64,000 bases of DNA from Protonemura montana (Eukaryota; Arthropoda; Insecta; Plecoptera; Nemouridae). Below the pieces are notes generated by a model that saw only the letters and a program-made list of their open reading frames with translations, did not search any database and had not been told where the DNA came from. Shown in pieces: positions 1-64,000 of this stretch. The stretch is from NCBI GenBank assembly GCA_947568835.1, contig OX387604.1:6165360-6229359 (forward strand), in the 5' to 3' direction. The position numbers and the translations under genes were made by a program. Each line of letters starts with the position of its first letter. Positions within the stretch are counted from its first letter, which is position 1.

Positions 1-1845
1 TTTCAATGTTGTAAGCGGCAAACAAAGCTCTCGTTACATTACCGATCCTAAGAAACATTGCTCCAAGTCATTTAATGGACCACGAAAAAACCTGGTCTGT
101 TTGTGAAGAGTTGGATGGGTAAAGTCGTCTCTCTTCACATTGCTACCAATTTCTCGATAGCGAAGGAAATCTGCTCGTAGAGGTACTCAAACTGAAGAAG
201 GAACGTTTGTCCAGTCCAATTCGATAGAAGGCTACTTAGTCGGCAGCGGACCTTTTCTCTTCTCATCTGAAGCTAGATATTCGATATCGTCATCTTTAAC
301 CCATCATTACCCGGTACCATCGGTCAGTGCCACAGGGCCGTTGATCACTGCTGATGAAAACGGCAGTAATTCAATCATAACTTATAATTAAATCGGAGTA
401 TATAGTTATCCAAGCTCTAGATATGAATCGATCAATGAAAATGTAACACGAATGTCCATGTATTTCAAGCAGGTACTATATCGGACTGTGCAAAATTGTC
501 TTTTGTTTGTCGAGATTGTGCCATGCTTAGCCGGAAAAGGTGCTAGGGTCCCTGCTGACTGAGTTTTGAATTTCTTAAATAGATCTCCCTTCGTAGGAAA
601 ACTCCTTTTTGGAAAATCATCAACTCTTTTTACACTGTGAATGTATTCTTTAATTAGAAATTAAAGTTTACTAGCATGTCAGTTAACAAGACAAAGACAA
701 GGCGGTGTGGATTTAGAGTCAACTTTCTCTCGCAGTACTTCCCTCCTGATCGGGGTTTATATGAACTCTGCACATAACAAGCCAGGTCAGTAGGATCTTC
801 CTCAGTGAACCATCGATGTAGGTTCATCAATTGCGTCCGATTGAAATCAAATAATAACGAAACAAATCAAGTCGAGGGTGACACTCTTTCTAGATCGCTT
901 TGAAAAGCACTCAGCAATTGGGAATGACGTCGAGATTACAACATGTATCGTCAGTTTTGGAATTAAATGAAACACCGTTTGAATTAACGGATATTTTATG
1001 TAATCCTTATTAAATTATCAAGTAATGACATAGCATGTCCTCTGACCATACCACTTCAGGCTATAGAGTTTGTACGAATTATATGAGAGCTATTCGGAAA
1101 ATTTACTTGAGCCGTTAGGAATAAAATTGAACTCATACCATAGAATTTAAATCTACTATCCAAAGGGTATGATTAAAATAACAATTAGGAAACACATAAT
1201 ACCTCAATTTTAATGCCTAAGCAGATAATACCTGAAAATAATGCAAGGGGTCAGGTTCGAGACTAGCATGGAATTACGAGGGCAAGAGAATTATAACGCT
1301 ACAGGCTTAGAGGTAGGTTTGGTATGGGTGGGTGGGTGGTAAATACTAAATACCAATTGTGTTTGTTTTGTATAGCAAATTAACAAAAGATAAACTGGGC
1401 GTGGCATTGAAACGCTAGACGTGACTGAGCGATTTGGTTCAATGCAATTTCTAAGACTTACTGCAGTACGACATGCTTTCAATAAACCTATTTAGAGCGA
1501 ACAACACAATAGAATAACGTAGACTGTTCGATGTTAAGCGATGAGTTCATTTTCAATAGCATAAATAGTATTGAAGCACAAATATTTTTTTGTACACTAC
1601 TTGGATGTTTGTGGCGTGAGTATCGTATGCTGCAAACTACCTTTAGTAGAACTTACAATAACTATACGATTTCGTAACGCATTTCGACTAAGGCTTCCCT
1701 TCTGATTCTAATTTCTATCGAGGTGATTCCCAATTGTGCAGGCTCTGGCTACCAATCTGGAATAGGGATTTCAAGTGTGAGCTGAATCCTGTTGAGAACC
1801 CAACACAAATAAGCAGTGATGATTAGGAAGATGAGAGAGCTTGCC

Positions 1846-1850
<5 letters not shown>
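1..1850. other. Gene-free AT-rich DNA
   Basis: Only short ORFs without recognisable motifs or composition. I see no RNA gene, transposon end or clear tandem repeat. Confidence 0.6.

Positions 1851-1895
<45 letters not shown>
1851..1895. repeat. (GGC)15 microsatellite
   Basis: A perfect 45-bp GGC run. On the - strand it gives a polyarginine-like ORF with no other protein features, so I treat it as a simple repeat. Its GC content stands out from the AT-rich flanks. Confidence 0.95.
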
Positions 1896-3423
1896 TGCAG
1901 AATATTATCTTACAGAATAGGGATAATTGCGCGCGGGAAAGCATTAGCAAGGAAATAATAACATAGAACCAGAGGAAATGAAAAGGAAAGAGAAATAATG
2001 TCACGCAAACTATTGCACAGAGCTTTATGTGAGGAGAGGCGAGAGCGATGGCGCAGTGAGGGTGTGGGCCCAGGGCCTGGAGACGAGGCTAGGGCCCTGT
2101 TACCTAACAAGAACAGAGCAAACAGCTACAACTAAATGAGGTGAACAATATCGTTGGAAGCACTAAGCTTGCGATCAAAGTTTTCAGCGGAAAATTCTAC
2201 AACTTTTTGGAAATATCATAATTTCCCATTTCTCGTCCCAAATAGTAGAACAATAATCCATTCTGATAAACCAAGATTTGTGATGAATGGAAACTTCGCA
2301 GGATTGTCTGCACTCTGGAGTAACTCGGTAAAATCCAGTTCTAACTCTCGCAGCGTCGCGTGGGTTTCTCCACGAAATCTTCAGCCCCCGTGGTTTCAGT
2401 CGATAGTTTAATTGGTAAATTTTACACCTTGGCTTAAGCGCTACAGCTAATAGTTGATGGGAACTTTAACCTGAAACTGGCATGCTCTGTTCAGAGGACA
2501 AAACTGGGAAACTATCGGTGAAGCGTAGAAAATGATGCATGATTGCAATGGGGTTAATTCACGATAAGAAATTGTCAATAATCCGCGAGGTGGTGGTACA
2601 TAGGATAACGTGATCCACTGACGGTGTCCTATGGTTAATCGGGAACATTATTCTCCTTTCAAAATCGCTCCTTCCACGCCTGTACACATCTTTCCAACCA
2701 TTAATCATTCATCGACTCCATTAGCCAGAATATGCAGAATATTAGTCAGAATACATCCACGATAGTTGGATAGAAACAGGGAATGACATCGCTGTGCACG
2801 TAGGCACCGACACACTTCACTGTGACCTAGCTCAAAAATCATTGCAATCATGAATAACTAGATTAACATTATGCTATATGTTATGACGATCGTAACTTCT
2901 ATTTTATAAGCGCGAATAAAAATACGCAACAGAGATATTTCTCTTGGCATTAATTTAATATTATACAAATTAGCTGTGATAAAACCCAGGACTAAGTACC
3001 ACAAATTGCCCGAGGGTTGTCATTTTCAAATAGTATGCATAATCCCTTAGGGAGTGAAGGCAAAACCTCAAGAATAATCCGGGTTGTGGGACCAAACAGA
3101 GCTTTCCGCCTGCTGCCGGTTGGAGGGGTAGTTTCTACGCTGCGAGATAATGGGAAATGTACAGCAAGAAAGGAATGAAACAGTCTCTGTGATAACCACA
3201 TGCCTAACGTAGTAAGAAACCAGCCTCGGGTTTGCCACATGAATATATATAAAAAAAATCAGACAGATTTACGCTTACAGATTTGTTTACGTCCAAACTG
3301 ACATACCATAAAATATCTACCAGATGAATCATTTCATATTATTAACAAGCTCAACTCATAACAATGATCAGTTTTGCTTAGTGTTGAGAACCTATCCCTG
3401 CATGATTTATAAAAAAAATTCTG
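1896..3423. other. Gene-free DNA
   Basis: No recognisable coding or RNA feature. The 85-codon + strand ORF at 2154-2411 lacks motifs and is not supported by flanking splice signals that I can identify. Confidence 0.55.
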
Positions 3424-3457
3424 CCGTCGTTGTCGTCGACGTCTTCGTCGTCTTCGT
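3424..3457. repeat. GTC/TTC trinucleotide repeat
   Basis: An imperfect run of GTC and TTC triplets. One - strand frame is acidic (Asp/Glu), but no surrounding ORF supports an exon. Confidence 0.7.
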
Positions 3458-3936
3458 AAAATCAATTAACTTCTGAGAGGCTGAAAGTGTGTGGAAATGT
3501 CTTGCCGCGGTTCCAATTAGTTTCCTGTAAGCTGTGCCTATCTCAGCTCCCCACCGCCTCTCCTCTCTCCTTACCAGACTCCAGAGAAACCCCTTTCCAG
3601 CCCTTGCTACTTGATGCCAGTATAGAAGGTAACTGACAGATAAGAAGAGACGGGATAGAAAAAAAACCCAGGTGAAAGATGAAGGGAGAAAAATAGCGGT
3701 AATGTCGCTCGGAAATAATTTTGTCGCGTAAGTGATGAATTATACGTGACAAGACGCGAAAAGAATGCTACTAAATTTATGTATTCTACATATTATATTC
3801 CACTCAATTTCTCCGTGCCCCGAAGAAGACAATGCTGCGAATGCGAGCTGAGTTGACGTTTTCACCCACGCAGAGTCCTGAAATACGGCCGACCCTTGCT
3901 GCTTTTCAATCGTAATACAGCCAGGGGCAACCATAC

Positions 3937-3972
3937 CAGTGGCGGACGTGGAGGGTAGGGGTCCCCTACAAA
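3937..3972 (+). mobile_element. Possible end of a second hAT-type element
   Basis: CAGTGGCGGACGTGG followed by a GGGTAGGGGTCCCC block resembles a hAT terminus and lies about 180 bp left of the complete hAT-type element. I found no matching opposite end, so it would be a solo or truncated end. Confidence 0.3.
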
Positions 3973-4112
3973 CATATTTTTATGGATCCTACAAAATGTA
4001 AAAGTACATCCCGCTAACAAATAAAGACGGCTAAAATCTACTAAACATTTTCCTAGATATTAATTTTTAACGCACAAAGAAGAATTTTGATCGAGAAAAT
4101 TGTGGCTTGAGA

Positions 4113-4120
4113 CACGAAAG
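4113..4120. repeat. hAT 8-bp target-site duplication, left
   Basis: CACGAAAG, matching TACGAAAG at 5908-5915 in 7 of 8 positions. Confidence 0.65.
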
Positions 4121-4633
4121 CAGTGGCGTAACTACTGCCGGGGCAGGCGGGGCGACCGCCCCTAGGCCTAGAGATTTTCCCTGATAAGGGGCCCACGAGC
4201 CAAGGCTAGTGGGGCCCGCCAGAAAGGAAAAACTTAGGTGCGTGCCGTATTCGCGCCAGCCGACGAGCCTGTCCCTACGACCCACGGTAAATTTATTATT
4301 TGTGTTTGCCAAAATAATCTTAAAGTTAATATTTGCATTTCAGGCACTCTCACTACCCCATTGAGGCTATGGGACTTGCCTACTCCTGGTAATGGTTACA
4401 TTGTACGTTGCTACTACCGCTGAGTGCGTAGGCTACAAACTAACGCTACTGCCCTACTCTTTGTTGGCGCAAAATACAGAATTTGTGTTATTTCTGCGGG
4501 TAGGGGTTACTATTTTTCCCAATCGTGTGAAAAAAATGCTTTTACACAATACGGTAAGAAGTTTAGTATTCACTGTTCACTGGGCTACGGTTGCTGACGG
4601 GCCATCGCGGGGCCCAAAAAAGGTGTATTAAAT

Positions 4634-4657
4634 GTTTGTTTGTTTGTTTGTTTGTTT
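4634..4657. repeat. (GTTT)n microsatellite
   Basis: About six GTTT units inside the hAT-type element, followed by GTTTATTTTCC. Confidence 0.9.
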
Positions 4658-4739
4658 ATTTTCCTATAGACATTTACATAGTAATTGTGTAGGCATCGTC
4701 AGTTATATATCAGTTATATACAGTATTTACAAAGATCAC

Positions 4740-4740
<1 letters not shown>

Positions 4741-4768
<28 letters not shown>
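4741..4768. repeat. Poly(T) tract, 28 bp
   Basis: A 28-T run, which is poly(A) on the - strand. It may be the tail of a small retroposed copy inserted in the hAT-type element. No canonical AATAAA lies in the adjacent 30 bp, so a simple repeat is equally possible. Confidence 0.9.
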
Positions 4769-4777
<9 letters not shown>

Positions 4778-5907
4778 ACAACATGGTTTGTGAATGGTGA
4801 GGGGAGGGTGACTTTCTCGATATGTGACAATAACGAGAAAGTGAATTGTGAAAGAAAGTCTTCATAATAATAAAATACACCGCGCATTGCAAGCGTTTGC
4901 AATTTATATAATATTTCAGATAAAGTGAATAAACTTCCTAAAATAAGCAGATTTTTCGTGTTTCGAGTTTCCCGGTATGTGGGGATAGTATGGCCGTGAC
5001 AAAAGAAACTTTTAACAAAACTGGAAATGTCCTGATGTGCTCTTCAAGAAATGCGATAAGAAAAGATTAGATTATACTTATATAATGCGGGGGTTAATTA
5101 ATAATAATCCTAGCTTCAGTCATTCTCAATCCAATATGGCGCAAGGTGTCTCGTTTCCTTTCCTCCCATATAGAGTATAGTGTGCGGTCCCTTCGATCTT
5201 AAATCTATCATACTTTCTCAATCTGTAGTCACTTCAAAGTGAATATCACTACAAACTGAGTTTGATGGAGGTATCTTTTAGCTGTTTCAGAACGCGAATG
5301 AGACTGAAATATTTGCGTTCTCGTCATGTCAGGACTCCCCAAATTTCCCGAAACAAAGAAATAATAAATAATCCAACTGCTCGCAAACATGATCCAGACA
5401 TAGTTGGTGCCCGTGCGAAATATTTCCTTGTTGACAAAGGCCCATGTCGTCCTTTGGGGCATTTTCCTACATGCACTGGATTCCAAACGAAGCTTTTCTG
5501 CTAGCTACAATAAAAACAAAATCAAAAACGGGGCTTGGCTATTCACCTGCACTCGATGTCGCGTATTTTTAACCGTGTTGGCTATTTGCTGACAGAAAAT
5601 AAGACAAGTAGCTGTTTAAATAAAGGGAAGCTAACCCTGGGCAAATGTAATTCGTCACTTTTTACCTTGGATCGCTTTCGGTGATCCCGATTAATTACTA
5701 AATCGCAAAGAATTGTTTATTTTTAGTGACCACACATTTTTTCAGTATCTTTTTCAGCACTCGCAAGTGAACGTATACAAATGTGTGCGATACAGAAACA
5801 TTAGAACTGTTAATTTTTTCAGACCCCTTCCTTTGTGGAAGGGTGGAAGGGGGGGGGGCAACGAAAAATCTTTTCCCCGGGCCCAGGTACACTTAGTTAC
5901 ACCACTG

Positions 5908-5915
5908 TACGAAAG
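5908..5915. repeat. hAT 8-bp target-site duplication, right
   Basis: TACGAAAG directly follows the terminal CACTG and pairs with CACGAAAG at the left end. Confidence 0.65.
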
Positions 5916-7019
5916 ATTAAAAAAAATTAGTTAGAAAGACGAGTGAGTATGGAAACTACTTCTTAAAAAACGTTCCGGACACTAGCCCCAAGAAAATGTC
6001 GAACGATGGCCATATTTTAGAGCAAATCTTCGGGTTTTCAGAAAACATTATAAGCTTTGAGGAGCTTAAATATCAAGTATATAAGATCTAACTTTAATTC
6101 TTCGCATGAGAAACTGCACAAATTTTATTTTCAGTCCCTTCCGAAAAAAAGTGTTGGCCTTGTCGGGGTATGTAAATCTGCAGAATTTATTCTTCCGGGC
6201 CCTGACTGCCAATAACTCTATCTCAATCTGTAAATTGGATGCATTGTTATCGTGGATGATGTTATTTATTCAGTTTCAGCAAAGATTCTTTTGATTTTAC
6301 ACAATAATTGACTAGTGTTACCCGCTGAAGTTAAAATTTGACATGGGCTCAGCACAGGATTCGTTACCGAGCCAGTCCGCCTCTGAACCCTACATCCATT
6401 GCACTGAAAAGCCCCGGACAACCTACGTATAGCTGACACACAAGGTGCGGAAATTTCGCAAAGTTTTTGATCCGCCCTGTACTTGTAAGCTACATAATTA
6501 AACTCTTGTCTAAACAACAATTACAATTTGTGAGTGTTTAGTCACACGTAGGCTAGGCACCATGAGCAAGATTTATATGGGTTCTGGTCTCTGGATATAA
6601 ATCAATTGTAGGATGCTGAGTGCATACTGGGTTCCTGGGGTTCTCCGCTAGCCCTGACACATCACATCGCTATTTGTAATACGAGATAGATATACATGGC
6701 ATCAGGTGGGCCGGCCTCGCAATCTCCTCTGACAAGCAGGCAAGATCGTAAAACTGGTTAACGCATGCAATTACGCAGTACGCACTGGTCGCCGGTCGCC
6801 TGTCGCCTGTCGCAAACAACGCTACGCATGTTCTAAGTGTTGAGCATACTCCCTGGTCCACTCTATTCTACCAAATACCTGCCAGTGTAGAATGTATGAA
6901 ATTGACGATATCATATTAATTACTAGCTACCAAATGACTCTGTCTCTGACTTTGGACATATCATTCCATACTCGAAGCATCCATGGCATCAAAGGTCCGA
7001 AAATTATAATTCATCCCAA
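5916..7019. other. Gene-free DNA with a small 7-bp repeat
   Basis: Nothing recognisable apart from a short run of CTGTCGC-type units near 6788-6813. Confidence 0.55.
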
Positions 7020-7066
7020 ACCATTCCCTCCATACCATACCCTACCATACCAAACCATTCCTTTCT
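7020..7066. repeat. CCATA-type pentamer repeat
   Basis: Degenerate units of CCATA, CCCTA and CCAAA follow one another over about 45 bp. Confidence 0.7.
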
Positions 7067-7505
7067 ATTCCTAGCCATTTCATGTGTACTGTTTTCCATT
7101 TTGATTCGCTGGAAGGCTGGCTTTTCACACTCTCACGAAGGAATGTAATTTAATGACACAATGTTCGTAAGATCAAATGAAAAGATTTCCAACGAGTAAA
7201 GACTCTTTATAGTTAGTTCCAGAATTCTGTACGGTGTCATATTATAGAAAAGCGGAAGAGTCGATGCCTGCCTTCGCGCTCAGTAACGTTGGAAACAGAA
7301 GGAAACTAAAGAAGGAATTCCGTTGCTCAGCACGGCACGAATTACACGCATTTCGTGAGCGCTCGGCGGAACGTTCGGCGAGAACGCCATGGACACGTGA
7401 TGAAGGAAGGTGTCTCTTGTGAAATGTAATTACGCTGCAACAGTGCAACAACAATCTTTGACTTGCACAGTTACAGCATACCAAAGGGCAGTTCCTGATA
7501 TAGGA
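7067..7505. other. Gene-free DNA with a small CpG-rich patch
   Basis: CpG dinucleotides are dense at about 7320-7405 (units such as GCTCGGCGGAACG). No coding or promoter assignment is possible. Confidence 0.4.
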
Positions 7506-7507
7506 CT

Positions 7508-7689
7508 AGCAGGATACTGGCATAGTGGTAGTTACTAGGCACGCGCTGGTAGGTGCTTTCATATTCAAATTGGTACTGAGGTGGGTACTGGTAGGTACTG
7601 GCAGATTTTGTCATGCGTAGGAAAATATTAATAAATACTGGAAAATTCTGGCAGATACTGGCATGTGCTGGCAGGTACTGGCAGATGCC
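7508..7689. repeat. Degenerate TACTGGCAG minisatellite
   Basis: Units close to GGTACTGGCAG and GATACTGGCAT recur across the interval with variable spacing, most regular at 7640-7689. No ORF follows the period. Confidence 0.75.
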
Positions 7690-7883
7690 AACATTTACGC
7701 GCGTTTATATGTGGCGTGGCGGCATGGCTCATGCGTTTATCTCTGACAAAGGTTATTGAGTGATAAAGATGTGTCAGTGTCAGGCTTATTATTTCAGAGT
7801 GACAAAACGGCCGACACTGAAGTTTCATTGTTGCCCTAGTGGTGTTTGCAAACGTCGTAGAAATGACACCAGAAGCCGCATAC

Positions 7884-7995
7884 TCTGCAATCGAAGTCTT
7901 CTATAGTCGTATTGCTCTGCAGTCGTAATGCTTGGCAGTCGTAATGCCCTGTAGTCGTAATTATCTGCAGTCGTAATGCTCTGCAGTTGTCGACC
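7884..7995. repeat. 16-bp minisatellite, 7 units
   Basis: Seven contiguous units of exactly 16 bp with consensus TCTGCAGTCGTAATGC. Units starting at 7916 and 7964 are identical and the outer units are more diverged. There are no spacers, so it is not a CRISPR array. Confidence 0.92.
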
Positions 7996-8504
7996 AAGCT
8001 AGCATCGACGTATGGCGCTTAGCAATAGTGCACTACTAGTAATTGAACAATACGAGCAATATGAGGCCTTGCATTACGGCACAGATATACACGCTAACCA
8101 GGCAGGCGACTAACTTGATGACCATGAAAACGAGGAACTCTGCCTCAGTGCGTTGTTTGTCGTAACGTTGTGTGTGGGGCAGGGTAGGGCGTGGATATAT
8201 TTAATATGCCTACAAAGGTATCCGCGAATTTTGTATATATTCTCTTCTGTTGCAAACGTTTGATACGGGCGTCCAACAAAAATGATGTGTGGAAATAAAT
8301 TATGTTTGCTTAAGAGTGATAGACTGCAGGAGTATGTTGTTTGTTTGATGGTGTTTATTTTCAAATAATAATTAATGAAATAAAAACAAAATGTTCAATT
8401 CTCTTCTATGTTTGTATTGCACCATTACGCGTGTAGTTGTTTCAGCACCGTGAGGATATGGCATTGCATACGGTTAACGGCCCTGGGGGTGTCCTGGGTG
8501 TTAA
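7996..8504. other. Gene-free AT-rich DNA
   Basis: No recognisable gene, repeat end or RNA structure. Confidence 0.5.
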
Positions 8505-8522
8505 GGGGGGGGGGGGGGGGGG
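8505..8522 (+). repeat. Poly(G) tract, 18 bp
   Basis: Uninterrupted G run within a G-rich patch (8480-8555). The 104-codon ORF crossing it is low-complexity and not credible. Confidence 0.95.
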
Positions 8523-9276
8523 TCGAAAAGGGGCCTGGAAAAGGGGGACGGGGCTGTTATCATGAAGGTGGAGTGCGCTCCAGCCTGTTGGCTGGCAGGC
8601 AGACAGGTGAGAGACAAAGAATATTACTCGTTCATAATTCAGCAACATCAAGTATCGGCAAACTCTCCTTACACACCTCTACCGGTTGGTTAGTTGTCAG
8701 CCACTCCTGTATGCATTGGTAAAATGCTATCTGACACAGCCAAACAAAGCACCCCACCCAGCCTGCCACCCCACCCAGCACCTGACCCCCTCTATTCCAT
8801 CACATTCAAGAGCGATTGCCAATGCAAACCCATTGCATACCTAGTGTGTTCCATACATTTTAAATGTAATTACACTCACTCTTCTAGGATGTGCGATGTT
8901 CTGTTCCTAAAGAACTCCATCTGAAAAATTCTAAACCTTTAAGGAAACTTTCAGAGATTTTGATGGCATGCACGATCACTTCAATTTCATAATTTAAGGC
9001 ATGATTTAATCACTGGAAGAGTGAGACCGAATTGTAAACACTTAAAAATGTAGTTTTCGTTTTTGGCCAAGAATTCATAGCAGCACACACAATCCATATT
9101 TAGAGCAGCGATTACCCTGCTTATGCGGGCTCAATTACATGCCCTACAGGCAAGCCGCGTCGCGGCAGATAGACATTTGCACACAACGCCCGTATATAGC
9201 AATAGAGCCGCTAGACAACAGCACAAAAAAATAAAACGCAACGGCAAACAATAAACGAACAATCCTTTCCCTGCAC
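8523..9276. other. Gene-free DNA
   Basis: Contains a C-rich stretch (8748-8792, repeated CACCCAGC units). Nothing else is recognised. Confidence 0.5.
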
Positions 9277-9298
9277 CCTCTCCTCTCCTCTCCTCTCA
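9277..9298. repeat. (TCTCC)4 pentamer repeat
   Basis: About four CTCTC/TCTCC units. Confidence 0.85.
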
Positions 9299-11359
9299 CC
9301 CCTTTCGTCCCTCCATCAAAACAAACTGACAACTTGATCCGCCTAGTGGTAGGATTTGCAAAACTGCAATTCCAATTTCGCTCGACCACCACCACCGCTA
9401 TAGCATGTATCACGTGGTTAACACTTTTCCAGGCAAGTGAAAAACCAAAGCCAAAACGAAGTACCTTTTTATAAAACAGTGGATTTTTGTCCCAATTAGT
9501 TGATTAGAATGGAGAGAACATTGAGACGAGTCTTTTCAATTGAATTGAATTTAAAAAAAAAAACACTTATTTATCTTATTATCGGTATCAATATGATTGA
9601 ATCACATAGGTCCCAAGTGGATGGCTTATTGTGCTGCGCGTAAGAAGGTTCCACGCAGAATACGCGCTGGAGGTTTTGTTTCCTGATCGAAACTTTGCGA
9701 CTGAGCATTGCCCAAAACCGACCGAGAATAATGACAAGGTTTCATCTGTAAAACTCCATTTTGAAGCCCTATTTTGATAAATCGATCTCGATACGACACC
9801 GAAGGTGATGCAAAATATAAAAATGCGTGGTTTATAATAAATATGAAATAAAGTGTAAGAAAAGCATTTTCCTTTTGTTTATGGTTGTCTCCGTCTTATC
9901 GGTAACTGTGAGAACTATGGGCAACATTTCATTGTTGAAATGCTTCCATGCTTGACTGAAATTGCACCTTTGGGCAAAAATGTGTTGTATATTCAGAAAA
10001 GCAATAACAAATATTACATCGATGTAGCAATAAAATTGATGGGCTTCTTTCTATACGAATGTGGACTCTGTTGACGTATTCTAACAAACATTGCAAAGCT
10101 TGAAGACAGGTTGTCGACTACTCGAGCGTTTCTTCGAACGTTAGGTGTTGCTGCATTGGCATCAAGGGAGTCAGTAAGATCCAATGCGATCGGGTGGGAC
10201 TCTGAGACAATTAACGCTGCTTAAAAGTATGGAAGCTATCATTATTAATTTGACGGAGCTCCTGGGCTTGAGTGTCATTTCCTTCATTCGACACCAATGC
10301 TCTAGCAAGTCGCAGCCGCTTCAGAAATATTTTCTCGTTACAACTTTTTTCATTACGGCAGCTGGCCTAACGCGAGCGCTACGAAAGAAAGAAAATATAC
10401 CTAATATAATTCGATTTTAAATTTTATTACGGTTGCTACGACTTAATAATCCAGAAAGAGGAAAAGATTTGATCATTTGTATTAGCAGTAGTGAAAGCAT
10501 CCAGCACAAAATTGTATAGTAAAATATAAGTTGGGTGTTGGATCATATTTCTGAAATGGGATGAATTTCATTTTCTCGTTTCCCGAGTTTTAACGAAGTG
10601 GAAATTATTATTTTGGGAAGATGCCAAAGTGAATTTCAAGATCTTCCTTATTTGGGCTTATCTTTTCCACAGATCGAAAGAATTTCCAGGTCTTTCTGTC
10701 TTTCCCATCTGGGGCTACTTTGCAATGGCCTTTTTTCGCTCTGTTCACCCTCTCACTCGGCATAAATTACACTTGCGATGTGCAGTCAATTCCTCTCTTC
10801 CCTTAAATTATTTTTACTTCACCGCATACCACTTTTTGTTATCTGATGCCAGTTAAATTTCACTGCAGCACTGTTGGTTTTATTATTACATTGCTGACAC
10901 CATTTTATTTTTACACATCATATTATAGTCTTTCCTTAATACGTTTATACACCATTCAAGAAAAGTGCTCCATGTTAGGTGAGAAAATACGCATGGGAAA
11001 TGTTAAGAAAGGTCTTCTGGAGCGTTATTTGAAAACGTATTTCTAATGATTAAGAGATTTAAACTCAGCAGCAGTTCGCTGTCTTAAAGTCCCGATGGTT
11101 TGGCGTTCGCAATTAGTTTGATCCATCCTCGAGATTTCCGAGACACACAATAATTAGCTGCTACGAAATCGCGTGCCGAAGACAAGAGGTCTAACCTTCT
11201 TTTACATGCTTGGTATTATCAATTAAGATAAAGCGAGAAGAGTATAACGCACTTTGATAAATGAGAATTTCAAGACTCACGCATTAATTCGACATTGACG
11301 GATAGGGCAAGGGGCCCTGCGGTTCCCTGGATGGGGGATGGATACTCATTAGACCAATC
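9299..11359. other. Gene-free AT-rich DNA
   Basis: Several 60-80 codon ORFs, none with recognisable motifs. No RNA gene or transposon end seen. Confidence 0.55.
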
Positions 11360-11462
11360 CAGTACCCAATTTACCTAATATCCAGTGCCAACTTACCAGT
11401 AGCCAGAAGCAAGTACCCAGTAACCATGAAACCAAGGTACTGTACTTACAGGGTACTTAGTT
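11360..11462. repeat. Degenerate CAGTACCCA-type repeat
   Basis: Units such as CCAGTACCCAATTTACC and AAGTACCCAGTAACC recur with variable length over about 100 bp. Confidence 0.5.
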
Positions 11463-11490
11463 ACTAAGAAACATTACTTTCATAAAAGCA

Positions 11491-11775
11491 TTTTTTTTTT
11501 TTTTTTTTTTTAAGCTAATAAGTAACGAGTTTCCATTTATTTTCCCCTATCCCCGAGGGAAATTCTTCTTCTGGTCGACACCGGTTAGGACTGGATTGGT
11601 TGGATCTCGCAGGAATTGAAGTTGCTGTGATCAGTATGTGACTAGAGAAAAAGAGCGAAACTCTTCCATCAAATTTTCTAAAGGAGAATGACGAGTAGTG
11701 CATGTTTTGAAAGCCTCGGCGAGGCATCTTGTGCTTGCCTGGTTTTAAGATGGTGTGTGTAAGGAGACCAAACAA
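11491..11775 (-). pseudogene. Candidate retroposed transcript 3' end
   Basis: A 21-T tract (11491-11511) is poly(A) on the - strand. On that strand AATAAA lies at 11541-11536, about 25 bases before the tract, which is the normal spacing for a polyadenylated 3' end. An 86-codon open frame runs into the tract, but its protein has no family resemblance and it begins with a non-ATG codon. I could not find a flanking target duplication. A simple T-run next to a chance AATAAA remains possible. Confidence 0.3.
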
Positions 11776-12990
11776 TTCCTGATCAACGGATTAAGGTCTC
11801 AAGGTCATGTTCTTTCGGAATCTTACGATAATGTTTGATAATGAAGGTAAATAATAGCTAAGCGCGTTGAGAATCAATTGGAATCAAGAAAATGATTATA
11901 CGGTCGGTAACTCATCCAATCTTAACAGAGAAACGAAAAAATGCAATTGTTCAAAAGATGGAATAACGGTACTAAAAGTCCACTTTCACAAAGTCATCCC
12001 CAGATCACCGTTCTTTAATAATGGACTTGTGAAGAACAAAAACGATGCATTTTTGTGAAATTTAAATGGATTCCATTAACCTCTATCGGTCTTTGGCGGC
12101 ATCCGATGACACCAACCACAATGTTAGGGGCTTAGCTCTTAAACTGTTTTGTGTATACTCAGCCAATAAATTGGAATTCGTTCTAATGAAAAGTTATTAG
12201 CTTCCGCTTCCATAATTTTAATCTAACGAAAGCTGGTTCCCAGCAATTTTCATTAAACGTAGAAAAGCCTTTTTCCCGTTCTGGTTACAAGTAGTATTCT
12301 GGAGCAGATTGTTTGTGTCTGCGAACTCTGTGGGTTTTATTGTTCTTGTTTGTGCTCTCTGAAATGACAGAAGACCGTTTCACCCCTTCAACTTGTATTA
12401 TCAGGAACATACATCTGAATAGAAAATTACAAGTCTTTGACAGTTATTTCGTAAAAATGAAAAAAAAACAAAAAAAAACACCTGTCTTTTTAGAGATTTC
12501 CGAAAGGCACTAGCAGTGGTTTCCCATTTAGCTTCGGTCACAGTTAAATTTACAAGATTTTTTGGAATTTTCCTTTCCAAATTTTTTTTTTCTTTTGTGT
12601 ATAAATTTAAGTGAAATCATCCAACCACATTTTGAAAATTGTTTAAATTTGATCGAGTCCCAAGACTTTAAAGTTAATAATTTAAAATCTGTCCATATCT
12701 AGTCACCCAGACTCTTTTGTGTGTAGCTTTACGTAAATTGTAAAGTAAGATGTAATGTAAGAAATGTGTGTTTTTGTTTCGTGCCACACCGGATGTGGAG
12801 AAGTTCTAACTGGCATCAACTTTGCGAAAAACTTCAAAAAACCAAACAGTTAGCTATTGGGTGACTGAACATCTAACTTACTAGATATATTGATTGAGAT
12901 TAAGCTAATAAGCTTAATTGTTAATGTGTTTCAGAGTTGAGCATGTACGTAATCGAGTTATGCAACAATGAACAAATGTACACGGTGGGT
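11776..12990. other. Gene-free AT-rich DNA
   Basis: No recognised feature. A-rich stretch near 12460-12480. Confidence 0.5.
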
Positions 12991-13043
12991 GCGGATGGTG
13001 AGGGGGCGGGGGGCGGGGGGCGGGGGGGGTTGGGTAGGCGGGG
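12991..13043 (+). repeat. G-rich tract with quadruplex potential
   Basis: Several runs of five to eight G separated by single C bases (13002-13030) satisfy the usual four-run G-quadruplex pattern. The ORF through it is glycine-rich and low-complexity. Confidence 0.7.
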
Positions 13044-13571
13044 TGCGAAGCGGAGTGGTGGACCAGACATCTTGTCAACAACCATTTACAAAATAGAACT
13101 TGCCGTAAATCAGGTTAGTGTTGAAAACTTGAGCCCGCTACATTATCATATTTCGTCCGTGTTGCGACATTTAATCCATTAGAACTGCTGAACAATTAAC
13201 AAACTTTAACCACACTTCCAAGTTTTCATAAAATTTCATTAAAATTATAATAACTTCGGAAATAGGAAGGTTGACTAACTTGCTAGTCCCTCACTGAGTC
13301 GCTCTCACGTTCTAAACAAGGCAATCGTTTGCCGAGCCGCGAAGCCGCATTGAACCAAAATTCAACTTTCTTCATTCATGAAGCAGTACGCAAATAAGCT
13401 TGCCCTTTCGTTCCAAGATTGTCTTTCTCGCCCACCGACCCATTATGACACCAAATTCATCTGGTCCACTTTTGGATTGAGTCCTTTTCCAGGTTTTAAT
13501 TTCGGGATCTTCCCCCTTTAACTTAGTTGAAATTCTGCGAGTCCTCTGGTTTGAGGCTGCCCTCTCAATCT
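13044..13571. other. Gene-free DNA
   Basis: Nothing recognised. Confidence 0.5.
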
Positions 13572-13590
13572 CCCCCCCCCCCCCCCCCCC
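13572..13590 (-). repeat. Poly(C) tract, 19 bp
   Basis: Uninterrupted C run (G run on the - strand). Confidence 0.95.
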
Positions 13591-14420
13591 TAAGCTTGCT
13601 CCCTACGCCCTCGCCTACTTCTTGTATCTTAATATTCCAGAGCCACGCTACGGCCCCTAGCAGCCCAATAATAGCAGCCAATTTTCCCATGTGACCAATT
13701 CTACTCAGTGCCCATAGCACACGGGACGCACTAAATGATGAACTATCGCTTAATTTCAAATGAAGCCAGTTTTAGAAAAATTATCCACGATGAGGATTTT
13801 TGATTATATTTTAAATCGCTTGTAGCCGATGCAGCTTTATTTTCTTAGTATTATGTATTGTTGAAAAGATGGAGGTGCCTTGTTTGATATAAAGTAAGTA
13901 GTTTTCAGTGATATTTTGTAGTAAGTAAATGGAATTGGTAAACTGCAAGAATAGGAAATAACAACGCGTAATCGAAGAGATATATTCATAGCAGCATCAT
14001 AAATTGGCTTGGCCTTCAGAACTTTATTAATAGCAGTTGAAAGAAACAACCCAGTGCATAAGGAACTATAAGAAAGCATAATCGAGTGCAGACAGGTTGA
14101 AAATATATACGAGAAATATTACACATTCAGTGATAAGACAGAGGAGAGCAGCGCGTGGAAAAATGTAAAGAACTATGAAGATCTACTGCTCCAGACAATC
14201 GCCGTTGCAGGAGGTAGCGGTGAGGAGTTTAGGGAAGGGGGCAAGCTGTGACCCCCAACCTGTGTACCTGGCAAATGATGCCTGCACACGAAGCCGCGCA
14301 CATATTTATGAGCTCTCTACCACGTTCACGTCACCAGCCTAAAGTAGAAACGAATCGCCGACTTTCCACAGACAACCACGAGGACAAATCCGCCGAACGT
14401 AGGTATAGGTACACAGAAAA

Positions 14421-14453
14421 GTTGGCAATTTGTTGGCAATTTGTTGGCAATTT
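14421..14453. repeat. 3 x 11-bp tandem repeat
   Basis: Three perfect copies of GTTGGCAATTT, followed by a diverged fourth. Confidence 0.92.
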
Positions 14454-16839
14454 GCTGGAAAAATGACTAGCAATATTGTATCGATATATATATGTATAAC
14501 CTTTAGGTACATATAAAAGTGAATGCTATACGGGAAAATGATTGACGATAGGTCAAGCAAAAGCATAGAATATCAATCTATTCGTTTCTAAATAGTAGAA
14601 ACCAGTAATTTTCCCCACCTGAAATTGACTAATTGGCAATTGCGTATTGAATACTTATGTCATGTGCTGCATGCAATTGAAATAGAATCAATAAAAACGA
14701 CATAGCTACTCTATTTATCTCAGTCAATCAGGCTTTATGGATGACTGATTGGAGAATGGAATTGGGGTATATTAGTGCTAATCTCGAACACGACCACTGT
14801 AGCCATCTAAACCATGCAATCTATATTTTATTGCCGTTAATCATTTATCGAAATCATTCTGGGCGCGCTCCAATTCGAACCTACCTGCAAAATTGTAATT
14901 ACGAAATTTGTCGAAAACGTTGTGATCAAATTCACCATTCGGCAAGTTTTAATACAAATCGCAACTAGCCCTATTGTGATAGCCGGCCGTATTGGCAGTC
15001 GTAAAACGGGCTCAAGTTGATTTCATCCTTGTTTTGTAGTGGGGCACATGAATGGTCCCCAGATACGTTTTCTCGTACCCTCACTAGGACGCTCTTTAGG
15101 GGAACAATGAAAAATTTATCCCGGTCTGAGCCAATGGTTGTGCGTTGAAAGACTTTATCTCGTTGGGATTTCCAACGAAGCATGCTCCGGAAATAAATAA
15201 AATATAAAAACCTACAACAGCGGGCCAGGGACGCGGCGCGACGAAGGGTAAAAAGAAACGAAAAGGGATTTGTGGAAAGGAGAAGGCATTCCTTTTTTAA
15301 AGAACTGATTCGTTTCACACCCGTAGTCTTATTCTGTTTCAAATTGCAATTCTTGTTCATCTAAGGCCGCTAAATCTCCTTCTAACTACAAAATGGTTTG
15401 TCTGCCTCTAGACGGAAGGAAACCTACGGATTATCAGCGAAACAAGTGAGGAAAGCGAGAAAGATCGGAAGTTAGTCTCCCAATAGTCATGTTTGCGTGG
15501 GACACTGAAGGCAGTTAGGAACAGCCAATTGCAGTTGCGATTACATCCGTACCTACGAGTTTTCCAAAAGAATCTATGGGCACTAGGGGACGGAACGCAC
15601 TTTTTAATTACTGCCACTCATTTGGAAATTGTTTGCGTTAAAAAAAGCGCCACAGAAAAGTTTGTGTGTTTTGGGTTTTTTGGATTGTATGACTTTCCTC
15701 GTCAGATGTGCCCTGTATTCTTTTTCAATTGCATTGTTGGCAAAAGTCCCTTTGACACAGATAAATTGCAATTATATTTTTTTGTATGCATGATTTATTT
15801 TTATTTTCTAGGGCTTAGAGGTGTAAGAATACTTCACAATACAAATCGTGACTTGTAAGAAACACTTTATATTGATAAGCAAACAAAAACTTATCGAACA
15901 ATTTGTTATGAAAATAATTGGAAACTTGCGGTTTGTTTCAGTTTTTCAAGTAAAATATGTTTTCATATTGACTTATATAGCAACGCTTTCGAAAAAAGCA
16001 ATCCATACGTTTCTGGTATTGACAGAAATAGGAACGAAAAAATTTTTGTTTTCTCTCGTTTTCTAGATTAAAAGAAAGGTCTACTTTCTCTAAATGAGAG
16101 CGTGGTTTTGTATGAAAAAGCAGTAAGGGCTCTGACATAAGAACACTTTTAAGACAGAGGCTGGGGAAGGGGCGAGGGTTTTTGGAGAAAGCCTTTTTAA
16201 TAATGGACGGGAAAACTCTTGACGGTCGCTAGATGGGATATATACAGGAGCGACCTCGGAGACCAATATTTCCTACTTTCAACCCTTAAGTATGAAAGAA
16301 ATAAGAACATCGCAAGTCAAAACCACACGCAGGTCTCTTCCTGTTTTGCATTGTCCACCAGCGATTTTGCTTGTTTCATTTCCGTGCCCCTTATATCGTG
16401 GCTCAGTCACGATTACCCATATCAGTCTTATAATCCTTATCACACGTAACGAACCTTTTGACGATTTTGAATCAAAAATCATTGGTCCTTATTCTTCGGA
16501 AAATACGCCCATTCAGGTGTTGTAGAAAAATTCGTTTACAAAATATGAATTGGCCTATTTTTCTATTTCCACTCAATGACTCCGTCCTCGAAGTACATGA
16601 AATCTCCCAATATATTACTCTTTCCCAATCCAGTAACAATTAAATTAGGATTAATGGAACATTAAAATTAATATATAATAAAACTTATAAATTCTGAACC
16701 AATATTTGAAATCCATACTTTTCGTATCTACTCAGCATACACAACCATACTTTATGTTTTAAGTAAAAACATTTGAGACAATAGCAGCAAATTAAAATAA
16801 TGACATAACACTCGACAAAACTACAATTATCTTAAATAC
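14454..16839. other. Gene-free AT-rich DNA
   Basis: The longest ORFs, 129 codons on the - strand (15360-14971) and 121 codons on the + strand (15493-15858), have no domain motifs and look like open frames in AT-rich sequence. Confidence 0.5.
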
Positions 16840-16873
16840 TTGCTCACAAGTATATATATATACTTGTGAGCAA
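16840..16873. repeat. Perfect 34-bp palindrome
   Basis: The half-site TTGCTCACAAGTATATA is followed directly by its exact reverse complement, with no spacer. It could extrude as a cruciform or fold in RNA. Function unknown. Confidence 0.95.
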
Positions 16874-16949
16874 AGTGTAATAAATATATATTACATATAC
16901 AGCTATAACTTTGCGGTGGCAACTAGCTGACTATTCTTTCCCTCGTGGT

Positions 16950-17300
16950 TTTGTGCGCTACTTTTACACGGATAGACCAATGTCCACGTGGTCCAATGTA
17001 TGCTGGAACTTTACAGGATATGACTCCACAGATACCAAAGACCCGTCTTCGGTATGCCAATCTATAATGCTGTCGACCAACAGGAAATGATCTAATTCAT
17101 AGATACGAAAGCCATGTCTTCTGTAGACCAATATATGCTGTTGCGATACAGGATCTTATCTTACAGAGAACCGAGACCTGTCTTCTGTTGTCTAAATTTT
17201 GCTGTCAACCAAAACAGGATTTGATCTCACACAGACCAAAGCCCTGTCTTCTACGGTCCAATCTTTACAGTCATGCTACAGGATCTTATCTTATTACCAT
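16950..17300. repeat. About 66-bp tandem repeat, 5 diverged copies
   Basis: The anchor ACAGGA(T/A) recurs at 17013, 17080, 17148, 17214 and 17278. Each is followed by ACAGATACCAAAGCCCTG-like, CTTCTGTGGTCCAATCT-like and GCTGTCGACC-like blocks. Spacing of 64-68 bp and shared block order show old tandem duplication. No continuous ORF. Confidence 0.82.
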
Positions 17301-18589
17301 TTCCGATTGCCGAAGGGGTGCGTTATGGCAGTTGTGATCGATTTTCACTAGCTCTTTTTCCTTAATTTTTGCCAAGACTCGGCATCCAGCAACAAGAAGT
17401 GTGTTTTCCAAGGACAGCATTGCCGCAGCCAAGGCCAGTAAGCAGCGCAGCGCATCCCAACGCTGTGCGAGGAGTATATTGGAACAAAGTAGCGCAGTTG
17501 ATAAAACATGGAGTCGTATACTCGAAGAAAATTATGATCTCATGCAGATAATGTATCTTAGCAGTGTTTAAACTTCTACGTTACAGAGATTTAGGAAATT
17601 TTGAGAGTTTTGAGTAAGTCCAACCATTTCCCAAAGTAACAAGAAGCAAAGTTGAAAGTACTTTGATGCTGCTTCCGATTATCTTTAACAAAACTTAATG
17701 AAACGGGTTCGACTAGGGTACCTGGCAAAGATTGCTTCACAAGGATCAACAATTTATTACTCATTAGTGGGGAGGAAATTTTAGTTTGGGAAAAGTTTCA
17801 TCGAAATTGTTATCTTTGATGAATCAGATGTGATGAGCATATGAACAACGCTTGTTGTGCATTCTAATGGCCTTGGTTTGTGAATTGCGAGAATAAAGAA
17901 GTCGGCAAAGTATTTCAAGCTCGCGGTTCATATCGATTAAGAATATGACTGATTACAAAACCAATAAAAAAAAAGTTATGAAAACAGCCAAATAATTGAC
18001 AAGCCTTCAAACGCCGGAATAGACTTTGGCGAAATAATACAAGAGAGATGACAAAAGAATTTTGAGTGAAGCATCCATGCCATTGGTGAGAGAGAGGGAT
18101 TGATGAATGAAAATTGCAGATGTGGTGGCAAAGAATGTGTAGAGGCGTCAGAGAAAAGAAATCATCGGGATTATTCTCCATTGTGTGTGCCGTCGATGAA
18201 ACGTCCGAGCCAGACCACATCGGGCACGGGGTGGAGGCCGCTGCTTTCTTGAACAAACCTCGCCAATTCCGACGTGAAAAGCCACTAAACAAATAATAAG
18301 CTGGAGAGTATTGAAAACTTCAGCCTCTACGGATTATTGATCAGATTCTGTTAGGTCCACCAATATGGCCGAACTTTGATGACGTCATATTAGTTATGTC
18401 AACAATAACACATAATACAGTGTCCGGTCACTCGCTCCTAATCCGAGCATGCAGTTGAAACCCAGTGTATGTCTCTAGAAGGACATGTCAGCCCAACGCA
18501 ACGTATACACCATGACATTTCCTAGCAAAGATAAGAAATATTTGGACACTTTTTTATTTATATTTGATTTCTTATGACACAAGTCATCA
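17301..18589. other. Gene-free DNA
   Basis: Contains overlapping ORFs on both strands at 17915-18296 (125 codons - strand, 60 codons + strand). Neither shows a domain that I recognise, though an old transposon fragment there cannot be excluded. Confidence 0.4.
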
Positions 18590-18735
18590 GGCTCTCTTCT
18601 ACACTTACAGACAGTTCATAAAATGGAAGTATCTACTATAAAATTCTCGTGAACACATTGACCCCGAGAAGCATTCCTCCAATTTCTTCAAATCATCTCC
18701 AGATACGTCTATGAGGAGAAATCGGCATCATACCA

Positions 18736-18775
18736 TAGATGCACAACTGCGCGTATCCCAACGCACAGAATTCTG
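18736..18775. repeat. Short dispersed repeat (copy A)
   Basis: TAGATGCACAACTGCGCGT resembles TAGATGCATAACTGTGCGT at 28294-28312, and both are followed by AACGC- or AGCGC-type sequence. Likely two fragments of one dispersed family. Confidence 0.4.
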
Positions 18776-19938
18776 TCTTCGTTAAGTAGCATCTCAACTT
18801 GCTAATAAGGAAATCTATTTCACATGTATCGCAGTCTCGCAGACATGAAATTGGTGGTGTGACTGTTGGAAAGTACAGAAGACAAGCGGCACCCAGAGGA
18901 GCACTTCTCGTCTTGCAAATGTTTCTTATCTGAGATCGTTATCGCGAGTGGTGCACCGACCTTGCTGAGAAAACAAGATGGTGCTTGGTGCCGGTTAGCG
19001 AAGCCGATCACTCACTGCTGCAGGCTAAGTGTAGGAGGCATGGAAGAGAGAGCGCAAGTTCGGCTAGGCGCGCTCTGCAAGTTCGCACTTCGTTTTATGA
19101 GAACTGCCGCTTTGCTTGCACATAAAAATCTTGCTGGAGGATGCCGGGCAGTTCTTTCCTTGGCCCATCAACGATATTGACACTCTCAAGTGGCTGCATA
19201 TAACCCGTTTGGCTTTGATTTGTTTTTTATCAAATTGCTGTTCCTGTGTGTAAAAATGAAAGTGAGAATTCTAAATTTTCTTTGATTCAGATTTATAAGC
19301 ACGCTTCTTGACGCGTTTTAACGACTCAAGGAAGATTTCAGTTTGGGAAATATTTTTGTTACGCTTATAGAATGGAGTGGCTGAATAGAAACACCTGCCC
19401 CTAAAATACCGATTTGCAAGAAAAATGAAACATGTCAAATTAATCGCCGTGAGTGCCAGCAAATTTTCACAGTCGATTGGTATGTTTTCTTTTCAAAACA
19501 CTCTAAACACTTGAAAGAATGTTCCTTTGAAACGGCTAACGAGCGCAGCGTCTTATTCTTCAGGTCATAGAAAAAGACACGTGTCCTATCGAAATGGCGA
19601 ACAATGAGATTCAGCAAATGAGAAAATCGCACACCAGCTGTCATTTAGAAATTTATTTAGCACGGTTTTATAAGAAAATTTTTCATTAGACGGCGAATGG
19701 GGGAGAATCTTCAAATTGCTGCAATTCGTCTTAATTAAAATTTCCTCTTTATTCGTTGTAAGATCAAGATGAATGTAGGCAAGGCAAAAGATTCTTGCGA
19801 AATGCGGTAGAAAGTTAGTCATAGGGTAATAATTCAGCGTGCAATAATATATGTATAATATGGGAATGGAATGTACCGGTAGCCCTATCAGGATTTACTA
19901 TTATCTTGAAGGAGAGAACCCAACCATCTGTCATCATT
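18776..19938. other. Gene-free DNA
   Basis: No recognised gene or repeat. A 104-codon + strand ORF at 18866-19180 has no identifiable motif. Confidence 0.45.
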
Positions 19939-19973
19939 CTCTCTCTCTCTCTCTCTCTCGTTCTCTCTCTCTC
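19939..19973. repeat. (CT)n microsatellite
   Basis: CT dinucleotide run interrupted once by GT. Confidence 0.93.
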
Positions 19974-20113
19974 ATGGACATAATATTAGACGGCTTGCAG
20001 CATCCTGTCTCACTTCCCATCTCCAGCTTGTCCTGTTCTTGTGGTGGTCGACGGACGGATTGTCGTGGTAACAGGGAAGCAATGCTCGATATGTTATTCT
20101 GGATTACACTGAA

Positions 20114-20320
20114 TCGGTGGAACCGTTGTGGCTGGTGGGACCCGTGGGGCTAGTGGGACTGAGATAGTCGGTGGGTCCGATGCTAGTAGGGCCGATGGGG
20201 CCGGTGGTGCAGGTGGTGCAGGTGGTGCCGGTGGGGCTGATAGGGCCGGTGGGACCGGTGGGCTGAGAAGGCTGGTGGGGCTGAAAGGGCAGTTAGGGCT
20301 GACAGAAGTGGGCTGACAGT
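20114..20320 (+). repeat. 9-bp G-rich minisatellite
   Basis: Units close to GGGGCCGGT and GGTGGTGCA repeat with a mostly 9-bp period, which keeps frames open on both strands: Gly-rich on +, Pro/Ala-rich on -. The core at 20190-20260 is most regular. The open frames follow from the period and do not show that it is a collagen-like gene. Confidence 0.8.
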
Positions 20321-22880
20321 GGGGCTCCACGATACAGACGTCGATGACAGAACGTGATGGTCAAACTTTCATACCAAAAAACCCAGACAAAAACCGCAAT
20401 TATTTCCACTGTCATTTTCACGTCTCAGTTTTAGTTCGCGAGGAGAAGCAACTAGTAAAATGGTTTGCAAATGTCACAATCCTGGTTTTTAGTAAATTCA
20501 GTCAATGGGTGGAAGCAGCGTGAGCTGCACTAGGAGACAAATACTCATTTTTGCGATTTAACGAAATTTAAAAACCGCTCTGAAACATAGATGCAATTTA
20601 CTCCGTGTTCCTTTTAAAGAGAAACTCAAGTTTTCGCGCAAGAAGCAAAGTTAAATTACGATGTGTTTAGTAGAGATGTCAGTAACCGTTAAAGTGTGTG
20701 ATGCGAAGAGAGAAATATTTGAATCTTTTGAATGATGACTGATGGCATACAGCTTTTGATAGTATCTCCTTGAAAATTCGTCACATTCCGAAATCATTCT
20801 GGAAACGGTTACTTCTAAGCCACCCTTGCTTAACAAATCCCTACCGCGCCCTGTCTTCTGTAAGATCCAAACTGTTCCTGCTGTCTTTATTCAATTTACA
20901 TGGAAATGTAGGGAAATACGAGACTACAATCTCTCCGTGTTGTATCAACCATTATGAAAACATCATACAGAATGTACGATCTGTGTAGGCGGGAAAGGTA
21001 CTGTATGTTTGGCTTAAACTCTTCGATTTTTAAGTTCTTATTACAGAGTTGTGAAAGCAGGAAGACGGTGGACACATACAATTAGGCAACGGTAAACAGC
21101 CTTGAAATCTCCCAATTAGGGCAGATCTCACCAACATCGAGCTAAAATCGATTGAAACTCTGTTTAAATTACACAAGTATTCGTAAAAACAAGGAAATTT
21201 AAATTTAAATGTGGTACTTATTTAAGAAGGCACTGATCTCTCACTCCAAACAAAACTACTTTTGTAGCTGTCAATATTTTTCCTTCATGCTAATCTCTGT
21301 TTAAAATTTGAACCTAGATCAATGGAAGTTACATTTTAAAACCACTTTTCGAGATTAAAGAAAATAGTCCCAGACAAAACTGTAGCTTTTTTTTATAATA
21401 CGAAACAATCCCCCAAGGTTTAAACTCCGTGCTAAATATTATATATATTTTTTTTTACGTGTGTTGCCTAAATTAACTTGCTTGACGCTTTCTAAATGGC
21501 ATTGCTTTAGAGAATATGAAATCTTGAGCCTAAATCGAGTTTCAACCAAGTTTCGCCCAATATTAGTCAAATCGGCCATCAGTAAGTTGAGCGATATTGT
21601 AAATACCTGTGAGAACTTAACTCAAATTGCGTAATTTCGGTATACAATATCGTAATTCATCAATTATTGCGCAGAATAACCTGCGATTTAGTCGGTGGAA
21701 GCGAGAGGGAGGCTCTTGTGCAATCAAATTGTCGTTTGGCAGATTGTCACGGCAAATTAATGAAAACGTCGGCCATGATTGTTGTGGCCGGGTCGTGGGT
21801 AAATCAGTGGAACGTTCAGAGCGCGGTTGATACGTGCCTAGTCTAGTCGGAAATGCATTTTCATTACGGTACGCCCGTTGTCCGTTGTCCGTTGTCCGGA
21901 TCCGTGGGCCACGAAACCAGTCAACATCAAGCCACTATCAAGCCGTGATCAAGCACTGCACTTCTATACAGCATTTGTAACGCGTGTCACTGTCACAAGA
22001 GCGTTAGATCCCGAACGCTACTCACGACAGATATCAAAATGTGTCTATAGAATCAACTAAAATTGATGTCAAGCAGCTTAGAAGTTTGCAACTGTGATCG
22101 CCTCTAATGGAAAGTCCAGTTTTGTTGTCTGTGAATATCCACGTATTGTATTATATTATAAAATCATGTTCCATGTCAAGCATATATTATTTTGGGGTAA
22201 ATCACTTTGCATAAAGTGCAGTTAATGTGTTGCGCAATTAACAATATGCTTTATTAACGGCGAAGGTTTAACGAACAGTTTTGGTTTCACCAGGACAAAG
22301 CATATTGACACTTCAAGGATTAAAATTCGACTGGCCTAGAGCCGACAATTTTCATTGTCCGCTTAAAACCCTTAATGCTGTTTATAATGTTAATAAATGT
22401 GAGTTGGCACCGGCATACGCGACTTGATGTGAAATAAAATGTAATTTACGCCAACGTTGGAAAATTACACGGTTTAGCGAAGCACCATTACGCTTTGAGC
22501 AATTTGGGCGCCGTTCTCACAATGCCTAAATCTGATAATGTACGTAAGACCAACAGCATGCCACCATGCAATTTAAAATTTTGATGATAATTTTGTAGCG
22601 TTTATCGCTTTATTATCAAGCTATATCTCGCACAGTATCATAAGAAGTGATATATTACATTTGAGGATGTCGATCAAATCGAGTAAGTGCAATAACATAT
22701 TGACTAGATTTGGTGTAATACGAAGCACCCGTGATCATACATATATACCCTTTGTTTAGTCTTCTCAACAGCCCTGCCAAAGGCGCTATTAGAACGTCTC
22801 AAAGAAACGATTTTCCGTCAACGAGGTGTCAAAAAATAGGGGTATCACATTACTGGATTCCCTCGTGCGCTTAGTAAAAC
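20321..22880. other. Gene-free DNA
   Basis: Mostly AT-rich. Includes a three-copy CCGTTGT repeat at 21875-21898 inside a mild CpG-rich patch (21690-21960). No gene recognised. Confidence 0.5.
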
Positions 22881-23106
22881 ATGGTAACGGTGCAACAAGA
22901 GACGAGGGTGAAGGGGACATGGACAGGACAGTCCGGAGCAGGATGGGGCAGGACAGCAGCGCCCTCGTTGTCGAAACCGAAACGGTACCTTCGGTGTCAT
23001 GTGCATCGGGCAAGCAAGGAGGCGAGCGAGCAAGCAGTCAGAATGCCTACAAGGGGTGCTTGGGTTGGGTTCTAGTTTCTCGCATCATGGCGCCGCTAGC
23101 CGAGAT

Positions 23107-23208
23107 TGCACCCCTGCCCCCCCTTACCCCCCCCCCCCCTCCTTTGCCCCGTCCCAGGATCACCAGCTCTCTCTCTCCTCGCTCTCTCTCTCAGTATCTC
23201 TCTCGCTC
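23107..23208. repeat. Pyrimidine-rich block with 13-C run
   Basis: C-runs at 23107-23139 (13 C at 23127-23139) followed by CTCT-rich DNA to 23208. The 148-codon ORF across it starts with GTG, is low-complexity and is not credible. Confidence 0.75.
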
Positions 23209-23797
23209 TCTCCAGCGCTTACTCAGAGCGCCAGCTTCATATAAGACTGTGCCCCAAAGCCGTGTGCCCTAAATGTCAAATGTGATACGGCGCTCGCATC
23301 ACCTCTCGAAGGACGGCAATCGATTGGAAACTGGGGAACGCATTCTATACTTGAATGTAAAACTGAAATAGGTAACGAGCAGTTTATGGGTATATCTTGA
23401 ATACATGGGCTCTAACCATCGCTTGAGCGTATATAGGGTCAACTTTTCAGAGTAATTTCAGTGAAGACAGGCCAAAGAAACTGGAAAAGATTACGCCGTG
23501 GAGGCTTAACCGCATTAGTGATTCGGTTCGGTGGAATGGACAAATACTGAATAGAAGGAATGGGAGGGAAAGAATCGAATTAGATCAAATTATAATTAAA
23601 CAAATTGATGGCTTTGGCCATCTTTTGTGTCAAAAGCTGTAAAACTTTAGAACGACTATTTAATCAAGGCTTTGTTCATTTGAAAATTGAATAGCACCAT
23701 TCAGCATGGTTTTAGCAATTTGCAAGAGGAAAATGGTAGAGGTGCCAGGTTTGGCCGTGCACTGCGAGCAAATAAATAATCATGTTTGAGTACTCAC

Positions 23798-23880
23798 TCG
23801 GCTCCTCATCTTGGCCATCTCTCCTCTCGTTAGTCTTGATTTTAAGAACAAACTTACCTGTAACAGAAAGAGAAACAGAT
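23798..23880 (-). promoter_or_regulatory. Candidate recursive splice site with downstream 60-bp segment
   Basis: On the - strand a pyrimidine tract (TGTTTCTCTTTCTGTTACAG) is joined directly to GTAAGT at the 23858/23857 junction. This abutted 3' and 5' splice site is the ratchet-point consensus of recursive splicing in long insect introns. Sixty bases further on, CCGA|GTGAGT gives a second good 5' splice site, and the 60 bases between (23857-23798) are open in more than one frame. That arrangement also fits a plain internal exon of 60 bp. Either reading implies a - strand gene spanning the region, which I cannot see directly. Confidence 0.38.
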
Positions 23881-25261
23881 CAGTAAAACATTTCTGAAGC
23901 TGCACGTATTGCAAGACGAAATATCCAGCCCACACCGTTGTTCCTTTGTATACATTTCGCTTGGAAAGCGCCAACTGTCCGCTGCGCGATGCGCGCTGCG
24001 TGCCTATGTGAACAGTGGCTTTTTCTTTACGTGGGCATAAAACTATCTGGGAGCGGGCAGAGTTTTGTGTGTTTGGATTTTGAGGCAAGTGCTGCCGTGT
24101 GGGGTGTTTACTGCCTTACAACCGCTCCTCGCGTCCACAACACCCAGGGGAATGACTTTATGGACTTTCTTTACTATCGGCGAATCTGTCAAAGTCTTGC
24201 ACACCATTCCTCACGCTCGTATTTTGCCAATGCTAATGAAATATCGACAGAAAAGTTTTCAGTCGCAGCTAGACGTCATACAACGTGCTCATATCTAGCA
24301 GTCACTGATATTAAAACAGCTACGTCCGAGCATTGTAAAGGTCGTGACGTGACTTCGAGGCCCAGAGCTGCGAGCCCCGATATTAGAGCCTCGGGTTCCG
24401 ATCATCGCGCCACACAGAGCGCTGTCGCAGAAACAAGATTTTGAACTGTGCTGCAGATTGATGCTAATGTGAATCCTCTGGTCTGGAGGTGGCACACCAG
24501 AGCTAAACCTTTGTTGAATTAACGTAAACTTATCGTCTCTGATCGACGATATAATGGAAGCAATTAAGTATTAGGTAATTAGTTCCTATATATGTGCCAC
24601 GAGTGTACTTTAAATTCAGTTTGTCAAACTCAAAATAGGGTTCGCAAATGGGATACACCGTCTAAACACATTTTCTCAAATTTATCAGTAGAATATCTTA
24701 CAAGAAACGAATGAGGTATGTAAATGAATGCTAAGTCTTAGAACGGCTAAACGTAATTAAATCTAAATTAATGAATGGTCATTAGATAAGGGCAAGCGGC
24801 TTGGCAAGTATGGTGCCTAATGTAAAGGGGTGTATAATGAATAGAGGCCAGGTTGCAGTAACACCACTGGCCCGCATGGCGCAGTTATGCATGTCCGGTA
24901 TGCAAGCTTACTAATGCATCCCTGCTGTGGGATTCATCTTTTTCAACACGATTGGTATCTTGCAAGATTTGACCGGTTCAGTTCTAGTTCAAGAAAAAAT
25001 TGCATTTCACAAAGAGAATTTGTATCTTTTACCTAAGTGGTTTTTATTATTTTATGTATAAATATAAAACACACTTGGCTTTGACTTCTAAAAATTTCCC
25101 TTGCAAATCTTTTTTTTTTAACTCAATGAATTATCTTTTTCATATGAATTATTCTAATTCAGTAGACATCTTTTATTTAGGCAACTAGCTGCAATTGTTT
25201 TAGTAAAGAGGTCATTGATAGACCAGTTAAAATCAAACATACTCAAGTGTTCACGTCTTAC
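23881..25261. other. Gene-free DNA
   Basis: The 168-codon + strand ORF at 23938-24444 begins with TTG and has no domain signature. Nothing else recognised. Confidence 0.45.
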
Positions 25262-25268
25262 GTGAAAT

Positions 25269-25306
25269 TAAAGTGTACCACTTTTTCCGCTCAATGTACA
25301 GGTAAG
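25269..25306 (+). promoter_or_regulatory. Weak candidate recursive splice site, + strand
   Basis: CTTTTTCCGCTC, nine bases, then ACAG|GTAAGA. The pyrimidine tract is interrupted and the site is on the opposite strand from the better candidate near 23857, so both cannot serve one gene. Confidence 0.15.
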
Positions 25307-26589
25307 AAAACATGTATATGCCTTAATTTAATGCTATGAAGAGGCTGTCTCTCTCTCTACCATTGTCGATTTATTTATTTTTTAAGTCTTTAACGATCAT
25401 GAACCTGTTATAAAACCTTCGTATGGCAATTATGGGCATCTTCAATTCCTAAAAAAGCCCTCCAATACAACATTTTGAAAAATAAGTCTCACCCGAACTG
25501 AACTTAACCAAACCGACGACCTAATCACAAAATATTTGATCAAAAATAGTCTTGCCAGTTTAAGGAAAATAAAAAGTTGTTAAAAGTTGAACGTTTGTTT
25601 CTCTCTTTTTATACCAGAAAAAGTCGGTACATTTAACCTGCCACAAAATGAAAACGTAAGAATTTTGTAAGCTTTAAAAACATAAGAAAGAAGGAACGTA
25701 GTACAATGGTTTGGTGTGCTGTTTGAAAAACCGTTACCAGAAATCACCATGGCAAGGATAGATAAACAAATTCAATTAGAGAGAAAAGCTTCAGAATTTA
25801 ACGTACACCTTATTTTCGGTTATGGGCTTTCTTTAAGCTGCACATCAAAGAATACACGGAGAGTTTGGCGCTCAGTGTCTGGACGCTTTTTATGATCAAG
25901 CCTTCAGACGAGTCGTTTAATTATGTTCTTACACTGCACACATTTCCCGTAAGGGCAGAATAATTTCGCGCTCAAAGACTTCGGCCTTGCAAAATTTTGA
26001 ACTCGTTTAGGCCATCAGCTGACCCGTGTTTACAGTCTTTCGGGACTCCCAAAATGGGGAAATGTTTGGTGAATTTAGTTCAGAGCTTTAGAAATGTTAT
26101 ATTTTCCACAAAATATATGCACCATCGTACAAATATGATATCGAAGACACAGTACATTAGTATTAGGACTAGTTTTCCGATTCCCGGTTAAGAATATAAC
26201 TAGCAGATAATTATTTATCTCCGTTGTCTCAGCAAATCACAAAATTATATTTTAATTTTAATCTCTGGTTGCTTATTTAACTGGAAATTTTAAAACTGGC
26301 TCTTAATAGTATAATAGTGATTACTTTTCTGTTCTAGTAACCTAGTATATGCAGTGAATTTCTAAAAATGCAACATGAGCCATATAATTTTTTATAAAGT
26401 TTGCAATTCAGAGGTAGAAATGCCATTTTATTGCTATTCTATTTTTATTGGTGTCTTGGGGAGCATCGAATTGCCACCAAACCGCATATTAAAAATCCCG
26501 TAAAACTAGGTTTTGCCAAACTGTGTTAGTTTCACTGTACGTAGTTTAATGATGTTACACTGAGATTTTATCAAAGCTACGAGGTTGTG

Positions 26590-26862
26590 GAGGTCAGAGA
26601 GAAGTACGCAAAGCAAAGTACGTAGATCAAAGTTCAAGCTAAGAGTTCGTACAGCAGAGTCCAATCAAAGGAAGGACGGAAAACGAAGGAAGCAAAGCGA
26701 AGTTCAAGATAAATGAAGAACCCAAAGCAAAGGATACAAAGAGAAGTTCAAGCAAAGCAGGGACGCAAAAATAAGGTCCAGCAAAACGGAGGATGCAAAG
26801 ATAATTCATGTAAAGTGAAGTACGTGAAGCGCATTTAAAGCAAAGTGTGTCAAAGCCTAACA
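26590..26862 (+). repeat. Purine-rich degenerate minisatellite
   Basis: Units such as AAGCAAAG, GAAGTTCAAG and AAGGATACAAAG recur irregularly over 270 bp, leaving the + strand strongly purine-biased. The - strand ORF over it is low-complexity (Phe/Leu/Ser-rich) and not credible. Confidence 0.65.
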
Positions 26863-27229
26863 ACAACATTAGAGGCACTGATTAAAAAGTAACTATGTGG
26901 CCGAGTCGCATTAGAACGCCAATCCCCTCACACTCCACATTTACAAATAGAAATTCGTTTTTGTCTGAAAACGTCTGCAAATTACTAGCTAATAATTTAA
27001 GAGAGTTTTGTAATTAACTGTTCTCCCCCGCCTCTTTCACAGTTCACACTTCCACGCCGGTGTTTTTCTACTGTGACTGGGAATTCAGTGTAAATATATA
27101 CATTTTCTATTTACAGATAAAAATATGTTCAGAACTGCAATATGCTGAATTATTCACCATATTTATGAAAAGATATCGTTGCCTTTGTACCTCCATCCAC
27201 AAACTTGGTTCAAGATTGTAAGCAGTTTT

Positions 27230-27270
27230 GTGGAGGAGCCAGGTTTGCTCTGCGGGCTGCATCCAGGCGC
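27230..27270 (+). repeat. Short dispersed repeat TCTGCGGGCTGC (copy 1)
   Basis: GTGGAGGAGCC followed by GCTCTGCGGGCTGCATCC matches 58347-58386 over about 40 bp, and 58209-58232 over 24 bp. Confidence 0.6.
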
Positions 27271-28293
27271 ATTACCTGAATCTTCATCTTTTGATTGCCA
27301 TCATATTCGTTGTGTGCATGTGTGTGTATGTGTGCGCATAATTACTTTCTGAAAATAAGTGATCACTTTGTTTACGGTTTACCTTTTCAGCGCAGAATAG
27401 ACCTTTCATGTAAATAAGTGAAACATAAAGCGTCACAGTACAAGAAGGGAATGCGATTTTCCCCTCTATGCATTTAGAACAATAAGTCCAACCCGTCAGC
27501 AATATTTAAATTGTTCATTTGACCCATCGTGGGAAAACGATGCTAGTAGGAGCAATCTGGTGTTTGAGCTGTGGAGATGGCGTTTCTCTCGTCTATCTCG
27601 TCTCTTTTTAGAAATCTGCACCGGGATGAGATTCAATTTCTCTTCTCTCTGGATTAGAGAGAAATGTGGTTTTACCAGTGTTTGATTACAAACTTATTGG
27701 GGATTATAGCATGCAATGATGTTACTTTAGTCATACTTTTGCTTTATTCCTTAACTGTACAAAGCTTGCCAATTCCTAGCTTATATTGATATTGATACTG
27801 ATGAATGACTACTGATTCTTACCAATCTCTATCGATTTATTTAACCTTTGAATATAATCTCAACATCAGGAGCGCTGGTTAATCGTTTGATATACCGTAA
27901 AGTTCAAATTTGTTATTTTTATTTTCAAATAATATGTTGTCGATAGTCAATAACGAAAGCGAATAATGGAAAAGAGGACAAAAATTCTGATCAGAAAATG
28001 GGTACATTTTTGGAATAACACAGTAAAATGTGCCCTGGGGTACTCCAGGGTTTTAGGTACGTTCGTTCGTTCGTTCATATCTTCAGTTTGAGAGCAAAGA
28101 TATTGTTTTCTCCTCGCTCCCTTACTCTTCCAACCCCTTGTCAAGCTCGTGCCTTCTTTGATATCCGCTTTCCTCCCTTGTCATTCCAATTACTCATGCC
28201 GCAAAAGAAACTTGATAGATATTGAATAGACAGGTCGCGTCGCTATTGATCATCTAAACTGGTAGACTGGTACACATCTCTGTGTAGAAACGC
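27271..28293. other. Gene-free DNA
   Basis: Contains a TG-rich stretch at 27308-27338 and (GTTC)4 at about 28059-28075. No gene recognised. Confidence 0.5.
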
Positions 28294-28325
28294 TAGATGC
28301 ATAACTGTGCGTCATACCAGCGCCA
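28294..28325. repeat. Short dispersed repeat (copy B)
   Basis: Partner of the fragment at 18736-18775, with TAGATGCATAACTGTGCGT. Confidence 0.4.
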
Positions 28326-28854
28326 ATTCAGAGGCTAAACACATTATATTAACGCGTGTGCAATTAAAGAACAAAAGATTAGCCTGTTTCAATGTTATAA
28401 TTGCCAATGCGGGGCAGAAAATGGTTTTCATACTACTCATCGTAAAAAAACAAAGCTTCACCTCGGATGAAAAACACGTGTTAATTCGTACTAATAGACT
28501 GTACCTCATGGCATTGGATTTTATTGGATTGGGCCTTTGTTTCAATAAAATCATTAATAGTAGTTGCGCTGTGCACAGCTGGTGCAATTCAATCCAGCAG
28601 GTGTGAATGCGTCACTATTTTGGTGTAATAGCGTCGATAAATCGGTTACTGATAGATATCAACCACAATAAAAAAAGGTTTGCACACATTTGCAACTCTG
28701 CTGGTTTTCGGGCACAAATGTGCGTAACGCATCGGATTCGTGTCGCAGTCCTCGCGGCAGTCGATGTCACAGGTTGCGCTAGCAGAGAGATGGGGGATGC
28801 TGTGACTGAGAGATCCAGCATCTCCAGCCTCTAGCCTCCAGTCTCCAGGCTCTG

Positions 28855-28919
28855 ATGGCGGCATTCCACCGCGTCACTTCGATAGCAGCAGGGCCTAGGA
28901 CGTTAGTGGGTCGTCGCGA

Positions 28920-28978
<59 letters not shown>

Positions 28979-29118
28979 ACGACGAAGGCGACGGCGACGG
29001 CGACGCCGTGCCCGAAGTAACATTCCGCCCACGTACACCGAAGGCGCCTCGGCGTCCCGGCTGCCCGAGCATGCCCACATGCAACTGCAGCTCTCAGATA
29101 CTAGTAACTAGACTTTGA
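28855..29118 (+). CDS. GC-rich ORF with polyalanine tract, possible exon or repeat artefact
   Basis: An ATG-initiated 87-codon ORF, MAAFHRVTSIAAGPR..., with about 17 alanines at residues 25-41, then Asp/Glu/Gly-rich and Arg/Pro-rich stretches. The alanine run is the (GCC)17 tract at 28927-28977. The whole 230-bp block is GC- and CpG-rich in AT-rich surroundings, which fits either a real low-complexity coding exon or 5' region of a gene, or an expanded microsatellite with GC-rich flanks. I see no convincing splice donor at its end and recognise no family. The - strand also reads as alanine-rich. Confidence 0.2.
28927..28977. repeat. (GCC)17 microsatellite
   Basis: A perfect 51-bp GCC run flanked by GAC and GGC triplets. 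Confidence 0.95.
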
Positions 29119-30895
29119 GAAACTTATCTTCTTCCCTTCTCCTGGTCTGACTATACCTGCACCCTACAAGCTATACCTATACTTTAACTAAACCTATTTT
29201 CTTTGCAACCTTATGACCTACCTGTATGAGTTTAGTTTTTTCAGTTTCATATTACACAATGGAGCTAGATCTATACTATATTCAGACAGTAAACCATCAC
29301 ACATATGTCTGTTATAATATATAAATACATGGAGAGTGTGTGAGAAGACATTTGAAATAGAGATCGTGGAACGTCACTGTACCACAAGCGACGAGTGTAC
29401 GGCTACACACAAATACAATAAGAATATAAGACCTGGAATTGTTTAGAAAATAAAGACGGCAACGTTACGTTTAAGTAGCTTATTTCATGTCCCGTATCAT
29501 TATTTTGCATCCCTGAATTTAATTGTATTCTTGAATGCCGGATTTTGATGTCGATTTCATGCAGAACTTGAGAATAGGTAGACTTTGTCGTTATTATTGT
29601 TGAGTATTTCGTTCCTTTTCACTTCTTCCCATTAAAAACCCTAGTTGCCTTGAATGCCATGTTAGAAGGGTGGCACGGGGAGAGTTTGCAACTTTTTTTT
29701 AAATATTTTTTTCATGGTTCTCCTTCTCTTGACAAGTCTATAATGGCCTACTTGACTTTAAAAGTCCTTCTAATTACACAGATAATGATTAAATTTACAA
29801 GAAATTATGTGGTCTAATGATTAGTATGTCTAACTATTAACATAGTAACCAAGGTACACGACTAATTTTCTGTCTACACCTAGTTGCTACCTGCTAGTTT
29901 ACAGGAGCAGCTAGAACAGCCTTAGTAGGGCCCCACCCATTTACTCAATGCTGTTAATTGCATCTATGGTAATGAGAGCTCTACTCCACAACTTTATCAC
30001 TTTATGTAAACTTGGGGTAAAGTGGCTGCAAGCTAAGTCTGACTTGAATTTGCTATGAAAAAGAGCATAATATATTATTATTCTTTTAAGTTCTTGCTAT
30101 GCCACTTTGTATGTTTGAGGTCGACTTGAGAATGGGCACATTTTCAGGCTGGCATAATGATGTTATTATTATGATCTTCGCTAGAAACGAGTTTAGGCCA
30201 AGGGCTTTAAATTATTATCACTGCTTTTTATAGGTACTAAAAGAGATTTCTTAATTAACATTACGATAAACGCAGCAAATTAAGTAACATTTAGTAGTAA
30301 CTAAATGAACTAACGAGTCAAATACGAAAGATGGCGGCGAGTGGTGAGAGATTGTACAGGCTATAAAAATGTACTTGCAATAATCTCATAAAAACGCGCC
30401 ACATAATTCGATTCGGCTAAATTCATTCCACATCGTTTTATCCACTTTTCATTCGCATTGCAACATATTGTAGAAAGAAAACATTAAAGTAAGTAACAAG
30501 GGAAAGGTACGTTTCTACTGTCAACGGGCTCCCTATAGATGCATTTAGGATCAGGGAATACCACGCCAGTACACCAATGCCACGGGTAAATCCCACAGCG
30601 CCTTTTCTTCTCCGGCTCTAAGGGGCAGTTAAGGAAACGCAGATCTTGTCTTTTACCGAAACGCTTTTACAGTCGAACTTTTCTTTGTACAAAGTGAGAC
30701 ACCCAAGTTTAAAAATGTCCAAAACAGGTACTCAATATCGAATACTGACCCCGAGTCCCCAAGTTACATTAAAGAAGGACGTTTTCTGACTGAAAGACAA
30801 TATTTATCCCATTTAGAAAAGCAAAGAGATGGGGGAGCGAATTTACCAACGAGAAATGTAAATCTAAGCAACAATCATTTCGTGGATAAACTTAA
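29119..30895. other. Gene-free AT-rich DNA
   Basis: No gene recognised. AAGATGGCGGCGAG at 30328-30341 resembles a YY1-type start-site motif and is listed as a finding. Confidence 0.5.
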
Positions 30896-30906
30896 CCCCC
30901 CCCCCC
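30896..30906 (-). repeat. Poly(C) tract, 11 bp
   Basis: Uninterrupted C run. Confidence 0.9.
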
Positions 30907-31737
30907 GACCCCCATACCGCCAACGCTCCGTCGTGCCCCGCGCCCTCTGTCACCACATCATACTGCTCCCATTACATTCTCAGCGTGCTGGCTATGTTTT
31001 CAATTAAGCCAATAAGGGTGCGCGATGAAAACTTTTGCTCAAAAGCCACTAACAGGAAATTACAGGGCGAAAAGTTGGAAATTGCTACTTTATCGGCAGT
31101 GGATGGGTTAGTGCCGAGGGAAACAGGGATTGAAATCCTGGATTACGGAGACTCGAAGCCTCGGTTAACATAAAATATGCCTACATCATGGTTTTCACTT
31201 GTACGCAATCAATTAAATTCTGGATTCTTTGTTGTCTTCGTCTGAATGACCCCCGCAGTGAAGAACAATTCTTGGACTGACAGTTTCAAATAGACATACT
31301 ATGACGCTTGAAATTGTACAATGTGGCTGCTTGCTACCAATTGAAAGCACCACGCGAAATCATCAACACACACACCATTTTTCATATGCAAGATCAAATT
31401 AACGCTAACGATGCTACATTTCATTTTTCTGTTTCAAAAACGTACAATTACTGGTGACATTTAAATTTTATTCAATTGGAAACTGGTATTTGGTATTTAC
31501 TGGAAATGGTATATGGAAATTGTATAAACGGGAATGGTATTTTTAAATGTGGGTAAATAGTAATAAGTGATAATAGTAAACTTCATGCCAACCACGAGAA
31601 AGAAGCGTAAATTATTTCAAGTCTACCTCAATTCCAAGCAACACTCGCCCTGTTAAATGCACGTCGATTGCAGAGAGATCTTAAAAGGTTTAATAAGTAC
31701 TCTGCACTCTGCAGACAGGCGAATTTACAGCCAGCAA
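30907..31737. other. Gene-free DNA
   Basis: Degenerate GGTATTT/GGAAATGGTAT units at 31485-31545. No gene recognised. Confidence 0.45.
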
Positions 31738-31932
31738 TCAATAAATTGGGCAATGACCATTCTTTCTGGCAACAGCAGGCCCGAGCACATGAGTAGTTGA
31801 GAATGAAGTTGAGTAGCAGGTTTGCTTTGCTACCGAATGCATGTTCCAGCCGCCACCACTACCACCGCCCCCGCCACCGTTCGCACTGCCCCTACCGTCC
31901 CCGACACCCGCCACCACCACCACCGCCGCCAT
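31738..31932 (-). CDS. Glycine-rich ORF over a CCACCG repeat, doubtful
   Basis: From an ATG at 31932 the - strand frame begins MAAVVVVAGVGDGRG and runs through a glycine/serine stretch to a stop at 31738, about 64 codons. The 31853-31930 part is an imperfect CCACCG/CCGCCA repeat, so openness may be a by-product. The last 35 residues are not low-complexity, but I recognise no family. Confidence 0.15.
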   Translation of the reverse strand: MAAVVVVAGVGDGRGSANGGGGGGSGGGWNMHSVAKQTCYSTSFSTTHVLGPAVARKNGHCPIY

Positions 31933-32118
31933 GATTATGTGTTGGCTTGGTTTGCTACGGGGAACTAAACTGTGAAATACAGGAAATTGGTCTCGCATCC
32001 GCTGCAATATGTCGCACTTGCTGCTAGCGCGAGGCAGAACGCGCGAGCGAGATTACAAAATAAAAATCTACCAATAAATATTACTTGTAATTCCGACAGT
32101 TACAGTTATTTGGGGGGT

Positions 32119-32138
32119 GGGGGGGGGGGGGGGGGGGG
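32119..32138 (+). repeat. Poly(G) tract, 20 bp
   Basis: Twenty G, preceded by six G and one T. Confidence 0.95.
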
Positions 32139-32463
32139 AAGTAAACTTTCTTATGTGTAGACGCTTAGTGTGATGATCATAGGGAGAACTCCAGAACGTC
32201 AATTAGGGCACGATTTACAAATTTACTTTAAGTGGCATAATATCTGGAGAAATGAAGGCAAGACGATTGAAGGACGTGGCCATCAGTAAACATAGGATGC
32301 TGTGAAAAGACTTAGCTCGAGATATATTTGTATTATTATTATTTTACAGGTCTAAAACGTCAATTTTCCTAATTTTTTTAATGTAGTAACACTTGATTAT
32401 TAAGCATTTCAAGTAAATGTTTCAACCTCTCTAGGTGCGATCACTGATGTTTAAAACAAGTTG
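32139..32463. other. Gene-free AT-rich DNA
   Basis: Nothing recognised. Confidence 0.5.
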
Positions 32464-32700
32464 CCAGCATGACAAGCAATCGAGGCCGCCGCCCCCCACC
32501 CATTTAGCATGACCAAGGTCGTTCCGCCAGCATGCTGAAGGTCGTAACTCCAGGCTCCTGAAGGCAAGTCCCCCAGCAAGCCCAAGACCATTCTCCTAGC
32601 CTGTTCAAGGCCATTCCCTAGCAGTAAGGTCATTCTGCTAGCTTGCTGAAGGTCATTTGTGCTCCAGCATGCTGATGGTCGTTGCCCTTGCACACTGAAA
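32464..32700. repeat. About 30-bp degenerate minisatellite
   Basis: Units around CCAGCATGCTGAAGGTCGT recur about eight times with diverged spacers (AGCATGCTGAAGG, AGCTTGCTGAAGG, AGCATGCTGATGG). Confidence 0.75.
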
Positions 32701-33818
32701 GTGTTTCTATAACTCGGGATTTGGGGACACGCTGGCCGAAAGTGATGGTGCGTCGGCCAGGGTGTTAGGCGATGAAAGAATATTAAAGCCTGCCGAAACG
32801 AAATCACATCTCATCGAGTTGCAGCTTCGTTCAATCTTTCGATTCCATGCAAGAGCGTTTAACAACACCGATTGGTCTGGAGTTTGTCAGATGCTTCAAG
32901 TGATCCAAGCCGATCTGACTGGAGCGAGGAGGACCCTGCAATTTCCTCGTCTCGCAAAGGTATTGATCATTCATTCATTTGCTTGAAAACTCGTATCTGA
33001 ATAAATACTTAAAAAGTCGTTCCTTTAACGGTAAAATAAAAAATAAGAATGATTTTATATGCACCTACATTAATCCGTGTTTTTTATTTTAGCGAATTGC
33101 AAATAGCCTAGTAGGGAATTAAAACTAAGTTAAAAAGTTTTTTGGTTTGTAGCGATGGATGGAAGTGGTGGGAGGGTTTTACGAAGGGAAGGATGTGCAT
33201 TAGCGTGGTAAATATTTGAAACCCCCTTTAACTTTGGCATACGGACCCAATTTTTTCATCAAATCTCATCCTCGCCCTTCTTCGTTTATTTTTATCTAAA
33301 AATCTCGTCTGTTTTATACAATTCACACTCGCTAAAACATTCGCCACAAAAAAATCTTTTTGAAAAAATTTCACTCGCTCGAATAAATAAAATAAATCAC
33401 ATAATGTAATCGCAATTTCGTCTTGGTTATTTAGGATTAAAAAATGTATGCATTTATGTATAGGTAATCCTTGCTTTATGTATTTAGCAATATTTGTTCG
33501 TTGGCTGTGGCGTTTGCCATGAAATCACATAACACAAAGTGCCTTTAGAGCATGGAAATGGCAACATGCGATAATTTGGAAGCAGTGGGCTATGAAGTAC
33601 GTTCCTAGTTTGTAACCATAAAATGTGTGACTCTGCTCCATTTGCAACTCTCATTCATAATCCACAAAAATTGTTTGATTTTATAATGATGCTCAATGAC
33701 GACGTTTTGAACGCTGATTGTTGTTATAGAAACATGGACAATCTTGAAAATCTTAATTATAACTTAACATTTTATAAACTGGGGGACGAAAGCATTAAAT
33801 TCCTCCTCCGTTTTCTGA
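32701..33818. other. Gene-free AT-rich DNA
   Basis: Short ORFs only, with no family resemblance. Confidence 0.5.
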
Positions 33819-34277
33819 CCCCCCCCCCCCCCCCCCCCTCCCTCCCACCCTGTAATCGGAACTGGAAAATATTGTTCGTCCAAAAGATAAAAGTGGCCGG
33901 GTGTAATTTTGGCGTCCTTTCTTTCTATTGTAAAGATTATATTTTTTTTGTAGTGACCTGTTGTTGGTCATATTATTATCATAAATAAAAAAATCTGGTT
34001 TCATTATTTCGAAATGAACTGTTTGGTTTTGAACGTATTTATTAAGGTTCGTTGAAAACAGTTCGGCTATCCTTTGTCGGTAGTCGTTTGGATTAAGTGT
34101 CGGGTGGGGTAGTATTGATGTTAGGGTAGCTGCCTCGCCATGTTCCAGTATCTGTTTCGAAGCGAGTGATTGATAGTTACCAATACTACGCATTACAATC
34201 TCAGTGTTTGCAGCGACTGGGCTGGCTAAGACGTAAACCCGCTGAAGAATGGGTGTGAAAATAACGCTTTCAAGCAA
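33795..34277 (-). CDS. 160-codon ORF, unrecognised, possibly a TE fragment
   Basis: One of the longest uninterrupted frames outside the transposon. It begins with TTG. The first 115 residues have an ordinary protein-like composition, including QRVYVLASPVAANTEIV and YRQRIAELFSTNLNK. The end turns into a glycine run because it crosses the 20-bp C tract. I recognise no domain and see no splice context. It may be a decayed transposon ORF or a chance frame. Confidence 0.15.
   Translation of the reverse strand: MLESVIFTPILQRVYVLASPVAANTEIVMRSIGNYQSLASKQILEHGEAATLTSILPHPTLNPNDYRQRIAELFSTNLNKYVQNQTVHFEIMKPDFFIYDNNMTNNRSLQKKYNLYNRKKGRQNYTRPLLSFGRTIFSSSDYRVGGRGGGGGGSENGGGI
33819..33838 (-). repeat. 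Poly(C) tract, 20 bp
   Basis: Uninterrupted C run that lies within the 3' part of a - strand ORF. Confidence 0.95.
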
Positions 34278-35709
34278 TTTAAGGACTCGGATTCAAGACT
34301 CAATTAAACAGTTCTCTGTCGAATCTAGATTGGTTCTATTATAATTCTTGAAAGTAAATCAGTCATGACTATATGAAACGTTGAAATGGACCGAATCTGA
34401 CCTCTGTAGAATAGAAAAAATACCTAGCATGCACGAACTTAAATTCTACTCGTATGCAATGACGTTGAATGCATTTACTCGCAATAAATTAGCAATTATT
34501 ATAATATAATTACTCTCGGCAAGTTTCATTTTAATTATAAGTACCTTGATCGTACGTTGCAATCTCGCTACCCTGTAGCGCAATGTATTTGCTGTGAACA
34601 AACTTCCTGCATTGCAGTGTAATTTTACACCAGTATGAAATGCCTACTGTACCTACAGGTCACTACGTGGGATGTGGTCAGCAACCGCAGATTCATTTTA
34701 TGCTGTACTTCACTTCACCTGCAATCATCGCGATATCTGGATCAACATTCACTTACAGGTAAATCTTTTCTCACTGACTCTGAATAATCCGTTGAAAAAA
34801 CCATGTCAAACATGAAAAGAAACTTTATATATAATTTATTTTAATTTGTATTCAATAATTTAATTTTCGAGATTTGTTTACTAATAGGTATTTTTTATAG
34901 TCAATAGAACCATAAATGAAGGGAGTCTCGGTTCTAACTGACTATCTAAGGAAAAAACAATGGAAAGCAGAAAAGCCACTTTTTCCTACAGGCAGATTTA
35001 ACTCCGATTATTAGTACCTAGGTACATTTCGTATAAACTAAGGGCCGTTCTGGTTAAAGTTCCTTCATATCGATACATACATTTATGTGCTTCTGTCCAT
35101 CCCAACATCAGCACAAGAGATGACTCGAGAATTATTAGTACTGTTAAGTTCATAATCATCCCAATTACCTGCTTGATCACTGACCCCATTATACCAATTC
35201 CTCAGAGCCAGCTGTCAAAATTATGTGTCGTGTAAGACATTAAAACTTTTCAGCTGAACTCTGATTGAAACGCGTTCTTATACGGAAGACGATGGAACTT
35301 TTTTTTGAGAGAAATTAATTTCACGTAATAAATGATAGAACTGAAAAAAGTGTATAATACAGTACCCTCACTTGTCGGGACCTAGGGGCAAGCACAAGTC
35401 AATCACGAAAAATGTGCATACCATTAGAATAAGTGTTGAGTAACAGATACCCGTACTTTACCACTTCATCACAATGTAATTAGAAACGGTGGGTAAAACT
35501 AGGGTCCTGGCAGGTATTTCAAAAGGAAGTCTTCTCACAAATAAACCTAGTCCATACTAAAGGTATAGGTACCAAACCACATAGGAACAAAGTTGTTCCC
35601 TTAGACCTGTTTCTGAGTTCTTAACGATCATATAGAGGATTGCACTTGGTGCTGTATGATTAGATTGGAAGCCAACCTTACCAGCATTACAGCCAGACGG
35701 ATACAGATT
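34278..35709. other. Gene-free AT-rich DNA
   Basis: A CTTACAG|GTAAAT sequence at 34751-34763 resembles abutted splice sites, but its pyrimidine tract is poor. Nothing else recognised. Confidence 0.45.
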
Positions 35710-35727
35710 GTCTATATATATATAGAC
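35710..35727. repeat. Perfect 18-bp palindrome
   Basis: GTCTATATATATATAGAC. TA-rich palindromes of this length are not rare in AT-rich DNA. Confidence 0.9.
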
Positions 35728-38600
35728 TTAACAAAGGATCCGGCCTGTTTGTGACAGGTAAAGGGTCGCCCACAACAGTCCATGGCAATGGCTGCGTGCA
35801 TTTGCATGTGCCTACAAGAGAACCTATAAATGCACCTACAATTGCACATTCGCTAGCAAACAAAGCACCTTCGGGGTTGGGGACCCCAACGGGTCGTTAG
35901 GAAGAACGGTGTGGGTGCCACAGGTACAAACGGAAATGCAACAACCTGGAGCAACTAGACTATCTTGGTTTGAATAGACGTTAAGTCTGCTGTGGTTGTC
36001 AGATCTCTCGTATCTAAGGTGTCATTATTGATTAATTGAAATTCAAAGCGCATTTAAGTAAACTTGCAAATGTTTCCTGCTGTTTCCTGCGCTAGCAGAT
36101 AGCCGATAGTACTTAAATTATTATTTTTCAATTGATGTGAAAGTTTGTTGCTCGTTCGTTTTGCAGCGCGCCAAATCAAGGGTTTCATTATTTGAAGTTC
36201 AAAATGAAGACTTCTGAATAATTCATTGGTTTTTATTTATTCGTGGAATTCGGTTCACCAATATTCTGAATAATTACACGTCCCGGTCCTGGCTGACGTC
36301 AAAAGCCAACACCGAAAAATTAACGCTTCTTCTTTTGAACGGCTTGGTCTGTATCCCTGCTGAGTTACCAAACAAAACAATGAGCATATGAACTCTTACG
36401 CACAGGGATCATCTAAGATATATTTTGGTCTCAAAACATTTTTTTTCTGTGAGAATCCCCCACAAGAGGGAGCACACGAAAAGATGTGTTTTTGTGGAAA
36501 TTTCAATGGGTTATTAGGGAGATCGCGAACAATTTGGTATTCGTAACACCCACAGGAAGGTTGGTATGCCAATTACGTATCTCCTCATCTGAGTTGTATT
36601 CCCTTCGCTAAACACTCAAGGTTCAGCGAGAGACAACGAAGCGAGACGGAGAAGGAGAGAAAGATGGGTGAGTCCGGGTGGGGTTGTGCAGGGGGGTGGG
36701 GGGCAAAGCCAAGAGAACAACATTTAAATATATTTTTTAAATTCTTGCCATTTGGTTTGCAAATTGGAGAAACACACACAGAACTTCGATAGAAAAAATC
36801 TAGGAAGGTTTAAATATATGTAAAAAATCAAACTGGCAGTGGAAACATGGCTATGCACCTCTTCCATATGATAGCAGGAAGCCATGTTGGTAGAAGGCAG
36901 GCATTTAAACAAAACCACGTGGAACGTGCGAGTTTTTGTCGGAAGGGTTTGAAGGAAGGTGGAGGTGCCCTGCCATGCCAAATTAATTTCCCCGCACGCA
37001 CTTCTTGCGTGAGCTCCATGAGCAGGCCCAGATTAGAAGGATTCATTTAGCGAAAGACCGATCTTCACTAACTTTCTTCCCACTTTCAGTTCGGCCCTTC
37101 CCTTCTTTGAAGACTGCGGTCAAACAGTATCAGTCATAACTGGCCAGATGACGACCCAGCATGCGAACTGCATCCAGCATCATTTCATAAAGCGGCATTT
37201 ATTCAAGCACGCGTTAGGTTAATAAACAATCCAGAACTCATAGTAACTACATTTGAAGAGATTTTTGAATTAGGAAGTCCTTGCTTCGAGTCATGTCACA
37301 TGCAGTCTAGCTAGTAGCTCTCATCAACGCTTTCAAAATGATTCACAGGGAGTTTGACAACATAAATCTAACCTACCACTTCAAAACATAATGCCCGGTT
37401 AACTTATGAATATGATCAATGGTTAGCAATAGCATGCGATTCAAACTCAAACACGCCAGCACGCCAGCCAGCCAGCAATGGCGGTAAGTTGTAATATACG
37501 GAGACCAGTAGATAAAAGGTGTAGAGAGATGGAGAGCTTTGTTGTCAAATCCAGGGTACATTCTGCGGGAACGCCTACCTTCCATCACTGAATGGATATA
37601 AACTAGATGCTTTGGCTTGAATGTTGTTTCCGAATATTACGAGCATTTGCAGACTGCAAGGTGGTAGCATTGGTGGTAGCATGGCGGGCAGACTCCATGG
37701 GTATACACTATCGAGAAATTTAGGTGACAAGCGATCAATTTAAACAGTTAGAAATTTGAACTGAATGACAATAACTCTGGTCAGGCTGTCGTTTTCTCGT
37801 TTTGTGTGGAAATTGCACTTTAAGATAACTATTGAAATGGCATTGTTTATGAACTAGACCATAATTAGAGGTTTGCTGTTAATGAGATGTTGTTTAGATA
37901 TAGACAAGCTGCAATGCCAGCTGAACACGGTTATGTAACATGTGGTATTAGGCATTGGTCTCAATAGATATGGCATAGAGATTAATTAATGTGAGACCAT
38001 TTTCGTAATTGTATATGTACCCGGGTCACTGTTGTTTTATTGACCTAGAAGCAGGTAGTAGAGTATGTTCTTTTAGTTTACTAACAGGATACGAAATTAC
38101 ATCCTTCAAATGTAATTAATGTGCTCGAAAATATTATTGGATTTAAAGGTAGTAGGATGACCGCATCATGAAAAAAGAGTGCTCTTTTGACCTAGAAAGG
38201 TAGACCATGGTTGTATACTCCACCTTCCTTTGAATGTAAATAGCTGATATAAGGTAAAATTGATTGTGACTGATCGAATTTTCGGGTCGTGATGTGGACG
38301 GACCTTCTTTTTGGGTGCCAAAACATGGAGACGTTGGCGGTGGGTGACTGGCGGGAAATTGTTTGGCCAGTTGTGATGGCTGCTGATACTAGCTGTGCCA
38401 TGCTTTCGAGATGGCAAAAGAAACCCTGCTTAAACGGGATTGAGCTTGAAGATTTCTTAATTTACGAGAATAATAGAAAGATTTGATGTTTACCTGAGTC
38501 TCCCAAAGCGCATAGAAGGTGATACCTGATAGCAGATAGACGGGATGCTGTTTGGATCAGCAAAGATACCACCTAGCAGAGATGATAAGGGGAGGAGCTC
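35728..38600. other. Gene-free DNA
   Basis: Contains small tandem units at 37448-37476 (ACGCCAGC and CCAG). No gene recognised. Confidence 0.5.
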
Positions 38601-39310
38601 TCTTCCCTATTGGTCAATTTCTTCTTCTGACGTCACCGACAGCAACCTGTTATACCTAATCTTCCGACCCCAAAAATAAAATAAAAATATTACTTGTAAA
38701 TTGACTGAATTTCAATAGCCGGTATTCGGTTGCGAGTTGTTGCGGCGGTGACGGCAGTGAATTGAGCGAGGCCAGTTCGAACTGCGGACTGCAGACTGAC
38801 TACGTGAGAAGGTCTACGCAAGGTAGTTCTGTCGAAGGCCGGCGCCGCGCGAACTGGAGGAACGGTCCGAGTGAGCAAGAGCACGATGCCTAACTGCACG
38901 GGGCAGCAGCAGCGACGCTCGCCAGCAACAGGCGTCTGTCGTCACACAAATTGGGAGGAGTTTAGGAGAAAAACATTCTCGCAGACGTCACGTTTCAAAG
39001 AGGCGGAGCTAAGCATGCGCATCAAATAATTTGCCGCGAGATTTGTAACTATGGTAACTCCCGCCCGCCCGGCCGGCCGCCCTCGCATCAGATAACAAGC
39101 GAATGTTTGCGTGCTTTGTTCATGGAAACAAACAGGGAAAAATATTTTATCAAATAAAATACCGTAATGGCTGAAGGAAGGAGCTCCACAATAAAGCTAG
39201 GCCTTTTCAGCAGCCTATGTGGTATGAAGAGTGGCGTTGACACAAGACATGTTGGTCATTGAGCGACGCTGAGGTCCAAACAATAAAGACGTTGCCATGG
39301 CAATGAAAAT
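38601..39310. promoter_or_regulatory. CpG-rich candidate promoter with CRE, NRF1-like and X-box motifs
   Basis: CpG dinucleotides are dense at about 38700-39080, against a CpG-poor background. Motifs seen: ATTGG (inverted CCAAT) at 38609-38613, a perfect CRE TGACGTCA at 38628-38635, GACGTCA at 38984-38990, AGGCGGAGC near 39001, NRF1-like GCATGCGC at 39013-39020, and GTTGCCATGGCAAT at 39291-39304, which differs by one base from the palindromic RFX X-box. X-box plus NRF1 sites suggest a housekeeping or ciliary promoter. No exon could be assigned on either side, and a CpG-rich repeat is possible. Confidence 0.35.
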
Positions 39311-39878
39311 AATCAATGCCTTATGTTGCCATGCTTGAGGCAGGCTGGCGGAAAGTAATTTGAAATTAAATGACACTGACGCTCGGCATGGTACTTAGAG
39401 ACCGCAATGCCTCGTGGAAGTGCGTGCACGCTTCTTGGTGATGAAAGCATTTCCTGAGACATTTTCCGAGACGCGTGTGCTCGCACTTTCCTCCTACGCC
39501 AAGACCATGTGACTCTCTCCTCTCCCTCCATACCCGACGCGACACCACCACCGCCCCGCTCAGCCGACAATTCCACTTCAGCGCACATGCGGAAAGCACG
39601 GACGTTTTCAATTCTTAATCGTCATTGCACAACATTACTAACAAGCAGGTCTTAGACAAGGTTTTTGCGAAGAAAAATCTAATTAGCGCGAAGAATGAAT
39701 CGCATCGATTTCTAAAGTAGGTATTACATTTATTTTTTTATTTTTTTACGTTAAGTAGATGCAGACAAACTTTCTTCACGTTGAGGCCTCAAGAATCGTG
39801 CAATGGCTGCTACTGACATGCGCTTCTCGTGAAAGAGGGTAGGTGCTTTTTTCAAAGTTTTCCGGGTCGCGTCGAAAT
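39311..39878. other. Gene-free DNA
   Basis: Overlapping - strand ORFs at 39313-39611 have no recognised motifs. Confidence 0.4.
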
Positions 39879-39920
39879 GTGTATGTGTATGTGTATGTTT
39901 CTGTGCATGTGTGTTTGTGT
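39879..39920. repeat. TGTGTA microsatellite
   Basis: Imperfect TGTGTA and TGTG units. Confidence 0.85.
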
Positions 39921-40012
39921 CAAGCTGGCTGGAACCTTCATAAGAGCAACCAAAAGTTTTCCAAGAAAGCCATACTTATTTTAAGAGCTCTATACGAGAC
40001 AGTGTGATGAGC

Positions 40013-40015
40013 TAA
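40013..40015. repeat. Target-site duplication TAA, left
   Basis: TAA directly precedes the left terminal repeat of the Harbinger element and matches the TAA on the right side. Confidence 0.88.
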
Positions 40016-40036
40016 GGCCCGGTTTTACCAGTTCTC
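40016..40036 (+). repeat. Harbinger left terminal inverted repeat (21 bp)
   Basis: Begins GGCCCGGTTTTACC and matches the reverse complement of 43733-43753 at all 21 positions. Identity stops at position 22. Confidence 0.95.
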
Positions 40037-40041
40037 ATATC

Positions 40042-40085
40042 AACTCCCAGTTAGTCAACCCTGAGTTCAGACATAACTCAGAGTT
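40042..40085. promoter_or_regulatory. Left subterminal AACTCNNAGTT motif cluster
   Basis: AACTCCCAGTT lies at 40042-40052, a one-off version AACCCTGAGTT at 40057-40067, and AACTCAGAGTT at 40075-40085. The motif has dyad symmetry around its middle bases. The same motifs occur inside the right end. Placement just inside the terminal repeats is where a transposase or its Myb-like partner would be expected to bind. Binding is inference. Confidence 0.55.
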
Positions 40086-40239
40086 GGAAAGTTTTGAGTT
40101 TTACCACACACATCCATCTTAGATTTAAGTAACTCGCAGTTTGAACATGGCTGTCGATTTTTTTCCTAATGTTGGTACTGATCAAGCGGGATTTGAAGCT
40201 AAAAACGTCACGTGACATACTGTTATTTTTACATTGAAA

Positions 40240-41638
40240 ATGGCGGAGGTTTTGAAGAAGAAGTGTCGTAGCGACAATTTTACCTTTGAAGACACGAAAA
40301 GAATGATGAAATTGGTTAGAAAGTATGAGACAGTAATAGAATGCAAGAAAACTGACAAATTCACATGGAAACATAAGGTAAGCAAGTACCGATAATCAAA
40401 CATCTATTGAAAATAATTATGCCAGTCATTGGAGATGAAGAAAAAAGTACTGAAATTTATCTAGCAACTGAAATAATTTGTGATAATGTTGTGCCTAATG
40501 TTGACTACACTTGGATTTGCTATTTAAGTAATTATATTTTATTAGAATGATGCCTGGAACAAACTGGCAAATGACTTTAACTCGGGCACAAATAGCCACA
40601 AGTCAGCAGCGTCTCTGCAGTCAAAATTCAAAAACATGAAACGGGACTATCGTGTTTGGGCGGCAAAAAAAAGGCAGTCGCTGTTTGCTACTGGAGGAGG
40701 CCCCATGCAAGATATACCGCCACATCCATTTGCTGACGACATGGAGGCACTTATATCGTTGTCCACACATGGAATCGATAATAAATATGACACCGACGGA
40801 ACCTATTGTGAGTGCAAACATAATAGAATACTGAGTAATTCTCAAGTACGCATACCTACCTTTGAATTTGGGACCAAATTATCTTTTTGTTATCACGCTT
40901 GCAGTGCAGTCTGTCAAGGAAAAGGTACATGGATCCGAAGAGGAAGGTTCGGAGATCGATGAAGATCTAGCTTCGACGCCTCAGGTAAAATAAAACCCTC
41001 TCATTTTCGATTATCAAGAGTAGGTACATAGTTATGTATCTTTATTATAACTATTTATATACAAGTACAATGAAAATTGGAAAGATAAAGGAAATGCAGC
41101 TTACCAAGAAAAAATGAAAATTGGGCTGCGACAGAACTCGTAGATGTAGCCCACTGCCTTCGTTAGTTACATGAGATCAGCCATCGGGTAGCAGGCACAC
41201 AGCTACAATAGGTAATCATGCATCTTTTATTTCCAACAATTAACTTTATTGTGATTTGTGAGACACATTTTCTTGATATGTGGCTCTGATATAGATCCAC
41301 AGAAGCAGAAATCAATATTCAAAGCTGGAACAAACCGACCATCATTAAAAGCCTTTGCCAAAAGCAAACCTGGATCAGTGAACGCAGACAAATATGCAGC
41401 ACTTGCTGCAAAGAAACAAGAACGTGTTGCTCAAGAGATTAAAATACTGGCAGAGAATCAAAAATTGAAAGTGGAGAAACATAAACAAGAAACCGAATGT
41501 TTTAATTTACAAATAATGAACATGAACAGTGTCCAAGCAATGTTTGAGGAGAAACATAAGAGAGAAATGAAGTTATTAGATTTGCAAATAAAATCTCAGG
41601 AGATGGATATCGAAAAGAAGAAGAAAGAAAATAAATGA
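40240..41638 (+). CDS. Harbinger Myb/SANT-like DNA-binding accessory protein (4 exons)
   Basis: The proposed exons are 40240-40377, 40546-40807, 40905-40984 and 41303-41638. All introns are GT-AG, with donors GTAAGC, GTGAGT and GTAAAA. The joined frame gives 271 residues. Residues about 12-99 form a Myb/SANT-like domain: tryptophans at 43, 50 and 84, a basic KxxxMKRDY stretch near 75-81, and TGGGP at 95-99, which is typical of the Myb_DNA-bind_5 type. Residues 135-155 are acidic. From about 175 to the end there is a long charged coiled-coil rich in K, E and Q. Known of the family: this second Harbinger protein binds element ends and helps import and recruit the transposase. The ATG at 40240 is in context aaaATGG and begins MAEVLKKK. 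A separate 22-codon upstream ORF at 40147 ends at a TGA before it. Exon junctions are my inference from frame and splice consensus. A host relative with this domain would be MSANTD3, but the location inside the element decides the call. Confidence 0.86.
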
Positions 41639-41692
41639 AACGTCCGGCAAAGAAATCACTTTGGCTGTAATTTCACTTTCAGTGCAGATTTA

Positions 41693-41698
41693 AATAAA
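41693..41698 (+). terminator. Polyadenylation signal of the Myb-like gene
   Basis: AATAAA lies 55 bases after the stop codon of the Harbinger Myb-like gene, a normal position for a 3' end signal. It is a short motif in AT-rich DNA, so chance is possible. Confidence 0.5.
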
Positions 41699-41831
41699 TA
41701 TATTGGAAATGTTGTCTGTTAATTGTTATGCGTCAAAAATTGCCTTGGCAAATTTGCAAAATTTTCACAACTGGTTTCTTATTGAAAGAAGGAGGAAATG
41801 TGTAAACATGGAAAACCCCATGTCAAAATGT

Positions 41832-43150
41832 TCAATTTAGGAGAGCTTGAAAATGGTTCTGGATAAGGTTTTGCCGCATAGCCATGTCCTCATGCACTTC
41901 GGGCAGATTTTCTGGTATGATTTGATCTTGCTCAATGTTCACATCTTGGCCAAGTTCAGGATCAGGTGGAGGAAGGGCTTCTTCAGCATCGCATGCCATA
42001 TTGTGAAGGACAGCTGTGGCAACGATGATGGGGAGGACGTGGTCAACATGGACCTTCATTCCAACGGACAATATGGGAAACCTCCGTTTCCACACACCAT
42101 ATTGTCGTTCCACTACGTTTCTGGTACGGATTTGGGATTCATTGTATAGCTGCTCGGCTTGGGTGGCAGGATTGCGGAGTGGAACTAGCATGTAATTGCT
42201 AGAAGTGTAACCGGAGTCTCCAAGGATGAAGCCACCATTCATCTCTCCTCTGTCAAAACGGCCCTTAACTGCCGAATTGTTAAATATGGTTCGATCGTGA
42301 GTTGAACCAGGCCAGCGGGCCACAATATCCATAATTCGAAGATTTGGAGCAGAAATAGTTTGGACGTTTATTGAAAACAATCCCTTTCGATTCCTGAAAG
42401 TTTCGGCCTGGTCACCACCTGGATTGTGATATCATAAAGAATCAAAGATAAGTAAATAGGATTGCTTAAACTTACTGGTAAGTGGGGATGAAACTGTTTC
42501 GGAATGTAAGTGTAGCATTTGTGATAGATAACGTAACTACCTACCATGCAAAGCACGTCTTATAATACCAAGAGCAATGCTAGGGAAGCAAGACTGCAAA
42601 ATGTAAACTTTACTAACCATTATCTACTTTCTATGCTTACTTACTTACCTACTGATTGTATCTTGATATGGGTGCAGTCTATCACGGCTACTACTTTTGG
42701 AAACCTTGCGATGGCGTAAAAATTCTGCTGTAACTCTTCAAACTCCTCGGGAGTTGCTGGGAAACGTATCACATCACGGCCCAAGCTGGCTATAGCTGCG
42801 GTAACTTGATGAATAATGACGCATGCTGTGGATTTGGTTATTCCTGCAAAATCCCCAATGGCAATCAACATAGTTCCTAATGCATAAAACCTTAAAGTCA
42901 ACAAAAGACGATTTATAGGTGACACTGCATAGTTAAAATCGGAAGGTGCCGAAATTTCAGCTTCAATTTGGTTCAGCAATTGCAACACAGTAGGCTTGGT
43001 TAGGCGAAACCGAATAAAAAATTCTTCGTCGTTCCAAACGTTGAAATTGTCTGGTCGGGGACGAATTCTTCGTGCTGCTCGTCCACCCGCTGCAATGTTT
43101 GCCATAATCTCGTCTTCTTCATCAGACTCATCGTCTGTCACACCATACAT
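41832..43150 (-). CDS. Harbinger transposase, HARBI1-like DDE nuclease (2 exons)
   Basis: Exon 1 is 43150-42649 and exon 2 is 42418-41832, with a 230-bp intron whose donor is AG|GTAAGT and acceptor CCAG|G. Joining restores a split glycine codon and the family motif GGDQAETFRNRKG. The product is 362 residues, close to the usual size of HARBI1-type proteins. The N-terminus is acidic (DDESDEEDE). A helix-turn-helix-like segment lies about residues 83-115. The DDE_Tnp_4 core has D158 in VIDCTHIK, D235 in LGDSGY and E271 in NVVERQYGVWKRRF, a 35-residue D-to-E gap. AVLHNMA follows near 297. It cuts and joins element ends. A 5' untranslated intron may end at TCTTGTAG, with the exon starting at 43160. 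The gene runs towards the Myb-like gene. No obvious AATAAA follows the stop on this strand before 41640. Confidence 0.94.
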
Positions 43151-43638
43151 GTTGAATCAGCTACAAGACAGTAACAGAATATTACTTTACTTCCAGTCTT
43201 GACAGAAGCCCACATAGGCAGTAGAGAACTAGAAATCTTTAGATATGCCAAGACTGGCAATAACGATAGATTTATTATCATGTAATAATGTCATATATTA
43301 CCTGTCTTGCTATCAGCATAGAAAAATAAGCCTTCAGACTTCAAACAAACATCAGTAAAGTTCACAAAGCAAATTGGGCGTGAGGTCTGTGTCATATGCC
43401 AAACGGACAAGTGTCAACACCAAATGGGAGGTTATGTATCACTCTTTACAAATGGCGGTATTCTTTCGAACACGGAATTAGGATTCCAGATATCTTTCTT
43501 GATTCACGGTGATTAATTAAACACTTGCACTGGTTTTTAAAGCGTCAATAATTTTTATTTCACTTGCAAACATTTGATGTGGTGTATGTCAACCTCGAGT
43601 TATCTCTCTTGAGCGCCAGTCGAAGTACGAGTTAAGAC

Positions 43639-43700
43639 AACTCAGAGTTGGGTGGCCAACTCCAAGTTAAAAATAATGGTAAAACGCCTAACTCCCAGTT
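43639..43700. promoter_or_regulatory. Right subterminal AACTCNNAGTT motif cluster
   Basis: Three copies lie within 115 bp of the right end: AACTCAGAGTT (43639-43649), AACTCCAAGTT (43658-43668) and AACTCCCAGTT (43690-43700). The first and third are identical to motifs in the left cluster. Confidence 0.55.
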
Positions 43701-43732
43701 TTAACCTAAATCGAACTTTAAGTCTCAGATAG

Positions 43733-43753
43733 GAGAACTGGTAAAACCGGGCC
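43733..43753 (-). repeat. Harbinger right terminal inverted repeat (21 bp)
   Basis: Ends GGTAAAACCGGGCC and is the exact inverted copy of 40016-40036. Confidence 0.95.
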
Positions 43754-43756
43754 TAA
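43754..43756. repeat. Target-site duplication TAA, right
   Basis: TAA directly follows the right terminal repeat. A three-base match could be chance, but it sits exactly at the ends of the 21-bp inverted repeats and is the sequence this family prefers. Confidence 0.88.
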
Positions 43757-44894
43757 GAATATGATAGAAATGTTAACCAGTCCAAGAGATTCGTATTGTG
43801 ACCTGGAATATTACGTACAGACCGGATGCGTCACAAAGAATAGCTGATTGAACTCAAAATATACGTCTATAGTTAGATGATTACCAAGGAGCAAGGAAAT
43901 TGCATATTGGTATTACCTATTGATAGATACATATAGATATATAAGTATATGTACCTATGCAAACAGTATCTCATCCAGTCTTTACAACTTGACAGTTATA
44001 GTATAATTTAGTCGAAGACTTGAACAGTATGGAATGAAATTTTGAAGGCCTAATTCAGGAGGATTACTGCATGAATGGATGGGTACGCGAGTGTTCAACT
44101 ACACATATCCATGCACTATGCAGCAGCTATCTTTGTCAGAATTTCCCACCCCAGTGTGCTGCCACCCGCGGCCCCCGGCAGTCCAGGCCAACTCGACTCT
44201 CTCTGATGTTGATTGGTGATTGGTTACCAAGGATAGCATTCAGCCATGGCACCACAGTGCGGTAAATAGAAATCACTGCTGCGTATAGCTGCATTAGCCT
44301 GGTATAGTGTCATGATCACCTCAGTTGCGACAGACTAGGAAGAATGAACGAAAATACCAATTGTAGAAGAACAGAGAAATTAACAATCCTACTAACTGAC
44401 GATCAACATTTTATAGTGAACGCAAAAGATTAAACGAATTTCTTTTCTGGGATTACCTAACCTTAGCACTAGTTTTCAAAAATTGAAAATACTATTTCCA
44501 AGACCACAGTTATATGCTAAGTGGTTTCGTATTGGTTACCCAACGGTTTGTTTCATATTAGGGCGTTTATTTTCTAAGGGTGAAAACTCGTCTGATTTGA
44601 CAGTTCCCGTGACAAAAGAACCAAAGAAACAGCCATCAGACCCGGCTTTCTAAATATCTCAGTTTTAGGCATTCAGAGATTGGACACCCATTGCTCTAGA
44701 AAGCCAATGCGCTCGCCGAGTATGTAAATGAATAGGTACTTTATTTTCTCTGAAATATTTTCCGGGTCGCCTTAAAAGTAGACGCGCAGCACGGCGATTC
44801 CTAATTTGGCCAGATCTCTGTGCAGACTAGGTCATTTAGGGTGACGCGACGCGACGGGACTGGCATGGCAAAGCATGCGTTGCCGTGAAACTCA
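43757..44894. other. Gene-free DNA right of the Harbinger element
   Basis: Nothing recognised. TA-rich repeat-like DNA at 43920-43960. Confidence 0.5.
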
Positions 44895-44915
44895 CCCCCC
44901 CCCCCCCCCCCCCCC
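44895..44915 (-). repeat. Poly(C) tract, 21 bp
   Basis: Uninterrupted C run followed by CACCACCCACCC-type DNA. Confidence 0.95.
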
Positions 44916-46295
44916 TACGCCACCACCCACCCCCGAACCAACGTGAGGATCGATCTACACAGGAAAGAAATGTAGTTACTATTTCAAAAGAGTGAATCGC
45001 AGCAAAAAGTTACACACATAACTTTTGCAATACGATCGTTATAGGAAAGTTCCTCCGTCGAAGAATATTCAAATGAGATGATTTTACACATCGGCGGGGA
45101 AATGCATGCTATCCCAAGGCTATTCCGCCTTCTTAAAATTTCCCAAGAAAACAAGTCACAAAGTTTGTTCGTCCTTAGCAAAAATAATGCTTAATAAAAA
45201 CATAGCATTCAGCAAATATATGACAGCAAATGCAGATGCAATAGTATTGGAAGATGTTTTAAATTTGAAATAATTCGCAAGTCATCTTTTCGTTTTTGCA
45301 CCTTCTTAATCAAATTTGACAAACTTTGAAAACAGTTTTAGTGCAAATTTGAATAGCACTCGTAGACAATTTTTTCTCCCCATGCTCTTTGAGAAATATG
45401 CGTGATGAAGATCTGATGATTGCTCATTCGGCAAACTAACAAAAAAAAGGGCAACAAATTTCACTTTTTTTCTCTTTTACACATTGTGGCATATAGATGA
45501 CATATTCCATTTTCCTTAGCGTATTTGCTACAAACAAAGAGTCACGTGTACTTAAATGTAAGATGCTCGAACAAAAGAATGACACAACTGAGTTACTTAC
45601 AGAAGAGACTGCGAGCTACATAACTTAATGACTAAGCTAATGGCTGAAGGATCGAGTTCATTATGAAACCTATGTTCACACAGTCTAACAAAAGATGGGC
45701 TTACTTTGATGAAAAGGTCGATACTCATATTTATAACTTTAACATGGAACAAAAAGGAATAAGTAACATCTTTCAACAATAGGCAAGTTGTTTGTGAAAA
45801 ACAATCTGATGTTGTATTCTCTATAATAATGAACTTTGAAATAATAATTTAGGATGCTATACACAAGAAAATTTTAAGGGGATATAAAATGAGCCCGACA
45901 ATAATGCTGGGAAGCAAAGGCAGTTACAATTCAGTCATGTTTCAGACTAAAAGGAACAGTAATGTGTAAGTTGAATCGGAGACGAGTCGCAATTTAGGTA
46001 CATCTGATCATGTTACAATGCTGTCATGGAATCCCAATTATTTCCGAGCGCCGGTAACAAAGTTAAAGTTATACCTGCACGAGCTGTTCAGTGAATTAAG
46101 GTTCTGATGATGATAGCACGGACGAGCACCAACGGAGAGACCCTTCTTTCTTGCTCTATGTAAGGAACTCACGAGTCATCGTCCGGCGAACGGCCATCCT
46201 AATCCTGGTGTTGATTTTCAATGATATTCTTCCGCTATTTTTTTACAGACAGTCTTTAATTGGGATAGTACAACCAGCACGTTGCTAGCATGACC
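44916..46295. other. Gene-free AT-rich DNA
   Basis: No recognised feature. Confidence 0.5.
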
Positions 46296-46706
46296 TCACA
46301 ATTGATAAGTGGTGTTTAACAACGCACTATTTAACAGTCGCATGGCATCAGCGAATGTGTGGATGATGATGAGGACCTAGCCTAACCGGGCTTAGAAGGG
46401 AGGGGGGGGAATCCGGTGCCGGGAAATCTGTGCCGGTACGTAGCCTACTCCTGTCAAAAAGCACCAAGAAGATCAACGGGTTAAGTCCCTTCCGTAGGAC
46501 GGTGCAACGCGGACAATGGGATTCCTCCACAAATCCATGCTGTCAAAAGTTTGATAAGAAAGGCGAATAAAGTTCCTACACCTACGTTCATCCCTCCAAC
46601 CTCTCTCCCAAACAGCACTGGTAGGATGGTCACCCATCCAATATCTGACCCGGATTAATGTTGCTGAACGCCGGTAATCTCATTAAAACCGGTGTTTGCT
46701 CGCGTT
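46296..46706 (-). mobile_element. 5S rRNA-derived SINE, copy 1
   Basis: On the - strand the head (46697-46628) reads ACACCGGTT, GATTACCGGCGTTCAGCAAC and TTGGATGGGTGACC, following insect 5S rRNA block order (ATCACCGAAGTTAAGCA, then TTAGATGGGGGACC). These blocks hold the internal Pol III promoter of 5S genes. A shared body follows, with CCTCCAACCTCTCTC and TAGCCTACTCCTGTC on the + strand. Divergence from copy 2 is substantial, so both are old. It is not a functional 5S gene because the sequence leaves the 5S pattern after the C-box region. Confidence 0.7.
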
Positions 46707-46734
46707 TTAAACGTCACTAATTTAACTATGCGTC

Positions 46735-47125
46735 TCCTCACAATTTATAATCATATTGATTGATGAGCGGTGTTTATTGACGCACTGGTCTGATGGCGTC
46801 GATGAATGAGTGGATGAAGATGAGGATTATGATAAACCTAAGCTAGCCTAGAAGGGATGAGGGGAAACCCGATGCCGCAAGTAGCCTACTCCTGTCGAAG
46901 AGCACTAATGGCAGTTCCAAAAGACAGTACAAAGCGAACAACAAGATTACTCAACAAATCCATGCTGTTGAGAGGTGACGGCGAGTGACGTTGTTGTACT
47001 AACATCAATTCCTCCAATCTCTCTCTCGAACAGAACTGGTCATGAGTTTGATGGTCATCCATCTAATACCTGACCCAGCGCAGTGTTGCTTCACTTCGGT
47101 GATCTTACGACAACCGGTGTTTCCA
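46735..47125 (-). mobile_element. 5S rRNA-derived SINE, copy 2
   Basis: The head on the - strand (47121-47053) keeps GATCACCGAAGTGAAGCAAC and TTAGATGGATGACC and is closer to insect 5S rRNA than copy 1. The body shares the CTCCAATCTCTCTC, CAAATCCATGCTGTT, TAGCCTACTCCTGTC and GGATGAAGATGAGG blocks with copy 1 in the same order and orientation. Both copies end near CCTCACAATT. This is a 5S-class (SINE3-type) element; it makes no protein and would need a LINE for mobility. Confidence 0.75.
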
Positions 47126-47149
47126 ACTCGCAAAACTGTTCGGTTAAAA

Positions 47150-47289
47150 ATCATCTACCACACGTTCTTATCACCTCACACAGGTTCTAATAATCTACCA
47201 CAGGTTCTAATAATCTAACATAGGTTCTAACCATCTAACACAGGTTCTAATCATCTAACACGGGTTCTATTCATCTCCCACAGGTTAAA
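47150..47289. repeat. 20-bp minisatellite, 7 units
   Basis: Seven contiguous units of exactly 20 bp, consensus ATCATCTAACACAGGTTCTA, starting 29 bp after the second 5S-derived SINE. There are no spacers. Confidence 0.93.
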
Positions 47290-49800
47290 CGGAAATGTAA
47301 GATGAACTTGAAATTATTTGAGACATGGAACAAATAATGGGAATAAAATAAACGGCAAGTACAATTTGTGTAACGTATCAAATATATTCTCACTTGCAAA
47401 TGGAAACCTAAACTATACCATCACAGATGAGGAGCAACTAACTAATTTTCCGCTATGTGGTTCCGTCAATTCGTCAGAAGGCTGCTTTAAGACAGCGCGT
47501 GATTGGCTACTTAACATACGACAAGCAACATCTTTGCAGTGGCCAAACGCAATCTCCCGTGATATTGGTGTAGGAGTGAACTTCACGCGAAGACTAATCT
47601 CATAAAATCATCTGCTACACTACCAATTCGCTTCGAACTGATGGCGTACTCACAAGAGGAACTCCAACAATTCATTTCCTTGCAATGGAAATCAGGAAAG
47701 CCAACCATTTCCGAAGCCACCAATGCAAGGTTTAAATTCTTTTTAATATTTATCAAACATATTCTTTTGTATCACTTTGACGGTCAAAATTTCGTCCATT
47801 CTAAGACTCGAACACACTAGAGGGTCGAGCTTCTTGAAGGTTGAACGGTTTCATAAACTCCCTTCTATTTATACACCAAGATATCGAGTGCAGGATTCAA
47901 GAGAGCAACTATGCAATCAAGAGCGGGTGGTTGCAAGATTTCAGCCACCCTAGCCATATACAGCGATGCCTCGGGTCTGATGCGGCTTCTCTACTCTAAA
48001 TCCAGCTGTTATTTACTTCGCAAAGTCGGACCGCGGCCACCATTTCTTGATCCTGCTTGTGTACGTCTTGTGGCTGAAATCACGAAGGCTACCTATACCC
48101 GTTACCCGTTACCCTGTTCACCAGGACTAGCCGACGCTGTACCGACGACACGAATCGAGGAGAAGGGCGAAGAGCAAAAGGCCACTGTGGTCCAATTAAC
48201 CTTAGCTCTAATGCGTGGATTGCCACCGCGTATTGTCGGTATTGATACCCGTAAATCTGATGTAATCAGTTAATTATGGATAAGCAGACCTATAAGAGAC
48301 GAAGGAGAATAAAAGAATCTAGACGTAAATGCTAGTCCCTTATGAGTGTTATGGATAAAGCCAATACAGAGGGTTGCAAAAGTCGGATTTCTAAAAAAAA
48401 ATCAGTAACTTAGAGATTTGGTTTTTGTTGAAAGCATATTTGTGTCTGGACGTTGCTGAAGCCTCGGTATTAGTTCGAAACTCAGCCAAATTTTACACAA
48501 AAACATGTGTATTTTAATTAATTTTGAGTTAGATTACCAACTTACAAATATTCGGCATTCTGCCTAATTCTAAACATTTTGCGAGCATCTTTCAATCTCT
48601 TTTTTCACGGATTTATCCTCCTGAGAGATTTCGGTTAAAATGTGTTTTTTTTAGATCCGTCTTAAGCTTTTTTCCACTGCTTGATAGTGCAAATAGTGTC
48701 AGGTTATTCATAATCGAACGCTATAATCGATCCTGTCTCAATTTCTTGGACGCTAAATTGAAGGTATTTGTAAATCAGTCAAGTGATATGCGTGGCCTGC
48801 ATGATAATGTCCGATTGATCGGTCTTTCCGCATCATCGAATTTTACAAACAATAATATATAAGCCGTTGTAGTCAAAGATTTCTAAGATATTCTGTTTTC
48901 TGAACACGAATTGATCAAAATTGCGACAGAAAGTAGTTGGTTTGTCGATAACTCTATATAATTATATAAATGTAATTTATTAACGCGTTCTTATTTCTTT
49001 TAATTTCTTAATTACAAACAAAAAATGATGTTTTGGCGAACTGTGCATCATCGACATCGATACACAAGTATATCCTGCGTTTTCACGATCTCCGACCCAC
49101 CATCAAGAGAAAGAGTATACTTGGGTCGACTTACTACCGTCATTGAGAGATAACAGAGCAAATTTGGGAAAATTAAATCAAGTTGTGAAAGTAACTTTTC
49201 CTTGAAGAGTAAGAAAGTTGTGTTGCGGATACATTTCCCGCATTTTTTCAGAAAGACTCGGTACTGAAACACATGAAATTCTTTTATCATTCTCGCAGCT
49301 AAAAAATTAAGTTTCTTTGGAAGGTAGGTTTACCTGACAGTTAAAACATTCTTGAGCGTGGTTGATGCCTATATCATCAAGCAAGACAGCGATACTGATA
49401 ACAAAACTGGTTGACTGGTAATATTAAGGGTAATGGTGTCTCTATAGCGTGATTATGGGTTTTGGAATTTAGATTTAGTATCATGGCATGATGTAAGTTT
49501 TAATAAATTCGATATCGCATCGTTTATTCTGTCACTGCATAAGTTATGCAGCAAGCATCAGATGATCGCGTAGTACACTTGATTCCCACCTCGTGTTATG
49601 CGCTATTCCAAATATAACATACTTCAACGTAACAATTGATCTGATGGCTGAATCAACACATGCAATGTAATTACTTTTGCTCTCGCATTGTGTAAGTTTT
49701 AATAAAAAAGGGTATCGTCTCTTTTACACCCTCCGTTTAAAACCACGGTCCAACCAACCACCCTGAATCTCGGTTCTAGCTAACTCAAGCAAGGAATGGA
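47290..49800. other. Gene-free DNA
   Basis: Includes a 120-codon ATG-initiated + strand ORF (47911-48273) and a 95-codon one (47318-47605). Neither has a motif that I recognise. Confidence 0.45.
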
Positions 49801-51529
49801 GGCTTGTATAAGGTATATAGGATATGTGCCGTCAGGTCCCTGCAGGAAACTTGGAAGGTGGAGTAAACAAAGCCATTAGGAATCAAGTTTGTATAACCAA
49901 GATGGCAAAAAAAAAGATAAAGCGAAGAAGAATCGACAAAATAGTGAAAGATATTGCAAATCGAATAGCAAAAAATCATATAAAATGCTTGGATGAAAAG
50001 TCGGCTTCAGAAGTTAATCATCCTAAAGCCAAATGAATTAAATCAATAGTATTACATTTTAATAAGTATTAGAGCGAGGTAGATATGTTGAGGAACTAGT
50101 AAGAAGCTTTTTCCTTTCAAAGTAAGTCAGAGAAAAGTGTTGAAAATCGCACGCCGAAAAATAAGTCTTGTAGAAGTCGTAATAATGATTCCGAGCTAGT
50201 GCATGCACAATTGTTTGTATTAAATAAAGAAGATCATATTAAAACTAGTTAAAAATTAAGATAGGTAATTATTTTCGTGATTGTGTCTTGCATCTTAATT
50301 ATGTAGACTGTCGCAAATGAGTTTTTGTACAAGCTGTAAGTTTAAATTAACGAAACGTGAATATAAAGACGAACTTAACTTTCAGTTAAACTGTTCAATA
50401 AAGTGAATTTACGAGCTTTTAGTGTGATCTCTGTTTCCCGTCTAATTGTTGCATTTTACGATCGTGTCTGTGTGTACATCTTTATTAGCAATGTGACGTG
50501 GTTCTAGCTACCATTACATTTAATATCTTTGCCCCAACTTTGCTGAGTGTGCTAAATTAAATAATGTTACAGCTGCTTGACAACGAATATGTTTTTAATT
50601 GCCGCTTTACACATCAATGGTCGATGCGCATCAAAGAAAGTATATTGCTTACGGCTAGTTTTACACGATCTTGGTCTGAGAATCGTTGAAAAGTTTTTGA
50701 TTAGCTATATTCGATTAAAAAAAAACATTTCCGTGCCTCCTGCTTTGAACGCACTATTTCAATGAACAGTAAAAAAAAGGTTTCATTATTGCTTGCATGT
50801 GCATATGATGCTTACTCGACAAGTTGCTAAAATTTGCTGACTCCCTTTCAAGGTATTCGCGTAGTTTTCATTTTAAAATAGAGGACGTGGAAAGCATGAT
50901 TTATACATGGGTAGGCTACAATTGTAATGCGCTGCCGTTGCTGCTGCCGCCACGGGCGCGGTGGAACGGCCCAATGAACAGTTCACAGTTTCACTTCGTC
51001 CACAATAATGACGAGAGTTTTATGATCAAAAAATTGTCGGCAAAAGAAAAAAAAACATTACGAACGTTTTCTGTTTTTGCCAATATAGCGTTAGAATTTG
51101 CGATTGTGAAAGGTAAAATGATTCGGTGACTGTAAGGAGTGTTTTGGCCTTCAAGGAAAACAGGCCATTAGCGAAAGTCAGCAAAATCTCCATTAAAATT
51201 GCTACAAAATAAAGTTATTTGCGGCACTGGCTTTTCCTGAAAATGAAGCCAAACTTTTGACAATTCGCGCTTGAGGGAAATTACATAATGTAATGTGCAC
51301 ACACCACCTAACCATCACACTACGTATGAATTCAATGTTTGGCAAAACTAATCAAGTAATGTACAAGCAAATCCGTGATACATGATTATATTTAAAATTC
51401 GTACAAAGCCAGCTTGTTAACAGGATAGAAGTGGCAGCTGCTGCTAGCAAAACCAGGCCCATGCCTACTCTACTCTCCTCTTCGTTTACTCAGTACTTTG
51501 TGCATATTACTCTGTACACTATCCTCATT
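49801..51529. other. Gene-free AT-rich DNA
   Basis: A 70-codon lysine-rich ORF (49824-50036) and a 101-codon ORF starting with TTG (50824-51129) are the only notable frames. No family recognised. Confidence 0.45.
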
Positions 51530-51562
51530 TCATTTTTTTTCATTTTTTTTCATTTTATTTAT
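51530..51562. repeat. CATTTTTTTT short tandem repeat
   Basis: About three units of CATTTTTTTT. Confidence 0.75.
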
Positions 51563-51710
51563 TAGTCCAGATTGATTGTTTACAATATTAGACAAGTCAA
51601 TTATTCAATACATCGAAACAATAAACAATAAACTCTTTACTATTCCTGCAGTTCATTAGCAAAATATTTCAAATGATTGGTCGAATCTTATTGTGATTAG
51701 TACGGTCAGG

Positions 51711-51790
51711 TCGACACTGGTGGGTTTTATCGAGACTGTTCGAGTCTGAACGAAACTGGTCAAGTCTAATCGAAGTCAAGTCTGATCGAG
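51711..51790. repeat. Degenerate TCGAGACTG-type repeat
   Basis: Related units such as TCGAGACTGT, TCGAGTCTGA, ACGAAACTGG, TCAAGTCTAA and TCGAGGCTAG follow at about 10 bp. Confidence 0.65.
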
Positions 51791-52750
51791 GCTAGTAGAG
51801 TAATAGGTTTGGATGCTGTGGTATTGGGGTCGTGAAGCACAATTGTAAAACCAAGCATACTGCCATTATTAATAATATTTGTCACAGCCTCCTCCACCAC
51901 AGCTACAGTGCAATGCTGTTCGCTTTTCGCCATTCGCTCATGCAAACTTAGCACCTCCTCTCATACAAAGTACCAGCTATGCACAATTACACCAAATTCT
52001 GCAGGTGAGAACTAATAACTATTGTGGCAATGCAAAGTTTTGTAGAATAATGTAACATTAGCCTAGCATTGTTCGCCTCTGATAATCTATGAGCAAGCCT
52101 CACAGATTTGGTTTACATTGAATTCCCAGAATTGTAATGAGCTAATTTCATACGCATGTTCGTAGTGCGTGTATTCATCCTTGCGTCACCAAACATCGAA
52201 ATGGCTGTAATGCGTGTGGCATATCTGTTGAAGTTGCCATCAGTGATTGCTGGCCCAAATGACAGTTGGGCATGGGAAACTACCAGCATTCGAATTCATT
52301 TTGTTCGCTCGGTGGGACAAGGCTGGAGGTTAGTTGTAAATAGGTCCGGATTAAAACGTGTCAAATAATTTTTTTCATGTACTTCTTTGACTATGTAAAA
52401 GGGGTCAAATTTATCCTTGTTTTTGTGCTTGTGCATTTTATCCAAGATTGACAGCATTATCAAGGCTAAGTTTACGCGAAGAAATAATCTAATTTAAGCA
52501 TGCGTCCCTCGCCATTCAATGCGCACATATATTTTGCGAATGGGACAGAGAGCAGATATTTTCTCTGCCATGTCTAGGTGCACTCTAATTTTGACCTGTG
52601 TGCACCTTACCAGTATAAATTACAACGGAGGGTAAAATATTTCAAATCGATTTCATTTTGAAGGTAAGTGGAGTAGTGCCGACGAACTAGTTTCGAAAAG
52701 GAAGTGGCAAACGTCCCAACTTGCTTAAAGTTGTTGCAATACTTTTCGAT
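51791..52750. other. Gene-free DNA
   Basis: GAAG|GTAAGT at 52661 resembles a 5' splice site, but no exon could be supported. Confidence 0.4.
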
Positions 52751-52769
52751 CCCCCCCCCCCCCCCCCCC
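52751..52769 (-). repeat. Poly(C) tract, 19 bp
   Basis: Uninterrupted C run. Confidence 0.95.
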
Positions 52770-53504
52770 TTCTCAAACTTTACTACACTTCCCCCACAAC
52801 GCCGACCAGACAGAAATTTTAAATCATGCCCACGACTTACAAAGATTGCCTACGCATTTAAATGCATCTTTAGACCACTTTCGAAGTTGATTGTTTCTTG
52901 GATTGGCAATAAAATAGGTCAAATAGAGTAAGTGAGACAATTAAATTGATCCGTCTTCATCACTTTTTTCATTCCTCATCCAATTTCGAGGTATTTGTAT
53001 AATAAGGATTTGTCGATAAGAAGATAATTGCAACATCTCGAATATGTTTTTTGTTTCACACTTTTAATTAAGTTATCCGGAGACTTACAGTTACCCGCAA
53101 ATTACAGACCTACCTAACAGTCAACCCATACTTCCTCTGGACTTACAATGCTAAGGTACAATATTAAAATGTTCTTAACTTCTGGATAAAATTAGGGTTA
53201 AATAATTGCCATTGCAACACCCAATCAAATGTAGTGAAAGTCAGCTGTTTCTGAGAGATAGGAGCTTATCACAGAGTTGAAAAATATTATAATACTGGGC
53301 CAAAGTGATGCGTACATTTCTCAAAATTGTAGCTTTTAAAATCAGCTGATGTTAACTGTAAGTTCTAATTTGAGCACAAAAGCACGAAGTTTTTTTTTCT
53401 AAGGACTTGGTCGAATTTCATCGCTTGGCATTTCAACGATTGTTTACACCATGTCGTGAAAATAATATGACAACAATCTAGACCTCGGGTTGATGTATTG
53501 TTAA
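52770..53504. other. Gene-free AT-rich DNA
   Basis: Nothing recognised. Confidence 0.5.
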
Positions 53505-53562
53505 AGATAGGGAGAGAGAACGGGAGAGGGAGAGAGATAGAGAGAAGATAAAGGGGAGGGGG
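53505..53562 (+). repeat. GA-rich purine tract
   Basis: GGGAGAGAGA and GAGAGATAGAGA units over 58 bp. Confidence 0.85.
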
Positions 53563-53939
53563 ATGAATGGTAATTATAATGGCGACTAAAGTTAACTTAG
53601 GCTACACCTTTCTGCGGGAAACTTGGGAAACTTTAAGCACCTGTGTACCTATACTAACGCAAGGCACTAGGCAGAGTTTCGCATTCGCGTTCTTCGCTCA
53701 GTTTACAGTTGAAAGTTCGTTGGCGAAGGAAAATCATCCCGGCATCCCTGCATGCGAGCTCTGCATGCAACACATATAAGCTAATGAGCTAGCAAGTAAA
53801 ACCGGTGTAGGAATCATTGTCTGATTTAGGAAAAATGTTACGTTTTGAAGGTGATTGGAAAGGTTATTGGAAAGATTAAGCAGGTAAATAAAATCTATTT
53901 TTAAAAAAATTAAGTAAAAACGATAAAACGATTGTGTTG

Positions 53940-54141
53940 TTGACAAAAACTTTTTAAACTTGGTTTTGAATGCTAAGTGAAGAACATCGTTGTTTTAATT
54001 TTGTGTGGTTCTTTTGTTATCGGAAATTTGTCAGGACTGCTTTCACACTTCATTAAGGAACAGGTACAAGCTACAAAACGTTGGGATATTTAGTTGTTCT
54101 TCACTTAGCATTCAAACCCCAATTTAAATAGTCTTTGTCAA
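53940..54141. mobile_element. Foldback/MITE-like element with ~48-bp inverted repeats
   Basis: The left arm 53940-53987 (TTGACAAAAAC ... TTTTGAATGCTAAGTGAAGAAC) and the right arm 54093-54141 (GTTCTTCACTTAGCATTCAAA ... GTCTTTGTCAA, read on +) are diverged inverted copies around a spacer of about 105 bp. The central GTTCTTCACTTAGCATTCAAA-type block is the best conserved. No ORF. No clear target duplication, so the superfamily is unassigned. Confidence 0.65.
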
Positions 54142-54805
54142 AACTAGTGCTAAGGTTAGATAAAGTAGACATGAGTCTAAGAACCATAACAATTAAGTTT
54201 GTATTAATATAAATAAAAATTTCGCTCTCGTACGGTAAATGTTGTTGACATCCGTTCTATTATCACGGTCGATAACCGGAAGTTGACTTGATATGATCTG
54301 TTTTTAACGATAATATGCGTAACATTGTTTTTTCGGAAGCTATACGCTTTCCAGACGAGCTCTTTCTTTGCAGTAGGAAGGTCAAGTCTTCGACGGATCC
54401 CAAGCGAATACTAAATGTTGTCGCCTGGTCGGCTAGGCTGGTGGAGCTAGCATGGGCACACAAGGCGAAGACCAGAAAGTAGAACTTGTACGAATTCTAT
54501 GACCGCTTGGGGACTCCAGCCCACGCGAAGACTTTACCTGTTTCAGGGAACTATAACACGAAAAAAGCAATTGACTCATGGAAAGTACTTTTCATGATGT
54601 CTTATAATGCTAACACACAAGTGTTCTCGACACGTGTTCTTTAACAATATATTTTTTATCTAAAACACATATTTTCATGAAAGTTAAACACATGTTTGGA
54701 GTGTTAATTTTTTTTTGATAAAGTTCGATAAAAAGAAAAATAATTACAGCGTTTTTGGTTTGTCTGACGTTTCCACTAGGGAGGTGAAACTAGCAAGCGA
54801 ATGAT

Positions 54806-54874
54806 GGAAAGGAAGCTAGACTAGAAAAATATGCAACCGAACCGGGACACGAACCCGGGACCTCCTAATTGCCG
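54806..54874 (-). mobile_element. tRNA-derived repeat, truncated inverted copy
   Basis: The - strand reads from CGGCAATTAGGAGGTCC through a Pol III B-box-like GGTTCGTGTCC and GGTTGCATATTTTTC to AGCTTCCTTTCC. It matches 55113-55181 in inverted orientation over 69 bp. The tRNA 5' half is missing. Confidence 0.65.
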
Positions 54875-55080
54875 AACCCGGGACCAAAAACCCTTAAACA
54901 ACCGTATATCTTTCGAGATAACACGGGATTCGAGGAAAAGTGACAGACCATTCTGTACATGTAACCGTTGAAATAGCATCCTATTCTAGAGTTGCTAAGA
55001 ACTCGTCCATACGAGTCGCCTCGGCCACTTCCCCCTTGAGAGGATCCCTTATCCCACCCGGCGAAAACTGGAATATGTAA

Positions 55081-55181
55081 GCCCGGATAGCTCAGTTGGT
55101 AGAGCATCCGACCGGCAATTGGGAGGTGCCTGGTTCGTATCCCTATTCGGTTGCACATTTTTCCAGTCTAGCTTCCTTTCC
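55081..55181 (+). mobile_element. tRNA-derived SINE-like sequence or tRNA pseudogene
   Basis: GCCCGGATAGCTCAGTTGGT begins a tRNA-like cloverleaf with a GCTC/GAGC D-arm, an A-box, and a B-box GGTTCGTATCC. The anticodon loop CCGGCAA lacks the invariant T33, and the acceptor 3' strand TTCGGTT pairs poorly with GCCCGGA, so a working tRNA is unlikely. T5 at about 55156 could end a Pol III transcript. Sequence similarity to tRNA-Lys is strongest in the 5' half. The 69-bp 3' part also occurs inverted at 54806-54874, which indicates a mobile SINE-type family. Confidence 0.6.
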
Positions 55182-57392
55182 AGAAAAATAATTGTCCACT
55201 ATCACCACAAAAAAAAAACAATTTACTATTTTCATTAACCACCGAATATTGTGACGGTAATAAAGGCGAAGACAAATGGGCATTTTAAATACTGGAGACT
55301 CGAGGTTTCGAGGAGTTGAAAGAAAAATACTTAAGTTTGTTTGGGAAAAGATCCTGTTTCTAACGATTGGGAGGTAAATCAATCTACAAGAGTAATTTCA
55401 GTACGACAACTAAACTCAACGAAAAAGTAGACCAACTTTGTGTGATACAGGAACTTCGAAAATATCTTACAGATAGCACAAAAATGCAAGAATTTTACAA
55501 GAATTTTTTCTTGCATTGTAGTTGAACTGAAGTGGTCTAAAGGTAGATTGAAATTGGATTGCAGTGGATTGCAGATGGGTTAAAGTTGCAGAGTCAGAAT
55601 GTTGTAGTCTCCCATTTTCGTATAGTTGAAGCTTTTCTAGATGTTCGAACAAAATTATAACCCTTAGCTATATTTACGAAGGTAAGAAAGACCGATGAAT
55701 GGCAAGGGTATCTTTAAAACGATGTCTTATAGCCAAAGGTAAAAAGACTTTACATTTATCATTGAAAACAGGAACAGCTCGTTTCCGATCCGGTGTGGGA
55801 GGTGAACGAGTATTGGGTAGGGTGATGTGACCGGTGGGGTGGGGTGGGTCCCTTCACCAGTGCCCGCCACTAGTGCCCATCGCCATATGGCAGCAAATCC
55901 ATCATTGGTACGCCAGGACACGTTCGGGCAACAGCAACACAAGGCAACACCACTCAGTGACACCAACAACATGCATATTCATACAACCGCCGTCGCGCAG
56001 AGCAGAGCTGAGCCGAGCAGAGCCACGCGGAGCTAGCCAAAACTTTGATAAACGTTTCCAATGCCATTCTAATTCGTAACAAGTGATTAGTTCCGATGCA
56101 CGCCCGCACGCCCGCACGCCTAAAACGAGGAGCATGCCCCTCAAAACCCACCCACCTCGCCTTGGCCCTTCGACCACACGTATTTGAAAGCACTGGGTGA
56201 AAAGTTGGTCGGAATGTAGATCGTTCCAATTCTGTACAACGTGAATTGTCTACATTTCGGAAATAGGTGTTAGTTATTTGAAGTATCTACGATTTTACTT
56301 GAGCCGTAATGCCTTTATCATGCAGTCACATGAGCTATGTATGTATGCCGCTGTAGCCCGTGCACCAAGCTAAATAGACTATAACTCGATTACATGCCTC
56401 ACCGCATATCAGATAAAATCGTTGGACTGTAATGAAATGCAAAGAATTTTTAAACAATTTGTTCTATTGGGCGATTCAAGTATGCTGAAACATTTTAATG
56501 CTTTCATGTATGGAAATGGACCCACTAGCTTTAACTTTGCCGAGAAAACAATGTTTATCAATGCCACGGGCTATTTCTTTATCGCAAATTACTTTCCCAT
56601 GAAAGAGCTCCAATATTGTTTTCGTCGTGACTCGAAACAAGACAGAAAAACGAAAATCGATCACATTCTTGGCCAGCAAAATGTCTTCTTTTCTGGTGTT
56701 ATATTTCAAATACGCAACCAAAACTTCTTGGCCAGGTTTTTTTATTATATTTATTCGATCTTAATGACAGTCGTGACAATAAATCTTTGATTTTTGCACA
56801 TTTGTGATTTAATAGAGTTAGAAATTTGTTGTAAGTAATGGATGTTCCAATAATAAAGTCTCGATTTGCAATGTTAAATTAGAGATTGGAGGGTCTGGAG
56901 CTGCTCACCCACTGAGGAGAAATGCTTATATGAATCTCTATATCTACTATGATAAATGTCTTAGATGAAACTCGCAGGCACGGGCCAAAGGAAGCTGCTC
57001 GTTAATAATACTCAAGTCTTGTTTCCATGCTTAAAATTACCTCTTGAAAGTATATTTCCTTCTCTTACTGGTACGCAGGCCAGCCGGGGATCTTTCTCCA
57101 AACAAGACCCTGTTCTAATATCTAACTTATTAAATAGACGATCTCTGCACTGAAAACTGCTTTGTTTCCCGAACGCAGATTTTGCCGTGCTCAGCGGATA
57201 GTGGACGCTAATAATATAAACATAGAGAGCATTACATATCGTTTTCATTTCACATCTGCTTGGAACATCAGCAAAGAAAATCGGGTGGTCATCGAGCGAA
57301 GGAGTGAATTGTGTACTTTGTACCGTGACTCGTAAATACGTTAATGCAACAGGCCGACGTACGCTTCTGGGCGATGGAAGGGTGAGAGGGTT
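55182..57392. other. Gene-free DNA
   Basis: Holds a GC-rich patch at 55980-56160 with three GCACGCCC units (56098-56120). The 122-codon + strand ORF at 56422-56790 starts with TTG and has no recognised motif. Confidence 0.45.
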
Positions 57393-57417
57393 GGGGGGGG
57401 GGGGGGGGGGGGGGGGG
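57393..57417 (+). repeat. Poly(G) tract, 25 bp
   Basis: The longest mononucleotide G run in the window. The - strand ORF crossing it reads as polyproline and is not credible. Confidence 0.95.
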
Positions 57418-58208
57418 TATAGGGCAGCGTTCGCGCACACCAAGATAGAATTCTCACACTGACCTGTTGCTCATTTCTATTCTCTTCCTGCCTCTGGGCA
57501 AACTTACAATCAACAGCTGAACTAAAAACTTACATAAAAAAACTCGGCACGCAAATAAATGTAGCACAAACATCAGCTTGTATTAGAGAAGCATCCGGAA
57601 ACGTTTGTAAAGACATTTTAAGTGTACTAAGCGTGAAGTTTCATATTTCTTGAACGAAATCAAACGAAAAGGTGAGTCGGATGAAATGAACCATATGGTA
57701 GTTGATTGCTAAACGGTGTGGTAACAGGTACAGCGACAACTCGGGTAATATCATAGCTTCGAAGTGAAAAGAATGTGAGCACCTATCTATTTCCAAAGCC
57801 CTTTATATCAAAAACATAACAAACAGCTAATCTTTAAAGGCTGAAATGTTTTATATCAAAGTTGACTGGATATTTATAATATCATATGATTTAAAAAAAA
57901 CACACACACATTCAAGAGGCCCTTCAATTTCAAGATGTTATCAACTTGGGGAAAAAACCCTAAGTGCTTTGAAATAAAAAAGTTTTTGATCTTCAGTATG
58001 TTTTGAAAAATCTTGGTAATTAATCAAATTTTATGTTTTCATATAGGGAGCGTAAATATAAAAAACTTTTTATCGTGTTGTCAATGATGGAATACACTTT
58101 TGCTTAATCATATCCCCCCATGAAAGAACATAAAATACGCCTCAATCCGGCCAACTTATCTACCTGAGGCGTGAACACAGAAGCAGCACTGTCGTTAGTT
58201 CTTGGATT
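57418..58208. other. Gene-free AT-rich DNA
   Basis: Nothing recognised. Confidence 0.5.
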
Positions 58209-58232
58209 GCTCTGCGGGCTGCGTCTAGGAGC
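58209..58232 (+). repeat. Short dispersed repeat TCTGCGGGCTGC (copy 2)
   Basis: GCTCTGCGGGCTGCGTCTAG, 154 bp upstream of copy 3 in the same orientation. Confidence 0.6.
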
Positions 58233-58346
58233 TTTTTTAGCAATCGGTTATTTCTCGTGTTTAATGAACGATTATGTCCATAAACTCTTCGTTATCATCA
58301 AATTTTGACTGGACCAATGAATATTTACGGTAGCGTTACAAGGACG

Positions 58347-58386
58347 TGGAGGTGCCGGTACAGTTCTGCGGGCTGCATTTAGGAGC
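58347..58386 (+). repeat. Short dispersed repeat TCTGCGGGCTGC (copy 3)
   Basis: GTGGAGGTGCCGGT followed by TTCTGCGGGCTGCATTTAGG. It aligns with copy 1 at 27230-27270 over about 40 bp. Confidence 0.6.
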
Positions 58387-59100
58387 CACAGTGGAAATGT
58401 AGCCTCGTACAGGGAGCTGCTAAATTATTGGACCACATTTCGTTTAAAAAACGGCGTTTGAATGTGTTTCAATTTGTGTTTTTTCCATTAGTAGCGTACT
58501 CTCAAACGTTATTTATTATGTACACAATTTTAGTGAAAGATGACTAAGGTATTTTGTAAGTACTTACATAAGTATCCTGACTACTGTCTGGCAAAGGTTA
58601 AAGTGAAAATATACGAAGCATACTTATTTTCTTTTCCCACTATTATTTCTGAGTAATACGTATTGTATTTTTATTTCAATATTTCTTGCACAAAAATCAA
58701 ATATCACGGTATCACGGTCAAATATTACGGTGAACTTGTGTGTCATCGATATTCTTTAAAAATAAATAGTGAAGATAGTGTCCGTGTCGTCTGTTATTAA
58801 ATCATCATATGCATCCAAGCTTTGACCGATACATTCAATCAAATTCAATCGTATCATAAACCAATAAAAGAGAATATTATAAAAAGATGTTTAAAAGATT
58901 ATGAGATTTCAAGAGAAATTTGTCTTCGCGGGAAGGTATTTCTCTTCACCGGTTCTACCCTTCCCCCTCCCACACTTCACCATCACAGCATGGCGCCATG
59001 CAGTTCGCAAATCGAGGAGCGTGGGGAGCCGTGCTTTCCTCGTCCCCCCTCCTCTCTCAATACACAGGAAACTACAGTAGGTAAAGTTTCCGACAGAATG
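58387..59100. other. Gene-free AT-rich DNA
   Basis: Nothing recognised. Confidence 0.5.
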
Positions 59101-59126
59101 GCGGATCGAGAGTGTTTTCCAGTTTC

Positions 59127-59140
59127 GTAGCCATGGCAAT
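59127..59140. promoter_or_regulatory. Second RFX X-box-like palindrome
   Basis: GTAGCCATGGCAAT, two bases from the palindromic X-box, at the edge of a moderately GC-rich patch (58985-59330). No exon assigned. Confidence 0.2.
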
Positions 59141-59330
59141 TGGTTTGCCATTGCTAGACTCTAGCTCATGCCGGCCGCCAAGCGAGCTTTGCTCAGAGCC
59201 GGAGGAGTGCTCTCTGCCAGGGCTGTATCAGGGCAGGACTGGGACTGGTGGGGTAGACCGGTGGAATGAAGGCGGAAGGGGGAGGGGAGCGCAGTGGAAA
59301 AGCGGAGGCGGCTGCAATGTACAAAGCAAC

Positions 59331-62300
59331 ACGTGGCTATTCAAATGTGCACACTTCCACGCAACACATTTATCAAGAATTTATGGCCTATTTGTGGGGT
59401 ATTAGGAAGCATAATTTCCCAATAAGAACATCCTACGAGGCTTACATGTTTCTATGAAATATTCTTTTTGAAATGATATCCACGAGTCAAATAATATTTT
59501 GTTTACAATAAGCCTTTTTCTATTATCTTTGATGTTCTCTTCTATGTATTTTTGTTTGTTAAAAATCAGACCAATGGCAATCATGAATGGAAACAATCAT
59601 ACATGCATATAAATATCAATATGAAAGGAAATTACAAAAATATATTTTGCAACGAAATTTAGTAATTAATTAGCGAATTGTGATATGAATATTCTGATAA
59701 GCCCATAATCTCTCTGGAACAAAGTCAGACGTGGAATAGAGTGATGCGAAACCAAGAATTAATCAGCAAATCATATAACTGCGGCTGGAGGATTATTGGC
59801 GTCGTTAGTCACAAAATGGTAATTGCCGGAAGGCCTACAATAATGCAATGTGAATGGAGTGGTATTGACTTATGAAATTGAAGGATTAGTGCATTACATA
59901 ATGTGAAATTTCAGCATGAATCCAGGATTTCCTTGCACAACTAAGCCCCAGTTAATCAACTGGTATTGCTTATGGCCCTGAAAACTCGTGTCCTTTCATT
60001 TTTAATCGAGTTTATTTGATGAACCGTACAAAGATTAACCTTTTAATATTTTTAATTGTACTGAGATTACTGTTTTGTGGCCTCAGTTAGCCTCGTGGCA
60101 GGGTGAGCTCGAACTTTTGCATGCATTTGATGTGAGCGACAACGTTGGAGGTTTTTCTGCAAGATTTAAGATATTTCTGAAAAAAGCTGTCAGAGAAAGT
60201 GCGTTAAGCCTCTCTTGACCCGAACCGAAGACTTTTTACTTATAAAAATTCAGATAACTGTGTTTATAACTTACAGCAATAAATATGTCAAACAACCGTG
60301 AAAACCAGTGGTTTTACGAAATGACCACTTAGTCTTAACCTCTGTAAGCAACGGGAGTTCCTTAGTTGCACATAGCACAAGGCTTAGCCTGAGAAACTTG
60401 CCTGGACCTATCTTCCAATTTTCCGTTTCAAACTCATTTTGACTCAAAACCAGTGAAAAAGTATCAAAGAAAGAAGTTGGAGCTACCTTTAAGAACACAG
60501 ATATAAAAAATGCCGAAATTAGTATCCTAGTAGAAGACTTGGACAAAGTAACTGGGAACAAGAAACTGTTGTTTCTGAGAATGAAACCAGTTTTAACTAC
60601 AAGTCACCAATTTATAGATCGTTTATCTGGGCAACTTAAACAAATTGCTTTAAACACGTTTTAATTAACTGGATTTTATTAACGGTTTGTTTGATCAGAA
60701 CTAATGCCGCTATTTTTTTTATAGCTTTCGCAGCATAAAAACACAAACAACAACAAAAAAACGGAACTAACTTTAAAGCTAACCCACGTCATGACTCTCA
60801 GCTGTAAAAGTAAGAGTTTAGTATTAAGAAGTAGCTGTAAGAGTTTAACTCTTGGAGCATCAATGGAATGCATTTTTTTATCAGATCGTGATTTTGGAAC
60901 ACTTTCATGAAGAACAGTTTTTTTTTGTACCATAATAAATTAATTTCTGTTGAAATTAAATGAAAGCAAATAACGGAATTATAAATATTAATGGATGATT
61001 AAGAAACTTAATTTTCAAAACGCTATCTTGAAGGTGAGGAAAAAAGCGATTGAAACATTATTTTTGTTACAATACTGCAATTAGTGGTCATTTATTACAT
61101 TTTACAATGAGCTTTTCAATACTAATTGTTAAAAATATGTTGTGAATAAATGTCCAAGTTTTTGAACGGCATATCGCTGCTAAAGGGGAAATTTTGAAGG
61201 CCTTGTGCTAAAAATGTAAGTTCTTAAAGAAGAAACGAATAGAGTAGTACATTTCATTGAGACTTTTTCAAAAGCACGCTCCGTATTATCAAAATTTTGT
61301 TTGCCGATGCAACACCACGCTTATGACATCGGTGAATTACTGTTGATAGTAATAGCATAATATGCCGAAACCTTAGTCATTATCCTGCACACATTTTCCT
61401 GCACTCACGCACACACTACTACACCTACGCACCTACACACACTTAAAGTTGGTCTAGAAAGGAGAACACCCTAAACCGAAGTAAAAAGCAGGCATCTTGG
61501 AAAGACAATGACATCTATAAGACCGATGTCCGACATTATGCTGACGCAGCAAGAAACTTTTCTCGGCAAAACACAGTAAAAGGGAAGACCCTAGTCCAAA
61601 ATGAAGCTTCCAACTTTCACACAGTTCAAACTCGTAAGTTTTCCACTTCCCGTTAAAATAAAACAAACTAGCAGGGAGTAAGAAAATATCTGACAGTCTT
61701 TCGGCAGCATCGACATAGTGGCGGCGCCAACAAACCACTGATCTTGTCCAGAGTAGATTTTGCAGATACGAATTTTCTGAGAATTCTCTCTCACTTATAT
61801 TTACTGAATGGATACACAACCAATTAGATGATTTTGCGTCCAGAATGTAGACAGTTGACAGTACTATATAATTGTAGTTCTTGCTCAAATGATTCCGCAC
61901 ATTATTACGCGGTATGACAATGGACGTCGCTCACTCATGAAGATTTAAAATCAGTTTTCCCCGAAGCACTACCCATAACTTTATTGATATTTTGCAATCG
62001 AATTCCTCGCAATATACAAAATCCAGAAATTATATTTCAGCACAACTACACAGCAGGCTACCATATTTATTGAAAGCCGCGCAAAGTTGCAAACTTGATG
62101 GAGTTGCGAAAGTGTGCGCATCGCAGCAATGGCCCGAACATCGCCAAGAGAATTTATCTTTTCTTTGCAGGCATGAGGAACGGAGACAGTAAATTATTAA
62201 TGCACGATCGCAAGCGTTCTAAATAATATTATTTGCAATCAGATTTATCAAAAGAAAGTTATTTATTTTTCATTGCGAATGCAAAGAATCTGCCGAGGCG

Positions 62301-62401
62301 ACAATTCACACCAAATTTGAAAGATGTGAGAATTGTATACCACGTACAAATCGAAGCCTGTTTTAATGTGCATTAACGTCCTCTTACCATCTCATGAATC
62401 A
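59331..62401. other. Gene-free AT-rich DNA
   Basis: The 148-codon - strand ORF at 61900-61454 begins with GTG and has no domain motif. No RNA gene or transposon end seen. Confidence 0.5.
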
Positions 62402-62439
62402 TTTACGAAAAGGCACCTTATAAGGTGCCGTTTCGTAAA
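62402..62439. repeat. 38-bp palindrome with one mismatched pair
   Basis: Left half TTTACGAAAAGGCACCTTA, then its inverted copy differing at one position (A against C), with no spacer. It is more GC-rich than the flanks, so it is not a TA-run artefact. Confidence 0.93.
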
Positions 62440-64000
62440 ATACAAATGAATATGAAACTGGCATCTGTGATTTTATACTATTTTTTGTATAAAAATTATA
62501 TAACGGTATTGTAAAAAGCCCATAGCCAAATTACCATGGAGCGAAAGATTCTAAATCAAAGTTAGTTTTCTTCTTTGTTTTTTGGCTTAGCATGTGCAAA
62601 AAATCAATCGATTTTCTGGACGTTGCAAGCGCACTAGGTATGTTCCCAAATAAATATATATATTCTCTCTTTCGTCAAAATTCTTTCAAGATCTTCAAAC
62701 TGGTTAAAAAGTCTATAATCAAACTAAAAGTCGTAATATTTTAAGAGGCCGGGGTAAAAGTTTGAATCTGATCGTGCCTTGATGAAAATCAGAATAGAGG
62801 ACCGATAATATTTTCGTTAAACAGAGTCAGCATAAAACTGCACACGAACCAACCGCACCAAAAAATGCAATACCAGTTTGCTACTTCTATTTACCATTAC
62901 TGCATTGGAACTAGCATACACCTACTATTTAACTCTACTAATTTGTTACTAGCTTCTATTATATACACTAGCAGTGTTCGTGGCTGACATGGTAGCAACG
63001 GACAGAACATATAATTGAATTGCAATTACTCGAAAAACTAAGTATAACACACAGTGACTTGTCAATTGATTTCCTAGCAAGTAATTAGCACATGCCTGAA
63101 TGCATCAGTTTTTTATAACAAAATTCGAATTTCGCTCGAAAACTTGGTATTTTTAGCTGTTATAATGCAATACTGACTACTGGAGTTATGTAACGAATGA
63201 GAAGAGCAGATATGTAGATTATGGACCAGATATTGAGATCCATCGATAATTTCCAGATATTTTCTCATCAAGTACGGTCCAGAAAATTGAAAGCTATTAG
63301 CTATTATGAAGGCTATTATGATATCATCGGCACGATGAAAGAGGACAGCTCTTCGGAAAACAAAACACATATATTACGGTGAAAGCTAAATTAATATTTT
63401 TATCGTAAAATATGTTTTATAGCGTATTTTGAATGATATTTGAGGCTGAAATGCATGAGCAATTTCAAAATATAACGTAGCAAACGAGTAAAAACTGCGT
63501 TTGTAAGATATTTGAAATGTAATTGTGGTAATGTTTGTCCTTATTGGTTTACAATACTCAGATAAATGAGTACCAACAGATCAATGGCTTTGATGAAATA
63601 TAAGAAATTATCTGATAGACTATTGCCATGAAGATCATTCACCTGACAATACTTATTTAATTAGGCATTGTAAAACTAGTACTTGGCCAATTACGTGGTA
63701 TGCGTTACATCAAAATGAGTCAGTCTTGATAAAAAAAAAAGGAAAGACTAATTGGTTAAGACCAATTGAAATAGAGGTTTCGGCAAATACATATTACGTG
63801 AAAACTTGGCTTAAAATACAGCTTTAACACACTTCCTTTGGGCACAACGTGGCACGCCAGGCGCGAAATTTGTTTTTCGCCAAACGCCAGAATCTGATAG
63901 GGAAAACACAGGGGAAACTTTTAATGAGGCCTCGAAGTATTCCTCAGCACATGTTTCTCTACATCTAAGATGTGGCCCAACGTTTTGAAAATCCAGGGTT
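62440..64000. other. Gene-free AT-rich DNA
   Basis: Nothing recognised up to the end of the window. Confidence 0.5.

Follow-up and report, generated by a model that had tools for sequence, protein, structure and literature searches.

The window, a 64,000-nucleotide stretch of DNA, carries at positions 40016 to 43753 an element with short inverted terminal repeats and two spliced genes on opposite strands: a Myb/SANT gene (ORF1) and a transposase gene. The features identified, with terminal inverted repeats abbreviated as TIR and target site duplications as TSD, were as follows.

40013..40015, unstranded: left TSD, TAA, seen in the sequence and by flank comparison
40016..40036, plus strand: left TIR, 21 bp, perfect, seen in the sequence and by genome search
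40042..40141 (40042, 40075, 40131), unstranded: left subterminal AACTCNNAGTT cluster, candidate binding sites of the Myb protein
40240..40377, plus strand: ORF1 exon 1, Pfam Myb_DNA-bind_5
40546..40807, plus strand: ORF1 exon 2, with the remaining half of the Myb/SANT domain
40905..40984, plus strand: ORF1 exon 3, splice-joined frame
41174..41177, unstranded: junction of a 291-bp deletion, which has removed exon 4 and the first part of exon 5 from this copy
41181..41211, plus strand: what is left of ORF1 exon 5, readable in frame when splicing uses the acceptor-like ATCAG immediately upstream
41295..41638, plus strand: ORF1 exon 6, canonical acceptor at 41295; in-frame join giving 271 amino acids from 41303
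41832..42418, minus strand: transposase exon 2, carrying D235 and E271; DDE_Tnp_4
42649..43150, minus strand: transposase exon 1, start codon at 43150, carrying D158
43639..43700 (43639, 43658, 43690), unstranded: right subterminal AACTCNNAGTT cluster, candidate binding sites of the Myb protein
43733..43753, minus strand: right TIR, 21 bp, perfect, seen in the sequence and by genome search
43754..43756, unstranded: right TSD, TAA, seen in the sequence and by flank comparison

As originally predicted, the 21-bp ends (40016-40036 and 43733-43753) were perfect, and TAA was duplicated at 40013-40015 and 43754-43756. The inverted repeats reach 30 nt at 93% when neighbouring bases are counted. The genome (258.5 Mb, 34 contigs) was searched with the 21-mer, allowing up to two mismatches. 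The repeat was found at 15 places, 14 of them perfect and one with a single mismatch, and the reversed control pattern was found at none. Mitochondrial gene order places the host in Pancrustacea: the tRNAs run I-Q-M both on the mitochondrial contig (L060) and on a nuclear copy (L054), and on L054 Leu(UUR) stands between cox1 and cox2. Ditrysian moths have M-I-Q instead of this ancestral pancrustacean arrangement, and a lepidopteran host was accordingly rejected.

The minus-strand gene proved readable, as had been proposed: the frame was open through the GT-AG join of its two exons and encoded a transposase of 362 amino acids (stop at 41832-41834) in which the predicted D158, D235 and E271 were all present. 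It matched DDE_Tnp_4 above the cut-off (E 2.1e-31). No solved structure matched the transposase in a phmmer search at E 0.001, and six short peptide patterns from its exon 2, suited to detecting close relatives only, found nothing in viral_contigs. In comparison with four relatives (three loci of a second Harbinger family of this genome, family B, and the locus L044) pN/pS was 0.226-0.239, with synonymous sites saturated. The low ratio indicated that coding function was kept before the present burst and that the lineage retained a working transposase until recently.

The TSD, the TIRs, the DDE transposase and the Myb/SANT gene together confirmed that the element is a Harbinger. Three other identities were rejected. 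Tourist-like MITEs are short, non-coding and present in high copy number; this identity was ruled out by the length (3.7 kb) and coding capacity of the element and by the absence of further ends with its TIR when the genome was searched with up to two mismatches allowed. The same search showed no MITE companions. A domesticated HARBI1-like gene, which would be single-copy and have neither TIRs nor TSDs, was ruled out by the presence of eight copies with TIRs. The single-ORF Harbinger of the Spy type, described in PMC9179366 as having one ORF only and no separate Myb protein, was ruled out by the separate Myb/SANT gene.

The eight copies of the family found by the genome search are listed below.

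C16:6205375, 3738 bp: window copy
C5:7793182, 3738 bp: C5 copy
C13:3542705, 3738 bp: C13a copy
C12:249424, 4029 bp: C12 copy
C14:8358756, 4029 bp: C14 copy
C16:14716798, 4029 bp: C16b copy
C13:11989417, 4029-bp type carrying 2.4 kb of inserted sequence and lacking 68 bp: C13b copy
C13:15578750, 4029-bp type without the first 207 bases: C13c copy

The original prediction had proposed a search for copies sharing the 21-bp ends and would have been contradicted by high divergence of all of them. The eight copies found differed pairwise at only 0-7 positions over 3.5-4.0 kb (mean 0.11%), and there were 11 variable sites among them, insertions and deletions excluded. The C12 and C16b copies had no differences over 4029 sites, nor had the window and C5 copies over 3738. 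The latter two share N143 and H291 in the transposase, where the other six copies have K and R; residue 152 also differs in C13b. A single 291-bp block in the Myb gene, present in five copies and missing from three, separates the long and short forms.

The flanks of seven copies (1.5 kb each, 500 bp for C13b; C13c was not compared) had no similarity to one another at E 1e-5. This indicated that the copies are separate insertions, and segmental duplication therefore does not explain their identity. The insect mutation rate is about 3e-9 per site per generation. If this rate is assumed for the host, the lack of any difference over 2 x 3738 bases would place the separation of the window and C5 copies roughly below 130,000 generations (95%). 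The suggestion of a live element was supported as far as recent movement is concerned: the C5 copy matches the window copy at all 3738 positions from an unrelated site, and recent mobility of the lineage of the window copy is well supported.

Insertion sites were investigated with a joined-flank query that took in seven of the eight copies, and 40 of its 359 candidates were scored. Among these, the C12 site gave at least 12 full-length matches at 100% and the C14 site at least 13 at 99-100%. The C13a site had a junction-spanning match (99% over 136 of 217) and a second place at 96%. A junction-spanning empty match was also found for C13b, which lies within a family-B Harbinger element, about 21-24 bases in from its end. 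Two long copies thus have clean paralogous empty sites that match the joined flank at 100% from end to end, and for C13a and C13b there are empty sites that span the junction. Each empty site carried a single TTA (five places inspected at four sites). The TSD is of the TTA/TAA type, with matching TAA or TTA in six of the seven two-ended copies; the C13a pair is TAA/TTA, and both of its empty paralogues have TTA. A separate query with the window, C5 and C16b sites recovered both own flanks of each at 100%. Among the matches listed for it (40 of 272 candidates) the window and C16b sites had nothing beyond their own flanks and the C5 site only 74-85% matches to portions of its flanks, so that no empty site came up for any of the three. 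The C5 flanks lie within an old repeat.

In all five long copies ORF1 consists of six exons with GT-AG joins and has an open frame of 350 amino acids. The long-form protein matched Myb_DNA-bind_5 at E 1.5e-16; the domain is split over exons 1 and 2, each of which matches separately in the window. The 291-bp block takes in exon 4 completely (166 nt) together with about half of the 63-nt exon 5, of which the window retains 31 nt. The original prediction had called the element intact, and in this respect it did not hold. Exon 4 encodes NWCTYSPNMLKQPLHKAL; relatives have stretches of the DWTIYNVDMLRQPKHAAL type after their Myb exons and before the C-terminal ones. The exon-4 motif, W..Y....L.Q..H.AL, recurs at the collinear position in two further Harbinger families of this genome. 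Six of ten relative loci matched the exon-4 stretch at E below 0.01 and have the motif intact. L045 and L046 have the stretch with a 1-bp indel, and nothing in L048 or L052 matched the Myb gene. The eight loci with the stretch represent two families, one comprising L044 and L049, counted as one because they are 90.6% identical, and family B comprising L045, L046, L047, L050, L051 and L053. These motif alignments are short (E 4e-4 to 5e-3) and come from the two families only. When the exon 4/5 peptide was shuffled, none of 200 shuffles reached E 0.01 (best 0.024).

The two forms could also have arisen in the reverse direction, by insertion of 291 bp into an ancestral 3738-bp element. In favour of this, there are just two alleles and the short frame can be open, but the block adds coding sequence that joins both neighbours in frame through consensus splice sites, and it matches coding sequence at the collinear place in relatives. 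Moreover, a 306-base query over the block matched only the five long copies at E 0.01 (very common words skipped). The lack of any further genomic match makes the block unlike a mobile insert, an identity ruled out by this result together with the in-frame coding role and the collinear relatives. A derived long form is therefore strongly disfavoured, and the ancestry of the 291-bp stretch, followed by its loss, is well supported. Because the block had no other match in the genome search, is coding in five of five long copies and carries a motif collinear in relatives, the window copy is best described as an internal-deletion derivative.

We consider it probable (about 0.68) that this is a young, recently mobile PIF/Harbinger family in which the window copy, derived from the 4029-bp form by internal deletion, was moved in trans. 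Alternatively, the deletion may have passed among existing insertions by gene conversion, with no transposition of the deleted form. Few differences are available for tracing such events, and the short copies share, besides the deletion, an intronic base (G at window position 40835, A in five of five long copies). However, identity between the window and C5 copies extends over the entire element with both ends, so that conversion tracts would need to have covered it fully. We regard this explanation as very improbable.

The Myb gene of the window copy had been described as a second clean spliced gene. This was only partly confirmed: its frame can be open over 271 amino acids, but this needs an acceptor inside exon 6, skipping the gap. 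Joining exon 3 to the canonical acceptor at 41295 shifts the frame and leads to an early stop, and the open 271-residue frame results from joining it to 41303, 8 bases inside exon 6. The latter join is probably the one used in the original prediction, judging from its four introns. In another in-frame alternative, use of ATCAG before 41181 would include the exon-5 remnant and give 284 amino acids. Both products keep the whole Myb/SANT domain and have lost the exon-4 motif. With the domain whole and two in-frame splicing options, the shortened ORF1 may still work.

These options bear on the possibility that the 3738-bp form is autonomous, exons 4 and 5 being dispensable and a short ORF1, spliced to exon 6 or to the exon-5 remnant, still delivering the transposase. 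In favour of this, neither the Myb domain nor the transposase has been damaged, the short form has in-frame splicing options and occupies three unrelated sites, and two of its copies are identical. On the other hand, the lost stretch contains the motif of two other Harbinger families in the genome, the canonical exon-6 acceptor produces a frameshift, and both in-frame joins depend on acceptors that are not ancestral. We consider an autonomous short form unlikely. "Possibly autonomous" is still tenable as a description because the shortened Myb gene can be read in frame. Autonomy of the window copy is, however, the less likely and no longer the simplest reading.

The shortened protein might also act differently. 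KP proteins are repressors of P element transposition, and the short-form ORF1 can be likened to them: still binding the ends through its intact Myb domain but without the conserved exon-4 block, it would be a self-encoded modulator or repressor of long-form transposition, and the short form would spread through active transposase and the altered ORF1. We hold this to be very improbable.

Under the preferred reading, deletion followed by movement in trans, the 291-bp deletion would have arisen by incomplete refill of an excision gap (abortive gap repair) at a microhomology of 2 bp, the GA at 41175-41176. The deleted form would then have been mobilised in trans, chiefly by the ORF1 protein and transposase of the long copies. 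ORF1 would bind the subterminal AACTCNNAGTT clusters and recruit the transposase to the ends, and cutting and rejoining at TTA/TAA targets would fall to the transposase. The window copy could itself supply transposase because its DDE residues are intact. The most economical source of ORF1, and also of transposase, is the long copies, since three complete ones are open in both genes. Trans mobilisation by these copies is probably the likeliest mechanism.

The AACTCNNAGTT motif occurs six times in the two 260-bp ends, three times in each, and is absent from the inner 3218 bp. In 2000 Markov-simulated sets of 520-base ends its mean count was 0.003 and its maximum 1, figures that are descriptive because the motif was chosen by eye on these same ends. 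The subterminal repeats are candidate ORF1 sites.

According to PMC2836001 and PMC9710019, PIF/Harbinger transposition needs both proteins, and in the members studied ORF1 binds the ends and the transposase and brings the latter into the nucleus. PMC2836001 also states that localisation of the rice proteins in yeast was unaltered by co-expression, and the nuclear import step may therefore not be general. PMC2213677 describes deletion derivatives in Medicago, some of them without orf1, and attributes their proliferation to abortive gap repair. Excision and insertion in yeast were more frequent for smaller PIF/Harbinger elements, as stated in PMC10288884; a shortening of 291 bp would be expected to have little effect through element size.

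Zebrafish Harbinger3_DR and rice Ping/Pong resemble the window element in their 3-bp TTA/TAA TSDs and short TIRs, in the combination of a DDE_Tnp_4 transposase with a separate Myb/SANT-domain protein, and in repeated short end motifs, for which binding has been shown for Harbinger3_DR only. In contrast to these systems, the family of the window element is low-copy and resides in an arthropod, and the Myb gene in the window carries a deletion. The Medicago truncatula derivatives described in PMC2213677 likewise kept their ends and lost interior sequence, with fuller copies alongside; the window copy differs in losing only 291 bp, and its two genes are still coding in part or in full. Within this genome, family B (L047, 3609 bp) has its two genes arranged as in the window, a related TIR (GGGCCGGTTTTAC...), AACTC/GAGTT clusters near both ends (five half-sites near each, six in the interior) and a transposase 68-70% identical in protein over two exons. 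It is nevertheless a separate family, and its ORF1 retains the exon-4 motif. HARBI1 and the domesticated insect PIF genes LPLG1/2 share a homologous transposase superfamily with the window element, but LPLG1/2, according to PMC9710019, occur in single copy and lack TIRs and TSDs, whereas the window element is multi-copy and mobile.

Both the kind of element and the kind of deletion are ordinary. The case illustrates that a copy need not be intact because its frame can be read openly across plausible splice sites, and that sister copies are required for judging this. The natural deletion in ORF1 is a useful experiment: with mean divergence of about 0.1%, identical copies at unrelated sites and a conserved block lost, it becomes testable which parts of ORF1 beyond the DNA-binding domain are needed for movement.

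A second Harbinger family, family B, was found besides that of the window element, and it is also young. Its loci and the other features considered here are as follows.

Contigs C2, C13, C4 and C15: family B, loci L047 (the reference), L046, L050, L051, L053 and L045, 3609 bp
C13:3542705-3546442: L011, short-form copy of the window element's family, target duplication mismatched (TAA/TTA)
L015, 2525-4928: insertion of about 2.4 kb
Window 47029-47286: 5S rRNA match on the minus strand, 47.3 bits (cut-off 38), with an adjoining tandem repeat
C4:5760925-5762262: L054, mitochondrial stretch in a nuclear contig, counterpart C34:3504-4841

Family B loci L046, L050, L051 and L053 were 99.4-99.8% identical to L047, and L045 was 94-97% identical to it. 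The two C15 copies, lying about 97 kb apart, have in common the loss of 274 bp from the transposase gene, and represent either a deletion derivative again or a segmental duplication.

In the window element's own family, both empty paralogues of the L011 site (n=2) carried TTA, indicating that the left copy of the duplication is the one altered, at its middle base. The mismatch arose either by point mutation or by heteroduplex repair after insertion. The insertion in L015, which has long, imperfect inverted ends starting GGGTCATTCCATGT and an apparent 6-bp duplication (CCTTGG), contained no ORF of 80 aa; it is a non-autonomous DNA element. The 5S rRNA match in the window, immediately adjoined by a 20-bp tandem repeat (6.9 copies), is possibly a 5S-derived SINE.

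The cox1 score of L054 equalled that of the mitochondrial contig, from which the 1542-base part beside cox1 differed at three sites. Either the stretch entered the nuclear genome very recently, or the contig was wrongly assembled here.

The flanks of L010, the long-form copy at C12:249424, belong to a repeat with at least 12 further copies, identical across 218 matched bases. Of these 12, at least 10 are no more than 0.9 Mb away from the end of their contig (the other two are on C3), which suggests that the repeat hosting the C12 copy is subtelomeric or telomere-targeted.
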